From NCBI GenBank assembly GCA_028276405.1, contig JAPYWJ010000007.1:1-51344 (forward strand): a stretch of 51,344 nt of DNA, read 5' to 3'. A program made the translations under genes and the position numbers. This stretch comes from Hydrogenobacter sp. GTDB taxonomy: Bacteria; Aquificota; Aquificia; Aquificales; Aquificaceae. Below the pieces are notes generated by a model, which was not told the origin of the DNA, did not search any database, and saw only the letters and a program-made list of their open reading frames with translations. This document shows, piece by piece, positions 1 through 51,344 of this stretch; position 1 is the stretch's first letter; each line of letters opens with the position of its first letter.

Positions 1-1377
1 GAGATAAACTTGGAGGATTATTTAGGAGACTATTTTAGGCCAGAACTTAACTTTCCCCAAGTTTCTGAGCTTGATGTAATAAGACACTATACTAACCTTT
101 CCAAGCTTAACTATTCTGTAGATACCAACTTTTATCCTCTTGGCTCTTGCAGTATGAAGTACAATCCTAAAATATGTGAGGAGCTATCAAAATGGGAAGA
201 GTTCACATCTATTCATCCCATGACACCAGAAGAGTTTGCTCAAGGTATCCTTGAGATCATCTACAGGCTTAAAGAGCTTCTCAAAGAGCTTGGAGGTTTC
301 TCCGAGGTTTGTCTTCAGCCCGCTGCTGGTGCTCAAGGTGAACTCTTAGGTCTTCTTCTTATACGAGCTTATCACAAAGATAGAGGTAAAGAACACAAAA
401 GAAAAATACTCATACCTGACTCTGCGCACGGGACTAACCCTGCATCCGCCGTCATATGCGGTTTTGAGGTGATCACAGTAAAAAGCGATGCCAACGGTGA
501 GCTTGACTGGAAGGACTTTTCTGAAAAGCTGGACGAAGATACAGCAGGGCTTATGATAACAAATCCTAACACCTTGGGTATCTTTGAAAGAAGGATAAAG
601 GACATAGCGGACGCTCTACACCAGAAAGATGCCCTTCTTTACATGGATGGTGCCAACTTTAACGCTCTTGTAGGTATTGCCAAGCCGGGTGCTTGGGGTG
701 TGGATGTGATGCATTTTAACCTTCATAAGACCTTTGGCACTCCCCATGGTGGTGGTGGTCCTGGTGGAGGTGCCCTTGGTGTCTCTGAAAAGCTCAAACC
801 TTACCTACCCGTGCCTCAGGTAGAGTTTGACGGCAAGAGGTATTTTTTAAACTGGGAGAATCCAAAAAGTGTAGGAAAACTGCTTGCCTACTTTGGACAT
901 TTTGGAGTTATGCTCAGAGCCTTTGCTTACATACTCATATACGGGCAGGAGATAAGTAAGGTTGCCAAGTACGCAGTCTTGAATGCAAGATACCTAAGAC
1001 ATCTCTTGAGGGACCATCTTATAGATCTCTATGGGCATGTACCTTGTATGCACGAATTTGTCCTCTCTGCCAGCAATCTTACTAAATACGATGTAAGAGC
1101 GGTAGATGTGGCTAAGGCTCTTTTGGACTATGGTTTTTACGCTCCTACTGTTTACTTTCCTCTGATAGTTAAGGAAGCTCTTATGATAGAGCCCACAGAG
1201 ACAGAAAGTCTAGACACCCTCGATGCTTTCGCATCCGCTTTAAAAGACATAATCAAATGTGCAAGAGAAGATCCTCAAAAGATAAAGTCCGCACCTTATA
1301 GGACACCAGTCAGAAGGATAAAGGAAATAGACGCCAACAGGAGCCCTGTGCTTAGATACCTTTCTAAATCCTCATAG
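1..1377 (+). CDS. gcvPB: Glycine dehydrogenase (decarboxylating) subunit 2, 5'-truncated by the window edge
   Basis: This is the PLP-binding half of the two-subunit P-protein of the glycine cleavage system, which decarboxylates glycine and passes the aminomethyl group to lipoyl-GcvH. Numbering from the TTG at position 10, the family signature YPLGSCSMKYNP lies at residues 42-53 and the PLP lysine at K240 in NLHKTF, followed by a glycine-rich GTPHGGGGPGGG loop. The frame is open to base 1 and the family normally has some 20-30 more N-terminal residues, so the true start is probably outside the window and TTG at 10 is not a convincing start. The 3' end overlaps the convergent dnaN by 14 bp. No other gcv gene is visible here. 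Confidence 0.95.
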   Translation, partial: EINLEDYLGDYFRPELNFPQVSELDVIRHYTNLSKLNYSVDTNFYPLGSCSMKYNPKICEELSKWEEFTSIHPMTPEEFAQGILEIIYRLKELLKELGGFSEVCLQPAAGAQGELLGLLLIRAYHKDRGKEHKRKILIPDSAHGTNPASAVICGFEVITVKSDANGELDWKDFSEKLDEDTAGLMITNPNTLGIFERRIKDIADALHQKDALLYMDGANFNALVGIAKPGAWGVDVMHFNLHKTFGTPHGGGGPGGGALGVSEKLKPYLPVPQVEFDGKRYFLNWENPKSVGKLLAYFGHFGVMLRAFAYILIYGQEISKVAKYAVLNARYLRHLLRDHLIDLYGHVPCMHEFVLSASNLTKYDVRAVDVAKALLDYGFYAPTVYFPLIVKEALMIEPTETESLDTLDAFASALKDIIKCAREDPQKIKSAPYRTPVRRIKEIDANRSPVLRYLSKSS

Positions 1378-2449
1378 GCATCACTAGGCACAAGTAGGGA
1401 TCTTTCTCTTTATCCTCACTCTCTATTACTACAGCAGTATCCGGATCAACTATCCTTACCCAAACCCTTTTTACATCAAAACTTTCTAAGGCTTCTATGA
1501 GATACTTTCCGTTAAACCCAAGTTCTATGGGCTCTCCATTATAATCTACTTCCATCTCATCCCTTCCTTCTCCGTATTCAGGTTCGGATATTTCAAAGAT
1601 GGCAAAATGATCTTGAAAGCTCAATTTTACAGGAAAGGCAGAGCTCTCCGCTATGGCAGAAAGGCGCTTGAGACATCCCAAGAACTCATCTTTATCAACT
1701 AAGACCTCAGCGCTAAAACTCTGAGGTATAACGCTCAGATAATCCGGATAATCTCCTTCTAATAGCCTAACAGAAAGTTCCCAATCTTCGCCTTTTAGGT
1801 GAGCAAAGGACTCATCTCTACCTGCAAACACTTCACCTATAGTACCTTTTAAAAGCCCTTCTATCACTTTAAGGCTTTTTCTGGGAAGCAAAAGTTCAAG
1901 GGGGAAGCTTACTCCACTAAAATACAGAGCAAGCCTGTGTCCATCAGAACCTACAAAGTGAGTTTTTCCTTTATACTCATGTATGTACATACCTTGAAGG
2001 GCATATCTGCTGTCTTCCTTTGATATAGCATACTCGGTCTTATCTATGGCTTTAGCCAGCTCACTAGCCAGCAGTTGTGCGGAAACCACCACTTGAGGAA
2101 ACTCAGGAAAGTCTTCAGGCTCAAGAGCGGTAAGACGAAAGGTGCTTCTACCACCTGTTATAGAAAGCTTTCCATCTTTAAGTTCTCCGTGTACAAAAGC
2201 AGAAGTGAGTGCTTTTACAACGCTGGTTAACTTATCCGCATTGACCGCAATGGAACCCTCTTGTGATACATCGGCTTTTACAGTAAAGCTGAGGAAGTTC
2301 TCAAGGTCTGTTGCTTTAATGGTGATGGTATCTTCTTGAGCTTGCAAAAGGAAGTTGTTAAGCACAGGAAGGGCAGACTTTTTTTCCGTTGCGGACTTTG
2401 CCTTAGAAAGTGCAGAAAGGAACTCCTCCCTATCCACTGAAAATTTCAT
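1364..2449 (-). CDS. dnaN: DNA polymerase III beta subunit (sliding clamp)
   Basis: This 361-residue protein has the length and character of the DnaN clamp, the ring that tethers the replicative polymerase to DNA. The N-terminus MKFSVDREEFLSAL, the internal ALPVLNNFLL segment and the C-terminal LVMPMRI tail are typical of the family. It is transcribed divergently from the pcnB-like gene with only 15 bp between the two start codons. A TATAAT box on the minus strand ends 7 bp before the ATG and there is no Shine-Dalgarno, so the transcript is probably leaderless. It is not beside dnaA or recF here, unlike in many bacteria. Confidence 0.97.
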   Translation of the reverse strand: MKFSVDREEFLSALSKAKSATEKKSALPVLNNFLLQAQEDTITIKATDLENFLSFTVKADVSQEGSIAVNADKLTSVVKALTSAFVHGELKDGKLSITGGRSTFRLTALEPEDFPEFPQVVVSAQLLASELAKAIDKTEYAISKEDSRYALQGMYIHEYKGKTHFVGSDGHRLALYFSGVSFPLELLLPRKSLKVIEGLLKGTIGEVFAGRDESFAHLKGEDWELSVRLLEGDYPDYLSVIPQSFSAEVLVDKDEFLGCLKRLSAIAESSAFPVKLSFQDHFAIFEISEPEYGEGRDEMEVDYNGEPIELGFNGKYLIEALESFDVKRVWVRIVDPDTAVVIESEDKEKDPYLCLVMPMRI

Positions 2450-2456
2450 ATTTAAG

Positions 2457-2462
2457 ATTATA
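2457..2462 (-). promoter_or_regulatory. -10 box of dnaN (probable leaderless start)
   Basis: TATAAT on the minus strand, 7 bp before the dnaN ATG. The usual 6-8 nt from -10 to transcription start would place +1 at or next to the A of ATG. No clear -35 is visible, since the region upstream is the pcnB coding start. Confidence 0.5.
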
Positions 2463-2464
2463 GC

Positions 2465-4915
2465 ATGGAAAAGGTGATAATTTTAGAAGAGGGTGCTGAC
2501 CTTGATGCTCTGTCCTGCGCTTATGGAGTGCAGCTTCTTTATCCCGAGAGCAAACTTTTAAGACCTAAACAGCTTTCCAAAAAGGCAGGTGAGGTTTTTA
2601 GAGACTTTAAGGATCTTTTCAGGATTATAGAGGAGCTTCCACCGGAGTTTGACCTAATACTTGTGGACACTTCCAACTATGAGGAACATCTTGAAAAGCT
2701 AAAGGGGAGGGTCAGGAGTGTGATAATCTATGACCACCATCCTCCAAAGCTTGACCGTTGGGAGGGGAAAGTAGACCAAGTAGGAAGTGCTACCACATTG
2801 GTGGTTGAAGAACTAATATCAAAGGGTATGAATGTATCTGCCCCATCTGCAACTCTTTTGAGCCTTGGCATATACGAAGATACAGGTTTTTTGAGCTATG
2901 AGGGGACTACTCCAAGAGATGTAAGGGCTATAGCTTGGCTTCTTGAAAAGGGTGCTAACCTTAGACTCATACGCAAGTACCTTTTGGATACTTGGAGCAA
3001 AGAGCAGTTAGATATTCTTTCTAAACACTTACATTCCATAGAGTCTTTGTTTTTAGACGGAAAAAGAGTTATCATCGTGGTTTTAAAGTCTGAAGATTAC
3101 CCACCTGATGTACTCCACATCCTTTATGAGCTCAGAGAAGTAAAGTCTGCAGATGCTCTTTTTGTCATTGTGTCCGCAGGCTATAAGACATATGTGTTTG
3201 GGAGGAGTATAAAGGGAGAGTTTCATGTGGAGAGTGTTCTTGAAAGATTAGGTGGTGGAGGACATTCTTTTGCAAGCGCTGTAAAGTTAGAAGGAGTCGA
3301 TGCAGAAAGGGTAAAATCAGTGCTTATATCCTTGCTTGAAGGGAAAAGTCCTCCCCTAAGGGTGAAGGATGTGATGACATCTCCACCTTTTGTGCTCCAT
3401 CAAGATACTCAGGTCTCAAATGCTTTGCTGGAACTTTCCCAAAGGAACTTTGCCGGCGCGCCGGTTGTAGACGATAATGGCAAATTGGTAGGCGTAGTTT
3501 ATAAAAAGAACCTTTTAAAAGTGGTAAAGCACTATCCTCATGGGCGCATCAGGGACTTTATGGTAGTGGAATTTCACAAACTTTCACCAGAAGACTTTAT
3601 ATGGCAGGCAGAAGAAATCCTTTCTCGTTATGGGGAAAAACTTATACCTATAGTAGAAAACTCCAACTTAGTAGGTGTGATTACTAGGCTGGACCTTCTT
3701 TATGGCATCAGGGAGCAAACGGCAGAGGTGAAAGCTCATGAAAAGGTAATAAAACTACCCGCGCATATAGAAGACATAGCTAAGCAAGTGGGAGCCTTAG
3801 CGCAGGATCTTGGCTTTAAGGCTTACTTGGTTGGAGGCGTAGTAAGAGACATACTCCTAAAAAAGGAGGTCTGGGACATAGACTTTGTGATTGAAGGGGA
3901 TGCTATAAAGGTTGCACAAAGACTTGCTGAAAAATACGGAGTGGATTATCATCCCTTTGAAGAATTCCGCACTGCTCACATAAAGGTTAAAGGTTTAAAG
4001 CTGGAGTTTGCTACAACCAGAAGAGAAACTTACCCTCATCCTGGTGCGTATCCTTTTGTAGAGTACGCGGGGCTCAAAGAAGACCTTTTGCGTAGAGACT
4101 TTACCATAAACGCCATGGCGGTTTGTGTAAACCCCGAATGCTTTGGCACTTTGATAGATTACTTTGGAGGACTAAGAGACCTCAAGGACAAACTCATAAG
4201 AGTGCTTCATCCTTTGAGCTTTGTAGAAGACCCAGTGAGGATCCTTAGAGCCTTGCGGTTTGCTGGCAGACTGGGATTTAAGCTATCAAAAAGCACAGAA
4301 AAACTCCTTGTAAACGCGGTATCATCAGGACTTATAGCGAAGGCTCCCAAAGGCAGACTCATGAATGAACTACGCTTAGCTCTCAGAGAAGAAAGAATCT
4401 TTGAGATACTTGAGCTTTACAAAAAGTACGGTGTGTTAGAACAGGTGCTTGTAGGGATAAGGTGGTCTCCTCAGCTTGAGAAAAAACTTCTCAGTCTAAG
4501 AGAGATAATAGCATGGCACAGAATAGAGTTTCCCAAAGAAAAGATAGATTACGGATGGGTTTATCTTCTTGTCCTGCTCCAAGAGAGTGAAAAAGGCATG
4601 GATTTTTTAGTGGATATAAGTGCGCCTGCTTGGGTAAGAGAAACTTACGAAAACATAAAAAAGAACAGGAAGGACTTAACAGAAAAGCTTTTGAGTGCAC
4701 GGAAAAACTCAGAGATATACCTTTTGCTAAAAAACAAACCTCTACCTTTCTTACTTCTTCTAATGACGGAAAAGGACCTAAAGGAAAAAGTAAAAGTCTA
4801 CCTTGATAAACTAAGAACTGTAAAAATTGACCCTGAAAAGTTCAAAGGCTTAAGTGGAAAACAGTTGGGGCAATTTATAGAAAAGGAAAAAATGAAGCTT
4901 ATGGATAGCTTATAA
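2465..4915 (+). CDS. tRNA nucleotidyltransferase (CC- or A-adding) fused to DHH and CBS domains
   Basis: An 816-residue fusion. Residues 1-290 form a DHH/DHHA1 phosphoesterase-like unit, with DHHPP at 90-94 and GGGGHSFASA at 263-272. Two CBS domains follow at about 300-420. A class II nucleotidyltransferase core comes next, with GGVVRD at 457-462, the metal-binding DID at 471-473, RRDFTINAMA at 543-552 and EDPVRILRALRFA at 588-600. Family knowledge: Aquifex has a protein of this architecture and splits CCA addition to tRNA between separate CC- and A-adding enzymes. Which activity this one has cannot be read from sequence alone. It heads a close forward run with gltX, which begins 8 bp downstream, so both genes act on tRNA. 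No SD is seen before the ATG. Confidence 0.9.
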   Translation: MEKVIILEEGADLDALSCAYGVQLLYPESKLLRPKQLSKKAGEVFRDFKDLFRIIEELPPEFDLILVDTSNYEEHLEKLKGRVRSVIIYDHHPPKLDRWEGKVDQVGSATTLVVEELISKGMNVSAPSATLLSLGIYEDTGFLSYEGTTPRDVRAIAWLLEKGANLRLIRKYLLDTWSKEQLDILSKHLHSIESLFLDGKRVIIVVLKSEDYPPDVLHILYELREVKSADALFVIVSAGYKTYVFGRSIKGEFHVESVLERLGGGGHSFASAVKLEGVDAERVKSVLISLLEGKSPPLRVKDVMTSPPFVLHQDTQVSNALLELSQRNFAGAPVVDDNGKLVGVVYKKNLLKVVKHYPHGRIRDFMVVEFHKLSPEDFIWQAEEILSRYGEKLIPIVENSNLVGVITRLDLLYGIREQTAEVKAHEKVIKLPAHIEDIAKQVGALAQDLGFKAYLVGGVVRDILLKKEVWDIDFVIEGDAIKVAQRLAEKYGVDYHPFEEFRTAHIKVKGLKLEFATTRRETYPHPGAYPFVEYAGLKEDLLRRDFTINAMAVCVNPECFGTLIDYFGGLRDLKDKLIRVLHPLSFVEDPVRILRALRFAGRLGFKLSKSTEKLLVNAVSSGLIAKAPKGRLMNELRLALREERIFEILELYKKYGVLEQVLVGIRWSPQLEKKLLSLREIIAWHRIEFPKEKIDYGWVYLLVLLQESEKGMDFLVDISAPAWVRETYENIKKNRKDLTEKLLSARKNSEIYLLLKNKPLPFLLLLMTEKDLKEKVKVYLDKLRTVKIDPEKFKGLSGKQLGQFIEKEKMKLMDSL

Positions 4916-4923
4916 TAAGAGCG

Positions 4924-6336
4924 ATGGTGATAACAAGATTTGCGCCAAGCCCTACTGGATACTTACACCTTGGTAATGCAAGGACTGCCATTTTCAGCTA
5001 TCTCTTTGCACGCCACCATAATGGTAAGTTCATCCTCAGGATAGAAGACACGGACCTGGAAAGGTCAACAAAGGAGTTTGAAGAAACACTCATTCAAGAC
5101 CTTCTTTGGTTAGGCTTAGAGTGGGATGAGTTTTACAGACAATCAGAAAGGTTTGACATATACAGACGGTATGCTCAAAAGCTTGTAGAGTTAGGTTATG
5201 CCTACCCATGCTTTTGCTCTCCTGAGGAATTAGAAGAAGAAAGACAAAGGGCATTAGAAAAAGGAGTGGCATACAGATATTCAGGCAAATGCAGAGTCTT
5301 ATCTGAGGAAGAAGTGGAGCATCTAAAAAGTATGGGAAAGCCTTACACCATACGCTTTAAAGTGCCTCAGAGTCAGGATGTAGTGTTTGAAGACCTCATC
5401 AGAGGACATATATCCATAAACACCGATGATTTTGGGGACTTTGTGATAGTAAGAAGTGATGGAACACCTACTTACAACTTTGTGGTGGTAATAGATGACG
5501 CTCTTATGGGTATAACGCATGTTATCAGGGGTGAAGACCACATACCCAACACACCCAAGCAGATCCTTATATACAGAGCCTTAGGTTTTCCCATACCCCA
5601 GTTTGCGCACCTTCCTGTGATCCTGGGTGAGGACAGAAGCAAGCTTTCCAAAAGACACGGTGCGGTATCTGTAAAAAACTACAGAGAGGATGGTTATATC
5701 CCTGAAGCAATGCTCAATTACCTTTGTCTTTTGGGTTGGTCTCCCCCACAAGAAGGCAGAGAAATATACACAAAGCAAGAGCTTGTAGAACTCTTTGACC
5801 TCAAAGATGTGAACACATCTCCCGCTGTTTTTAGCAAAGAAAAGCTCAAATGGATGAACGCTGTTTATATAAGGCAGGTACTGGACTTAGAAACCCTCAT
5901 AGATAGAATACTTCCCTTTCTTGAGTCCGCAGGATATCAAGTAGAGGATAGGAATTATCTGAGAAAAGTACTCGAAAGAACAAGAGACTCTTTTGAAACA
6001 CTAAAAGAAGCTGTTGAAAGGTTAAGACCTTTCTTTGTTGATGAGTTTGAAATCTCAGAGGACGCATGGAACCAACTTGAGAACGAAAAAGTATATCAAA
6101 TTCTTACCTTAGTGTTGGAAAAGGCAAAGGATAGGGAGCTGAGCGCTCAAAGTATAAAGGAGATAGCCAAAGAAGTCCAAAAAGAACTAAATGTGAAAGC
6201 TAAGGATGTGTGGTCTTCTCTGAGAATAGCCTTAACGGGTCAGCTGGAAGGTGTAGGTGTGGATATAATATGCGACACACTACCCAAAGAGAGAGTGCTA
6301 AAGAGGATAGAAAAGCTTCTCCAGAAGATAGTATGA
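4924..6336 (+). CDS. gltX: Glutamyl-tRNA synthetase
   Basis: A class I aminoacyl-tRNA synthetase that charges tRNA-Glu, and in organisms relying on GatCAB often tRNA-Gln as well. The HIGH-type motif is HLGN at residues 15-18 after FAPSPTGY, and the KMSKS-type motif is KLSKR at 240-244. Cysteines at 96, 98 and 123 look like the zinc site found in many GluRS. Length (470 aa) is normal. Its stop TGA overlaps the murG start (ATGA), so the two are probably translationally coupled. I see no second gltX paralogue in the window, so discriminating versus non-discriminating specificity is open. Confidence 0.97.
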   Translation: MVITRFAPSPTGYLHLGNARTAIFSYLFARHHNGKFILRIEDTDLERSTKEFEETLIQDLLWLGLEWDEFYRQSERFDIYRRYAQKLVELGYAYPCFCSPEELEEERQRALEKGVAYRYSGKCRVLSEEEVEHLKSMGKPYTIRFKVPQSQDVVFEDLIRGHISINTDDFGDFVIVRSDGTPTYNFVVVIDDALMGITHVIRGEDHIPNTPKQILIYRALGFPIPQFAHLPVILGEDRSKLSKRHGAVSVKNYREDGYIPEAMLNYLCLLGWSPPQEGREIYTKQELVELFDLKDVNTSPAVFSKEKLKWMNAVYIRQVLDLETLIDRILPFLESAGYQVEDRNYLRKVLERTRDSFETLKEAVERLRPFFVDEFEISEDAWNQLENEKVYQILTLVLEKAKDRELSAQSIKEIAKEVQKELNVKAKDVWSSLRIALTGQLEGVGVDIICDTLPKERVLKRIEKLLQKIV

Positions 6337-7394
6337 AATTTTATGTATCCGGAGGAGGGACTGGGGGACACTTCTTTCCTGCTCTTGCCCTATTGGAGTG
6401 CATGCAGGAGAAAGGTTTGGATGTTGAATTTGTAGGCAGTCAGAGGGGCATAGAGTATAAGCTCAAAAACTACATAACCTGCAAAGCCAATTTTGTAGCA
6501 TCCTATCCTTTTATAGGAAGAAGCATAAAAGAGAAGCTAAAAGCTGTAGTTTACTCCCTGCTTGAGAGTTTAAAGCTAACAAGACACATAAAAACTGCGA
6601 AAGGTGGCATTGTTTTTGGCGGTTATGCGAGCCTACCCTTAGGTATGGCGCTGATCATGAAAAGAAAGCCTCTTTACCTACACGAGCAGAACTCTGTTCC
6701 TAGCGCTACAAACACATTTCTTAGCAGGTTTGCCACTAAAGTATTTATTACTTTTGAACACTCAAGGCGCTTTTTACCTCAGGAAAAAGTCATAAAGACG
6801 GGTCTTCCCGTTAGAAGGAGCTTACTAAGAAGTCATCTTGACAAAAGGCAAGTAAAAGAGTCTTTCGGCTTTGATCCTACAAAGCCGGTGCTTCTGATAA
6901 TAGGAGGAAGTCAGGGGGCTGAATTTCTTAACCGTTTGGCTCTTGATGTATTTTCTCGCCTTTCTCTTCAAGGCATTCACATTACAGGAGAAAAAGACAG
7001 AGAACTTGTGTCGGATTTTTACAGGGATAAAAAATTACCCGTTAAGGTTTTTGACTTTAGCGACAAGATGGAGTATATATACACAGCATGCGATGTGGCT
7101 ATATCAAGAGCAGGAGCAAGCACCATAACAGAGCTTTCCCTATTTGGCATACCTGCTGTTTTCGTACCTTTCCCCTTTTCTGCAAAAGACCACCAGTTTT
7201 ACAACGCTAAGGAAATAGAGCAGATGGGAGGAGGCATAGTTCTAAGGCAGGAACACGCTAACCTTGAAAGGATTATTAAGGCTCTTGAACACATTCTTAC
7301 GAACAGAGAAGACCTTTCAAAAAACATAAAGATGTTTGCCAATCCCAACGCCTGCGAGGACATACTAAGGCATATAATTTTTGATCATGCGTAG
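6333..7394 (+). CDS. murG: UDP-GlcNAc:undecaprenyl-pyrophosphoryl-MurNAc-pentapeptide GlcNAc transferase
   Basis: MurG attaches GlcNAc to lipid I to make lipid II at the inner face of the membrane. The N-terminal nucleotide-loop motif GGGTGGH sits at residues 7-13, GGSQGA in the middle, and the family C-terminal motif FPFSAKDHQFYNA near residue 280. I chose ATG 6333, giving 353 aa, because it forms an ATGA overlap with the gltX stop and matches the family N-terminus. The longer open frame upstream of it lies inside gltX and is not coding. Its end overlaps bioW by 8 bp. No other mur genes lie nearby. Confidence 0.96.
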   Translation: MKFYVSGGGTGGHFFPALALLECMQEKGLDVEFVGSQRGIEYKLKNYITCKANFVASYPFIGRSIKEKLKAVVYSLLESLKLTRHIKTAKGGIVFGGYASLPLGMALIMKRKPLYLHEQNSVPSATNTFLSRFATKVFITFEHSRRFLPQEKVIKTGLPVRRSLLRSHLDKRQVKESFGFDPTKPVLLIIGGSQGAEFLNRLALDVFSRLSLQGIHITGEKDRELVSDFYRDKKLPVKVFDFSDKMEYIYTACDVAISRAGASTITELSLFGIPAVFVPFPFSAKDHQFYNAKEIEQMGGGIVLRQEHANLERIIKALEHILTNREDLSKNIKMFANPNACEDILRHIIFDHA

Positions 7395-8121
7395 TGTCAG
7401 GATGAGGGCGGAACTTGACGGAAAGCATGTATCTGGTGCAGAAAGGGTAATACCCCACTACGAGCTTGAACGGGTTGTTGCAGAGCTTCTGAAAAGACCC
7501 AAAAGGTACGACAAGATAGTTATAACTGTTGAAAGAGTTGATAACCTAGAAACCATACCGTGCTCCCTTCCCATAAAAAGCTATGACTTTGAGAGTGTAG
7601 AACAGGCTCATAACTTTGTGGTGAAAAAACTCAAAGAGATAGGAATAAGTGAAGATCTGGTACGAAAAGCTTTAAAACTTCTAACAGAAGGACCAAATCC
7701 TAAGGGAGGCAACATGAGAGGTGCGGTTTTGATGGATGTAGAAAGCGGAGAAAGGTTAGAACCAGACCAAGAGAGAGGTGTAAGGACATCAAGGGTAGAT
7801 TGGAGAAACAGAAGTGCGACAAGAGATGCTCTAAAAGAGAGGGGTATAAAAAAGTTCTACCTTGAAAGACTTATAGATGCCTTAGCTATAGCTACCAAAA
7901 ACATACACTGTGGAGTTATAGCGGAAATATGCTGGAGTGATGACCCAGACTATACAATAGGATACATAGCAAGCAGGGATCTTGGCTACATAAGAGTAAA
8001 GCCTATGAAAGAAGAAAACACACCTATAGGCGGGAGAGTATACTTTATAAAAAGGGAAAACATGGACCATCTCATAGAGTGTTTGGAAAAAAAAGTTATG
8101 CTTATAGAACAACTTTTATAA
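7387..8121 (+). CDS. bioW: 6-carboxyhexanoate-CoA ligase (pimeloyl-CoA synthetase)
   Basis: BioW activates free pimelate to pimeloyl-CoA (with ATP) to start biotin synthesis. The protein shows the family N-terminus SVRMRAELDGKHVSGAER, the GPNPKGGNMRGAVLMD block and the RTSRVDW segment. BioW of Aquifex aeolicus is structurally characterised, which fits the inferred lineage. I prefer ATG 7387 (244 aa) over the in-frame TTG at 7381. It overlaps the murG end by 8 bp and is the last gene of this forward run. No other bio genes are present in the window. Confidence 0.93.
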   Translation: MRSVRMRAELDGKHVSGAERVIPHYELERVVAELLKRPKRYDKIVITVERVDNLETIPCSLPIKSYDFESVEQAHNFVVKKLKEIGISEDLVRKALKLLTEGPNPKGGNMRGAVLMDVESGERLEPDQERGVRTSRVDWRNRSATRDALKERGIKKFYLERLIDALAIATKNIHCGVIAEICWSDDPDYTIGYIASRDLGYIRVKPMKEENTPIGGRVYFIKRENMDHLIECLEKKVMLIEQLL

Positions 8122-8174
8122 AGCTCTCTTAAAAGATTATAAGTAAATTGAATAATCTTGGCATATTTTGCACT

Positions 8175-8180
8175 TATAAT
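8175..8180 (+). promoter_or_regulatory. Candidate -10 box for the FadL-type porin gene
   Basis: A TATAAT hexamer in the 92-bp gap after bioW, about 33 bp before the ATG of the porin gene. Candidate -35 elements (TTGGCA 8158, TTGAAT 8148) have spacings of 11 and 21 bp, so the -35 is not assigned. A good SD (GGGAGG) follows. Confidence 0.3.
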
Positions 8181-8213
8181 ATGAGGATAAGACTTTAAAA
8201 GGGAGGTAGTAAG

Positions 8214-9461
8214 ATGAGAAAGGCTCTCCTTTTGGGCGCACTTTTTGGATTTACAGGCCTGTCTTTTGCTACCAACGGAGACAATCTTATAGGAGTTTCA
8301 CCAGCCTCAAGGGGTATGGGTGGTATAGGCGTTGGTATGCCAGTAGGTCCTACTGACTCCATCTTCAGAAACCCTGCATGGATGAGCTACTATAAAGGCT
8401 TTAACCTTAGCTTTGGTGGAATACTCTTTATGCCCCATGTCAAAGCAAAGAGTAATGTAACTCCTTTAGGTCCCATGAACCCACCTGCATCCGCCACCAG
8501 CGAAGCAAAAACCTTTGTAGTACCAGAAGTGGGAATAGTTCACCAGATCAATGACAAACTTACCTTCGGTATAGGAGCTTTTGGTGTATCTGGTATGGGT
8601 GTGGACTACAGAAATAAAGATCCAAGGCTTGCCAACATGCACACCACTTTACAGTTTATGAGAGTAATACCAGCCCTTGCCTATAAGGTAAATGACGCTA
8701 TTTCTGTATCCGGTGCAGTGCATTTGGCTTATGGTTCTTTGGATATGGGGGCTAACATGTGCCAGCCTTTCACCACCAACTGCTGGAACGCTGGAGGAGG
8801 ACAATCTCAAACCTACGGTATTGGTGCTCAGGTGGGTCTAGCTTACAACATGGGCGATTTTGTGTATGCAGGTTTGACCTATCAAACTCCTGTAGAAATG
8901 ACCTACAAAAGGGTGTTTGATAGCAATGGGGATGGGAGGTTTGAAGACCTAAAGCTCACCCAGCCCCAGGAGTTTGCCTTTGGTGTAGGTGTAAAGCCTA
9001 TGCAGAACCTGAAGGTAGGCATGGACATACGCTGGATAAACTGGAAGAACGCAAAGGGATACAAAAATTTCCAATGGAAAGACCAATGGGTGATAGCTAT
9101 AGGTGGTGAATACAGACCCATTCCCAAATTAGCTTTGAGGGCTGGCTACAACTATGGAAAGTCTCCCATAAGGGGTGGTGCAAAGAATCTTATGAACGCC
9201 AACAACATACCCAACTTGGCTGCACCCTTCAGCGACTTCAATGTGGCATTCTTCAATCTTATAGGCTTCCCAGCAATCGCGGAGCAGCATATAACTCTGG
9301 GTCTTGGCTATGAGTTCACCAAAACCTTTAGCGTGGATTTGGCGTACAAACACGCCTTTGAAAAGACAGTTACCGCCACAGATAACATGGGTTTTGGCTT
9401 TATAGTGCAGGGTAAAAACGCACAGGATGCGGTGTCTGTAGGTCTCAACTGGAAGTTCTAA
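8214..9461 (+). CDS. FadL/OmpP1-family outer membrane porin
   Basis: A 415-residue secreted protein beginning with a clear signal peptide (cleavage near SFA/TNGD, about residue 20). The NPAW stretch early in the mature part and the alternating aromatic/glycine strands up to a C-terminal phenylalanine (NWKF) are typical of FadL/TodX-type 14-strand barrels. These move hydrophobic compounds across the outer membrane. The substrate is unknown; in an autotroph it need not be fatty acids. It has a strong SD (GGGAGG), its own upstream gap and a hairpin behind it, so it is probably transcribed alone. Confidence 0.88.
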
Positions 9462-9467
9462 GTTTTT

Positions 9468-9497
9468 TTGCGAGGGGTTTTCTCCCTCGCATATAAT
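9468..9497 (+). promoter_or_regulatory. purC promoter
   Basis: TTGCGA (9468-9473), 18-bp spacer, TATAAT (9492-9497), then 8 bp to the purC ATG with no SD. The -35 lies in the 5' arm of the terminator hairpin. Confidence 0.5.
9470..9490 (+). terminator. Hairpin behind the porin gene, probable terminator
   Basis: A perfect 7-bp stem, GCGAGGG (9470-9476) with CCCTCGC (9484-9490), closes a 7-nt loop directly after the porin stop. The sequence that follows is AT-rich but without a strong U run, so termination strength is uncertain. The hairpin overlaps the likely purC -35. Confidence 0.5.
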
Positions 9498-9505
9498 TTT
9501 ACTTT

Positions 9506-10207
9506 ATGGATAAAGTCTATGAAGGTAAAGCCAAGATAGTTTATAGAACAGAAGACCCAGACAAGTACATACTTTACTTTAAAGACACAGCTACCGCCTT
9601 TGATGCCACAAAGAAGGCACAGATAGTAGGTAAAGGAGAGCTCAATAACACCATATCTAGCCTCATCTTTGATATGCTTGAGAAAAAAGGGATAAAAACA
9701 CATTTTATTCGTAAGCTCTCCCAAAGGGAGATGTTAGTGTGGAGAGCAAAGAGGTTTGATGTGGAGGTGGTTGTAAGAAATATAACTGCTGGTAGTCTTT
9801 GTAAAAGGCTTGGTATAGAAGAAGGGAGATTACTCCATAAACCTCTTGTAGAATTCTTTTACAAAAACGATACTTTACACGATCCGTTGCTTTGCTACGA
9901 GCATATCTTACTCCTTGAACTATTAAAGGAGGAACAGGTATCTGTGCTGAAAAAGACAGCGTTGGAGGTTAATGAGATACTGAAGGATTTCTTCAAAGAA
10001 CGCGGGCTTTTGTTTGTGGACTTCAAGCTTGAGTTCGGAGAGCTTCCAGATGGGAAGATCGCCATAGTAGATGAGATATCACCCGACACCTGCAGGCTCT
10101 GGGATGCAAAAACTGGAGAAAAGCTTGACAAAGACAGATTCAGGTTTGATTTAGGAGACCTAATAGAAGGCTACAAAAAGGTACTTGAGAGAATTCAAAC
10201 ACTATAA
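9506..10207 (+). CDS. purC: SAICAR synthetase (phosphoribosylaminoimidazole-succinocarboxamide synthase)
   Basis: PurC joins CAIR and aspartate, with ATP, in purine synthesis. The N-terminal VYEGKAKIVY, the TAFDATKKAQI substrate loop, the VVRNITAGSLCKR segment and EISPDTCRLWD near the C-terminus are family signatures. Length (233 aa) is normal for the bacterial single-domain enzyme. The ATG has no SD and lies 8 bp after a TATAAT box. No other purine genes are adjacent. Confidence 0.96.
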   Translation: MDKVYEGKAKIVYRTEDPDKYILYFKDTATAFDATKKAQIVGKGELNNTISSLIFDMLEKKGIKTHFIRKLSQREMLVWRAKRFDVEVVVRNITAGSLCKRLGIEEGRLLHKPLVEFFYKNDTLHDPLLCYEHILLLELLKEEQVSVLKKTALEVNEILKDFFKERGLLFVDFKLEFGELPDGKIAIVDEISPDTCRLWDAKTGEKLDKDRFRFDLGDLIEGYKKVLERIQTL

Positions 10208-10269
10208 GCTTATCTTATACTTACTTTAAAAAAAACTATTGTGTTATTTTGCAGAGAGGTTTACTATAT

Positions 10270-10275
10270 TATAAT
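10270..10275 (+). promoter_or_regulatory. Candidate -10 of the tusA-dsrE unit
   Basis: TATAAT lies 31 bp before the tusA ATG. TTGCAG at 10249-10254 would give a 15-bp spacer. An alternative is TTGTGT (10239) with TACTAT (10262) at 17 bp. A strong SD (AGGAGGTG) follows. Confidence 0.35.
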
Positions 10276-10306
10276 ACTGTTATTAAGAATATAGGAGGTG
10301 CTTATC

Positions 10307-10543
10307 ATGGCTACAATAACACCAGACAAGGTACTTGATGCTTCAGGTCTTAACTGCCCACTTCCCGTCCTTAAGACTAAAAAAGCTCTTGAAGAGCTTC
10401 AGTCTGGTCAGATCCTTGAAGTCATAACCACAGACCCTGGTGCCAAAGCGGACATACCTGCCTTTTGTAGCAGGACGGGGCACGAGCTTTTAGAGACTGT
10501 TGAAGAGGGAGGTAAAATAATCTTTTACCTTAAGAAAAAATGA
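10307..10543 (+). CDS. tusA: TusA-family sulfur carrier protein
   Basis: A 78-residue cytoplasmic sulfur carrier. The CPLP motif (C17-P20) in LNCPLPVLKTKKAL carries the persulfide in all TusA-type proteins. ATG 10307 is preceded at 8 nt by AGGAGGTG, so it is preferred over the upstream in-frame start at 10298. It opens the sulfur block and is followed at 12 bp by a dsrE2-like gene. In sulfur oxidisers, TusA encoded beside sHdr genes is understood to hand sulfane sulfur to the sHdr complex or to DsrE-type partners; here that role is inferred from context. Confidence 0.95.
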   Translation: MATITPDKVLDASGLNCPLPVLKTKKALEELQSGQILEVITTDPGAKADIPAFCSRTGHELLETVEEGGKIIFYLKKK

Positions 10544-10555
10544 GGAGGGAATAAA

Positions 10556-11089
10556 ATGGCTACTGAAAGGCTCGCCATAATAGCTACAAAAGGAACGCTT
10601 GATATGGCATATCCACCTTTGATCCTTGCATCAACTGCCGCTTCTTTGGGTATAGAAACGGCAATCTTTTTCACCTTTTATGGACTAAACATAATACACA
10701 AGAAAAAGATGAACGAACTCAAAATTGCACCCATAGGAAATCCGGCTATGCCTATGGCTTTTCCGCCATCTATGCAGAATGCTATAACTAACACCATATC
10801 TTCTGTCTTTCCAGGACCTCCTCAGATCATGGGCATAATACCGGGCATGACAGACCTTATGACCTTTATGATGAAAAAGACCATAAAAGAACACGGAGTT
10901 GCAAGTATCCCAGAACTTATAGAAGCGTGTAAAGAAGCTGATGTAAAACTTATTCCCTGTCAGATGACTATGGAACTCTTTGGATATAAATATGAGGACC
11001 TTATAGAAGGTCTTGAACCTCCTGCGGGAGCAGCAACCTTTATGAACTATGTGTTAGAAGCAGATAAGCCTATGATTATCTTCGTATAA
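10556..11089 (+). CDS. DsrE2-like sulfurtransferase-family protein
   Basis: A 177-residue DsrE/DrsE-fold protein. The family's usual active-site position is occupied by C135 in VKLIPCQMTMELFG, with another cysteine at C125. The middle region (residues 60-110) is hydrophobic and rich in Gly/Pro/Met, as in the membrane-linked DsrE2 subgroup, although a transmembrane helix is not certain. It follows tusA and precedes another DsrE-like gene with SD-spaced starts, so the three are probably one transcript. The expected role is sulfur relay with TusA; this is inference from family and neighbours. Confidence 0.85.
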   Translation: MATERLAIIATKGTLDMAYPPLILASTAASLGIETAIFFTFYGLNIIHKKKMNELKIAPIGNPAMPMAFPPSMQNAITNTISSVFPGPPQIMGIIPGMTDLMTFMMKKTIKEHGVASIPELIEACKEADVKLIPCQMTMELFGYKYEDLIEGLEPPAGAATFMNYVLEADKPMIIFV

Positions 11090-11102
11090 GGAGGCGATAA
11101 AT

Positions 11103-11528
11103 ATGGCTGCACAAGGTTATGAAAAGCTTATATTCTATATTCTGACGGTACCTTTTTTTGAAAGAGCTGAGCCTGCAACTGGTGAACTTATAAACCCTCA
11201 GGCGGGAGCTCCCTTTTTCCTCGCTACTGCGGCAACCACAATGGACTATGAGGTGGAAATGGTAATAACTTCGGAAGCAGGTTTCTTGCTGATGAGAGAT
11301 AACGCAAAGAAGGTGAAAGTAAGACCAGGTGTAGAACAAACTGTTTATGACTTTATAAAAATGGCAAAGGAAGCTGGTGTAAAGATATATCTGTGTGTGC
11401 CCTCTCTTGACTTGACAGAAATATACAAAAAGGAAGATGTGAACCCAGAACTGTGCGATGGGATCATAGGTGGCGCTGCCTTCCTTGATAAATTGATGAG
11501 TGGTGAGTATGCAGTTATCACTCTTTAA
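11103..11528 (+). CDS. DsrE-family protein
   Basis: A 141-residue DsrE-like protein with a candidate sulfur-binding cysteine at C98 in VKIYLCVPSLDL, aligned with the reactive cysteine of the other two DsrE-like proteins in this block. The FFLATAATTMDYEVEM segment is the usual first alpha-beta unit. It lies 13 bp after the dsrE2-like gene and is followed by a 123-bp regulatory gap before shdrC1. It probably relays sulfane sulfur; the partner is not known. Confidence 0.85.
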   Translation: MAAQGYEKLIFYILTVPFFERAEPATGELINPQAGAPFFLATAATTMDYEVEMVITSEAGFLLMRDNAKKVKVRPGVEQTVYDFIKMAKEAGVKIYLCVPSLDLTEIYKKEDVNPELCDGIIGGAAFLDKLMSGEYAVITL

Positions 11529-11556
11529 CTCTGCCCCTTTTTATAGAACATTTATA

Positions 11557-11574
11557 AGCATATACTTATATGCT
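11557..11574. promoter_or_regulatory. 18-bp palindrome upstream of the shdr genes, candidate operator
   Basis: AGCATATACTTATATGCT is symmetric over 8 bp on each side of a CT centre. It lies about 17 bp upstream of the candidate shdrC1 -35. Family knowledge: shdr genes of Hyphomicrobium are controlled by an ArsR-type sulfane-sulfur-responsive repressor, and AT-rich dyads are typical operators for such dimers. No arsR-type gene is in this window. Confidence 0.45.
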
Positions 11575-11590
11575 CATAAGCAAAACTTAA

Positions 11591-11618
11591 TTGACTTAAG
11601 GCACCAAAACCCTACATT
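11591..11618 (+). promoter_or_regulatory. Candidate shdrC1 promoter
   Basis: TTGACT (11591-11596), 16-bp spacer, TACATT (11613-11618), giving a short leader before the strong SD AAGGAGGT. The -10 match is only moderate. Confidence 0.35.
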
Positions 11619-11639
11619 TTTTATGTAGAACTGCCTAAG
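11595..11639 (+). promoter_or_regulatory. Nested inverted repeats covering the shdrC1 ribosome binding site
   Basis: An outer stem pairs 11595-11603 with 11632-11639 (8 bp, one bulged A), and an inner 6-bp stem CTACAT (11612-11617) with ATGTAG (11623-11628) has a T5 loop. The outer 3' arm includes the first bases of the SD (11637-11644). If transcription reads through from the dsrE genes, this structure could mask the RBS. Confidence 0.4.
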
Positions 11640-11651
11640 GAGGTATAGGCT

Positions 11652-12377
11652 ATGGATGGACACATTTATGGATACAACCTTCCCATATCGGAAAAGACTA
11701 AAAGTGTTCCGTGGGAAGAAAAGGTGAGGATCATTGAGGAAGTAAAATCAGACTTTCGCTTTAAGGAATACATCTTTGGCTGTCTTAACTGTGGTGTCTG
11801 CACAGCATCCTGTCCGTCAAATAGATTCTTTGATTATTCTCCTAGGGAAATAGTCCAAAGGTTTCTTGAAGAAGATGTAGAAGTTCTGTATGACATGATG
11901 CACGAATACATATGGGCATGTTCTCAGTGCTTTACATGCTGGATACGCTGTCCCTTTGTTAACAATCCCGGTGGACTTGTCGCCATAATGAGAGAAGTAG
12001 CGGTTCGTAATGCTTTTGAAGCCACAAAGGATCTCCTTAAACCCTACGGAAGGGTTCTTCTGAAGGTAATGACAACGGGAAACCAGCTATCAGCAGACAT
12101 GCTACAGCCTGACTTTTTCCCAGACTGGGGTCCCAAGATGGCAGACAACATGGAAAATTTGAGGGCAAAGAGGATGGCAATACCTTTCGATGTAGGAAAA
12201 TCCGTTAAAACAGCTTGGGAGGTATCTTTGGAGACAGCTATAGAAATGTACACCATCTGGAGAGAGACGGGCATCTTTGAGATGCTTGAAAAGCTTGATC
12301 CTAACCTTTACAACGTAATAATGGATATAGTAGAAGAAAACGAAGAGCGCTATGAAGAGATGTACGAAGAGGAGTAA
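11652..12377 (+). CDS. shdrC1: sHdrC1, iron-sulfur subunit of the sulfur-oxidising Hdr-like complex
   Basis: A 241-residue HdrC-type protein with two ferredoxin-like 4Fe-4S motifs: C44-C47-C50-C54P and C90-C93-C96-C100P. In the sHdr complex it carries electrons between the catalytic B subunit and the flavoprotein A. The strong SD AAGGAGGT ends 7 nt before the ATG. It opens the canonical order C1-B1-A-H-C2-B2, which marks this as the sulfur-oxidising type and not the methanogen type. Confidence 0.93.
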   Translation: MDGHIYGYNLPISEKTKSVPWEEKVRIIEEVKSDFRFKEYIFGCLNCGVCTASCPSNRFFDYSPREIVQRFLEEDVEVLYDMMHEYIWACSQCFTCWIRCPFVNNPGGLVAIMREVAVRNAFEATKDLLKPYGRVLLKVMTTGNQLSADMLQPDFFPDWGPKMADNMENLRAKRMAIPFDVGKSVKTAWEVSLETAIEMYTIWRETGIFEMLEKLDPNLYNVIMDIVEENEERYEEMYEEE

Positions 12378-12424
12378 GCTTATGAATGGGTTTGAAGCCC
12401 AAAAAACTTAAGGAGGTGTTTATC

Positions 12425-13768
12425 ATGGCACACGGACATCATAAAGAAGGAAGCATCCTTATGTATCCCGAGAAGCCACCCTTCCCTCTCAAAGAGTATC
12501 ATGCCCACTACGATCATATCTTTGAGATGATGGAGGAGCTAGAGGCGAAGGGTGAAATACTAATACATAGGATCACTGAAGAGCACCAGCCGGTGCATGT
12601 TTACACAAGGACAGGAAGAATAAAGGTTATACCCACAAACAAACTGTGGCATCACAAGTCCTGTGGACAGTGTGGAAACATACCCGGATATCCTGCATCT
12701 GTATTCTGGTTTATGAATAAATTCGGTCTTGACTATCTGAACGAACCTCATCAAACATCTTGCACCGCATGGAACTATCACGGTTCTGGTACTTCTAACC
12801 CTGTAGCTCTTGCAGCAGTATGGCTCAGGAACATGCACCAAGCTTGGAAGACAGGTTATTATCCTTTAATACACTGCGGAACATCCTTTGGTTCTTACAA
12901 AGAAACAAGGGAACAGCTCATAATGAACAAAGAACTCAGGGATGCAGTAAAACCTATACTTAAAAAGCTCGGAAGGCTCACGGAAGATGGGAGGATAGTC
13001 ATTCCTCAAGAGGTGGTTCATTACTCCGAATGGGTCCACGCTATGAGGTACAAGATCAAGGAACTCTACGAAAAGGAAGGTAAAGCAAAGGGCATAGATG
13101 TGTCCAATGTAAGGGTTGCCATACACAACGCGTGCCATACCTACAAGATGATCGCTGACGACTATCCTTATGACCCTGAGGTGTTCAACGGTCAGAGACC
13201 TGCGGCATCTACGGCAGTTATGCAAGCTTTGGGTGCACAGGTAGTGGATTACTCCACATGGTATGACTGTTGTGGTTTTGGCTTCAGGCACATACTAACC
13301 GAGAGAGAGTTCACAAGATCCTTTGCTATACAAAGGAAACTCAAAGTTATATACGAAGAGGTCAAAGCTGATGTGATCATCACACACGATACGGGATGCA
13401 CTACAACCTTTGAAAAGAACCAGTGGATAGGAAAGGCTCACGGCATGTTCTACCCTGTGGCGGTTATGTCTGATGTAATGTTCGCAGCTCTGGCGTGTGG
13501 TGCTCATCCCTTTAAGGTGGTTCAGCTCTACTGGAACTGTTCTGCTTACGAACCTCTCCTTGAGAAGATGGGTATAACTAACTGGAGAGAGCTCAAAAAA
13601 GAGTGGGAAGATACTGTTAAGTACATAGCGGAACTTGAAAAGGCAGGAAAGTACGACGAGCTCATGGAGTTCTTCAAGACATACGACCTTTACGAACCTT
13701 ACAGCAGAACATCTACTGGTATGCCAAAGGCTTCTGCGACTGCTGCAATGCCATTATTCAAGTCCTAA
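12425..13768 (+). CDS. shdrB1: sHdrB1, HdrB-like subunit of the sHdr complex
   Basis: A 447-residue HdrB-like protein. HdrB subunits bind noncubane Fe-S clusters through CCG domains and do the disulfide chemistry. Visible candidates for ligands are C80/C83 (KSCGQCG), the HNACHTYK segment, the CCGFG pair and HDTGC. The N-terminal part is longer and less regular than the CCG pair of B2, as expected for the B1 type. ATG 12425 follows AGGAGGTG, so the longer frame from 12386 is rejected. A small hairpin (12387-12401) lies in the gap after shdrC1. Confidence 0.92.
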   Translation: MAHGHHKEGSILMYPEKPPFPLKEYHAHYDHIFEMMEELEAKGEILIHRITEEHQPVHVYTRTGRIKVIPTNKLWHHKSCGQCGNIPGYPASVFWFMNKFGLDYLNEPHQTSCTAWNYHGSGTSNPVALAAVWLRNMHQAWKTGYYPLIHCGTSFGSYKETREQLIMNKELRDAVKPILKKLGRLTEDGRIVIPQEVVHYSEWVHAMRYKIKELYEKEGKAKGIDVSNVRVAIHNACHTYKMIADDYPYDPEVFNGQRPAASTAVMQALGAQVVDYSTWYDCCGFGFRHILTEREFTRSFAIQRKLKVIYEEVKADVIITHDTGCTTTFEKNQWIGKAHGMFYPVAVMSDVMFAALACGAHPFKVVQLYWNCSAYEPLLEKMGITNWRELKKEWEDTVKYIAELEKAGKYDELMEFFKTYDLYEPYSRTSTGMPKASATAAMPLFKS

Positions 13769-13783
13769 TAGAGGAGGTTTTTC

Positions 13784-14842
13784 ATGGCTAAGAAGGTTTT
13801 AGTGGCCGGTGGTGGACCAGCAGGTCTTGGCGCAGCAAGGGTACTGGGTAGGCTCGGTGTGCCTACCCTTCTTGTTGAAAAGGAGGATAAGCTCGGTGGC
13901 AGGCCTGTGCTTGAGGGCTATCACACGCTTATCCCAAGAAAGTTAAAGCCATCTCAAGTGTTGGGACCTTACATCAAAGAGGTAGAAGATAACCCCAACG
14001 TAGAGGTAAAGCTAAAGACGGAACTTGAAGCTTGCGAAGGAGAACCAGGAAACTTCAAAGTGAAACTTTCCAACGGTGAAACCCACGAAGTGGCTGCTGT
14101 AGTGGTAGCTACCGGATTTCAACACTTTGATGCCAGAAGAAAGGGAGAGCTCGGATACGGTCTTTATCCTGATGTCATCACAAACCTTGAGCTTGAACAG
14201 ATGTTCTCAAGGGAAGGCAAACTTTATAGACCTTCCAACGGACAGCTACCCAAAAGGGTCGCTTTTGTTTTCTGCGTAGGTTCAAGGGATAGACAGCTTG
14301 GCGTTACAAATGTGCACTGCTGTAGATACGGATGTGCACTGTCTGGTTTGCAAGGCTCTGAAATAAGAGAGCACTATCCAGATGTTGATGTCTTTTGCTA
14401 TTATATGGATGTTAGAACCTACGGCACTTGGGAGTATCCCTTCTACTGGGCACCTCAAGAGAAGTACGGTGTAAGGTATGTGAGAGGTAGGATAGCGGAA
14501 ATAACTTATAGCCCTGCTGACGGAAGGCTCAGAGTAAAACACGAAGACACCATAGTCCAAAGACCCGCAGAAGTGCCCATGGACCTGGTGGTTCTCGTTT
14601 TGGGTATGGAGCCTTCTGAGGGTACCAAGAAGGTGGCAAAGATACTTGGTCTTGCTCAAGATCCAGACAGCCAGTTTCTCATACCTTCCGAAGAATCTGG
14701 TTCTAACATAATATCCAACAGGCCCGGTGTGTTTATAGCGGGTGCCTGTAAGGGACCCATAGACATAGAGTCCTCCCTCTCAGAAGGTGAAGCAGCAGCG
14801 GCGGAAGCAGCATCCTTTATTGGAGCTAAGGTTAGTGTGTGA
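13784..14842 (+). CDS. shdrA: sHdrA, FAD- and Fe-S-binding subunit
   Basis: A 352-residue flavoprotein. The FAD-binding GGGPAG motif is at residues 9-14, followed by an acidic residue at the end of the second strand (LLVEKED). A cysteine cluster at C164, C179, C180 and C184 (FCVGS...HCCRYGC) fits the Fe-S site of HdrA. Length near 350 aa is the short sHdrA type known from sulfur oxidisers, in contrast to the larger methanogen HdrA. The stop overlaps the next start as TGATG. Confidence 0.94.
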   Translation: MAKKVLVAGGGPAGLGAARVLGRLGVPTLLVEKEDKLGGRPVLEGYHTLIPRKLKPSQVLGPYIKEVEDNPNVEVKLKTELEACEGEPGNFKVKLSNGETHEVAAVVVATGFQHFDARRKGELGYGLYPDVITNLELEQMFSREGKLYRPSNGQLPKRVAFVFCVGSRDRQLGVTNVHCCRYGCALSGLQGSEIREHYPDVDVFCYYMDVRTYGTWEYPFYWAPQEKYGVRYVRGRIAEITYSPADGRLRVKHEDTIVQRPAEVPMDLVVLVLGMEPSEGTKKVAKILGLAQDPDSQFLIPSEESGSNIISNRPGVFIAGACKGPIDIESSLSEGEAAAAEAASFIGAKVSV

Positions 14843-15585
14843 TGGAGAACAAATTTAAAGGAACAACTCTTGATGACTTTTTAGTTAGGGACTATCTGAT
14901 AAAGATGTTAGGTGAAGGCGAGGATTTTGTGCAAGATCTCTACAAGGATCTCCTCGCCAAGTCCCTTCTCTTTCAACAACTTCTGAGTAAAGAAAGGCTC
15001 GCTTCCTTAAGTGAAGAAGAGCTTGAAACTATACTTGAGAAGATCTTTGCAAGCAGAAGAAAAAGGAAGAAGATTATAGAGGAAACGGGTGTAGACAGGT
15101 TAAAGAGAGCCATAAGCGACCTTCTGTATGGAAAGGCAAGCTCATGGGAAGAGAGAGTAGAAAGGTTCGTAAAAGAGGCAAGAGGTGTTGACAAGAAATC
15201 CGCAAGAGATATTGCAGCGGAACTTCTACACTTTACCTTTCCTGAAGAGTATGTGCTTTGGACTGGTTGGATATGGGACCCAGAAAGCGAGAGCGGTGCG
15301 GTGGTCTTCTTGAAGGAAGAACCACCCAAAAGGAGTATGTACGGGGAGACTTACGAAGAGTTTGAGAGTATATACAAACAAATACAGGAAAAGTTAACGG
15401 ATTTTGGTATAAAGGTGAGAGGATACCTTTTTGTGGACATATTCCTTGCCATGATATACGCAACTTATGTGGATTATATGACCCTTTCTACCATGCACAG
15501 TGCCAAAGGCTTTTTCCCACCTGCAGGTGTCATGGCAAGGAGGCTGTTAGGAATAATAAGAAAAGAAGACCTTTTGGAGGTATAA
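14842..15585 (+). CDS. shdrH: sHdrH, conserved protein of the shdr cluster
   Basis: A 247-residue protein without cysteine motifs. It occupies the place of the conserved gene between shdrA and shdrC2 in shdr clusters, often called hyp or shdrH. It is largely alpha-helical and charged in its first half (many Lys/Glu, residues 20-110), with aromatic-rich segments later (VLWTGWIWDPESESGAVVFL). No enzyme motif is apparent and its function is not known to me. Start ATG 14842 overlaps the shdrA stop; an in-frame GTG one codon upstream is possible. Confidence 0.88.
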   Translation: MENKFKGTTLDDFLVRDYLIKMLGEGEDFVQDLYKDLLAKSLLFQQLLSKERLASLSEEELETILEKIFASRRKRKKIIEETGVDRLKRAISDLLYGKASSWEERVERFVKEARGVDKKSARDIAAELLHFTFPEEYVLWTGWIWDPESESGAVVFLKEEPPKRSMYGETYEEFESIYKQIQEKLTDFGIKVRGYLFVDIFLAMIYATYVDYMTLSTMHSAKGFFPPAGVMARRLLGIIRKEDLLEV

Positions 15586-15588
15586 GAC

Positions 15589-16350
15589 ATGGCTATACAT
15601 GAAAGGAGTTTGGTAGAGCCAGAGAGGATTTTAAGAAAGGAAAGGCTCGTAGTTGAAGGTATAGATGTTTCTGGAGATTGGAACCTTATAATACTCCCAA
15701 GAGTTATAAACGACTATGACCTTGACTTTGCCAAGGAGATCATAAACTCACCAGACGGAAAGACCATAAACCAGTGTTATCAGTGTTCTTATTGTACTGC
15801 ATCGTGTCCTGTGCATAACTACTGGGATGAACGCTACAATCCAAGGCACTTTATATACTTAGCAAGGCTTGGCATGATAGATGAGCTACAAAAACGCGCA
15901 GATGTCATGTGGAGGTGCGTATCTTGCCATAAGTGCACTCACAGATGTCCCAAAGGGGTCCTTGTGGAAGAGGTGCTAAAGGTGATCCTCAGAACCATGG
16001 CAAAGAAAGGTCTCATCGAAGAGTACCCATCCAAAAAGTTTGACAAGTTCTTTACGGAACAGGTGCTTGAATACGGAAGAATAGAGGATGGAGAACTTCT
16101 TTTTGGATGGATAGAGAAGCAAGGCTACAAGGTGGTAAAAGACCCCATTCTCAAAAAGCCTATACCCTTCATAGGAGAAACCCCCGAGTGGCTCAAAGAG
16201 CTTACCATGAAACCTATAAAATCCATGAACATAGGTTTTCTTATGCTCAACGCCAAACACATGCTTTTCCATCCAAGAACTAAAAACTGGAACAGGTTCA
16301 AGCAAGTGCTTAGAAAAGTTATGGAAGAAGAAGGTGCATTAGCGCACTAA
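15589..16350 (+). CDS. shdrC2: sHdrC2, iron-sulfur subunit
   Basis: A 253-residue HdrC-like protein with two complete 4Fe-4S motifs: C63-C66-C69-C73P and C110-C113-C116-C120P. It is a second electron-transfer subunit of the sHdr complex and pairs with shdrB2, which starts 12 bp downstream after a good SD (AAGGAGG). Both ferredoxin motifs keep the same spacing as in shdrC1, but the flanking sequence is clearly different, so this is an old duplication and not a recent copy. Confidence 0.93.
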   Translation: MAIHERSLVEPERILRKERLVVEGIDVSGDWNLIILPRVINDYDLDFAKEIINSPDGKTINQCYQCSYCTASCPVHNYWDERYNPRHFIYLARLGMIDELQKRADVMWRCVSCHKCTHRCPKGVLVEEVLKVILRTMAKKGLIEEYPSKKFDKFFTEQVLEYGRIEDGELLFGWIEKQGYKVVKDPILKKPIPFIGETPEWLKELTMKPIKSMNIGFLMLNAKHMLFHPRTKNWNRFKQVLRKVMEEEGALAH

Positions 16351-16361
16351 GGAGGTTTAAA

Positions 16362-17321
16362 ATGGGTGTAATAGGTAAAAGAGTAGCTTATTATCCAGGA
16401 TGTTCTTTGGAAGGTGCTGCAAGAGCTTATGATGTTTCAACTAGAATAGTTGCCAAAGAGCTCGGTTTAGAGCTAGACTATCTTGAGGATTACAACTGCT
16501 GTGGTGCCATGGAGTCCAAGAATGTGACTTTTATGGGTACCATGCTTTTAAATGCCAGAAACATGTCTTTGGCAAGAAAGCAGGGGCATGAGGTTATAGT
16601 GGCACCTTGTAACGGCTGTTCTTTTTCACTTCAAAGAGCCGAGTATTTTCTTGAGACGGATAGAAGCGTTTACGAAAAGGTGAATGCTCTTCTTAGAGAA
16701 GGTGGAGTAGATTCCCTTGATAAGATACCCCACACCTATCACATACTTGAGTGGTTTTATCACGAAGCGGGACCCCAAAAAGTAAAAGAGAAGACAAAAA
16801 GACCTTTGAGAGGGCTCAAGGTTGCTAACTACTACGGATGCCTTTACACAAGACCTCACTTTTACGCAAGGACATACGCGCACGCAGGAGGTCAAGAAGA
16901 AGAAGTAAGACCAAGAAAAAGAGACACAGCAGATGATGACGAACACCCCTATTATATGAACGCTCTGCTGGAGGCAGCAGGAGCTACCAATGTGGAGTTT
17001 GAACCCATGCACACCCAATGTTGTGGAGGACCTCACTCACTGTCTGATGAGATGGTGTCTGAAAAGTTTGTAATGATGATCCTCCAGACTGCCAAAAGAA
17101 ACGGAGCAGACATAATAGCAACAGAGTGTCCCTTATGCCATGCTTCTCTTGAGATGTACAGACACAGGCTTATGATGAAGGGAGTTCCTGATGTAGATGT
17201 GCCTGCTGCGTACTTTACCCAGCTGCTCGGTTTGGCTTTTGGGTACGGTGCCAACGATGTGAAGCTAAAAGACAACCTATCAGACCCACTTCCCGTACTC
17301 AAAAGGCTCGGACTTGCGTAG
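16362..17321 (+). CDS. shdrB2: sHdrB2, HdrB-type catalytic subunit
   Basis: A 319-residue HdrB. The first CCG domain is complete (C14, C46-C47, C83, C86). The second is visible as the NYYGC segment, the QCCGGPHS pair and ECPLC. Such domains bind noncubane 4Fe-4S clusters and carry out disulfide chemistry in HdrB; in sHdr they are proposed to act on sulfur bound to LbpA. A charged insert RPRKRDTADDDEH lies between the second domain's first cysteine and its CC pair. It is followed at 8 bp by lbpA1. Confidence 0.93.
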   Translation: MGVIGKRVAYYPGCSLEGAARAYDVSTRIVAKELGLELDYLEDYNCCGAMESKNVTFMGTMLLNARNMSLARKQGHEVIVAPCNGCSFSLQRAEYFLETDRSVYEKVNALLREGGVDSLDKIPHTYHILEWFYHEAGPQKVKEKTKRPLRGLKVANYYGCLYTRPHFYARTYAHAGGQEEEVRPRKRDTADDDEHPYYMNALLEAAGATNVEFEPMHTQCCGGPHSLSDEMVSEKFVMMILQTAKRNGADIIATECPLCHASLEMYRHRLMMKGVPDVDVPAAYFTQLLGLAFGYGANDVKLKDNLSDPLPVLKRLGLA

Positions 17322-17329
17322 GAGGTCCA

Positions 17330-17806
17330 ATGGGGCTTGGCAGTGGTCCTACCAGTAAGGAATGGGAGTACAACGGATGCGTTGTACCCCTTGACCTTTA
17401 TTACGATATAGAAACACAAACATGGTTTAGGATAAACGAAGATGGAACTGTAACCATGGGTCTTACTGATGTAGGACAAGTAAGAGCTGGAAGGCTCTTG
17501 CACGCGCGTATAAAAGAGCCGGGTAAGTATATAAAGAAAGGAAAGCCTGTTGCTTCTTTAGAGAGTGGCAAGTGGGCAGGACCCATAAACGCCATTATAG
17601 AGGGTGAGGTGGTAGAAAGAAACGAAAAAGTTCTTGAACAACCTGATATAATAAACTACGACCCTTACGGAGATGGTTGGGTTGCTAAACTAAAGCCTGC
17701 GGACTTAGAGAGAGATATTAAAGACCTTGTCATTGGTGAAAAAGCTGTAGAAGAAATGAAAAAGTACATAGACGAATGGGACATAATCTGTATGAGGTGC
17801 ACATGA
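17330..17806 (+). CDS. lbpA1: LbpA1, lipoate-binding protein of sulfur oxidation
   Basis: A 158-residue GcvH-like protein. The lipoyl lysine is K81 in the ESGKWAGP hairpin. The N-terminal NGC (C17) and C-terminal cysteines set it apart from true GcvH. In sulfur oxidisers LbpA, not GcvH, is required for sHdr function and is thought to carry sulfur intermediates on its lipoyl arm. Unusual here is a C-terminal CxxC (C154/C157, two residues before the end), whereas lbpA2 has a single cysteine. The stop overlaps the thioredoxin-like start (ATGA). Confidence 0.93.
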   Translation: MGLGSGPTSKEWEYNGCVVPLDLYYDIETQTWFRINEDGTVTMGLTDVGQVRAGRLLHARIKEPGKYIKKGKPVASLESGKWAGPINAIIEGEVVERNEKVLEQPDIINYDPYGDGWVAKLKPADLERDIKDLVIGEKAVEEMKKYIDEWDIICMRCT

Positions 17807-18063
17807 TGGGGGCAAAGGATAAGCATGTGATCCTTTTGGTGTCTCAATGGTGTGCCACCTGTCCCGACGCAGATATGCTCTGGAAAAAACTGCAAGCTGA
17901 ATACGGTTTTAGATATGATGTGCTTGATGTAGCTCAGCCAGAGGGTAGAATGTGGGCAAAGAAGCTTATAATTAGGTCTGTACCTTCTACTATAATAGAC
18001 GGGAAATTGGTTTTTGTAGGTGTGCCAGATGAGGCAGAAGCCAGGAAGGTAATAGAATCATGA
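17803..18063 (+). CDS. Small thioredoxin-like protein
   Basis: An 86-residue thioredoxin/glutaredoxin-fold protein with active site C17-A-T-C20 after VSQW and the cis-proline at P61 (RSVPSTIIDGK). It is shorter than classical thioredoxin (about 105 aa), resembling the mini-redoxins of thermophiles. I chose ATG 17803, which overlaps the lbpA1 stop; ATG 17806 is equally possible. Placed between lbpA1 and a dsrE gene, it probably reduces a disulfide or persulfide in this pathway; this is inference. The stop overlaps the next start. Confidence 0.88.
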   Translation: MMGAKDKHVILLVSQWCATCPDADMLWKKLQAEYGFRYDVLDVAQPEGRMWAKKLIIRSVPSTIIDGKLVFVGVPDEAEARKVIES

Positions 18064-18449
18064 AGGTAGTCATACTCATGACCAGCGGTCCTAAAACCCC
18101 TTGGAGATGTGCAGCACCTTTTTATATAGCAGCCCTTATGGCTTCTAATGATGCAGATGTGGAGATGTTTTTCAACATGGATGGTACAAACCTTCTTAAG
18201 CGCGGTGTGGCTCAAAGGATAGTTCCTGCAGAGCCTAACTGTCTTTCTCCCAACGGGAAAAAACCAAAAACGGTTTATGACTTTATGAAAGATGCCAAGC
18301 AGGCAGGTGTTAAGTTTTACTCTTGCAAGCAAGCGGTTGATTCACTCGGACTTACAGAAGAGGACCTTGTAAAAGAACTTGACGGTATTGTTCCAGCCAG
18401 CGAGTTTGCCCTTAGGGCACTGGAAGCTGATAAAGTGTTAATATTTTAA
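18060..18449 (+). CDS. DsrE-family protein (third in the block)
   Basis: A 129-residue DsrE-like protein with cysteines at C17, C61 and C89. C89 in VKFYSCKQAVDSLGL is at the family's reactive position. It overlaps the thioredoxin-like gene by 4 bp and precedes lbpA2, so it is embedded between the two lipoyl carriers. It is probably a sulfane-sulfur carrier. It is not a close copy of the two DsrE-like genes upstream of shdrC1. Confidence 0.88.
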   Translation: MKVVILMTSGPKTPWRCAAPFYIAALMASNDADVEMFFNMDGTNLLKRGVAQRIVPAEPNCLSPNGKKPKTVYDFMKDAKQAGVKFYSCKQAVDSLGLTEEDLVKELDGIVPASEFALRALEADKVLIF

Positions 18450-18476
18450 TAAATCTTATACATGGGAGGTATAGAT

Positions 18477-18923
18477 ATGGCAGTAGTTAATGGGTGCAAC
18501 ATACCCGAGGACTTGCTTTACGATGTGGACCCAGATGCTAACGCCTTCACCTGGGCAAAGGATAACGGTGATGGCACTTTTACCATAGGGCTCACCTCTG
18601 TAGCCGCTGCTATGGCTGGAAGGCTAGTGGCTTACACACCCAAAAAGGTAGGCAAAACAGTAGACAGGCGCAAGAGCGTTGCTACCATTGAAAGTGGAAA
18701 GTGGGTGGGACCTGTGCCTTCTCCATTAACGGGTGAGATAGTTGAGATAAACGAAGCATTAAAGGGAAACCCAGCTCTTGCGAACGATGACCCCTACGGT
18801 GCAGGGTGGATAGCAAAGATAAAGCCGTCCAATCCTGAAGAGGTGAACCAACTCCTCAAAGGACAGTCTGCTGTTGATGCTCTTACTAAGGTAATAAACG
18901 AGAAGGGTATAAAGTGCGGTTGA
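18477..18923 (+). CDS. lbpA2: LbpA2, second lipoate-binding protein
   Basis: A 148-residue GcvH-like carrier with lipoyl lysine K75 in ESGKWVGP. C7 (NGC) and C147 near the C-terminus correspond to the conserved LbpA cysteines. ATG 18477 lies 6 nt after GGGAGGT, so the longer frame from 18462 is rejected. It is clearly a paralogue of lbpA1, but the central segment differs. The end overlaps lipS1 by 10 bp, tying the carrier to its own maturation enzyme. Confidence 0.93.
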   Translation: MAVVNGCNIPEDLLYDVDPDANAFTWAKDNGDGTFTIGLTSVAAAMAGRLVAYTPKKVGKTVDRRKSVATIESGKWVGPVPSPLTGEIVEINEALKGNPALANDDPYGAGWIAKIKPSNPEEVNQLLKGQSAVDALTKVINEKGIKCG

Positions 18924-19918
18924 TAGACCTTCCCGAGGGTGTGTCTTTGGACCACACCCTCCTTGAAAAACTTCAAGAAGGTTTTGAGATAAGGAAAAGG
19001 TACTTTGGCAACACTATACACTTTCATAGCCCAGGCTTTAAACACTACGAGGTAGATGACTTTAAGGTTAGTTCCGGTCCTAAGTTTGTGGACATTTCCA
19101 TAACGGGAAGACACTGCGAGCTCATGTGTGATCACTGTGCTTCTAAGATCCTTTGGCACATGATACCAGCAACCACACCAGAAGAGCTTATAAAAGTGGG
19201 AGAAGAACTTAAAAAGAAAGGCATACAGGGTGTTCTCATCTCAGGAGGGTCTAACAAAGACGGTGTTGTTGAACTTATGCCTTTCCTGAAGGCTATGAGG
19301 TACCTAAAGGAAGAACTTGGTATGATTCTAACCTGTCATGTGGGGCTTGTGAGCAAGGAGCTTGCAGAAGGCTTAAAAGAAGCACGGGTGGATGCTGTTC
19401 TTTTGGACATAATAGGTGATGACAGAACCATAGCGGAAGTTTATAAAATGCCTCACAAGGGCGTAAAAGATTACGAAACATCTTTGAGAAATCTTAAAGA
19501 ATACAGCCACAACATAGTGCCCCATGTTATTATAGGACTTCACTACGGGAAAGTTTTGGGAGAATACAGAGCTATAGACCTTATCTCGGATTTTGAACCC
19601 TCAGCCTTAGTATTAGTAGTAGTCATGCCTTACTATGGAAAAGCTAAGTTCCAGTTGCTACCACCACCAAAAGCAGAAGATAGCGCAAAAGTGATACTGC
19701 ATGCAAGGAAAAGGCTACCCCTAACTCATGTGGTGATAGGCTGTGCTAGACCTGCTGGTGAAGAAAGGTTTAAGCTAGATGTGTATGCGCTACATGCGGG
19801 AGTAAATGGCATCACTTTTCCAGCGGAGGGTGTTTTCTCTTATGCAAAAAAAATGGGTCTTTCGCCTGTAGTTTCTCAAAACTGCTGTTCAACCGTTTTT
19901 ATGCCCCAATGGAGTTAA
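18914..19918 (+). CDS. lipS1: LipS1, radical SAM lipoyl synthase subunit
   Basis: A 334-residue radical SAM protein with the cluster motif C68-x3-C72-x2-C75 (GRHCELMCDHC) and a C-terminal CC pair (SQNCCSTVF). Family knowledge: LipS1 and LipS2 act in sequence to insert two sulfurs into octanoyl chains, replacing single-chain LipA, and are commonly encoded beside lbpA in sulfur oxidisers. The start is GTG 18914 within the end of lbpA2; a TTG at 18920 is an alternative. The last 10 bp overlap rdgB. Confidence 0.92.
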   Translation: MRLIDLPEGVSLDHTLLEKLQEGFEIRKRYFGNTIHFHSPGFKHYEVDDFKVSSGPKFVDISITGRHCELMCDHCASKILWHMIPATTPEELIKVGEELKKKGIQGVLISGGSNKDGVVELMPFLKAMRYLKEELGMILTCHVGLVSKELAEGLKEARVDAVLLDIIGDDRTIAEVYKMPHKGVKDYETSLRNLKEYSHNIVPHVIIGLHYGKVLGEYRAIDLISDFEPSALVLVVVMPYYGKAKFQLLPPPKAEDSAKVILHARKRLPLTHVVIGCARPAGEERFKLDVYALHAGVNGITFPAEGVFSYAKKMGLSPVVSQNCCSTVFMPQWS

Positions 19919-20520
19919 AGAGGATCCTTTTGGCTACTGGCAATCCCAAAAAGGCAGAAGAGATGAAAAGGCTGTTGGAAGCTTATTCCATGCAAGTAGA
20001 GGTGCCAGAAGAAGAGATAAATGTTGAGGAAGTAGGTTCAAGTTTTTTGGAAAATGCTTACATAAAAGCACAAGCTTACTACGAAAGATACCGTATGCCT
20101 ATCCTTGCAGATGATTCAGGACTTGTGGTTTATGCCCTTGATGGTTATCCGGGAGTTTTTTCCAGCAGGTTCTACCAGCACCAGTACGGAGGAAAAGAAG
20201 AGGTCAAGACCTCAAAGGACGATGCCAATATAAGAAAAGTGTTGAGATTGATGCAGGGTATAGAAAACAGAAAAGCCAAGTTTGTAGCATTTTTGGTGCT
20301 TAGCTTAGGAGATGCCGGGTGTTGGGCAAAAGGTGAGTGTGAAGGAAGTATTCTTCCAGAACCAAGAGGTTCTCAAGGTTTTGGGTACGACCCCATATTT
20401 CAGCCGGAAGGTATACAAAAGAGCATGGCACAGCTAAAACCAGAAGAGAAAGACCTTATATCCCATCGTGGAAAAGCCATCAGAAACCTTATTAAAATAC
20501 TTAGAGGAGGTAAGTTATGA
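19909..20520 (+). CDS. rdgB: dITP/XTP pyrophosphatase (RdgB/HAM1 family)
   Basis: A 203-residue nucleotide-sanitising enzyme that hydrolyses dITP, ITP and XTP to monophosphates. The N-terminal LATGNPKKAEEM, the ADDSGLVVYALDGYPGVFSSRF block and the late SHRGKAIRNL are the family signatures. It overlaps lipS1 by 10 bp and lipS2 by 4 bp, so it sits in the middle of the lipoate operon although it has no evident link with lipoate. Operon position probably reflects co-transcription only. Confidence 0.95.
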   Translation: MELKRILLATGNPKKAEEMKRLLEAYSMQVEVPEEEINVEEVGSSFLENAYIKAQAYYERYRMPILADDSGLVVYALDGYPGVFSSRFYQHQYGGKEEVKTSKDDANIRKVLRLMQGIENRKAKFVAFLVLSLGDAGCWAKGECEGSILPEPRGSQGFGYDPIFQPEGIQKSMAQLKPEEKDLISHRGKAIRNLIKILRGGKL

Positions 20521-21632
20521 ATAAATTGGTGCTTGAAAAGCTCACAGAGCAAAAGGAAAGTCCCGAATATCTTCAGATAAGTATGGCTGCTGCTATGACC
20601 TTAGGTTTAGTTCCTGGACAGTTCTACAGAAACACTAAGCTTAGCTGTATAAATACGCTTTTGACATACCCTTCTGGGTGCCATGCAGACTGTGCGTATT
20701 GCGGGCTTCAGAAAGCAAGGGATATGGAATACTCCAAGAAGAACTTCATAAGGGTAGAGTGGCCCACTGTAAAACTGGAAGAGATCATAGAAAGGTCAAA
20801 AAGTGTAGGTCATGTGGAACGGCTCTGTATAGCTCAGATCACACACCCAAAGTCTATAAGGGATACCAAGTATGTGCTCAAAAGAGTCTTGGAAGAGTTG
20901 GGAGATAAAATCTTCGTATCTTTGCTTATAAACGCAACGGGAACCACCTACGAAGATATGGAGGATTACAAAAAGCTCGGTGCTGATACTGTTACCGTAG
21001 CTATAGATTGCGCAACACCAGAGGTGTTTGAGAAACTAAGAGGAAGACCCATGAAAAGCCCTCACAGGTGGGAAACCTTTTGGAAGGTGTTAGAGTGGGC
21101 TTGTGATGTGATGGGAGATGGTTATGCGGGTTGTCATTTGGTAGTAGGTCTTGGAGAAACAGAGCAAGAGATGATACAAACCATCCAGAGGGTTAGGGAT
21201 TTAGGAGCAAGAACTCATCTCTTTTCCTTCTGGCCAGAAGAAGGCTCCATGATGGAAAAGGAAGAGCCATGCCCTGCACCACAGTACAGAAGAGTGCAGT
21301 TTGCCAGATACCTTATAGACAACAAGATAGCTCGTTACGAGGATATGAAGTTCAACGAAAAAGGACAAGTTGTGCACTTTGGTATAGACAAAGACACTTT
21401 TGAGGAGATATTCTGGAGTGGAAGACCCTTCATGACCTCAGGGTGTAGGGGTAAAACTACTGAGGTTGCTTGCAACAGACCCTTTGGCGACAGTTCAGTA
21501 AGCGACATAAAGAGCTATCCCTTTAAGCCAGAAAGAGGGGACCTTAAAAAGATAAGAAAACAGCTGTTTGATTACGAGATGACTACAAACTATCCAGACA
21601 TCTTGAATCCCAGCGTGCTTAGGTACCAATGA
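20517..21632 (+). CDS. lipS2: LipS2, radical SAM lipoyl synthase subunit
   Basis: A 371-residue BioB-like radical SAM protein. The cluster motif is C55-x3-C59-x2-C62 (SGCHADCAYC), and later cysteines lie in SGCRGKTTEVACNRPFG. It is the partner of LipS1 in lipoyl assembly on LbpA. It overlaps rdgB by 4 bp and the FUN14-family gene by 4 bp. Biotin synthase was considered, but the pairing with lipS1 and the two lbpA genes, and the C-terminal cysteine block, favour LipS2. Confidence 0.9.
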   Translation: MNKLVLEKLTEQKESPEYLQISMAAAMTLGLVPGQFYRNTKLSCINTLLTYPSGCHADCAYCGLQKARDMEYSKKNFIRVEWPTVKLEEIIERSKSVGHVERLCIAQITHPKSIRDTKYVLKRVLEELGDKIFVSLLINATGTTYEDMEDYKKLGADTVTVAIDCATPEVFEKLRGRPMKSPHRWETFWKVLEWACDVMGDGYAGCHLVVGLGETEQEMIQTIQRVRDLGARTHLFSFWPEEGSMMEKEEPCPAPQYRRVQFARYLIDNKIARYEDMKFNEKGQVVHFGIDKDTFEEIFWSGRPFMTSGCRGKTTEVACNRPFGDSSVSDIKSYPFKPERGDLKKIRKQLFDYEMTTNYPDILNPSVLRYQ

Positions 21633-21919
21633 GCGTTGAAGAGCTTGTAGGAGATATAGGTTATGGCGGTTTTGCAGGGTTTGTAATAGGCTTTGCGGTA
21701 AAGAGGGTGTTAAATATTTTCCTTATGCTCTTGGGACTTTACATACTCTCTTTGCTATGGCTCAAAAGTAAAGGAGTAATAGACATTCATTGGTCTGCCT
21801 TTTTGAGTATGTTTAAAGGTATGTTTGAAGGTTTTAGCAGCTTTATTCACGGAATAGTTAGGCAGGTAGCTTTTTCTTCTGCTTTCCTTGGAGGTTTTTA
21901 TCTGGGGTTTAAAATGTGA
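21629..21919 (+). CDS. FUN14-family small membrane protein
   Basis: A 96-residue protein with two or three hydrophobic segments (about 10-28, 30-46 and 74-95), glycine-rich at both ends (GDIGYGGFAGFVIGFAVKR and AFLGGFYLGFKM). This matches the FUN14 fold, whose bacterial role is unknown. Its start overlaps the lipS2 stop as ATGA, so it is co-transcribed with the lipoate genes, but no functional link can be drawn. Confidence 0.75.
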   Translation: MSVEELVGDIGYGGFAGFVIGFAVKRVLNIFLMLLGLYILSLLWLKSKGVIDIHWSAFLSMFKGMFEGFSSFIHGIVRQVAFSSAFLGGFYLGFKM

Positions 21920-22299
21920 TGAGTGTAGAAGAAGACATGCTTCTTACTGTTAAAAAGCTGTGGGATGAAGAGAAGTTTTACGAGGCTCATGAAGTGCTGG
22001 AAGACATATGGCGACTTTTCCCCAAAGAAGACAAACCTTCAAGAAACTGCTATCAAGGACTTATAAGGCTTGCCATAGCCTATTATCACTACAAATGTGG
22101 AAGAAAAGACAGCGCTTTGAGAGTCCTCAAAAAGGTGCAAGCAAAGTTAAAAGAGTGCCCAAAAAGTTTTAGATACATCAACATAGACTATATGCTCTCT
22201 TTTGTAAGCTCTTCCATAGAACTTTTGGAGAAGGAAGAGGACATAAAGCGTTTTCCTAAGTTTTGCTTAAACTATAAGTCTGATGCCCAAATTCTTTAA
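21919..22299 (+). CDS. DUF309 family protein
   Basis: A 126-residue protein with the DUF309 pattern: EEKFYEAHEVLEDIW, then YQGLIRLAIAYYHYKCG. These are short all-helical proteins of unknown function. ATG 21919 overlaps the stop of the FUN14-family gene; a GTG one codon upstream is possible. The last 33 bp overlap the 3' end of dnaE, which is transcribed in the opposite direction. It is the last gene of the sulfur block. Confidence 0.8.
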   Translation: MSVEEDMLLTVKKLWDEEKFYEAHEVLEDIWRLFPKEDKPSRNCYQGLIRLAIAYYHYKCGRKDSALRVLKKVQAKLKECPKSFRYINIDYMLSFVSSSIELLEKEEDIKRFPKFCLNYKSDAQIL

Positions 22300-25200
22300 C
22301 TCTTCCAAAAGCTCAGCAGAAGGTATCACCTTTACACTGGGATCTGCTTGCAACAAGGTTCTATAACCGTTTATGCGCAGGTCTAATATAAGCTCTTTGC
22401 CCTCTTGGTTAGTATGCTTCATAAGGCAGTTTTTTAGCTTTATTAGTTCATCATCCGAAAGCTCTTTGGTAAAAACAAGCGTCATGCGCATGCTTTCTCC
22501 TTTTATAAACTCTTCTGGTTTATAAACCTCTCTAACTATCAGCTTAATCTCTTCGTATTCTTCCTCTAGTTCCACATCACACCTTAAGACAACAAGAGCA
22601 TCTTCTTTTAGAACATCTTTACTGTTTTCGTATATATCCGGAAAGGCTACAGCTGAAGCTATACCCGTCTTGTCCATAAGGTAAAAGCTCGCCATGTAAG
22701 TGCCGTTTTTGGTCTTTTTCACCCTAAGTTCGGAGATTACGCCCGCAAAGTAGTAAGTGCCTTCTTCTAACTCTTCAAGTTCTTCAAGCTCTTTTACCTT
22801 TCCAAAAAGCAGTCTTTCTATGGGGTCTATGGGATGTTTAGATATGTAAATGCCTAACACTTCTTTCTCGTACTTTAATGGGTCTGTAGTGTTATCCTTG
22901 TTTGTGTCCTTTGTACTAAAAAGATCTCCTAAGGGAATAACGCCGTTTTTTAAGGTCTTATCCATGTTAGAGAGCAAACTTTCTCTACTTTCTCCTGTAA
23001 AATCAAAAGCACCTGCTTTTATGAGAGCTTCTACCACCCTCTTGTTAACCTTCCGTTGGTCTACACTTTTTAGAAAATCCCTTAAACTGTTCCATTTTTT
23101 CTTTCTACATTCCACTATGAGCTTAGCTGTATCTTCTCCCACACCTTTTATTCTTGCAAGGCCGAACCTTATTTTTCCCTTTTTTACTATGGTAAAGTCC
23201 GCTTGGCTTTCGTTTATGTCAGGTGGTAGCAAGGTAAAGCCCATGTTTTTTGCATCCCTTATGAGGTTTATAAACTTTTTATCACTTTTCTCTGTGGAGA
23301 GCTTTATCACAAAGAACTCCTCTGGGTAGTGTGCTTTCATGTAAGCTGTCCAATAAGATATGTATCCGTAAGCTACCGAATGGGATTTGTTAAAAGAGTA
23401 GCTGGCAAATTCCTCTATGTCTTCCCATAGCTTTCTTACCTTTTGCTCGTCGTAGTCTCTTTCTACCGCTCCCTTTATGAACTTCTCTTTCATTTCTTGC
23501 ATAACATCTTTTTTCTTCTTACCTATAGCTTTTCGGAGGGTATCCGCTTCACCTGGAGTAAAACCGCAAAGTACCTGAGATATTTTCATTACCTGTTCCT
23601 GATAAACTATGATCCCGTAAGTGTCTTTTAGAACAGGTTCAAGCTCTGGGAATATGTATTCTACAGGCTCTTTTCCGTGTTTTCTGTTTATATAGCTATC
23701 TACAAGCCCGCTCTTTAGGGGTCCTGGTCTGTACAGTGCCAATACCGCTACTATGTCATCAAAGTTATCTGGTTCTAACCTTTTGAGAAGGTTTTTCATA
23801 CCTACGCTTTCAAGCTGAAAAACGCCTGTTGTGTTGCCTGCTCTTAGAAGCTCATACACTGTAGGGTCATCCAAAGGTAATCTAAGGTAGTCTACGCTTA
23901 TTCCGTGTCTTTCTTCTACTAACTGCCTCATCCTTTTTAGCTCGGTGAGGGTCTTGAGCCCCAAAAAGTCCATTTTTATAAGGCCCACTTCTTCTAACTT
24001 GCTCATGTCAAACTGCGTCGCAAGGGTTTTGTCCTTATCGTAATAAAGGGGTATGCGTTCGCGCAAGGGTATAGGAGAAATGACTACTCCTGCAGCATGC
24101 AAAGATGTGTGTCTTGTGAGTCCTTCAAGCTTAAGGGCTATCTCTACAAGGGTTTTTATTTCTGAGTTTTCTTGGCACATTTTTCTAAATTTGCTCACAC
24201 TGTCTTCTATGTCTGTTCTGTGCTGTCCGTATTTTTCCAAGAGTTCCTTTATGGGTGTAATGTACATCTCCTCTAAGGAAAGCCAAGTGCCTTGAATATC
24301 ACCCTGTGGTATGAGCTTTGCAAGAGTGTCTGCGGTAGAGTAGGGTATGCCCAGAGCTCTTGCTACATCTCTCAGAGTTTGTTTTGCCTTCATCACATTG
24401 TAAGTTATGATCTGTGCTACATTTTCCTCGCCGTATTTTTTCTTTACATAATGTATAACTCTGTCCCTGTTTTCCATACAAAAGTCCACATCAATGTCAG
24501 GCATGGATACCCTATCTGGGTTTAAGAATCTTTCAAAGAGAAGACCATGCCTTATAGGGTCCACATCCGTTATACCAAGAGAAAAAGCGAGCAAGGAGCC
24601 AGACGCAGAGCCTCTTCCGGGACCTACGGGTATACCTTGAGACTTAGCCCAGTTTATAAAGTCCTGCACTATTAGAAAGTAGCCTTCAAAACCCATTTTG
24701 GAGACCACTTCCAATTCGTACTCCAGCCTATCCCAGTATTCTTTCGTATCTTTTGCGAGCCCCTGCTGTATTCTCTGTTTTAACCCCTTTATAGCAAGTT
24801 CTCTTAGAAAGTCCCCGGTAGTCTTATCACCCGTATCGTATTTTGGCAGTAAGTATTCTCCGCTTTCTAAGAGTTCAAAGGTGTCTGATGTTTTTTCTGC
24901 CACTTCAAGAGTGTTAAGAAGTGCCTTTTCCCAGCCTTCAAACTTACCTTCAAACTTCTTCCACACCTCCTGAGAACTTGCAAAGTGCAGTCCTTCGTTG
25001 ACACACTTAAAACTCCCACCTTGTTGTATCTCCATCAGAGTTTTTTTCATCTGTATAGCCATGAGCACCTGATGAGCGAGTCTATCATCGGGATTTAGGT
25101 AATGAGAATCGTTAGTAGCAACAAATTTGACACCTAAGCGCCTTGCTATGTTTATAAGAACCCTGTTAGCCCTTTCTTGCTCTTCAAGGGAGTTAGATTG

Positions 25201-25740
25201 CAGTTCAAGATAGAGGTTTTCCCCAAAGAGATCCTTGAATTTTTTTACCCAATAGCTTGCCTTCTCCTCATCACCTAATGATGCATAGTAAGTAGGCACA
25301 CCCTTCAGACACGCGGTTATAGCGATAAGACCCTCACAATACTGGCTTAGAACTTCGTAATCTATCCTTGGCTTATAGTAAAAACCCTCTTTGTAGGATA
25401 TACTTGAAAGTTCCATCAAGTTTCTAAGACCCACATCGTTCATTGCTATTAGGATCAGGTGATGGTTATACCTATCTGTTATGTTGTCTTCGGCACCTTT
25501 TCCTCTTTTCTCGTGGCGTGAGCCTGTGGTAAAGTATGCCTCCATACCTATAAGAGGCTTTATCCCCTCCTTTTTCATGCTCCTATAGAAGTCAAGAATC
25601 CCGAAAAGATTCCCGTGATCCGTTATGGCAACCGCTTTGTATCCCAATTCCTTGGCTTTTAGCACCAGGTCCTTTATCTTTATTGCTCCGTCAAGAAGCG
25701 AATACTGAGTATGAAGGTGTAGATGTACAAATTCTCGCAT
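22267..25740 (-). CDS. dnaE: DNA polymerase III alpha subunit
   Basis: The replicative polymerase, 1157 aa. It begins with a PHP domain (HLHTQYSLLDGAI; TDHGNLFG), followed by the polymerase core with catalytic aspartates in PDIDVDF (about residue 419). The palm and finger motifs GRGSASGS and YRPGPLKSG are also present, then helix-hairpin-helix and OB regions. The DnaE1 type lacks its own exonuclease domain. The ATG is immediately downstream of AT-rich sequence holding a TATAAT 13 bp away, with a weak AAGG. It is divergent from leuD with 34 bp between the starts. Confidence 0.97.
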   Translation of the reverse strand: MREFVHLHLHTQYSLLDGAIKIKDLVLKAKELGYKAVAITDHGNLFGILDFYRSMKKEGIKPLIGMEAYFTTGSRHEKRGKGAEDNITDRYNHHLILIAMNDVGLRNLMELSSISYKEGFYYKPRIDYEVLSQYCEGLIAITACLKGVPTYYASLGDEEKASYWVKKFKDLFGENLYLELQSNSLEEQERANRVLINIARRLGVKFVATNDSHYLNPDDRLAHQVLMAIQMKKTLMEIQQGGSFKCVNEGLHFASSQEVWKKFEGKFEGWEKALLNTLEVAEKTSDTFELLESGEYLLPKYDTGDKTTGDFLRELAIKGLKQRIQQGLAKDTKEYWDRLEYELEVVSKMGFEGYFLIVQDFINWAKSQGIPVGPGRGSASGSLLAFSLGITDVDPIRHGLLFERFLNPDRVSMPDIDVDFCMENRDRVIHYVKKKYGEENVAQIITYNVMKAKQTLRDVARALGIPYSTADTLAKLIPQGDIQGTWLSLEEMYITPIKELLEKYGQHRTDIEDSVSKFRKMCQENSEIKTLVEIALKLEGLTRHTSLHAAGVVISPIPLRERIPLYYDKDKTLATQFDMSKLEEVGLIKMDFLGLKTLTELKRMRQLVEERHGISVDYLRLPLDDPTVYELLRAGNTTGVFQLESVGMKNLLKRLEPDNFDDIVAVLALYRPGPLKSGLVDSYINRKHGKEPVEYIFPELEPVLKDTYGIIVYQEQVMKISQVLCGFTPGEADTLRKAIGKKKKDVMQEMKEKFIKGAVERDYDEQKVRKLWEDIEEFASYSFNKSHSVAYGYISYWTAYMKAHYPEEFFVIKLSTEKSDKKFINLIRDAKNMGFTLLPPDINESQADFTIVKKGKIRFGLARIKGVGEDTAKLIVECRKKKWNSLRDFLKSVDQRKVNKRVVEALIKAGAFDFTGESRESLLSNMDKTLKNGVIPLGDLFSTKDTNKDNTTDPLKYEKEVLGIYISKHPIDPIERLLFGKVKELEELEELEEGTYYFAGVISELRVKKTKNGTYMASFYLMDKTGIASAVAFPDIYENSKDVLKEDALVVLRCDVELEEEYEEIKLIVREVYKPEEFIKGESMRMTLVFTKELSDDELIKLKNCLMKHTNQEGKELILDLRINGYRTLLQADPSVKVIPSAELLEELKNLGIRLIV

Positions 25741-25762
25741 GGTTATAAACCTTATTATAAGT

Positions 25763-25768
25763 TATAAT
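25763..25768 (+). promoter_or_regulatory. -10 box of leuD (probable leaderless start)
   Basis: TATAAT, 6 bp before the leuD ATG, no SD. It lies in the 34-bp dnaE-leuD divergent gap, so the two promoters must overlap. Confidence 0.5.
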
Positions 25769-25774
25769 TTTCAC

Positions 25775-26278
25775 ATGGTTATAAGAGGAAAGGTTTGGAA
25801 GTTTGGCGATAATGTAGATACAGACCAGATAATACCTGCCAGATACTTGAATACCTCTGACCCTAAGGAGCTTGCCAAACATGTCATGGAAGATTCAGAA
25901 CATCCTGATTTTGCAGAAAAACACCATACGGGAGACATAATAGTTGCGGGAAGGAACTTTGGTTCGGGCTCTTCCAGGGAGCATGCACCCATATCCATAA
26001 AGTATGCGGGTGTGCCTGTAGTTATAGCCAAGTCTTTTGCAAGGATATTTTTCAGGAACGCCATAAACATAGGTCTTCCAATAGTAGAAGCTCCTTCCGC
26101 TGTTGACGAGATAAACCACGGAGATGAGGTAGAGGTTGACCTTGATAAAGGTATAGTTAGAAACCTAACGACGGGTAAAGAGTACACAGCTACCAAGTTC
26201 CCACAGGAGCTTCAGGCTATACTAAAAGCAGGTGGACTTATGGAGTATGCAAAACAAAAACTAAGAGGCAATGCTTGA
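25775..26278 (+). CDS. leuD: 3-isopropylmalate dehydratase small subunit
   Basis: A 167-residue LeuD-type swivel domain that works with LeuC in leucine synthesis. The motifs GDNVDTDQIIPARYL and GRNFGSGSSREHAP are diagnostic. ATG 25775 is chosen because it gives the family's length and N-terminus (MVIRGKVWKFG) and follows a -10 box by 6 bp; the longer frame from 25739 would cross that promoter. Its end overlaps pyrE by 8 bp. No leuC is in the window. In Aquificales, LeuD-like proteins may also serve the homologous homoaconitate type; leucine is the default. Confidence 0.92.
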   Translation: MVIRGKVWKFGDNVDTDQIIPARYLNTSDPKELAKHVMEDSEHPDFAEKHHTGDIIVAGRNFGSGSSREHAPISIKYAGVPVVIAKSFARIFFRNAINIGLPIVEAPSAVDEINHGDEVEVDLDKGIVRNLTTGKEYTATKFPQELQAILKAGGLMEYAKQKLRGNA

Positions 26279-26822
26279 AGAGAAGCTAAAAAGGATGGTC
26301 CTAGAGAGATCCCTAAGAGTAGCACATGAACCCATATTTAAGTTGTCCTCGGGAAGATACAGCAGGTATTACATTGACCTCAAGCAGATAACCCTTGATC
26401 CTGAAGGGATACATCTTGTAGGTAGCGTAATGTACTCTGCTATAAGGCCTCTAAAGCCACATGGGGCAGGTGGTTTAACTCTTGGAGCGGACCCCATAGC
26501 TTATGCGGTAGCCTTTGTATCTTATCTGGACGCAAACCCCATAAAACCCTTTGTAGTTCGCAAAGAAAAAAAGATGCACGGCACTGGGAAACAGGTGGAA
26601 GGTCTGTTAAAGCCTGGTGAAAAAGTTGTAGTCCTTGAGGATGTAGTTACCACCGCGAGTTCCTCCTTGAAAGCTGTAAGAGCATGCAGAGAAGAGGGTT
26701 TTGAAGTGCTCGGTGTTTTTTGTATAGTTGATAGGGAAGAGGGTGGAAGGGAAAACATAGAAAAGGAAGGGCTAAAGCTCTATTCTCTTTTTAAACTTTC
26801 TCAACTCCTGAAAGAGTTATAA
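26271..26822 (+). CDS. pyrE: Orotate phosphoribosyltransferase
   Basis: A 183-residue PRTase that makes OMP from orotate and PRPP in pyrimidine synthesis. The PRPP-binding motif VVVLEDVVTTASSS (about residues 120-133) and the flexible-loop region with RKEKKMHGTG are visible, as is FKLSSGRYSRYYIDLKQ near the N-terminus. The start overlaps leuD, so they are co-transcribed. The -10 box of the next gene lies on the pyrE stop codon. Confidence 0.95.
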   Translation: MLEEKLKRMVLERSLRVAHEPIFKLSSGRYSRYYIDLKQITLDPEGIHLVGSVMYSAIRPLKPHGAGGLTLGADPIAYAVAFVSYLDANPIKPFVVRKEKKMHGTGKQVEGLLKPGEKVVVLEDVVTTASSSLKAVRACREEGFEVLGVFCIVDREEGGRENIEKEGLKLYSLFKLSQLLKEL

Positions 26823-26823
26823 T
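26818..26823 (+). promoter_or_regulatory. -10 box of the Crp/Fnr-family gene (probable leaderless start)
   Basis: TATAAT overlapping the pyrE stop, 6 bp before the regulator's ATG; no SD. The -35 is not clear. Confidence 0.45.
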
Positions 26824-26829
26824 TTTTGC

Positions 26830-27504
26830 ATGGTTGAGGAAAGAGAAAAAGAAATATACTATTATGCACACAAACTGTTTCCTTTTGCACCAGAGGACTT
26901 TAAGAAAGAGCTTTCTATAAAATCTCAGAAGGTACATTTACCAGCAAACACCATAGTAGGATCTCCGGGGAGTTTATGCCAAGCATCCCCCATAGTTTTG
27001 GAAGGCTCTTTAAAGGTTTACTTGCTTTTAGAAAGTGGAAGGGAGATCTTTCTATATCGCATAACTACAGGTGAGACTTGCATGTTTACCAACATCTCCA
27101 TACTAAAGAACATGCCTTACCCGGCTTATGCGGTTACTGAAGTGGATACAACGGGACTTCTTTTAGATGTGCGCACCGTGAGGGAGTTTTTTGAAAAGTA
27201 CTCTCACTGGAGAAACTTTGTCCTTGAGATGATAGCCAAAAACCTTTACGAGCTGTTTATTATGCTCAACGAGCTTTTGTCAAAAAGAGTGGACAAAAGG
27301 CTCATAAGGTATCTTTATGAAAAGTCTCTAAAGAGTAAGATTCTTAGACTAACGCACGAAGATATAGCTAAAGACATAGGGACCGTTAGAGAGGTAGTAT
27401 CAAGACTCTTGAAGGACTTAGAAAAGGATGAAATAATTAAGCTGGGAAGGGGTGAGATAATAATAAGGGATACGGAAAGATTAAAGAAGGAGCTTGGTTT
27501 TTAA
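26830..27504 (+). CDS. Crp/Fnr-family transcriptional regulator
   Basis: A 224-residue protein with a cyclic-nucleotide-binding-like jelly-roll (about 20-130), a long dimer helix and a C-terminal winged helix with LTHEDIAKDIGTVREVVSRLLKDLE. The N-terminus lacks the four-cysteine oxygen-sensing cluster of FNR, and the only cysteines are isolated (GSLCQA, GETCMF). The effector is therefore unknown. It may regulate itself or the convergent protease genes, but no operator was recognised. Confidence 0.9.
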   Translation: MVEEREKEIYYYAHKLFPFAPEDFKKELSIKSQKVHLPANTIVGSPGSLCQASPIVLEGSLKVYLLLESGREIFLYRITTGETCMFTNISILKNMPYPAYAVTEVDTTGLLLDVRTVREFFEKYSHWRNFVLEMIAKNLYELFIMLNELLSKRVDKRLIRYLYEKSLKSKILRLTHEDIAKDIGTVREVVSRLLKDLEKDEIIKLGRGEIIIRDTERLKKELGF

Positions 27505-28754
27505 GGTTCTACCACAACACACTGATGTTTGCCTAAATACTTCTTCTGAGCATCAACAACCTCCTGATAGCTTACTTTTTCTATTTTTTCCGGATAGAGT
27601 TCGTCCATCTTCCAACCCAAGCCCATAATCTCGTAAAATCCTAAATACCATGCCTGCTTGAGTCTTGTTTGATGATCAAGGAGGAAGTCCCCTACAAGCT
27701 TGCTTTTGGCAAGTTTTACATCTTCTTCTGTAAGTTCTGACGATTGAACTACTTTTACGAGGTCTTCTAAAGCGGGTTGGCTTTTTTCCGGGGAAGTTCC
27801 CACATAAGCAAACATTCTGGGAGAGAAGTACCTTGTAGGATAGTAAGCGTAGGTGGCATAAGCGTATCCTTTCTTTTCTCTTAACTCCTTGAAAAGCTTT
27901 GAAGTCATACCATTTCCCAAAGCGCTCACGAGTACCTTAAAACTATAGTAGTCCTTATCCACCATCTTTGGGGCATTAAAAGCGCATAGCAGTGTTGCTT
28001 GTGCACCAGGTCTTGTTACTTTCTGCACTTGGTCTGTCTGTATATAAGTATCTTTTGCACCCATATCAAAAGTGCCTGCGGGTATTTCTAAAAATAAAGG
28101 CTCTATCATGCGCTTTACTTTTTCAGGTTGTATGTCTCCAACTATGCTGACCACTATGTTCCCACCTTTGAGCAGATCCTCCCATCTGTTTATCAGATCA
28201 TCCTTGGTTATACTCTTTATATCTTCCTCTTTTCCCAAAGGAGAAACTTCGTAATCAGTGCCTTTAAAGGTTAATGCCCTGAGATGTTCCATGGCAAGCT
28301 CGTATCCTCTCTCTCTTTTAGACCTTATAGCAGTTATTATGTTTGTCTTTTCTCTGCTGATATCTTCTTCGTTAAATGCGGGCTGGTAAAGCATGCTCCT
28401 TATTACTTCAAGACCCCTCTGTAAACCTTCTACTTTTGTAGCAAAAGCTATTTCCACATAATCATCCGTAGTGTTTGCGGATATACTGCCACCATAATCT
28501 TCAAAGGCACTGGCTATATCATAAGAACTGTATTTTTTTGTGCCTTTTGTGAGAAGTGTTGTGATAAGATTTGTAATGCCTTTTTTGCTCTCTCCGTGCA
28601 CACCGGACTTTATGAATATCACACCCGCAACTATGCCCTTCCCGTGAGTCTCTTTGATTATTAGCCTTACCCCATTATCAAGCACTAGGCTATGCACCTT
28701 TTCACCTCCAAAAGATAAAGTAAGAAATATCAGTATAAGGAGTAAAACACTCAT
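27501..28754 (-). CDS. M16-family peptidase homologue, catalytically degenerate
   Basis: A 417-residue secreted M16-family protein with a signal peptide of about 16 residues. At the place of the HxxEH zinc motif it reads GITNLITTLL, so it cannot bind the catalytic zinc. The C-terminal ATYAYYPTRYFSPRMFAY segment resembles the substrate-binding region of non-catalytic M16 subunits. It overlaps the active homologue upstream by 4 bp (ATGA), so the two are probably a heterodimer in the periplasm. It converges on the Crp-like gene with a 4-bp overlap. Confidence 0.9.
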   Translation of the reverse strand: MSVLLLILIFLTLSFGGEKVHSLVLDNGVRLIIKETHGKGIVAGVIFIKSGVHGESKKGITNLITTLLTKGTKKYSSYDIASAFEDYGGSISANTTDDYVEIAFATKVEGLQRGLEVIRSMLYQPAFNEEDISREKTNIITAIRSKRERGYELAMEHLRALTFKGTDYEVSPLGKEEDIKSITKDDLINRWEDLLKGGNIVVSIVGDIQPEKVKRMIEPLFLEIPAGTFDMGAKDTYIQTDQVQKVTRPGAQATLLCAFNAPKMVDKDYYSFKVLVSALGNGMTSKLFKELREKKGYAYATYAYYPTRYFSPRMFAYVGTSPEKSQPALEDLVKVVQSSELTEEDVKLAKSKLVGDFLLDHQTRLKQAWYLGFYEIMGLGWKMDELYPEKIEKVSYQEVVDAQKKYLGKHQCVVVEP

Positions 28755-30040
28755 CTTTTAGGTAGCATAAGTACTTCGTCGTAGTTCTCTTTGTCTAAAT
28801 AGCTCTCTAAAACTTTCAGGACATCCTGTTTTCTAACGGACTTTATGTTGTTTTCAAAATACTTGTAGTAGTCTAAAAGCCCCACAACTGTTACTGAGTA
28901 GCCTATATAGTAAGCATCACTTGAAACCTTCTCTAAGGAAAATATCTCCGAATTTACCAGCCTTTCCTTTGCTTTTTTCAGCTCCTCATCAGTTAGCTGA
29001 ACGCTCATTTGACTTAGAATTTCTTTTAGACGCTCTTTAACCTGTGTGTACTTTTCAGGGTCAAAGGTAGCACTTATAACATACATGTTGTCCTGTGGTC
29101 TTGCCAAGTCTCCAGTGTACACACTATAAACTAAGCCTTTTTCCTTTAACTCCCTGTAAAGCACAGAAGTCCTTCCACCACCTAAAAGCTGGTCTAACAC
29201 TACCAAAGCGTAGTACTCCTTTGAACCTATTGGGGGAACTCTCCAACCTATTATCCAGTAAGCCTTTTCTAGTCTGCTATCCTTGATCTCTTCAAACCTG
29301 ACACCCATCTGCTCTGGCTCTGTAGGTATATGGGGTCTTACAACTGGTCTACCTTCCTCTTTGCCAAAAGTGTTCATAACCTCCTCTTTTACTTGATCCG
29401 GGTCTACATCTCCTACCACCACTATGTACATGTTTCTAGGCTGGTAGAAATTTCTGTAGAACTTCAAAAGGGAGTCTCTTGTGAATTTTTGTATGGTCTC
29501 TTCGTAGCCTATAATGGGAAATCTGTAGGGTGATACTTTGTAAGCGAGCTTTTCAAACTCTTCCCATAGGACCGTTGATGGGTTGTCCTTACCTCTTTTT
29601 AACTCTTCTATAACTATGGGTTTTTCTTTTTCTATCATATCCTCAGACAGGAGTGGTTTTTGTGTTAGCTGATAGAGGATCTCCAAAGCGGGCTTCCAGT
29701 AAGGCTTTGCTATTTCTATATGATAAAAGGTGTACTCCTTGGAAGTACCTGCGTTTATGTTGCCTCCCATACTTTCTACCAGCCTGTCTATTTGGCCGTA
29801 AGGGTACTTTTCTGAACCGTTGAAAAGCATGTGTTCTAAAAAGTGTGCCATACCCTTTTCTTGATAGTTTTCGTATATAGATCCCACCTTGAACCATACA
29901 TGCAGGGCAACCGCTTGAGTGTCATCCCTTCTTTTTACAATGAGCTGTGCGCCGTTATGTAGCCTGTATGTGTAGAGCTCCTCTGCCAAAGCCAAACTTG
30001 TCATAAGCACCTCCAAAAACAATAATATAAGAAATTTCAT
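28751..30040 (-). CDS. M16-family zinc protease, active subunit
   Basis: A 429-residue secreted protease with a signal peptide of about 19 residues (SLALA/EE). The inverted zinc motif is H66-F-L-E69-H70, with the distal glutamate in IVIEEL near residue 145. It belongs to the processing-peptidase-like group with two M16 domains. It is followed by its degenerate partner. The ATG lies 7 bp after a minus-strand TATAAT with no SD. Its physiological substrate is unknown. Confidence 0.93.
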   Translation of the reverse strand: MKFLILLFLEVLMTSLALAEELYTYRLHNGAQLIVKRRDDTQAVALHVWFKVGSIYENYQEKGMAHFLEHMLFNGSEKYPYGQIDRLVESMGGNINAGTSKEYTFYHIEIAKPYWKPALEILYQLTQKPLLSEDMIEKEKPIVIEELKRGKDNPSTVLWEEFEKLAYKVSPYRFPIIGYEETIQKFTRDSLLKFYRNFYQPRNMYIVVVGDVDPDQVKEEVMNTFGKEEGRPVVRPHIPTEPEQMGVRFEEIKDSRLEKAYWIIGWRVPPIGSKEYYALVVLDQLLGGGRTSVLYRELKEKGLVYSVYTGDLARPQDNMYVISATFDPEKYTQVKERLKEILSQMSVQLTDEELKKAKERLVNSEIFSLEKVSSDAYYIGYSVTVVGLLDYYKYFENNIKSVRKQDVLKVLESYLDKENYDEVLMLPKR

Positions 30041-30047
30041 GCAAAAG

Positions 30048-30077
30048 ATTATAATGGTTCCATTAGTTCCCTTACAA
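30048..30077 (-). promoter_or_regulatory. Promoter of the M16 protease pair
   Basis: Minus strand: TTGTAA (30077-30072), 18-bp spacer, TATAAT (30053-30048), then 7 bp to the ATG. It runs back-to-back with the promoter of the regulator gene. Confidence 0.5.
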
Positions 30078-30080
30078 GTC

Positions 30081-30109
30081 TTGATAATTTTTTAGCAGAT
30101 ATATATAAT
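30081..30109 (+). promoter_or_regulatory. Promoter of the molybdate regulator gene
   Basis: TTGATA (30081-30086), 17-bp spacer, TATAAT (30104-30109), then 8 bp to ATG 30118 with no SD. It is a near-consensus promoter for an apparently leaderless transcript. A direct repeat GTTCC-ATTA-GTTCC (30057-30070) lies just upstream and may be an operator. Confidence 0.7.
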
Positions 30110-30117
30110 ATATCGTC

Positions 30118-31113
30118 ATGAATAGAGTAAAAAGCTACAGGCTCAAAAGGGGGCTATCTCAAGAGGAACTTTCCGTGCTTACGGGGATACCCAGAACTAC
30201 TATAAGTGCCATAGAGTCCGGGAGAGCCATTCCTTCTGTGGATTACGCCATAAGACTTGCAAGGGCTCTAGATTGTACCGTGGAAGAGCTTTTTTCACAC
30301 GAGGAAGAACCCGTAATCTTTGAAACATTTAAAGAGGGTCCCTTTATAAGCGCAAAGGTATCAAACAGAGAAGTTCTTTATCCTGCCGGCTTTATGCCAC
30401 CTGACGGGCTTTATAGTAAAGGTAGGATACAGCGCTTTAACAAAAATCCCTTACCCACCTATGTACTTGCCGGGTGCGATATTTCCGTAAATTTACTGTC
30501 TTATCAGCTTTTTGATGAGGGTATTAGGTTTGTGGTGATGCATGCTTCCAGTGAGAGGGCTCTGAAACTTTTGAAGGAAGGATATGTGCATATAGCGGGC
30601 ATACACTTGGGTAGTTTTGAAGAGAACTTAAAAGTAGTTAGAGAGCGCCTTGGAAAGGGCTTTTGCCTTGCTCAGCTTTTTTCTTGGGAGGAGGGAGTGG
30701 CTCTGAGGGAGGGTTTAAAGATAAAAAGCTTCAGAGAGCTTAAAAATCCGGCTCTTGTGTGGCTTTTGAGGGAAAAAGGTACGGGGGCAAGAAAGGTGTT
30801 TGAGGAGATAAAGAGCGAAATAAAACCCACTAAATACAAAGAGGTGGAAGGGAGCCACAAAGATATAGCCTTTAGCTTGAAAAACCGCTTTGGTGATGCA
30901 GGTATAACCACAAAATTCTTTGCTGTAGATCACGGGCTTGAGTTTTTAAGCGTCAAAAGAGAGGATTATTGCATCTGCTACAGAGAAGAGCTTGAAGAGG
31001 ACAGATACTTTCAAAGGGTTATAAATGCCCTGACTTCCAAAGTGTATAGGGAATGTTTGGAAAGCCTTCCGGGATACCATGTCAATACAAGCTTTGAGAA
31101 AATAAGCTTGTGA
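30118..31113 (+). CDS. XRE-type regulator with PBP-like ligand domain (molybdate/tungstate)
   Basis: A 331-residue protein. Residues 10-60 are a lambda-repressor-like helix-turn-helix (LSQEELSVLTGIPRTTISAIESGRAIPS). Residues 90-320 resemble a periplasmic-binding-protein fold of the kind found in regulators of Mo/W uptake (KGTGARKVF; HKDIAFSLKNRFGDAGITT). It directly precedes modA, so it probably senses molybdate, tungstate or molybdopterin and controls the operon. It starts at a strong promoter and shares its upstream gap with the divergent protease genes. No ModE is seen. Confidence 0.85.
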   Translation: MNRVKSYRLKRGLSQEELSVLTGIPRTTISAIESGRAIPSVDYAIRLARALDCTVEELFSHEEEPVIFETFKEGPFISAKVSNREVLYPAGFMPPDGLYSKGRIQRFNKNPLPTYVLAGCDISVNLLSYQLFDEGIRFVVMHASSERALKLLKEGYVHIAGIHLGSFEENLKVVRERLGKGFCLAQLFSWEEGVALREGLKIKSFRELKNPALVWLLREKGTGARKVFEEIKSEIKPTKYKEVEGSHKDIAFSLKNRFGDAGITTKFFAVDHGLEFLSVKREDYCICYREELEEDRYFQRVINALTSKVYRECLESLPGYHVNTSFEKISL

Positions 31114-31126
31114 AGGAGGTGTTGCT

Positions 31127-31873
31127 GTGCCATTTGTACTCCTTCTTTTGTTAGTTTTTTCTTTTTCAAGAGCAGAGCTCATAAGGGTCTTTGCCGCCGC
31201 AGACCTTCAATACGCCCTTACAGAAATAGCCAAGCTTTACCAAAAGGAATACCCACAGGATAAAGTGGAGTTAATATTTGGCTCTTCGGGTAAAGGCACT
31301 GCGCAGATAAGGAACGGTGCTCCTTACCATCTGTTTTTTTCTGCAAACATGAAGTATGTCCAAGTGCTATACAAAGAAGGATACATAATAACCAAACCCA
31401 AACCTTACTCTATAGGTAGGTTAGTGGTTTGGGTAAGAAAAGATGCTAATTTAGACCCATCTAAGTTTCCACAAGTTTTGTTAGACCCAAAGGTGAGAAA
31501 GGTTGCCATAGCCAACTGGGAACATGCTCCTTATGGAAAAGCTGCCAAGGAGGTACTGGAAAACTACGGCATCTTTGATAGAATAAAGAACAAGCTGGTG
31601 TTTGGGGAAAATGTATCTCAAACTGCAAGCTTTGTCTATTCTGGCTCTGCGGATGTAGGTCTAATACCCTTGTCTTTGGCTGTGTCTGAAAACATGAAAA
31701 AGGAGGGTACATACTGGCTTTTACCTGAGGACAAACACGAACCTATAGTGCAAGGTTATGGCATTACCAAGGTGGGGAAAAACTCACAAGGAGCAAAGCG
31801 CTTTTATGAGTTTGTGCTATCGCCTAAAGCTAAAGAGATACTCAAAAAGTATGGTTTTGGTGTACCCAAATGA
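31127..31873 (+). CDS. modA: Molybdate/tungstate ABC transporter, binding protein
   Basis: A 248-residue periplasmic binding protein with a signal peptide (about 16 residues, FSFSRA/EL). The VFAAADLQYALTEIAKLY start of the mature part, SSGKGTAQIRNGAP and GSADVGLIPLSLA are ModA signatures. Start GTG 31127 lies 5 nt after AGGAGGTG. Mo versus W preference cannot be told from sequence; thermophiles often use tungsten. The stop overlaps the Mop-like gene (ATGA). Confidence 0.92.
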   Translation: MPFVLLLLLVFSFSRAELIRVFAAADLQYALTEIAKLYQKEYPQDKVELIFGSSGKGTAQIRNGAPYHLFFSANMKYVQVLYKEGYIITKPKPYSIGRLVVWVRKDANLDPSKFPQVLLDPKVRKVAIANWEHAPYGKAAKEVLENYGIFDRIKNKLVFGENVSQTASFVYSGSADVGLIPLSLAVSENMKKEGTYWLLPEDKHEPIVQGYGITKVGKNSQGAKRFYEFVLSPKAKEILKKYGFGVPK

Positions 31874-32271
31874 ACATAATCAAAGGAAGAGTGGAAAAGC
31901 TTCATTTTGATCACGAGCTTTCTCACATAGAGATAAGTAGTCCTATAGGCACTATACACTCTGTAGTTTTAGAGGATATAACAAACAAAGCGGGATTTCT
32001 CAAAGAAGGCACGCTTGTTGCGTGTTTCTTTAGCGAAACAAGCCCTATGATTACCAAAGAGCCCATCACCTGCATAAACACTTTTGAAGGAGTCGTAAAA
32101 GGTTTTGATATGGGAAAAGTCTTATGCAGAGTACACTTAGAAGTTAAACAGGTGCCCCTAAGAGTGCTACTTTTGAGAGAACAGGCACAGATTATGGAAA
32201 TGTTCCCGAATAAAAAGGTTTTTCTCTTTTTACCACCGTGGTATATGGCTTTGGAGGTAGCTTATGAGTGA
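31870..32271 (+). CDS. Mop/TOBE-domain oxyanion-binding protein
   Basis: A 133-residue protein resembling two tandem TOBE (Mop) repeats: KGRVEKLHFDHELSHIEI (about 5-65) and GVVKGFDMGKVLCRVHLEV (about 73-130). Such di-Mop proteins bind molybdate or tungstate in the cytoplasm. Between modA and modB with 4-8 bp overlaps on both sides, it is probably a storage or sensing component of this transporter operon. The repeats are divergent, so the fold is inferred. Confidence 0.7.
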   Translation: MNIIKGRVEKLHFDHELSHIEISSPIGTIHSVVLEDITNKAGFLKEGTLVACFFSETSPMITKEPITCINTFEGVVKGFDMGKVLCRVHLEVKQVPLRVLLLREQAQIMEMFPNKKVFLFLPPWYMALEVAYE

Positions 32272-32935
32272 GTTAGACTTTCTTCCTTTTTGGCTTACCT
32301 TAAAGCTCGCCTTTTGGACAACCCTTATACTTCTAATTATAGGCATACCTTTGTCCTACTATCTTGCATACACCAAACACAGAATAAATACTCTTCTGGA
32401 GGCCATAGTCTCCTTACCTCTGGTACTTCCCCCTACAGTTTTAGGCTTTTACCTTCTTCTGCTTTTCAACAAAAAAGGTTTTTTAGGCTATTTGTGGTAC
32501 AAACTTTTCGGAAAGCAGCTCGTGTTTCACTTTGAGGGTATTGTGCTTGCTTCTATCATCTACAGCATGCCCATGATGATCCATCCTCTCACCGCAGGGT
32601 TCAAGTCCATACCTAAAAATCTCATAGAAGCAAGCTGGACTCTTGGAAAGTCTAAGTTAAAGACACTCCTAATGGTTATACTTCCCAACATGAAAGCATC
32701 TATACTTACAGGCTTGACACTTTCCTTTGCTCACACGGTAGGTGAGTTTGGAGTAGTGCTTATGGTAGGAGGAAGTATAGAAGGAGAAACTAAGGTAGTG
32801 TCTATAGCTATATACGATGCGGTAGACAAACTGGATTACTCAACAGCTCATCTGTACGCTTTTATTCTTTTGGGTTTTTCCATGTTTGCCCTTTTGACCC
32901 TTTACATCCTAAACAGGAGGTGGAGCATCTCTTGA
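32264..32935 (+). CDS. modB: Molybdate/tungstate ABC transporter permease
   Basis: A 223-residue inner-membrane permease with about five hydrophobic segments. The EAA-loop that contacts the ATPase is visible as EASWTLGKSKLKTLLMVILPN, followed by HTVGEFGVVLMVGG, typical of ModB. Its stop overlaps the modC start as TTGA. Together with modA and modC it forms a complete importer. Confidence 0.94.
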   Translation: MSELDFLPFWLTLKLAFWTTLILLIIGIPLSYYLAYTKHRINTLLEAIVSLPLVLPPTVLGFYLLLLFNKKGFLGYLWYKLFGKQLVFHFEGIVLASIIYSMPMMIHPLTAGFKSIPKNLIEASWTLGKSKLKTLLMVILPNMKASILTGLTLSFAHTVGEFGVVLMVGGSIEGETKVVSIAIYDAVDKLDYSTAHLYAFILLGFSMFALLTLYILNRRWSIS

Positions 32936-33822
32936 TAAGGCTTGAGGTTAAAAAAAGGCTTCATGGCACAAGCGGAGATTTTACCCTTGAGGCTGAGCTT
33001 GAAGTAAAGGAAGAGGATTTCCTTGTAGTCTTTGGTCCCTCTGGTAGTGGGAAAACCACACTTTTGCGTATGATAGCTGGACTTGAAAAACCAGACGAAG
33101 GCTACATAGAAGTAAAGGGTAAAGTTTGGTTTGATGCCAAAAGGGGTATAAACCTTCCACCTCAGAAAAGAGATGTGGGTTTTGTTTTTCAAGATTATGC
33201 CCTCTTTCCCAATATGAGTGTTTTTGAAAACATAGCATTTGGTATGAAAAAGAAGGACAAAGACAAGATCATGGAACTTTTGAGAACTGCGGGAATGGAG
33301 AATCTTGCCAACAGAAAGCCCACCTCTCTGTCAGGAGGACAAAAACAGAGGGTCGCGCTTTTGAGAGCTATGGCAAGAGAGCCAAGTATACTTCTTTTAG
33401 ATGAACCTCTTTCAGCCCTTGACCATCAAACAGCACAAGTGTTCAGGGAGGAGATAAAAAACTTCCACAAAAATTACAGGATAACTACCATCATGGTTTC
33501 TCATAACAAAGAGGATGCTTTTAAGCTTGCAAACCGAGTAATGTATCTGCTGGAAGGAAAAGTTTTGGCAGAAGGAACACCTAAGGAAGTTTTCTTCTCG
33601 CGTAGAAGCTCACCTAAGTTTTCCTTAAATGCCTTACTCTTGGAAAAGAACTACACAGATGTGGTTTGTGTGCTGACCCTTGCTATAGGTGCTGAGCTGG
33701 TGCAGGTGGTTGTTGATAAAGATACCGCGGATGATCTAAGTGTAGGAGATACGCTGCTTGTTTCCACAAAAGCCTTTGTGCCTGTGGTTCGCAAAATTCA
33801 CTCTCCACATCTTAAAACATAA
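32932..33822 (+). CDS. modC: Molybdate/tungstate ABC transporter ATPase
   Basis: A 296-residue ATPase: Walker A GPSGSGKT (about residues 35-42), signature LSGGQKQRVAL, Walker B ILLLDEP, and a C-terminal TOBE-like domain. I chose TTG 32932 because it overlaps the modB stop (TTGA) and lies 11 nt after AGGAGG. The upstream GTG at 32920 falls on the Shine-Dalgarno itself. The 3' end overlaps the convergent rlpA by 25 bp. Confidence 0.92.
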   Translation: MIRLEVKKRLHGTSGDFTLEAELEVKEEDFLVVFGPSGSGKTTLLRMIAGLEKPDEGYIEVKGKVWFDAKRGINLPPQKRDVGFVFQDYALFPNMSVFENIAFGMKKKDKDKIMELLRTAGMENLANRKPTSLSGGQKQRVALLRAMAREPSILLLDEPLSALDHQTAQVFREEIKNFHKNYRITTIMVSHNKEDAFKLANRVMYLLEGKVLAEGTPKEVFFSRRSSPKFSLNALLLEKNYTDVVCVLTLAIGAELVQVVVDKDTADDLSVGDTLLVSTKAFVPVVRKIHSPHLKT

Positions 33823-34451
33823 GCTACCACCTTAACTTCACCTTTGTTTATTATACCCAGCTCTTTTGCTGCACCGTAAGAAAGGTCTAAGACTCTTCCC
33901 TGTTTAAAGGGTCCCCTGTCTATAACTTTAACGATAACTTCCTTGTGGTTTTCCGTGTTTATTACCTTAAGCATGGTTCCCAAAGGTAGAGTTCTGTGAG
34001 CTGCGTACATGCCATACATATCGTAAGGAATACCGTAAGCAGTTTCTCTATTGTGATAAGGCTCAGTGTAATAGCTTGCTAACCCTTCAATCTTTGCAGG
34101 ACATTCTGTGATACCTTCCCTTCCACACCTCTCCATGTCAAGCTTTGCGGGGAAAGGGTCCGCACCGAGAATACTCTTGTACTTTTCTGGAACGCATACC
34201 CCCTCAACATTATCATCGCGCATAACCGCTATAGTTATACTTTTTTGATTTTTTAGGTTGGTAATCTTTACCTTACTCCAAGGTTGTACCCAAGTACTCC
34301 TCGCTTTGCCTCCTTCACAGTAAAAACCTTTTGTGTATATGGGACTAGGACAGTTAACCTTTAACACACCCTCATAACGCTTTGGCTTTTCTTTTATCAC
34401 CACAGAACAACCACTCCAAAATACTAAAAAAAGTACTAAAAACACTCCCAT
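33798..34451 (-). CDS. rlpA: RlpA-like septal-ring lipoprotein (DPBB domain)
   Basis: A 217-residue exported protein with a probable lipoprotein signal (FWSGC, cysteine 15). The C-terminal double-psi beta-barrel is clear: GLASYYTEPYHNRETAYG, AAHRTLPLGTMLKVIN, VKVIDRGPF and GRVLDLSYGAAKELG. RlpA proteins are peptidoglycan glycosidases or structural proteins of the septum. The middle part carries six cysteines, which may form disulfides. No SPOR domain is present. A TATAAT lies 17 bp before the start. Confidence 0.88.
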   Translation of the reverse strand: MGVFLVLFLVFWSGCSVVIKEKPKRYEGVLKVNCPSPIYTKGFYCEGGKARSTWVQPWSKVKITNLKNQKSITIAVMRDDNVEGVCVPEKYKSILGADPFPAKLDMERCGREGITECPAKIEGLASYYTEPYHNRETAYGIPYDMYGMYAAHRTLPLGTMLKVINTENHKEVIVKVIDRGPFKQGRVLDLSYGAAKELGIINKGEVKVVAYVLRCGE

Positions 34452-34502
34452 AGCAAAGAAGGTAGGCTATTATATAAGATAAAGCTTCCTGCAGAAAAAG
34501 GG

Positions 34503-35528
34503 TTAAGAGAGTAAAAGTTCAAGCAGGTCTTCTGCCTCAACCCCTGGCATATCTGCTTTCTTCAAAAACTTTTCTATTTTACATTTTACTTGATCTAAGC
34601 TTGTGCCTTTTAACTCCTTTTCAAGCTCCCTGATGGCATTTTTTGGCACAAGAGTGAAATCCCCGTATAGACTGACATCTTCTATTATGTTTTCTTTGAT
34701 ACATACCTCTGCCTTGATCAATCCCCCCTTCACTTTCTTGACTGCGTTTTTTACATAAACCCCCTCTCTTATCTTTAAAAACTTATGCTTTCTGCCCGTG
34801 TCTTCAAAAAGAACAGTTTCTGAGGTTAGGTATTGCATCAGCTCATCTGCAAGATGCAAAACTTGTTGGCTTATTTCCCCTTCGCCTTCGAATTCTATAA
34901 ACTTGGAAAACTCTTCTACCAGTATGTTTTCCACCTCTTTGTAGGAAAAGCTTTTTTGTGTTTCTCTTTCCACCCATGTGATGTTTTCTTCAAGACTCTT
35001 GTAGAGCTTATCTCTGAACTTTTCCTCCTGAACTTTGAAAAGCTCTGACATGAGCTTGGTATCAAACCGCAAAAGAACATTTCCTACAAAAACAAAGCTA
35101 TCACCTATATCGGCTGCACCTTGACCGCTTATTTTTTTACCACTTTTGACCACAAGGTCGTTTATGGGTCTGTAGATTACTTCTACTCCAAGCCTTCTGT
35201 ATGTTTCTATCACAGGCTTAGAGAATTTTCTGTAAGCGTCTTCTATCTTAAAGGGCACTTGATTTTTAGCAAGTATAAGCTGGTAAAAGACTTGGCCTCC
35301 AGAAAGCAGAACCGCTCCACCCCCCACCTCTCGCCTAATGACGGGTATGTTCAAGCTTTTGCACTTTTCGTAGTCTATTATATCTTCTGTTTTGTCAAAG
35401 TAACCCACGCTCACATATGTATCTGTTGGTTCCGTGATAATAAGTCCTCTATACCCAAGGCGTGCCATAGCGTGAAAGAGAGTTATGGATCTCAGATGTC
35501 CCTGTTTACCCAGTCTGTATACTTTCAT
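34503..35528 (-). CDS. Lipoate-protein ligase, possibly the sulfur-oxidation type sLpl(AB)
   Basis: A 341-residue ligase with an LplA-type catalytic domain (RREVGGGAVL at 65-74, catalytic K132 in KKISG) and a C-terminal accessory domain (about 250-341, KVKGGLIKAEVCIKENIIEDVSLYGDF). In sulfur oxidisers a ligase of this type attaches octanoate or lipoate to LbpA before LipS1/LipS2 act. Since lipS1/lipS2 and two lbpA genes are in this window and no other ligase is visible, this is the likely partner. It overlaps the PCD gene by 4 bp. Confidence 0.85.
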   Translation of the reverse strand: MKVYRLGKQGHLRSITLFHAMARLGYRGLIITEPTDTYVSVGYFDKTEDIIDYEKCKSLNIPVIRREVGGGAVLLSGGQVFYQLILAKNQVPFKIEDAYRKFSKPVIETYRRLGVEVIYRPINDLVVKSGKKISGQGAADIGDSFVFVGNVLLRFDTKLMSELFKVQEEKFRDKLYKSLEENITWVERETQKSFSYKEVENILVEEFSKFIEFEGEGEISQQVLHLADELMQYLTSETVLFEDTGRKHKFLKIREGVYVKNAVKKVKGGLIKAEVCIKENIIEDVSLYGDFTLVPKNAIRELEKELKGTSLDQVKCKIEKFLKKADMPGVEAEDLLELLLS

Positions 35529-35836
35529 TCTGGTTTTTTAGATATCCTTTCTATCTCCTTTGCCAAGTTAAAGTCTCTATCGGTGATACCTTCTGCCTCA
35601 TGTGTTTTGAGCTTTACCTTGAGTTTTTTAAAAGAGAGCTCCAAGTCGGGATGATGCCAATGAACTTCTGCTAAGTAAGCTATGGCATTAGCAAGAAAAA
35701 CGGTTTCTTTCCAGTTTTTTGTATGAAACTCCTTCACTATATAGCCTTCTTGGTATTGCCAATGGGGAAGCTCTTGACTAAGTTTGGATATTACTTCTGC
35801 TGGTGTGTAAACTTTTAGTTCTCTTCCTTCTGACAT
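35525..35836 (-). CDS. phhB: 4a-hydroxytetrahydrobiopterin dehydratase-like protein (PCD)
   Basis: A 103-residue PCD/DCoH protein with the active-site pattern AEVHWHHPDLEL and the following KVKLKTHEAEGITDRDFNLA. In organisms without aromatic amino acid hydroxylases these proteins have been proposed to help molybdopterin metabolism; whether that applies here is unknown. It is encoded between the Fur-family gene (22-bp overlap) and the lipoate ligase, so the three form one operon. Confidence 0.88.
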   Translation of the reverse strand: MSEGRELKVYTPAEVISKLSQELPHWQYQEGYIVKEFHTKNWKETVFLANAIAYLAEVHWHHPDLELSFKKLKVKLKTHEAEGITDRDFNLAKEIERISKKPE

Positions 35837-36249
35837 GCTGGACAGACTCCGTATATGTTTAGAGAGTACTTTTCTACTTTGTAGCCTTCCATCTGCTCAG
35901 GTGCCTGCCAGTTTATGTCTAGTCGGACATCTTTTATAGCACCACACTTGGTGCATATAAGGTGGTGATGGTCTTCTACATTAGCATCGTATCTAACAGA
36001 ACCACCCCAATAAGCTACCCTCTTGACAAAACCGAGATCTTCTAAGGTTTCAACCGTTCTGTAAACTGTAGCAAGGGATACAAAAGGGTATCTTTTCTTT
36101 ATCTCGTTGTAGACTTCCTCCACCGTGGGATGATCCTCTCTGTTTAAAAGCACTTCGTAAACTGCAACCCTTTGGGGTGTTATCTTCAATCCCATGCTCT
36201 TGCACTTATCTACGAACCTTTCAAGCTTTGCATTTACATCTTTTACCAT
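35815..36249 (-). CDS. Fur-family metal-responsive regulator
   Basis: A 144-residue Fur/PerR-type protein: an N-terminal winged helix (ITPQRVAVYEVL, VSLATVYRTVETLEDLG), the metal-binding HHHLICTKCG (H94-H96, C99, C102) and the second zinc pair C136-P-A-C139. Fur, PerR and Zur cannot be separated safely on this sequence. It is the first gene of the fur-PCD-ligase operon and starts at its own clear promoter. Confidence 0.92.
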   Translation of the reverse strand: MVKDVNAKLERFVDKCKSMGLKITPQRVAVYEVLLNREDHPTVEEVYNEIKKRYPFVSLATVYRTVETLEDLGFVKRVAYWGGSVRYDANVEDHHHLICTKCGAIKDVRLDINWQAPEQMEGYKVEKYSLNIYGVCPACQKEEN

Positions 36250-36259
36250 GGTATGTTAT

Positions 36260-36288
36260 AATATAGAGCATTTAAAAAAGATTTGCAA
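36260..36288 (-). promoter_or_regulatory. Promoter of the Fur-family gene
   Basis: Minus strand: TTGCAA (36288-36283), 17-bp spacer, TATATT (36265-36260), then 10 bp to the ATG, with no SD. The transcript would have at most a few untranslated bases. Confidence 0.6.
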
Positions 36289-36305
36289 CAGATAGAGGAT
36301 TTTTG

Positions 36306-37967
36306 CTAATCTTCAAGGAAGGACTGTATTACCTGCTGTGGTTTGCCTTGGGATAATACTTGGCCATCTTTAAAGGCAAGCACGCGATCACACAAAAGTA
36401 TGTTGGAGAACCTATGAGCCACTAAAATGATGGTTTTATCCTCGAAAAATTCAAAGATGTTTTTTAGAACTATTTGCTCCGTTTTGACATCCATAGAGGA
36501 AGTTGCCTCATCAAGAAAGATGATATCAGGATTTTTTAAAAACAGCCGTGCAAGGGCAAGTCTCTGCATTTCTCCACCCGAAAGATTCCCACCGCCTTCT
36601 TCCAATGGTTGCTCAAGACTCTTTACAAAATCACATACAGAAAGCTCAAGAGCCTGTTTTATCTCTTGGTCATTAGCGTTAGGTTTTGCTATCAATAAGT
36701 TTTCCCTTACACTACCTGCAAAGATAAAAGGCTGTTGTGTAAAAAAGCCTATGTGTCTTCTAAAGCTTTTCTTATTTATCTCTTTTAGTTCAGCCTCGTC
36801 GTACTTTATACTTCCCTCGTAGAGCAATAGTCCTGCAAGAGCCCTCAGGAAAGTGGTTTTTCCGGAGCCCGTATGACCTATAATACCTATCTTTTCACCC
36901 TTTTTGATCTCCAAATTTATACCTTTTAGCAATAGCTCTGGTCCAAGTTCTACCCTCAAGTCCTTTATGTTTATCCCTTCTTTCAGACCTTGAAAGATAA
37001 TAACCCCAGAACTTTCCTGAGGTATGTGTAAGAGCTCCCTTATTCTTGTTAGTATGGGTATGTTTGCTCTGACCTCCATTAGACCTTTTTGAACTTCTGT
37101 AAGCGGTTGATGTATCAAAAACAGTGCGGTTATATAAGATACAAAGTCACCAGCAGTAAGTCCTCCCTGTATTACTCTGACTCCACCGTAGAGGATTATA
37201 GCGGAAACAACAAGATAACCCAGGGCAAAGTTAAAAACCGAGTTGGTAGTGGAGTATAAGGTAGACTTCATACTTGCCTTAAAAACTCTCTCGTTAAAAT
37301 CTTTGAACCATTTGAGAAATTTTCTTTCAGAAGAGAAGGTTTTGATGTTTTCGTAACCTTTCAGCACATTTGTCAAACTCTGTGTCATCATACCTACACT
37401 TTCCTGAAGTCGTTTTATGTGTTTGCCTTTCTTATGACCAAAGTATCTTACCGCAAAAGCCAAAAGGGGCAGTAAAACTCCCAATAGAGTTGTGAGTAGC
37501 CAATCCCTGTAGAAAAGCACACCAAGTAATGCTACTACTGTAATAGGATCTCTGAAAAGCTTAGGAAGATGGTCTCCCAATAGAGATCTGTAAGCTTGCA
37601 TATCCGAGATAAATCTGGTTATGACATCTCCCGATGAGCTTTTGGAAAGCATACCGTACTGAGCTTTTAGAAGTCTATTAAAAACCTCCTTTCTGGTCCT
37701 CTTTACCTCAAGCTCTGAGTAAAGGTTTATGAATATGGAAGCCAGGAAGTTTCCCAGCTGGTTTAAAAGGGCAAAAGTCAGCAAAAAAAGCACCACCTTA
37801 ATAAGCTCTTGGTAGCTTTTAACTAAAAACACATTATTGACAAGGTTTTTCACTACCAAGCTTACACCCGTAGTGCCTACAGATTCAAGTAAAGACCCAA
37901 AGAGCGCCAAAAGAATAAGATACCAATAGGGTCCTAATCTTAAAAGAAGCCACTTTACATTATCCAT
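36306..37967 (-). CDS. ABC exporter, MsbA-like (fused membrane and ATPase domains)
   Basis: A 553-residue half-transporter. Residues 1-300 hold six likely membrane helices. The ATPase domain has Walker A GHTGSGKT (about 357-364), signature LSGGEMQRLAL, Walker B IIFLDEATSS and the H-loop VAHR. This is the type that exports lipid A precursors, peptides or drugs; MsbA-like lipid flipping is plausible in a Gram-negative, but the substrate is not proven. The ATG has no SD and lies 23 bp from the divergent small membrane protein. Confidence 0.92.
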   Translation of the reverse strand: MDNVKWLLLRLGPYWYLILLALFGSLLESVGTTGVSLVVKNLVNNVFLVKSYQELIKVVLFLLTFALLNQLGNFLASIFINLYSELEVKRTRKEVFNRLLKAQYGMLSKSSSGDVITRFISDMQAYRSLLGDHLPKLFRDPITVVALLGVLFYRDWLLTTLLGVLLPLLAFAVRYFGHKKGKHIKRLQESVGMMTQSLTNVLKGYENIKTFSSERKFLKWFKDFNERVFKASMKSTLYSTTNSVFNFALGYLVVSAIILYGGVRVIQGGLTAGDFVSYITALFLIHQPLTEVQKGLMEVRANIPILTRIRELLHIPQESSGVIIFQGLKEGINIKDLRVELGPELLLKGINLEIKKGEKIGIIGHTGSGKTTFLRALAGLLLYEGSIKYDEAELKEINKKSFRRHIGFFTQQPFIFAGSVRENLLIAKPNANDQEIKQALELSVCDFVKSLEQPLEEGGGNLSGGEMQRLALARLFLKNPDIIFLDEATSSMDVKTEQIVLKNIFEFFEDKTIILVAHRFSNILLCDRVLAFKDGQVLSQGKPQQVIQSFLED

Positions 37968-37990
37968 TAACGGGAATATTTTAATTTAAA

Positions 37991-38200
37991 ATGGTAAAGT
38001 ATATACTGTACCTGCTTTTGGCTTTGCTCGTCATAGATCATGTATGGACACACTTTGGTCCCAAGATTATAAACTCCATAGCCTCTGAGCTTGCGGGTAA
38101 AGAGACAAAGGTAGTTGAAGAAAGTCAAGATAGAAAAAGTATATTGGACAACACTTTAGATAAACTCGTAGAGCTAAAAGAAAAGCTGAGCAGGAGGTAA
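37991..38200 (+). CDS. Small single-span membrane protein, unknown function
   Basis: A 69-residue protein with one N-terminal transmembrane segment (about 4-17) followed by a charged, probably helical tail (residues 35-69, heptad-like with [11 protein letters not shown]). I do not recognise it. It lies 4 bp before ribBA in the same direction, so the two are co-transcribed. A TATTTT box 8 bp before the ATG and the lack of an SD suggest a leaderless start. Confidence 0.7.
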
Positions 38201-38204
38201 GACT

Positions 38205-39416
38205 ATGCAAGACCTTAAGTTTAGCAGTATTGAGGAGGCAATAGAGGACATAAGGGAAGGCAAAATGGTTATAGTGGTTGATGACCCAAGCAGAGAAAAC
38301 GAAGGAGACTTGGTTATGGCTGCGGAGAAAGTCACACCTTCTGCCATAAACTTTATGACCAAGTACGGAAGAGGGCTCGTGTGTCTTACGCTAACACAGG
38401 AAAGGTGCGAAGAGCTTGACCTTTACCCTATGGCTACAAGGAACACAGATCCCAAGGGAACCTACTTTTGCGTGTCTATTGACGCCCATCCCAAATTTGG
38501 CACCACCACAGGCATATCCGCTTACGACAGAGCTATTACCATAAAACTTGCCATAAGCCCGGATGCAAAGCCATCTGACTTTATTCGTCCGGGGCATGTG
38601 TTTCCTTTGAAGGCAAAACCCGGTGGTGTGTTGGAGCGAGCGGGACACACGGAAGCCTCCGTAGACCTTGCAAAACTTGCTGGTCTTTACCCCGCAGGAG
38701 TAATATGCGAAATCATGAACGAAGATGGAACCATGGCAAGACTGCCAGACCTCATAAAGTTCGCACAAAGGTTTGGGCTTAAGATAATAACCATAGCTGA
38801 TCTCATAAGCTACAGGCTCAAAAAAGAAAGGTTAGTTGTCAGAGAGGCTACAGCAAACCTTCCTACGAGGTACGGATTTTTCAAGATACATGCCTACAGG
38901 CATGTGCTTACAGGAGAAGAACAGATAGCTCTTACCATGGGGGAGTGGAAAGAGGACGAGCCAGTGCTTGTACGCGTACACTCAGAGTGTCTTACGGGGG
39001 ATGTTTTTAAGTCTCTAAGGTGTGATTGCAGGTCTCAGCTTGAGACCGCTATGGAGATCATAGCCAAAGAGGGCAAGGGTGTTCTGGTATACATAATGGG
39101 ACACGAAGGAAGGGGTATAGGTATAGTTAATAAGATAAAAGCTTACCATCTACAGGATATGGGATACGATACTGTAGAAGCTAACGAGAAGGTAGGCTAT
39201 CCAGCAGACCTAAGGGACTACGGTGTAGGGGTTCAGATCCTGTTAGACCTAGGTGTAAGAAAGATGCGCCTTTTGACCAATAATCCCAGAAAGATAGTAG
39301 CTTTGGAAGGATACGGGCTTGAAGTAGTGGAAAGAGTCCCTCTGAAAATAGAACCTTGCGAACACAACCAAAAATACTTAGAAACTAAAAAGTCTAAACT
39401 TGGGCATCTACTTTAA
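38205..39416 (+). CDS. ribBA: 3,4-dihydroxy-2-butanone-4-phosphate synthase / GTP cyclohydrolase II
   Basis: A 403-residue bifunctional enzyme for the two entry reactions of riboflavin synthesis. The DHBP synthase half (about 1-200) shows [12 protein letters not shown] and [10 protein letters not shown]. The GTP cyclohydrolase II half (about 205-403) shows [19 protein letters not shown] with its three zinc cysteines, GHEGRGIG, and LLTNNPRKI near the end. A good SD (AGGAGG) precedes the ATG. The mobile-element remnant begins about 10 bp behind its stop. Confidence 0.96.
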
Positions 39417-39433
39417 CCCAAATCCGCAAGAAG

Positions 39434-39457
39434 TCTCCATCTTCTGTAAGGTGGAGA
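39434..39457 (+). repeat. 10-bp hairpin, first copy of the terminal repeat
   Basis: TCTCCATCTT (39434-39443) pairs with AAGGTGGAGA (39448-39457) around CTGT, with one G-U pair. The 3' arm recurs at 39604-39612. No T run follows, so it is not a typical terminator of ribBA. Confidence 0.6.
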
Positions 39458-39472
39458 TGAATTGCAAAAGAC

Positions 39473-39501
39473 TTGACAGGGTTCTTATTTTGGACTATAG
39501 T
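39473..39501 (+). promoter_or_regulatory. Consensus promoter inside the element remnant
   Basis: TTGACA (39473-39478), 17-bp spacer, TATAGT (39496-39501). It is the closest match to a sigma-70 consensus that I found in the window. There is no ORF behind it, and the expected start (39507-39509) coincides with the 5' end of the first stem of the structured RNA. Confidence 0.7.
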
Positions 39502-39507
39502 AATAGA

Positions 39508-39620
39508 TGTCCCGATAATCAAGGGACCTAGGGCTGGAGCGGCCCGAGGTTAAGCCTGTGGAGAGGTGGAAGCCTCTGTGAAGCAGGAAGTGGAACCTTC
39601 TATAAGGTGGAGTAGTTCAC
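39508..39620 (+). ncRNA. Predicted structured RNA, omegaRNA-like
   Basis: Starting where the promoter would initiate, four stems follow in order: GTCCC/GGGAC (39509-39513 with 39523-39527), GGGC/GCCC (39531-39534 with 39542-39545), CCTG/CAGG (39555-39558 with 39584-39587) enclosing AGAGG/CCTCT (39562-39566 with 39573-39577), and ACCTT/AAGGT (39595-39599 with 39604-39608). It ends in the IS605-type tail TAGTTCAC. This layout resembles the guide-RNA scaffold of TnpB elements. The 3' end is not known; sequence after 39620 is antisense to the kinase gene. Confidence 0.5.
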
Positions 39621-40598
39621 AGGTAGGTAGACTCTGAATTTACTACCTTCCCCTTCTTTGCTCTCCACCTCTACTTTTCCGCCGTGTGAAAGTGCTATGT
39701 GTTTAACTATGGAAAGACCCAAACCCGTGCCTCCCACCTCTTTTGACCTAGACCTGTCCACCCTGTAAAACCTCTCAAACACAAAAGGCAAGTGCTCTTT
39801 TGGTATACCTATACCAGTATCAGAAACTTCTATAACCGCGTGCGCATCTTGTGTGTAAGCACTTACTACTACTTGACCGTTCGTTTTATTGTACTTTACC
39901 GCATTATCCACAAGATTCAGAAGCAGAAGAGCAAGCTTTTCTTGGTCCGCATAAATTTTAAAGTTTTCATCTACGCGGTTTATAAGTTGGACTTTTTTGT
40001 TTTGTGCCACCTCTTTAATATTATCAAATACCAGCTCAACCACATCCCATAAACTTAGATTTTCTTTTCTAAGCTTTTCTTCTCCTGACTCAAGTTTTGT
40101 AATGATTAAAAGGTCTTCCACCAGGTTCTTCATGTCCTCAGACCTTCGTAAGGCTCTCTCTAACATACTCTTCTTTTTTTCGTCTTGCTCTTCTTCTATA
40201 AGGGTTTCAAGTATGCTTCTTATTATGGCTATCGGTGTTTTAAGCTCGTGCGACACATTAGCCAAAAACTCCTTTTTTGACCTTTCGTATCTTTTAAACT
40301 GTGTAATGTCTGTTATTCTTAAAAGTATGCCGTCTTTTGCGGAAAATAAGTCCACTGAATACTCCATTTGATCGTGTTCAACAAAAATCTTGATCCTTTT
40401 CTTCTCCGCTATACACTCCGCTATGGCTGATACGAAAGCAAGCAAATTGAAGCACTCGTAATAAAGCTTGCCTTCCCAATTTTCTTTAATTATATGCCTC
40501 TTGATCATAAAGTCATTGGCGTAAACCACTATTCCAGATGTGTTTATGACCGCATAGCCTTCATCCACTTCCCTGAGGAAATCACTTAAAATACTCAT
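39600..40598 (-). CDS. PAS-domain sensor histidine kinase (PhoR-like)
   Basis: A 332-residue soluble kinase without transmembrane helices: a PAS-like domain (about 1-100), the H-box with phosphorylated H117 (FLANVSHELKTPIA), and a catalytic domain with N-box LLNLVDNAVKYN, DTGIGIP and GGTGLGLSI. The start codon follows the metE stop without a gap, so expression is probably coupled. No response regulator is present in the window. The last six residues (VNYSTL) and the stop codon are encoded by the right end of the IS605-like remnant on the other strand, so the original C-terminus has been replaced. Confidence 0.9.
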   Translation of the reverse strand: MSILSDFLREVDEGYAVINTSGIVVYANDFMIKRHIIKENWEGKLYYECFNLLAFVSAIAECIAEKKRIKIFVEHDQMEYSVDLFSAKDGILLRITDITQFKRYERSKKEFLANVSHELKTPIAIIRSILETLIEEEQDEKKKSMLERALRRSEDMKNLVEDLLIITKLESGEEKLRKENLSLWDVVELVFDNIKEVAQNKKVQLINRVDENFKIYADQEKLALLLLNLVDNAVKYNKTNGQVVVSAYTQDAHAVIEVSDTGIGIPKEHLPFVFERFYRVDRSRSKEVGGTGLGLSIVKHIALSHGGKVEVESKEGEGSKFRVYLPVNYSTL

Positions 40599-42905
40599 CT
40601 ATACAGTAGCGTACTTTTCTCTCAGCTCGTGTGCTACCTCCACCATATTTTTCAAAGATGGCACCACCTCTTCCCACCTTCTGGTCTTTAGTCCACAGTC
40701 TGGGTTCACCCAAAGGAGCTCTTTGGGTAAAATTCTTAGGCTTCTTTCTAAAATGGCTCTTATACTTTCCTTTGTGGGTACATGGGGAGAGTGTATATCA
40801 TAGACACCTATACCTATCTGTCTGTCCCATCCTTTGAATTTTTCAAAGGCGGATATGATCTCGCCTTTACTTCTTGAAGCCTCTATGGATATTACATCAA
40901 AATCCATTTGGTATATGTACTCTATAACATCGTTAAACTCGCTGTAGCACATGTGAGTATGTATCTGGGTTTGTGGACTTGCTTTGGAACACAGTCTGAA
41001 AGCCTTTACAGCCCATTCAAAGTACTCATCCCAGTCCTTCCTCTTTATAGGTGCACCTTCCCTAAAGGCAGGTTCATCTATCTGCACTACCTTTATCCCT
41101 GCCTTCTCAAGGTCTTTAACCTCTTCCAGAAGAGCCAAGGCTATCTGGTAGGCTATTTCTTTCTTGGGCATATCTTCTCTGTAATAGCTCCAGTTGAGTA
41201 TGGTTACAGGTCCTGTGAGCATACCTTTTACTGGTTTCTCCGTTAAAGATTGAGCGTAGGCTATTTCTGTCACGGTCATAGGGGCAGGTCTGTATACATC
41301 TCCGTAAATGATGGGAGGTCTATAAACCCTTGAGCCGTAAGAGAGCACCCATCCGTGTTTGGTGGTTGCTACACCCTCTAACTTCTGGGCAAAAAACTCC
41401 ACCATGTCTGTTCTTTCAAACTCACCGTGAACTAAAACATCAAGACCTATCTCTTCTTGAACTCTTATTACATGCTGTATCTGTTTCTTAATAAACTCTT
41501 CGTACTCCCTTTGGGACAACTTGCCAGCGGTGTAGGAAGCTCTCATCTTTCTGACTTCTTCCGTCTGGGGGAATGAACCTATGGTGGTTGTCGGAAATGG
41601 GGGCAAGCGCAGAATCTCCTGTTGGAGCTTTATCCTTTCCTTGTGATCTAACTCTCTCTGAAAATCTCTTTCCGTAAGACTGTTTATCCTTTTCCTAACC
41701 TCCTGGTTCACTCCGAAGGGCACGCGCACTATGTTTTCTACTTTTTCTACCATCATACGGGCCTGCTGATCCCCAGCTATAGCTCTTTTTATAAGGTTTA
41801 GCTCTTGAAGTTTCTCTTTGGCAAAAGCCAAGCGCTCTTTTAAACTGAGCCAAGTCAAACCTTCTATCTGAACCTGATGTACAGGTAGGTCCTCTTCTGG
41901 TTCTACGCTAACTGGCAGATGAAAGAGGGGGCAAGAGTTGGATATGATTAGATGCTGGGTGTATTGTAAAAGCTCTTCAGCAAGCTTTATCTTTTCTACA
42001 AGGCTTGCTCTCCAGACTTGTCTACCGTTTATTATACCGGCTATGAGTTTTTTGCCAGAGGGAAATCCGTACCTTTTGAGGTTTTCCAAATTCTCCGTGT
42101 TAGATACAAGGTCAAGACCCACAGCTTTTACGGGCAGTTCTACAAACCTTTTGTAATCAGATACGCTATCGTAGTAGGTTATTACATATATGTCCGCATC
42201 ATGGCTAAGTTTTTTGTACATCTCATGGACGAGGTCCCACTCTTGGCTTTCCATCTCATAGCATAGTGCTGGGTCTTCAAAAATCACTTCTTTTGCTCCC
42301 TCTTGTCTTAGCTGCTTTAGGATCTCTTGATAAACGGGCAGTAGTGCCAAAAGATAACGCTCTAAGTCTTCAAAACTTTCTATCTTGGAAAGTTGATACA
42401 CAGGCAGAGGTGAAGACCCTTTGATTAAGGCTTTAGAAAGCTTCAAAAAGGTGTAAGGGGATATGATCTTAGGTATGGTTTCTATGCCTTTGCTTTTGAA
42501 GTAAAGATATTCTTCAAGGGGATAGTTTTTCAACAGTTTAAAGTCTGTCCCTTCAAGTTCAGGTACTAAGTAGTGATAGTTAGTGTTGAAGTATTTGGTC
42601 ATCTCCAATGCCTGACTTCCGCGCGCCATTTCAAAGTAAGTGCTAAGACCTTTGAACTCCCCAAACCTTGAGGGAATAGCTCCCACCATCAGAGCGTTAT
42701 CTAACATAAAGTCGTAATAAGAAAGCTCGTTGGAGGGAAAGAAGTCCACAGTATCTTTGTAAAGTCTCACCATCCAGTCTCTGAGGGCGTTCATCCCCTT
42801 TATAAGGTCCTCTTCAGAAATTTTCCCCTTCCAATAGTTTTCCAAAAGGTTTTTGAACTCTCTCTTTTCTCCCAGCTTAGGAAACCCATAGGCTAAAGTC
42901 TCCAT
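40599..42905 (-). CDS. metE: Cobalamin-independent methionine synthase
   Basis: A 768-residue MetE transferring methyl from methyltetrahydrofolate to homocysteine. The C-terminal catalytic barrel shows the zinc ligands in HTHMC and the late [10 protein letters not shown] cysteine; the TTIGSFPQT segment opens that half (about residue 430). The N-terminal half is the degenerate duplicated barrel. A clear SD (AGGAGG) precedes the ATG. The TnpB-bearing element ends 2 bp upstream of its -10 box, so any native -35 has been displaced. Confidence 0.96.
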
Positions 42906-42926
42906 AAATCAAACCTCCTATCGAAT

Positions 42927-42932
42927 ATTATA
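42927..42932 (-). promoter_or_regulatory. -10 box of metE, abutting the inserted element
   Basis: Minus-strand TATAAT 21 bp before the metE ATG. Two bp further upstream begins the terminal repeat of the TnpB-bearing element, and no good -35 is seen in the repeat. Confidence 0.45.
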
Positions 42933-42934
42933 GC

Positions 42935-42953
42935 TGAGGCTGTTCTAGAAAAA
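42935..42953 (+). repeat. Left terminal inverted repeat of the TnpB-bearing element
   Basis: TGAGGCTGTTCTAGAAAAA; shares its first 11 bases, and most of the next 8, with the copies at 44558-44576 (inverted) and 51116-51134. Confidence 0.6.
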
Positions 42954-42957
42954 TCCT

Positions 42958-44511
42958 TCATCGGGACGCCCCTCCAACCTCTAAAGGAGCTAACCTACTC
43001 CTCACCCTATCCCATACCCCTTCCACCAACACTGGCTTCAGAGGAGAAAGGTCTCTTGGCAAGACCTTTCCAAGGATAGGCAAAAGGAGGGCTACCCTCA
43101 GAACTTGCCAAGCGGATTGAGAGACTTTTTTGGTCTCTCCCCGCTCGGAATTCCTTCCATCGGCTCCCTCACAGGAACTTAGCTCACTCTGAAGGCTTTG
43201 TATGAGATCAGCTAAAAGCTTCTTTGCATACTCTACATTCTTTAGTTCGCTTTCTAATCCATTACTCTTATATTCGTTGGTTTCCTTCTTTATAAGTTCC
43301 GTAAGTTTCTCTTCTCTCTCTTCATATCTTTTCAAAGCAAACTCCAAATATGCTTTGTCTTTTAGCAGTCTTTCGTAATTCTCAGGTGTGTCTTCTCTGA
43401 AACCTAATGCCCTTCTCCCTATCACATATGCGGATGCTATGTCTTTGTCTATGTTCAACTGCGGTGCATATTTTAGCATGCCAATAACTGATGTGTAGGC
43501 GGGATTTACCTCTACTACTTCCACTCCCTTTAACATTGCTACTCTTTTTAGCTTTTGCAAGAACTTTTTGGCATTCCAATGATGAAGCCTTTTTCTTAGT
43601 GTAGCTTTCCCATCTCCTCGCTTTCCCTTCTTAAGCTTTTTCAAATTCTCCACAGCTATAGCTTTGCCTTTCTCAATAGCTAAATCTACTACTTTGTGTG
43701 CCAATATCCATTCCTCATTGTCTTTGCTATTTTTGGAGAGTTCCAAAAGGTGATGTAAGCTGATACTCTGATAGCTTACTAATTCTCCAGTTTTTGATAC
43801 CTCTGCTATAGCTAAATGAATTGGTGATGCGTTAATGTCTATGGCTATTACTCCGTTCTCTTTGGTGCACCTAACTTCAGGTGTTGGAAGTTCAAAGGAT
43901 ACGCTTCCATAAACTTCTCCATCTCTCAGTTTTAACTCCACTGTGTAGGCAAAGTAGTTTTTTGTTTGCCAGCTTTCTAAAAGCATAGCCTTAAAAGTTA
44001 TCCATTTATCTTTGCTATTGCTGGGTTCCCTTAACACTTTGGCATAAATAAACTCTCTGTTTCCTGTGGTAATTCTAATGTGTAGCTTTCCGTTTAGGTC
44101 TTCAAACCTTGTCAATCTGTTTCCTTTGTCTGCCTTTGACCCAATGCTTATGAGTGTTCCTTGTCTTTGTTCTTTCCATTGCTTTTTAAGTCCTTCTTTT
44201 GCTTTTCCTGTAAGGTGGTTTTTACAAAGCTTTTCAAAAAGTCTTTTGCCTCCAAAGACCACTGGCTTATCTGTGGGATATTGCTTAGCTTTGTAAATGG
44301 CTAAGTCAATGTATTTGGTTGGCAATTCAGGGAATAGTTGTCTTAGTCTGTGGTATACTTGGGCGTGTGGGTTTTTTGTTTTTTCTTTTTCCAACTCCTT
44401 TAGTATGTTGTATGCAACCCGGATGGTGGAAGATTGCTTACGCATCAGCTTTATGAGTTTTTCTTTGTCTTCCTTTCTTAGTTCAAGCTTGAACTGTAGG
44501 CTAACAAACAT
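42958..44511 (-). CDS. TnpB-like RuvC nuclease lacking the zinc ribbon
   Basis: A 517-residue protein of the TnpB/IS605-OrfB superfamily. The RuvC triad is visible as D225 (VIAIDINASPIHLAIAEV), E288 (KAIAVENLKKL) and D357 (DKDIASAYVIGRRALGF). Between E288 and D357 the usual pair of CxxC zinc motifs is absent; the sequence runs from NPAYTSVIGMLKYAPQ directly to RuvC-III. This matches the accessory or TnpB-related subgroup. A charged, coiled-coil-like extension (about 370-445) and a tail (445-517) follow; the tail's DNA also encodes strong hairpins. It has its own consensus promoter. No tnpA is nearby. RNA-guided DNA cleavage is possible but unproven for this subgroup. Confidence 0.85.
   Translation of the reverse strand: MFVSLQFKLELRKEDKEKLIKLMRKQSSTIRVAYNILKELEKEKTKNPHAQVYHRLRQLFPELPTKYIDLAIYKAKQYPTDKPVVFGGKRLFEKLCKNHLTGKAKEGLKKQWKEQRQGTLISIGSKADKGNRLTRFEDLNGKLHIRITTGNREFIYAKVLREPSNSKDKWITFKAMLLESWQTKNYFAYTVELKLRDGEVYGSVSFELPTPEVRCTKENGVIAIDINASPIHLAIAEVSKTGELVSYQSISLHHLLELSKNSKDNEEWILAHKVVDLAIEKGKAIAVENLKKLKKGKRGDGKATLRKRLHHWNAKKFLQKLKRVAMLKGVEVVEVNPAYTSVIGMLKYAPQLNIDKDIASAYVIGRRALGFREDTPENYERLLKDKAYLEFALKRYEEREEKLTELIKKETNEYKSNGLESELKNVEYAKKLLADLIQSLQSELSSCEGADGRNSERGETKKVSQSAWQVLRVALLLPILGKVLPRDLSPLKPVLVEGVWDRVRSRLAPLEVGGASR
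43046..43139 (-). ncRNA. Structured RNA segment within the 3' end of the TnpB-like gene, candidate omegaRNA
   Basis: On the gene's strand three perfect hairpins occur in 94 nt: 7 bp (43133-43139 with 43119-43125), 5 bp (43095-43099 with 43087-43091) and 9 bp (43062-43070 with 43046-43054). The 7-nt loop of the last one (43055-43061) is complementary to 43106-43112, which allows a pseudoknot. In TnpB loci the guide RNA overlaps the 3' end of tnpB. RNA boundaries are unknown. Confidence 0.4.
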
Positions 44512-44520
44512 CAGGGTTAG

Positions 44521-44549
44521 ATTTTAGCTTTAAAACTTTTGTGTGTCAA
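44521..44549 (-). promoter_or_regulatory. Promoter of the TnpB-like gene
   Basis: Minus strand: TTGACA (44549-44544), 17-bp spacer, TAAAAT (44526-44521), 9 bp to the ATG, no SD. It lies inside the terminal repeat, so the element carries its own promoter. Confidence 0.65.
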
Positions 44550-44557
44550 TGGGTTTG

Positions 44558-44576
44558 TATTTTTGGAACAGCCTCA
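44558..44576 (-). repeat. Right terminal inverted repeat of the TnpB-bearing element
   Basis: Read inward on the minus strand: TGAGGCTGTTCCAAAAATA. It is the inverted partner of 42935-42953 and differs from the IS end at 51116 only at base 12. Confidence 0.6.
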
Positions 44577-44659
44577 CTACGATAAACTGACTTTTCTCAT
44601 CCATCTTGGGCATCTTTTGGAGTATTTTATTATTCTAATAGACTTTAAGGAGGTGAAAT

Positions 44660-44923
44660 ATGGCTATGCCTACAAGAGAGGAAGTAGAAGCTGTTCTTGA
44701 TGAAATAAGACCTGCTCTTAGGTTTGACGGTGGAGATGTGGAGCTTGTGGATGTGCTTGAAGACGGTACGGTTCTGGTGCGTATGATGGGTGCATGTTCT
44801 GGTTGTGGTATGTCTGTGCTCACACTAAAGGCTGGTATAGAAAGGGCTTTAAAGAACAAGTTTCCCGAAATAAAGGAAGTAAAAGATGTAAACATGGACA
44901 TACCTACTACTTTTGGTCTCTAA
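44660..44923 (+). CDS. nfu: NifU C-terminal domain (Nfu-type) Fe-S carrier
   Basis: An 87-residue Nfu domain with the cluster-binding C-S-G-C motif in MMGACSGCGMSVLTLKAGIERAL. Such single-domain proteins carry Fe-S clusters to target enzymes, of which the sHdr subunits and LipS proteins in this window would be plausible clients. A strong SD (AAGGAGGTG) precedes the ATG, and TTGGGC/TATTAT at 16 bp may be its promoter. One base separates it from tldD. Confidence 0.93.
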   Translation: MAMPTREEVEAVLDEIRPALRFDGGDVELVDVLEDGTVLVRMMGACSGCGMSVLTLKAGIERALKNKFPEIKEVKDVNMDIPTTFGL

Positions 44924-44924
44924 A

Positions 44925-46328
44925 ATGGTGCAGACACAGGAACATACAAAGGAGCTTCTTAAAGAAAAGGCAGGTTATATACTGTCTTACCTCATGTCTG
45001 GGGGTGGACAGTACGGTGAGCTCTTTTACGAAAGGTCAAGGATTTGCAGGATACACTTTGAGAACAACAAGGTAGAAAAGGTTCAGTGGGGTATTGATGA
45101 AGGGGTGGGTATAAGACTTATAAAAGAAGGAAAAACCTATTACGGCTATACTACTGACATAACCTTTGAAAATCTTGTGCAGATAGCAAAGACTCTGTCT
45201 ATGGGTAACGCTTGTGGTCCGGTTGCTGTGGGCAAGAAGTACATAAGAGGAAAAACCAGTGTGGAAATAGACATAGATGCTCAAGATATTGCTTACAGGG
45301 TTGAGTTTTTAGAAAGAGCCAACCAAAGGGCAAGGAGTTATGGAGATAAAGTAAAGCAAGTGCTCATCGTACTTATGGACAAAACTAGAGAGCTTCTCAT
45401 CATCAACAGTATGGGGGAGACTGCACAAGATGAACAAAAAAGGGTGGTGTTCTTCACAGATGTGGTGGTGAGCGACGGACACACATTGCAAAGGGGTTAT
45501 GAGTCAGTAGGCGGTCTTAGAGGTTTTGAAATTTTTAGAGAAAAGCCTCCAGAGTTGATAGCGGACATAGCGGTAAGGAGGGCTTTGCTCATGCTTTCTG
45601 CAAAGCCTGCACCAGCGGGAAGTTTTACTGTGGTAATGTCCTCTCAAGCTGGTGGCACTATGATACACGAAGCAGTAGGACATGGGCTTGAAGCGGACTT
45701 GGTCCAGAAGGGTCTTTCTGTGTATAGGGGTAAGCTGGGTGAAAAAGTTGCCAGCGAGCTTGTTAGCGTAGTAGATGATGCAACACTTGAAGGATACAAC
45801 GGCTCTTTTACTGTGGATGATGAAGGAGTGCCTGCTCAAAGAACCCTTCTTATAGATGGAGGCTACCTTGTGGGTTATATGTACGACAGGCTGAGTGCCA
45901 TGAAAGACAAAGTTAGCTCTACAGGAAACGGCAGAAGGCAGAGCTATGCTTATGTGCCCATGGTGAGAATGACAAACACCTTTATACTGCCGGGTAAGGA
46001 CAACCCTGATGATATCCTAAAAGACACAAAGAGAGGTGTCTATGTAGTCAAGATGGGTGGAGGTGAGGTAAACACACTCACAGGCGATTTTGTCTTTGAG
46101 ATCATGGAAGGTTATCTCATAGAGAATGGTGAGATCACTTATCCCATAAGGTCTGCCATGCTCATAGGAAACGGACCAAAGGCTTTGCAAGATGTAGATG
46201 CGGTAGGAAAAGACTTGGGATGGAGCATAGGCACTTGTGGTAAGGACGGTCAGGGAGTACCAGTTACAGATGCACAGCCCACTCTGCGCATAAAATCCTT
46301 AGTGCTCGGCGGATATGAGGTTAGCTGA
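44925..46328 (+). CDS. tldD: TldD-family metalloprotease subunit
   Basis: A 467-residue TldD-like protein with the zinc motif H248-E-A-V-G-H253 (TMIHEAVGHGLEADL), a signature of TldD and absent from its partner TldE/PmbA. TldD/E degrade unstructured peptides in the cytoplasm. The later GNGRRQSYAYVPMVRMTN and GGGEVNTLTGDFVFE segments are family-typical. ATG 44925 is chosen one base after the nfu stop. A tldE gene is not in this window. Confidence 0.93.
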   Translation: MVQTQEHTKELLKEKAGYILSYLMSGGGQYGELFYERSRICRIHFENNKVEKVQWGIDEGVGIRLIKEGKTYYGYTTDITFENLVQIAKTLSMGNACGPVAVGKKYIRGKTSVEIDIDAQDIAYRVEFLERANQRARSYGDKVKQVLIVLMDKTRELLIINSMGETAQDEQKRVVFFTDVVVSDGHTLQRGYESVGGLRGFEIFREKPPELIADIAVRRALLMLSAKPAPAGSFTVVMSSQAGGTMIHEAVGHGLEADLVQKGLSVYRGKLGEKVASELVSVVDDATLEGYNGSFTVDDEGVPAQRTLLIDGGYLVGYMYDRLSAMKDKVSSTGNGRRQSYAYVPMVRMTNTFILPGKDNPDDILKDTKRGVYVVKMGGGEVNTLTGDFVFEIMEGYLIENGEITYPIRSAMLIGNGPKALQDVDAVGKDLGWSIGTCGKDGQGVPVTDAQPTLRIKSLVLGGYEVS

Positions 46329-46329
46329 T

Positions 46330-46578
46330 CTATCTGCTCCTGTAAAACCTTATGAGCTTTCCGTCTTTGGCATCTATCAGGGCGGTTCCTTCTGTGCCTC
46401 TAACTCTGTAGTAGCATTCTCCCGTTTTCTTGCTTTGTCCTTTGCTTGAATGGATCACTTCTCCCACATAAGGTTTTGCTATCCTTATAGCATCTTCTAT
46501 GCTTATGCTTGCGGGACAAGAAAAGGAAAAACTTACTGATAAAAGTAAAACCAGCCAAAAAGATTTTTGCAACAGCAT
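46330..46578 (-). CDS. Small secreted PepSY-domain-like protein
   Basis: An 82-residue protein with a signal peptide (about 1-20, SFSCPA) and one PepSY-like unit: SIEDAIRIAKPYVGEVI, then CYYRVRGTEGTALIDAKDGKLIRFY. PepSY domains often inhibit or regulate extracytoplasmic proteases. Minus-strand TATAAT (46606-46601) and GGAGGG upstream give it a normal leader and SD. It converges on tldD, one base apart, and is divergent from argA. Its partner is unknown. Confidence 0.75.
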   Translation of the reverse strand: MLLQKSFWLVLLLSVSFSFSCPASISIEDAIRIAKPYVGEVIHSSKGQSKKTGECYYRVRGTEGTALIDAKDGKLIRFYRSR

Positions 46579-46610
46579 CTGTTTTTCCCTCCGGGCGTAA
46601 ATTATAACAC

Positions 46611-47063
46611 ATGAAGGTAAGAAAAGCCATTTTGAAAGATGCCCCCAAACTTTACACCCTTATAAACGAATACGCAAAAGAGGGTATTCTTCTGCCCAGA
46701 AGCCTAAACTCCATATACGAAGATATAAGGGACTTTTGGGTTTGCGAATACCAGGAGGAGATAGTAGGATGCTCTGCTCTTCACATAGTTTGGGAAGATT
46801 TGGCGGAAATAAAGAGTCTTGCGGTAAGAAAGGATCATAGAAATAACGGTGTTGGATCTCTCTTGGTAGAAAAATGTCTTGAGGAGGCTGAGGAGCTTGG
46901 TATAAGAAGAGTTTTTGTGCTCACTTACGCCACGGACTTTTTTGCTAAGTTTAACTTCCGTGAAGTAAAAAAGGAAACTCTTCCCCACAAAGTATGGGGG
47001 GAGTGCATAAATTGCGTTAAGTTTCCCCAGTGCGATGAGGTTGCTATGATATTGGAGCTATGA
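46611..47063 (+). CDS. argA: Short N-acetylglutamate synthase (GNAT family)
   Basis: A 150-residue GNAT acetyltransferase matching the short NAGS group, which performs the first step of arginine synthesis (acetyl-CoA plus glutamate). Diagnostic stretches are LPRSLNSIYEDIRDFWVCE, GCSALHIVWEDLAEIKSLAV, the acetyl-CoA loop RKDHRNNGVGSLL (73-85) and the tail LPHKVWGECINCVKFPQCDEVAM. It starts close to AT-rich -10-like sequence without a clear SD and overlaps polA by 4 bp. Confidence 0.88.
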   Translation: MKVRKAILKDAPKLYTLINEYAKEGILLPRSLNSIYEDIRDFWVCEYQEEIVGCSALHIVWEDLAEIKSLAVRKDHRNNGVGSLLVEKCLEEAEELGIRRVFVLTYATDFFAKFNFREVKKETLPHKVWGECINCVKFPQCDEVAMILEL

Positions 47064-48787
47064 AGTACAGTTATATAACATCAAAAGATGCCTTACGCAA
47101 TGTAGAAAACAAGCTAAAATCTGAGGGCTATCTTTTCCTTGATACAGAAACTACAGGAGAACGGCTAAGGTTAGTGCAGTTAGGGGATAAAGAGGGTGTG
47201 TTTATTGTGGATCTTTTTGAAACAGGAGACTACGGAGTGGAGTTTTTAAAAAACCTGCTTGCGGACAAAGGTATAGTAGGACATAACCTAAAATACGACC
47301 TTAAGTTCCTTTACAGATATGGCATAGAACCTTACGCAGTGTTTGATACCATGATAGCAAGCCAGCTTATTGGTGATATAGAAAGGCACTCTTTACAAAA
47401 GGTTGCTATGCACTACTTGGGTAAGGTTATAGATAAAAGCCTGCAGATGTCCAATTGGGCAAAAACCATACTCTCAAAAGAGCAGTTAGAGTATGCGGCT
47501 CTTGATGTTAAGATGGTAAAAGACCTGTTTTTTATAATGCTTGAAAAACTTAACTCAAACGCACACCAAGAAGAGACACTTCTTAAAACAAGGACATCTA
47601 AGGTGTTTGGGCTTAAAAATCCTATAGCCATAATAGAGATGGCATTTGTACAGGAGATTGCCAAGTTAGAACTAAACGGCATTTGTGTGGATGAGAACAA
47701 GGTAGAAGAGCTTATAAAAGAATACAGAAGGTCTCTACAAAAGAAGGTGATGGACTTTATGATAGCTTACAGGGTGGACCCCATGTCTCCTAAACAGCTC
47801 GGAGAATTTTTAACTAAAAACTTGGGCCTTGACCTTCCAAAAACAGAAAAAGGCAACATATCCACTGACGATAAGGTGTTGTCTTCTTTTACGCATCATC
47901 CTGTAATCCAAAAACTTCTTGAGATAAGAAGCATTAAAAAGCTTCTTGACAAGCTTGAGGAAATAAAAAGCTCCATTAAAAATGGAAGCGTTTATCCAGA
48001 ATTTAAACAGATAGGTGCCATAACAGGAAGGATGTCAAGCCTAAATCCCAATGTTCAAAACATACCAAGAGAACTAAGAAGTGTATTCAAAGCAAGAGAA
48101 GGAAATGTTTTTGTAATAAGCGACTTTTCTCAGATTGAGCTAAGGATCGCAAGTGAGTATGTAGGAGATGAGAAGATGATAAGAGCCTTCAAGGAGGGAA
48201 GAGACCTTCACAGATACACAGCCAGCGTACTTTTAGGAAAAAAAGAGGAAGAGGTTAGTAAAGAAGAAAGACAGCTTGCCAAAGCGGTAAACTTTGGTCT
48301 TATATACGGTATATCTGCAAAGGGTCTTTCTGAGTATGCAAAAAGCTATGGCATAGATTTATCCGTTGATGACGCTCAGAAGATAATGAATAAGTTTTTT
48401 GAGTACTTTGCAAGTTTTAAAAACTGGCACGAAAAGGTAAAGAGAGAGCTAAAAGAGTTTAAAGAGTCAAGAGGTTATACCCTTTTGGGCAGGAAGTATG
48501 TGGCACACACTTTTCCCGATGCGGTAAATTATCCAGTGCAAGGCTCAGGAGCAGACCTTCTCAAACTATCCGTACTTATGTTTGATGCAGAAATGAGGAA
48601 AGAAGGTTTAAAAGCTAAGGTGGTTAATCTTGTGCATGACGAGATAGTAGTAGAGTGTCAAAAAGATGATGCGGACACAGTAAAGGAACTTTTGGAAAAA
48701 GCCATGAAGCATGCAGGAAAAGTTATACTCAAACGAGTGCCCGTGGAAGTTGAAAGTATAATAAAAGACAGGTGGGTAAAGGAATGA
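47060..48787 (+). CDS. polA: DNA polymerase I without 5'-3' exonuclease domain
   Basis: A 575-residue family A polymerase. It starts with a DEDDy proofreading domain (LDTETTG at 27-33, GHNLKYDLKFL near 74-84, YAALD at 145-149). The polymerase domain has motif A VISDFSQIELR (D355), motif B RQLAKAVNFGLIYG (about 404-417) and motif C HDE (526-528). The 5' nuclease domain of E. coli Pol I is absent, as in Aquifex. It overlaps argA upstream and the lipoprotein gene downstream by 4 bp each. Confidence 0.96.
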   Translation: MKYSYITSKDALRNVENKLKSEGYLFLDTETTGERLRLVQLGDKEGVFIVDLFETGDYGVEFLKNLLADKGIVGHNLKYDLKFLYRYGIEPYAVFDTMIASQLIGDIERHSLQKVAMHYLGKVIDKSLQMSNWAKTILSKEQLEYAALDVKMVKDLFFIMLEKLNSNAHQEETLLKTRTSKVFGLKNPIAIIEMAFVQEIAKLELNGICVDENKVEELIKEYRRSLQKKVMDFMIAYRVDPMSPKQLGEFLTKNLGLDLPKTEKGNISTDDKVLSSFTHHPVIQKLLEIRSIKKLLDKLEEIKSSIKNGSVYPEFKQIGAITGRMSSLNPNVQNIPRELRSVFKAREGNVFVISDFSQIELRIASEYVGDEKMIRAFKEGRDLHRYTASVLLGKKEEEVSKEERQLAKAVNFGLIYGISAKGLSEYAKSYGIDLSVDDAQKIMNKFFEYFASFKNWHEKVKRELKEFKESRGYTLLGRKYVAHTFPDAVNYPVQGSGADLLKLSVLMFDAEMRKEGLKAKVVNLVHDEIVVECQKDDADTVKELLEKAMKHAGKVILKRVPVEVESIIKDRWVKE

Positions 48788-49332
48788 TGCTAAAGTCATT
48801 GGTTTTATTGTTAGTGCTTTTTGGTTTTTCTTGCGCAGAAAAGACGGTAGTTGTAAGAGAGGAGCCTGTCCATAGACCGCCAGGGCTTGGGGTAGCTTCG
48901 GAAAAAGCTTTAGAAAACGGCAAAAAACAGCTCGCTAAAGGACACTGCATGCAGGCTATACACGAATTTAACAAAGCTCTTGAAAAGGACCCAAGGAACT
49001 TTTATGCTCTTTACTGGCTTGGAGTAGCGGAAGGTATGTGTGGATACTATCCGCAGGCATACGACAGACTAAACTTAGTAATAAGATACGCTCCAGACCC
49101 TGTGTGGACTGCAAGGGTCTATGCCACCTTGGGACTTACTCTTCTGTATATGGAAAGGGATGAAGAGGCTGTTCTTTATTTTGAAAGAGCAAAAAACATA
49201 GACCCAAGAAACGAACTGGTAGCAGTTTACTACGAAGAAGAAGACAAAAAACATAAAAAGGGCAAAGGAAAGCTAAAGAAAAAACCCAAAGGTGAAGAGG
49301 GCTATAGAATAACTCTCAAATGGATGGATTAG
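48784..49332 (+). CDS. TPR-repeat lipoprotein
   Basis: A 182-residue protein with a hydrophobic signal ending in GFSC (about C17), a probable though imperfect lipobox. Residues 40-140 contain about three TPR units (AIHEFNKALEKDPRNFYALYWLG; YATLGLTLLYMERDEEAVLYFERAKNIDPRN), and the tail is very lysine-rich (KKHKKGKGKLKKKPKG). Probably an envelope scaffold. ATG 48784 overlaps the polA stop. The 3' end overlaps the convergent pabB by 17 bp. Confidence 0.82.
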   Translation: MMLKSLVLLLVLFGFSCAEKTVVVREEPVHRPPGLGVASEKALENGKKQLAKGHCMQAIHEFNKALEKDPRNFYALYWLGVAEGMCGYYPQAYDRLNLVIRYAPDPVWTARVYATLGLTLLYMERDEEAVLYFERAKNIDPRNELVAVYYEEEDKKHKKGKGKLKKKPKGEEGYRITLKWMD

Positions 49333-50349
49333 AAAATTCTGGATTGAAAGCCTTCATCTTAAGGTAAAGTTCTCTTAGTTCTTTGTAAGGTTCTGAGTCC
49401 CAAACTATACCACAACCTGCATAATAGGAAACTTTATTTTTCTTTCCTATGGCAGTCCTTATGAGCACCGAAAGGGTAAAGTCATTACCCATTACAAGAC
49501 CTGCACACCCACAGTAAAAATCCCTGCTGTGTGGTTCAAGTCTGTCTATTATTTCAACAGCCTTTATTTTGGGTGCTCCCGTTATAGATGCAGGTGGAAA
49601 GGTTGCAAGAAGTATTTCTTTTAAAGACGCTGAAGTTTTACATTCAACAGTTGAGTACATTTGATACAGTGTCTTGTACTTTTTTATTTTAAAAAGCTCT
49701 TTTACCTCAACATGGCTACCTATTCTGCCCAAGTCATTTCTCACCATATCTGTTATCATAAGGTTTTCCGCTCTGTCCTTTTCGCTCCTTTTAAGGTCTT
49801 GTGCCGATAAAGATGTACCCTTTATGGGCTTACTTATGAGCTTGTTACCTTTTTTTTTTCTAAAAAAAGCTCCATAGATCCCGAGATCACATAAAACTCC
49901 TCACATTCAAAAAAGAAAGCGTAATCAACAGGCTGTCTTTTGTAGAATTCCAAAAAGAGCCCAGAAGGTTTCCCTGTAAGTTCAAAGGTAAATTTATTGC
50001 TTAGGTTTGCTTGATAAAGAGTGCCCTTCTCGATGAGGCCTTTGAGCAAATTCACTCCCTTCATGAACTCTTGGTCAGACATACTGCTTTCTAAAAAAAT
50101 GAGGTCTGCCTGATTTTCTCTTACATCTACTGCTTGAAAACCATCTAAGTGAAGCACCGCTATAGGTGGTAGTGAAGAGGTTTTCACCCATACTCTGGTG
50201 GTCTGTCTTGCCACTTGATAAGATACCAAAAGAAAGTAAAAGCCCTCTGTGGGTAATTTTTCAAGGTCATCCAAAAAGCTTAACTTACTTATGTTAGCCT
50301 TATATATGCCTTTGCCACCTATCCACGAACCAGCAACTAAGAGCTTCAT
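49316..50349 (-). CDS. pabB: Aminodeoxychorismate synthase component I, interrupted by a -1 frameshift at an A10 run
   Basis: A compact PabB (about 344 residues if joined) converting chorismate to 4-amino-4-deoxychorismate for folate. The N-terminal part (50349 to about 49850) ends in GSMELFLEKKK and then a premature stop. The C-terminal part continues in the -1 frame with KPIKGTSL, SEKDRAENLM, VRNDLGR, PPASITGAPK and CGIVWDSEP, all family motifs. The join lies on ten A's of the coding strand (49859-49850). The 30 codons between the A run and Met 49759 are open and conserved, so the second frame is genuine. It may be a sequencing or mutational indel, or slippage. It overlaps pabC by 4 bp. Confidence 0.85.
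49847..49875 (-). other. dnaX-like slippery site in pabB
   Basis: On the coding strand GGAG is followed after 11 nt by A10 and GG. In the upstream frame it reads GAA AAA AAA AAG, which contains the heptamer A-AAA-AAG used for -1 frameshifting in E. coli dnaX. A -1 slip restores the PabB frame (GGT AAC AAG). Confidence 0.5.
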
Positions 50350-51086
50350 ACTGTGTTTTCTTCCTGAAGTACCTCTTGGAGGTATTTGGTAAGCTCTTGG
50401 TCTATCTTAAAAATAGTATCTTCCACCTTGCTGACGGGTAGGGCACCTATAAGGCTATTGGCTAAAAAAATGTGATCAGCATCAAATAAGTCTTTTAAAG
50501 TTAGCTGAGTTTCTTCCACCTTTACTTTTTCCATAAGGCTTTGAAGGGTAGTACCAAAAAGAAGCCCAGAATTTCTATGGGGTGTGTATATGGTTCCCTT
50601 TTTAACTATCAGAAGGTTTGCAGAAGAGCATTCGGTGATGTGTCCCGTTTCGTTTAGTATCAAACCATCATAATAGCCTTGCTGCATGGCTTGTCTCTTT
50701 ACCATTATGTTAAAAAGATAATTTAGGGTCTTGTGCCTTGCGATGGGATCAGAGGAGTGCCTGAGGAAAGGAGAAACACATACCCTTACAGAATCAAGCT
50801 TGGGTAAGTATCTGTACACAAAAACTTTAAGCTCAGTTTTTTGAGGCATCTCGTAATATCTTGGCTTTCCGTAAGATAAGAGGCATACCTTCACATAAAG
50901 ATCCTTTCTACCTTTTGTCTTTTCTTCTATCTTAACGCAGAAGGTTTCAAAATCTGGACATGGCATGTGAAAGTACTTAGCGCTTTCTGAGAGCCTTCTG
51001 TAGTGGCGAAGGAGTTTTGTGGTCCTTCCTCTATAAAGTATGGTCTCAAAAAGTCCCTCACCGTAAAAAAAGCTTCTATTGACCAT
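50346..51086 (-). CDS. pabC: 4-amino-4-deoxychorismate lyase (PLP fold type IV)
   Basis: A 246-residue PLP enzyme releasing p-aminobenzoate from aminodeoxychorismate. The PLP lysine is K119 in ARHKTLNYL, with GLILNETGHITECSSANLL downstream; the GEGLFETI start is typical of PabC and branched-chain aminotransferase-like proteins. Coupling with pabB (ATGA overlap) supports PabC over an aminotransferase. It starts 9 bp after a minus-strand TATAAT with no SD. An insertion sequence lies 14 bp beyond that -10 box. Confidence 0.92.
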   Translation of the reverse strand: MVNRSFFYGEGLFETILYRGRTTKLLRHYRRLSESAKYFHMPCPDFETFCVKIEEKTKGRKDLYVKVCLLSYGKPRYYEMPQKTELKVFVYRYLPKLDSVRVCVSPFLRHSSDPIARHKTLNYLFNIMVKRQAMQQGYYDGLILNETGHITECSSANLLIVKKGTIYTPHRNSGLLFGTTLQSLMEKVKVEETQLTLKDLFDADHIFLANSLIGALPVSKVEDTIFKIDQELTKYLQEVLQEENTV

Positions 51087-51095
51087 AAAAGAAGG

Positions 51096-51101
51096 ATTAT
51101 A
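51096..51101 (-). promoter_or_regulatory. -10 box of pabC
   Basis: Minus-strand TATAAT, 9 bp before the pabC ATG. The end of the insertion sequence falls in the -35 zone, and no good -35 hexamer is seen. Confidence 0.4.
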
Positions 51102-51115
51102 ACTAGCATGTTTGC

Positions 51116-51134
51116 TGAGGCTGTTCTAAAAATA
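51116..51134 (+). repeat. Terminal repeat of the edge insertion sequence
   Basis: TGAGGCTGTTCTAAAAATA, matching the right repeat of the TnpB-bearing element at 18 of 19 positions. Confidence 0.6.
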
Positions 51135-51171
51135 ATGCCTTAGAGGTGGGAGAGAGATAAACTTAGATTTT

Positions 51172-51344
51172 GTGCGAAAAAGTAAGTTGCCCCTAAAAAA
51201 GCTTCACACTTTCGTAGGCCACTTCCTCAAGAGAGTTGGTCCAAACAGACAAGCAAAAAAGAAAGGAAGACCACAAAAATACGAATCCGCCTTGATCATC
51301 ACCCTGTGGCTCTTTCAAATACTTAACAACTATTCATACAGAGA
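51172..51344 (+). CDS. Transposase, N-terminal fragment (right window edge)
   Basis: An open frame of 57 codons to the edge. After GTG 51172 it reads RKSKLPLKKLHTFVG, a basic stretch KKKGRPQKYESALIITLWLF, and NNYSYRE. The GRPxKY...LSYR type N-terminus is common in DDE transposases. The start codon is uncertain (no clear SD; frame open from 51136). The catalytic domain lies outside the window. Confidence 0.6.
   Translation, partial: MRKSKLPLKKLHTFVGHFLKRVGPNRQAKKKGRPQKYESALIITLWLFQILNNYSYR

Follow-up and report, generated by a model that had tools for sequence, protein, structure and literature searches.

What would be transcribed from the promoter TTGACA-17-TATAGT, at positions 39473–39501 of the plus strand of a 51,344-nt Hydrogenobacter sp. 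contig (the window), when no open reading frame (ORF) of at least 50 aa follows on that strand up to 39620? An initial annotation took the stretch 39473–39620 for an orphan omegaRNA-like gene with no TnpB beside it, and both the position of the promoter, which matches the consensus at 11 of 12 positions, and the absence of an ORF behind it were confirmed. By a sigma-70 matrix, however, the promoter ranks fourth across the whole window and is not the best one, as had been stated. The top-scoring promoter, TTGACA-17-TAAAAT at 44549 (−), precedes a gene (42958–44511, −) for a 517-aa TnpB-like protein, which carries RuvC-type motifs, lacks the CxxC zinc finger, weakly matches PF07282 and PF09958, and has homologues of similar length in genomes G019 and G058.

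The boundaries of the feature were defined by comparison with two congeners (G001 and G002), which carry the same ribBA/kinase junction with the element absent. The empty sites read CTCTAA|AGGTAAG (G001) and CTTTAAG|GGTAAG (G002), versus CTTTAA|element|AGGTAGG in the window, indicating a 204-bp element at 39417–39620 (+) that was inserted 3′ of TTTAA (39412–39416) without target duplication. Elements of the IS200/IS605 type insert 3′ of their target and do not duplicate it. The TTTAA, which is the presumed TAM, overlaps the ribBA stop codon, and T[TC]TAA likewise precedes other copies of the element. The interval given in the initial annotation missed the left end, which begins at 39417 and includes a palindrome, CTCCATCTT-CTGT-AAGGTGGAG (39435–39456), common to other copies and to a full-length tnpB element of the same genome (L027). 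At the right end, a second palindrome (39590–39613), paired at 10/10 positions in copy L002, has a damaged lower stem in the window, and it is followed by the terminus AGTTCAC (39614–39620), which was placed by both copy alignment and the empty sites. Given the damaged stem, the window copy may no longer be mobile. No transposase ORF is present, and the 204 bp are too short to encode one. Identity to L027 is 96.6% across 58 bases at the left end and 88% across 42 bases at the right end. A short element that shares its subterminal palindromes with an autonomous-type element, and that lies 3′ of a fixed short target with no duplication of it, has the features of a PATE. The insertion did not disrupt ribBA, and in the convergent histidine-kinase gene it took the place of the final codons; the kinase ORF (39600–40598, −) terminates within the element. 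The element right end (39600–39620) supplies the final codons and stop of the kinase (VNYSTL*); in the congeners the kinase C-terminus differs, and the kinase gene overlaps the ribBA 3′ end.

Further copies were found in the genome of the window (G000; 1.36 Mb in 55 contigs). Four of them also carry the promoter (C33:35818, C4:11355, C16:28760 and C4:40079), and a sixth promoter-bearing copy occurs in another genus of the same family (G019). Flanking sequences are unrelated among the G000 copies, and the sequence downstream differs at every copy. The one full element, L027 (C33:8927–10231), shares these ends, has its promoter at the corresponding position and encodes a 408-aa TnpB that aligns to ISDra2 TnpB structures (E 6e-77). 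Recurrence of the arrangement in four other copies, and of its ends in the complete tnpB element, indicated that it did not come about by chance. Nor is it an orphan, being one member of a mobile family with five promoter-bearing copies in G000, and the reported lack of tnpB holds for its neighbourhood only, since the cognate gene lies on contig C33. In G000, tnpB-less copies outnumber cognate tnpB. A search of G000 for the Y1 transposase (PF01797) gave no match, with positive controls, so the element, which by its sequence has been mobile in the past, must have been moved by a TnpA that acted in trans or has since been lost. Several sister copies have no left end or promoter, and L004, L005 and L009 are truncated; together with the damaged right-end palindrome of the window copy, these losses point to ongoing decay. 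In L004 and L005 the left end is swapped for the apparent end of another IS (TTTTTAGAACAGCC), and the promoter and RNA body persist. Two other G000 relatives are a shorter one with the left end fused into the scaffold and no promoter (L032, 1650–1795), and an ends-only copy of roughly 55 bp (L037, 1098–1151).

IS605-type PATEs have been reported in Haloquadratum walsbyi (PMC3119063) and Halanaerobium hydrogeniformans (PMC7290912), and, like the element here, they are short, transposase-free, have near-terminal palindromes and leave no target duplication; the 271-nt Halanaerobium PATE consists of a left end, the last 58 nt of tnpB and a right end. The passages of these reports that deal with the elements treat them as DNA only; neither a promoter nor a 5′ hairpin nor a role as guide RNA is mentioned there. 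The 204-bp element could likewise be an ordinary PATE: a passive derivative left by deletion and mobilised in trans by a transposase, with promoter and scaffold as remnants of tnpB and only the ends of importance, as DNA. According to these reports, PATEs are frequent and often have lost their cores, and the promoterless copies L032 and L037 and the truncated copies in G000 fit this explanation, which we nevertheless regard as unlikely because promoter and internal stems, dispensable for transposition, have been retained.

The promoter itself supports such retention. Its −35 hexamer TTGACA is invariant across the six promoter-bearing copies, and the −10 hexamer, TATACT in the other copies, is near consensus in the compact copies versus TAGAAT in the tnpB copy L027, a difference that counts against an ordinary PATE. 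In the intact tnpB element TTGACA stands at an identical distance from the left-end hairpin, indicating that the promoter of the compact element occupies the tnpB promoter position.

The predicted transcript (39508–39620) folds with −41 kcal/mol (z = −2.2). As initially proposed, its predicted start falls at a hairpin, GTCCC-GATAATCAA-GGGAC (39509–39527), and its body is of the omegaRNA type, joining the tnpB 3′ end (ERPEVKPVE ... SLCEAGSGTFYKVE, then stop) to the right end (...TAGTTCAC) and ending at 39620. The scaffold comprises stem 1, GGGCTG-GAG-CGGCCC (39531–39545), derived from the tnpB 3′ coding end, and a core, CCTGT...GCAGG (39555–39587), with the inner stem AGAGGT/GCCTCT. A pseudoknot in which the link pairs with the AGTTC tail was also considered; with 83% pairing and an absence of double changes, it had only partial support.

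The scaffold proved conserved and covarying. Among the tnpB-less loci alone, 91.6% of pair cells were standard, 184 cells carried double changes versus a shuffled mean of 61 and 19–36 for slid structures, and the covariation score was 0.464 versus 0.192 when shuffled, in an alignment that was fitted to the model and hence biased towards it. In one tnpB-less lineage of 18 copies, the two internal stems have undergone substitutions and nevertheless pair in 103/107 and 107/108 cells. The copies are not independent, and some of the covariation may go back to tnpB-linked ancestors. Still, compensatory changes that preserve the stems, which the initial annotation had named as a check, argue against an ordinary PATE. 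The same annotation would have been refuted by unrelated, unconserved sequence in related genomes: absence of the element from the congeners at this locus resembles that outcome, but they present a clean empty site, and at other loci its sequence is conserved, promoter and structure recurring in relatives.

To what extent such loci occur in the order was surveyed with the covariance-model search that had likewise been suggested, which was run on 64 genomes from the family and on 112 from the order. A set of 119 scaffold loci was classified by the presence of a TnpB coding sequence directly upstream, and 50 had no tnpB and 61 were tnpB-linked. In the family of the window (79 loci), 41 were without tnpB, 32 with it, 2 were remnants and 4 were undeterminable at contig ends; the other families of the order contributed 9 without, 29 with and 2 undeterminable. 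By sequence classification, this family of thermophiles is rich in guide-only elements. The best promoter score within 160 nt upstream averaged 10.3 for tnpB-less versus 6.5 for tnpB-linked loci, and a significant promoter (p 0.05 against dinucleotide shuffles) preceded 26/50 versus 2/61, counts in which copies within a lineage are not independent and which represent about nine distinct promoter sequences. Two further tnpB-less lineages have different 5′ domains: GGTGGAGAGC...CCTCCACC with the promoter TTGCAY-17-TAAAAT in L094, L104, L105, L082, L096 and L111, and GGGGAATAACTGCAGGGG...CCCCTGCGACCC with TTGATT/TTGACT-15/16-TATAAT-like promoters in L069, L134, L140 and L153.

Beyond Aquificota, a pattern scan gave at least 34 loci with no TnpB detected upstream, many of them archaeal, and among those listed five had a significant sigma-70 promoter, one of the five being from Aquificaceae. 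As evidence outside the order is thin, our claim is made for this order only. In uncultured Ruminococcus, four scaffold copies without tnpB (L206, L163, L224 and L226) have a palindrome at the left end, and L206 shows TTGACA-17-TATACT immediately ahead of the scaffold; possibly, the Ruminococcus loci are an independent case outside Aquificota.

The 5′ hairpin also recurs. With the loop GATAACCAA or a close variant, it was found no more than 130 nt from the scaffold, near the predicted start, in 27/50 tnpB-less loci and at the same place in 0/61 tnpB-linked loci. Its stems are lineage-specific and all pair (GTCCC/GGGAC, GCTTAGC/GCTAAGC, GTTGAC/GTCAAC, GGCTGAC/GTCAGCC, GATAGCC/GGCTATC and CTGC/GCAG), and, with one sequence per lineage and pairs counted outward around the loop, pairing exceeded that of partner shuffles (p about 1e-4). 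Preservation of the hairpin across several lineages is not expected of an ordinary PATE. An origin from the tnpB leader was not seen. The exact nonamer GATAACCAA is present in 16 tnpB-linked loci, and in 15 of them it occupies one place, 295–369 nt (about 330) upstream of the scaffold in the RuvC-II coding sequence, where 3–5 base pairs flank it. The reading frame of the nonamer differs between two TnpB groups, giving G-D-N-Q-A in one and A-I-T-K-Q in the other, so coding alone is insufficient to explain it. Synonymous-site constraint on the hairpin in tnpB was suggestive only (rank 2/204 in one group and 22–24/214 in the other). The cognate tnpB of G000 carries just a relative of the loop, GAAAACCAA, and for the hairpin of the window we infer a RuvC-II origin from these comparisons. 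Judged by its sequence, the compact RNA seems to join a promoter, an internal tnpB hairpin and the 3′ scaffold. The internal deletion suggested in the initial annotation holds in that the tnpB promoter position now adjoins the 3′ end of tnpB and the right end, but more than one fusion is needed: the RuvC-II-like hairpin makes the deletion more complex than a single one.

Directly behind the element, the putative guide AGGTAGGTAGACTCTGAATT (39621–39640, +; 20 nt being assumed by analogy with described TnpB systems) is antisense to the kinase gene and matches the G001 empty allele beside the target motif at 16/20 positions (four differences). Host takeover of the RNA for regulation, whether by antisense action on the kinase gene or by directing a TnpB-type protein to a gene of the host, would suit a promoter-driven RNA with a guide complementary to the kinase mRNA; it is very improbable, however, as the congeners have no insertion, the first 16 guide nt have no second exact match in G000 (the nearest having two mismatches), and the downstream sequence differs per copy, as expected if insertion defines the guide. 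That the RNAs are decoys competing with the RNA of the tnpB copy and limiting TnpB activity or spread would accord with the excess of tnpB-less copies over cognate tnpB in G000 and with the common scaffold. Nothing specific speaks against it beyond the expectation that a full scaffold beside a guide is active, not only inhibitory; we consider it scarcely credible.

The feature is probably best explained as a PATE of the IS200/IS605 type that has no tnpB but carries a compact omegaRNA gene with its own promoter, the RNA of which is putatively loaded by TnpB in trans. Its boundaries, empty site, ends in common with a tnpB element, conserved promoter and structure, and many relatives were established by sequence comparison. 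Such an element would have arisen from a tnpB element by deletion that spared the left end and promoter; where the predicted transcript starts there is a short hairpin akin to RuvC-II coding sequence, and the guide-RNA scaffold would be supplied by the 3′ end of tnpB together with the right end. From 39621 onwards the transcript would continue into host DNA and so acquire a guide that matches, next to TTTAA, the allele without the element. The intact C33 copy may then provide TnpB that loads this RNA in trans and cuts empty alleles, which would favour retention of the element, and retention through cutting of empty alleles has been reported for complete IS elements (PMC11870625).

The omegaRNA (reRNA) of ISDra2 TnpB likewise has a scaffold made of the tnpB 3′ end and right end with the guide directly downstream (PMC8612924), and reRNA is processed from tnpB mRNA (PMC10278001). 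TnpB omegaRNAs are usually transcribed with or processed from an adjacent tnpB, whereas here tnpB is neither adjacent nor overlapping, the cognate gene lies on another contig, and the RNA has a promoter immediately in front of it. An Rfam search at the gathering score gave no hit, either across the window or for 12 related loci. Identity with RAGATH-18 of IS607 TnpB (RF03064, PMC11061315) is not supported: it matches the scaffold core weakly (29.8 bits, below the gathering score of 44.9), with 0 hits in the 12 related loci, and, unlike RAGATH-18, the element has palindromic IS200/IS605-type ends and a scaffold that overlaps tnpB coding sequence. In the survey of RAGATH-18 RNAs, 36% were not adjacent to a TnpB gene (PMC11061315). 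No description of promoter-driven tnpB-less omegaRNA elements was found in the literature searched, which comprised openly available papers under RNA names spelled without the Greek letter. In 2021, Altae-Tran et al. reportedly found IscB omegaRNA loci without a nuclease gene in Ktedonobacter racemifer and suggested that they act in trans; these are nuclease-less guide loci as here, but of IscB rather than TnpB. What is added here is the recurring promoter-plus-hairpin architecture, its abundance in the family and the link of the hairpin to RuvC-II.

More tentatively, the element may represent a widespread class of guide-RNA-only elements, built of promoter, 5′ hairpin and scaffold, that exploit TnpB in trans, with the GATAACCAA hairpin being a hidden omegaRNA domain encoded in the RuvC-II region of tnpB. 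Whether functional omegaRNA extends into the central part of tnpB can be tested directly with the conserved 5′ hairpin, and the compact RNAs represent minimal scaffolds that occur naturally. If the RNA acts in trans, a single tnpB gene would be enough for many guide-only elements, the retention advantage of complete elements would extend to non-autonomous ones, and genomes with more guide loci than tnpB genes would be explained.
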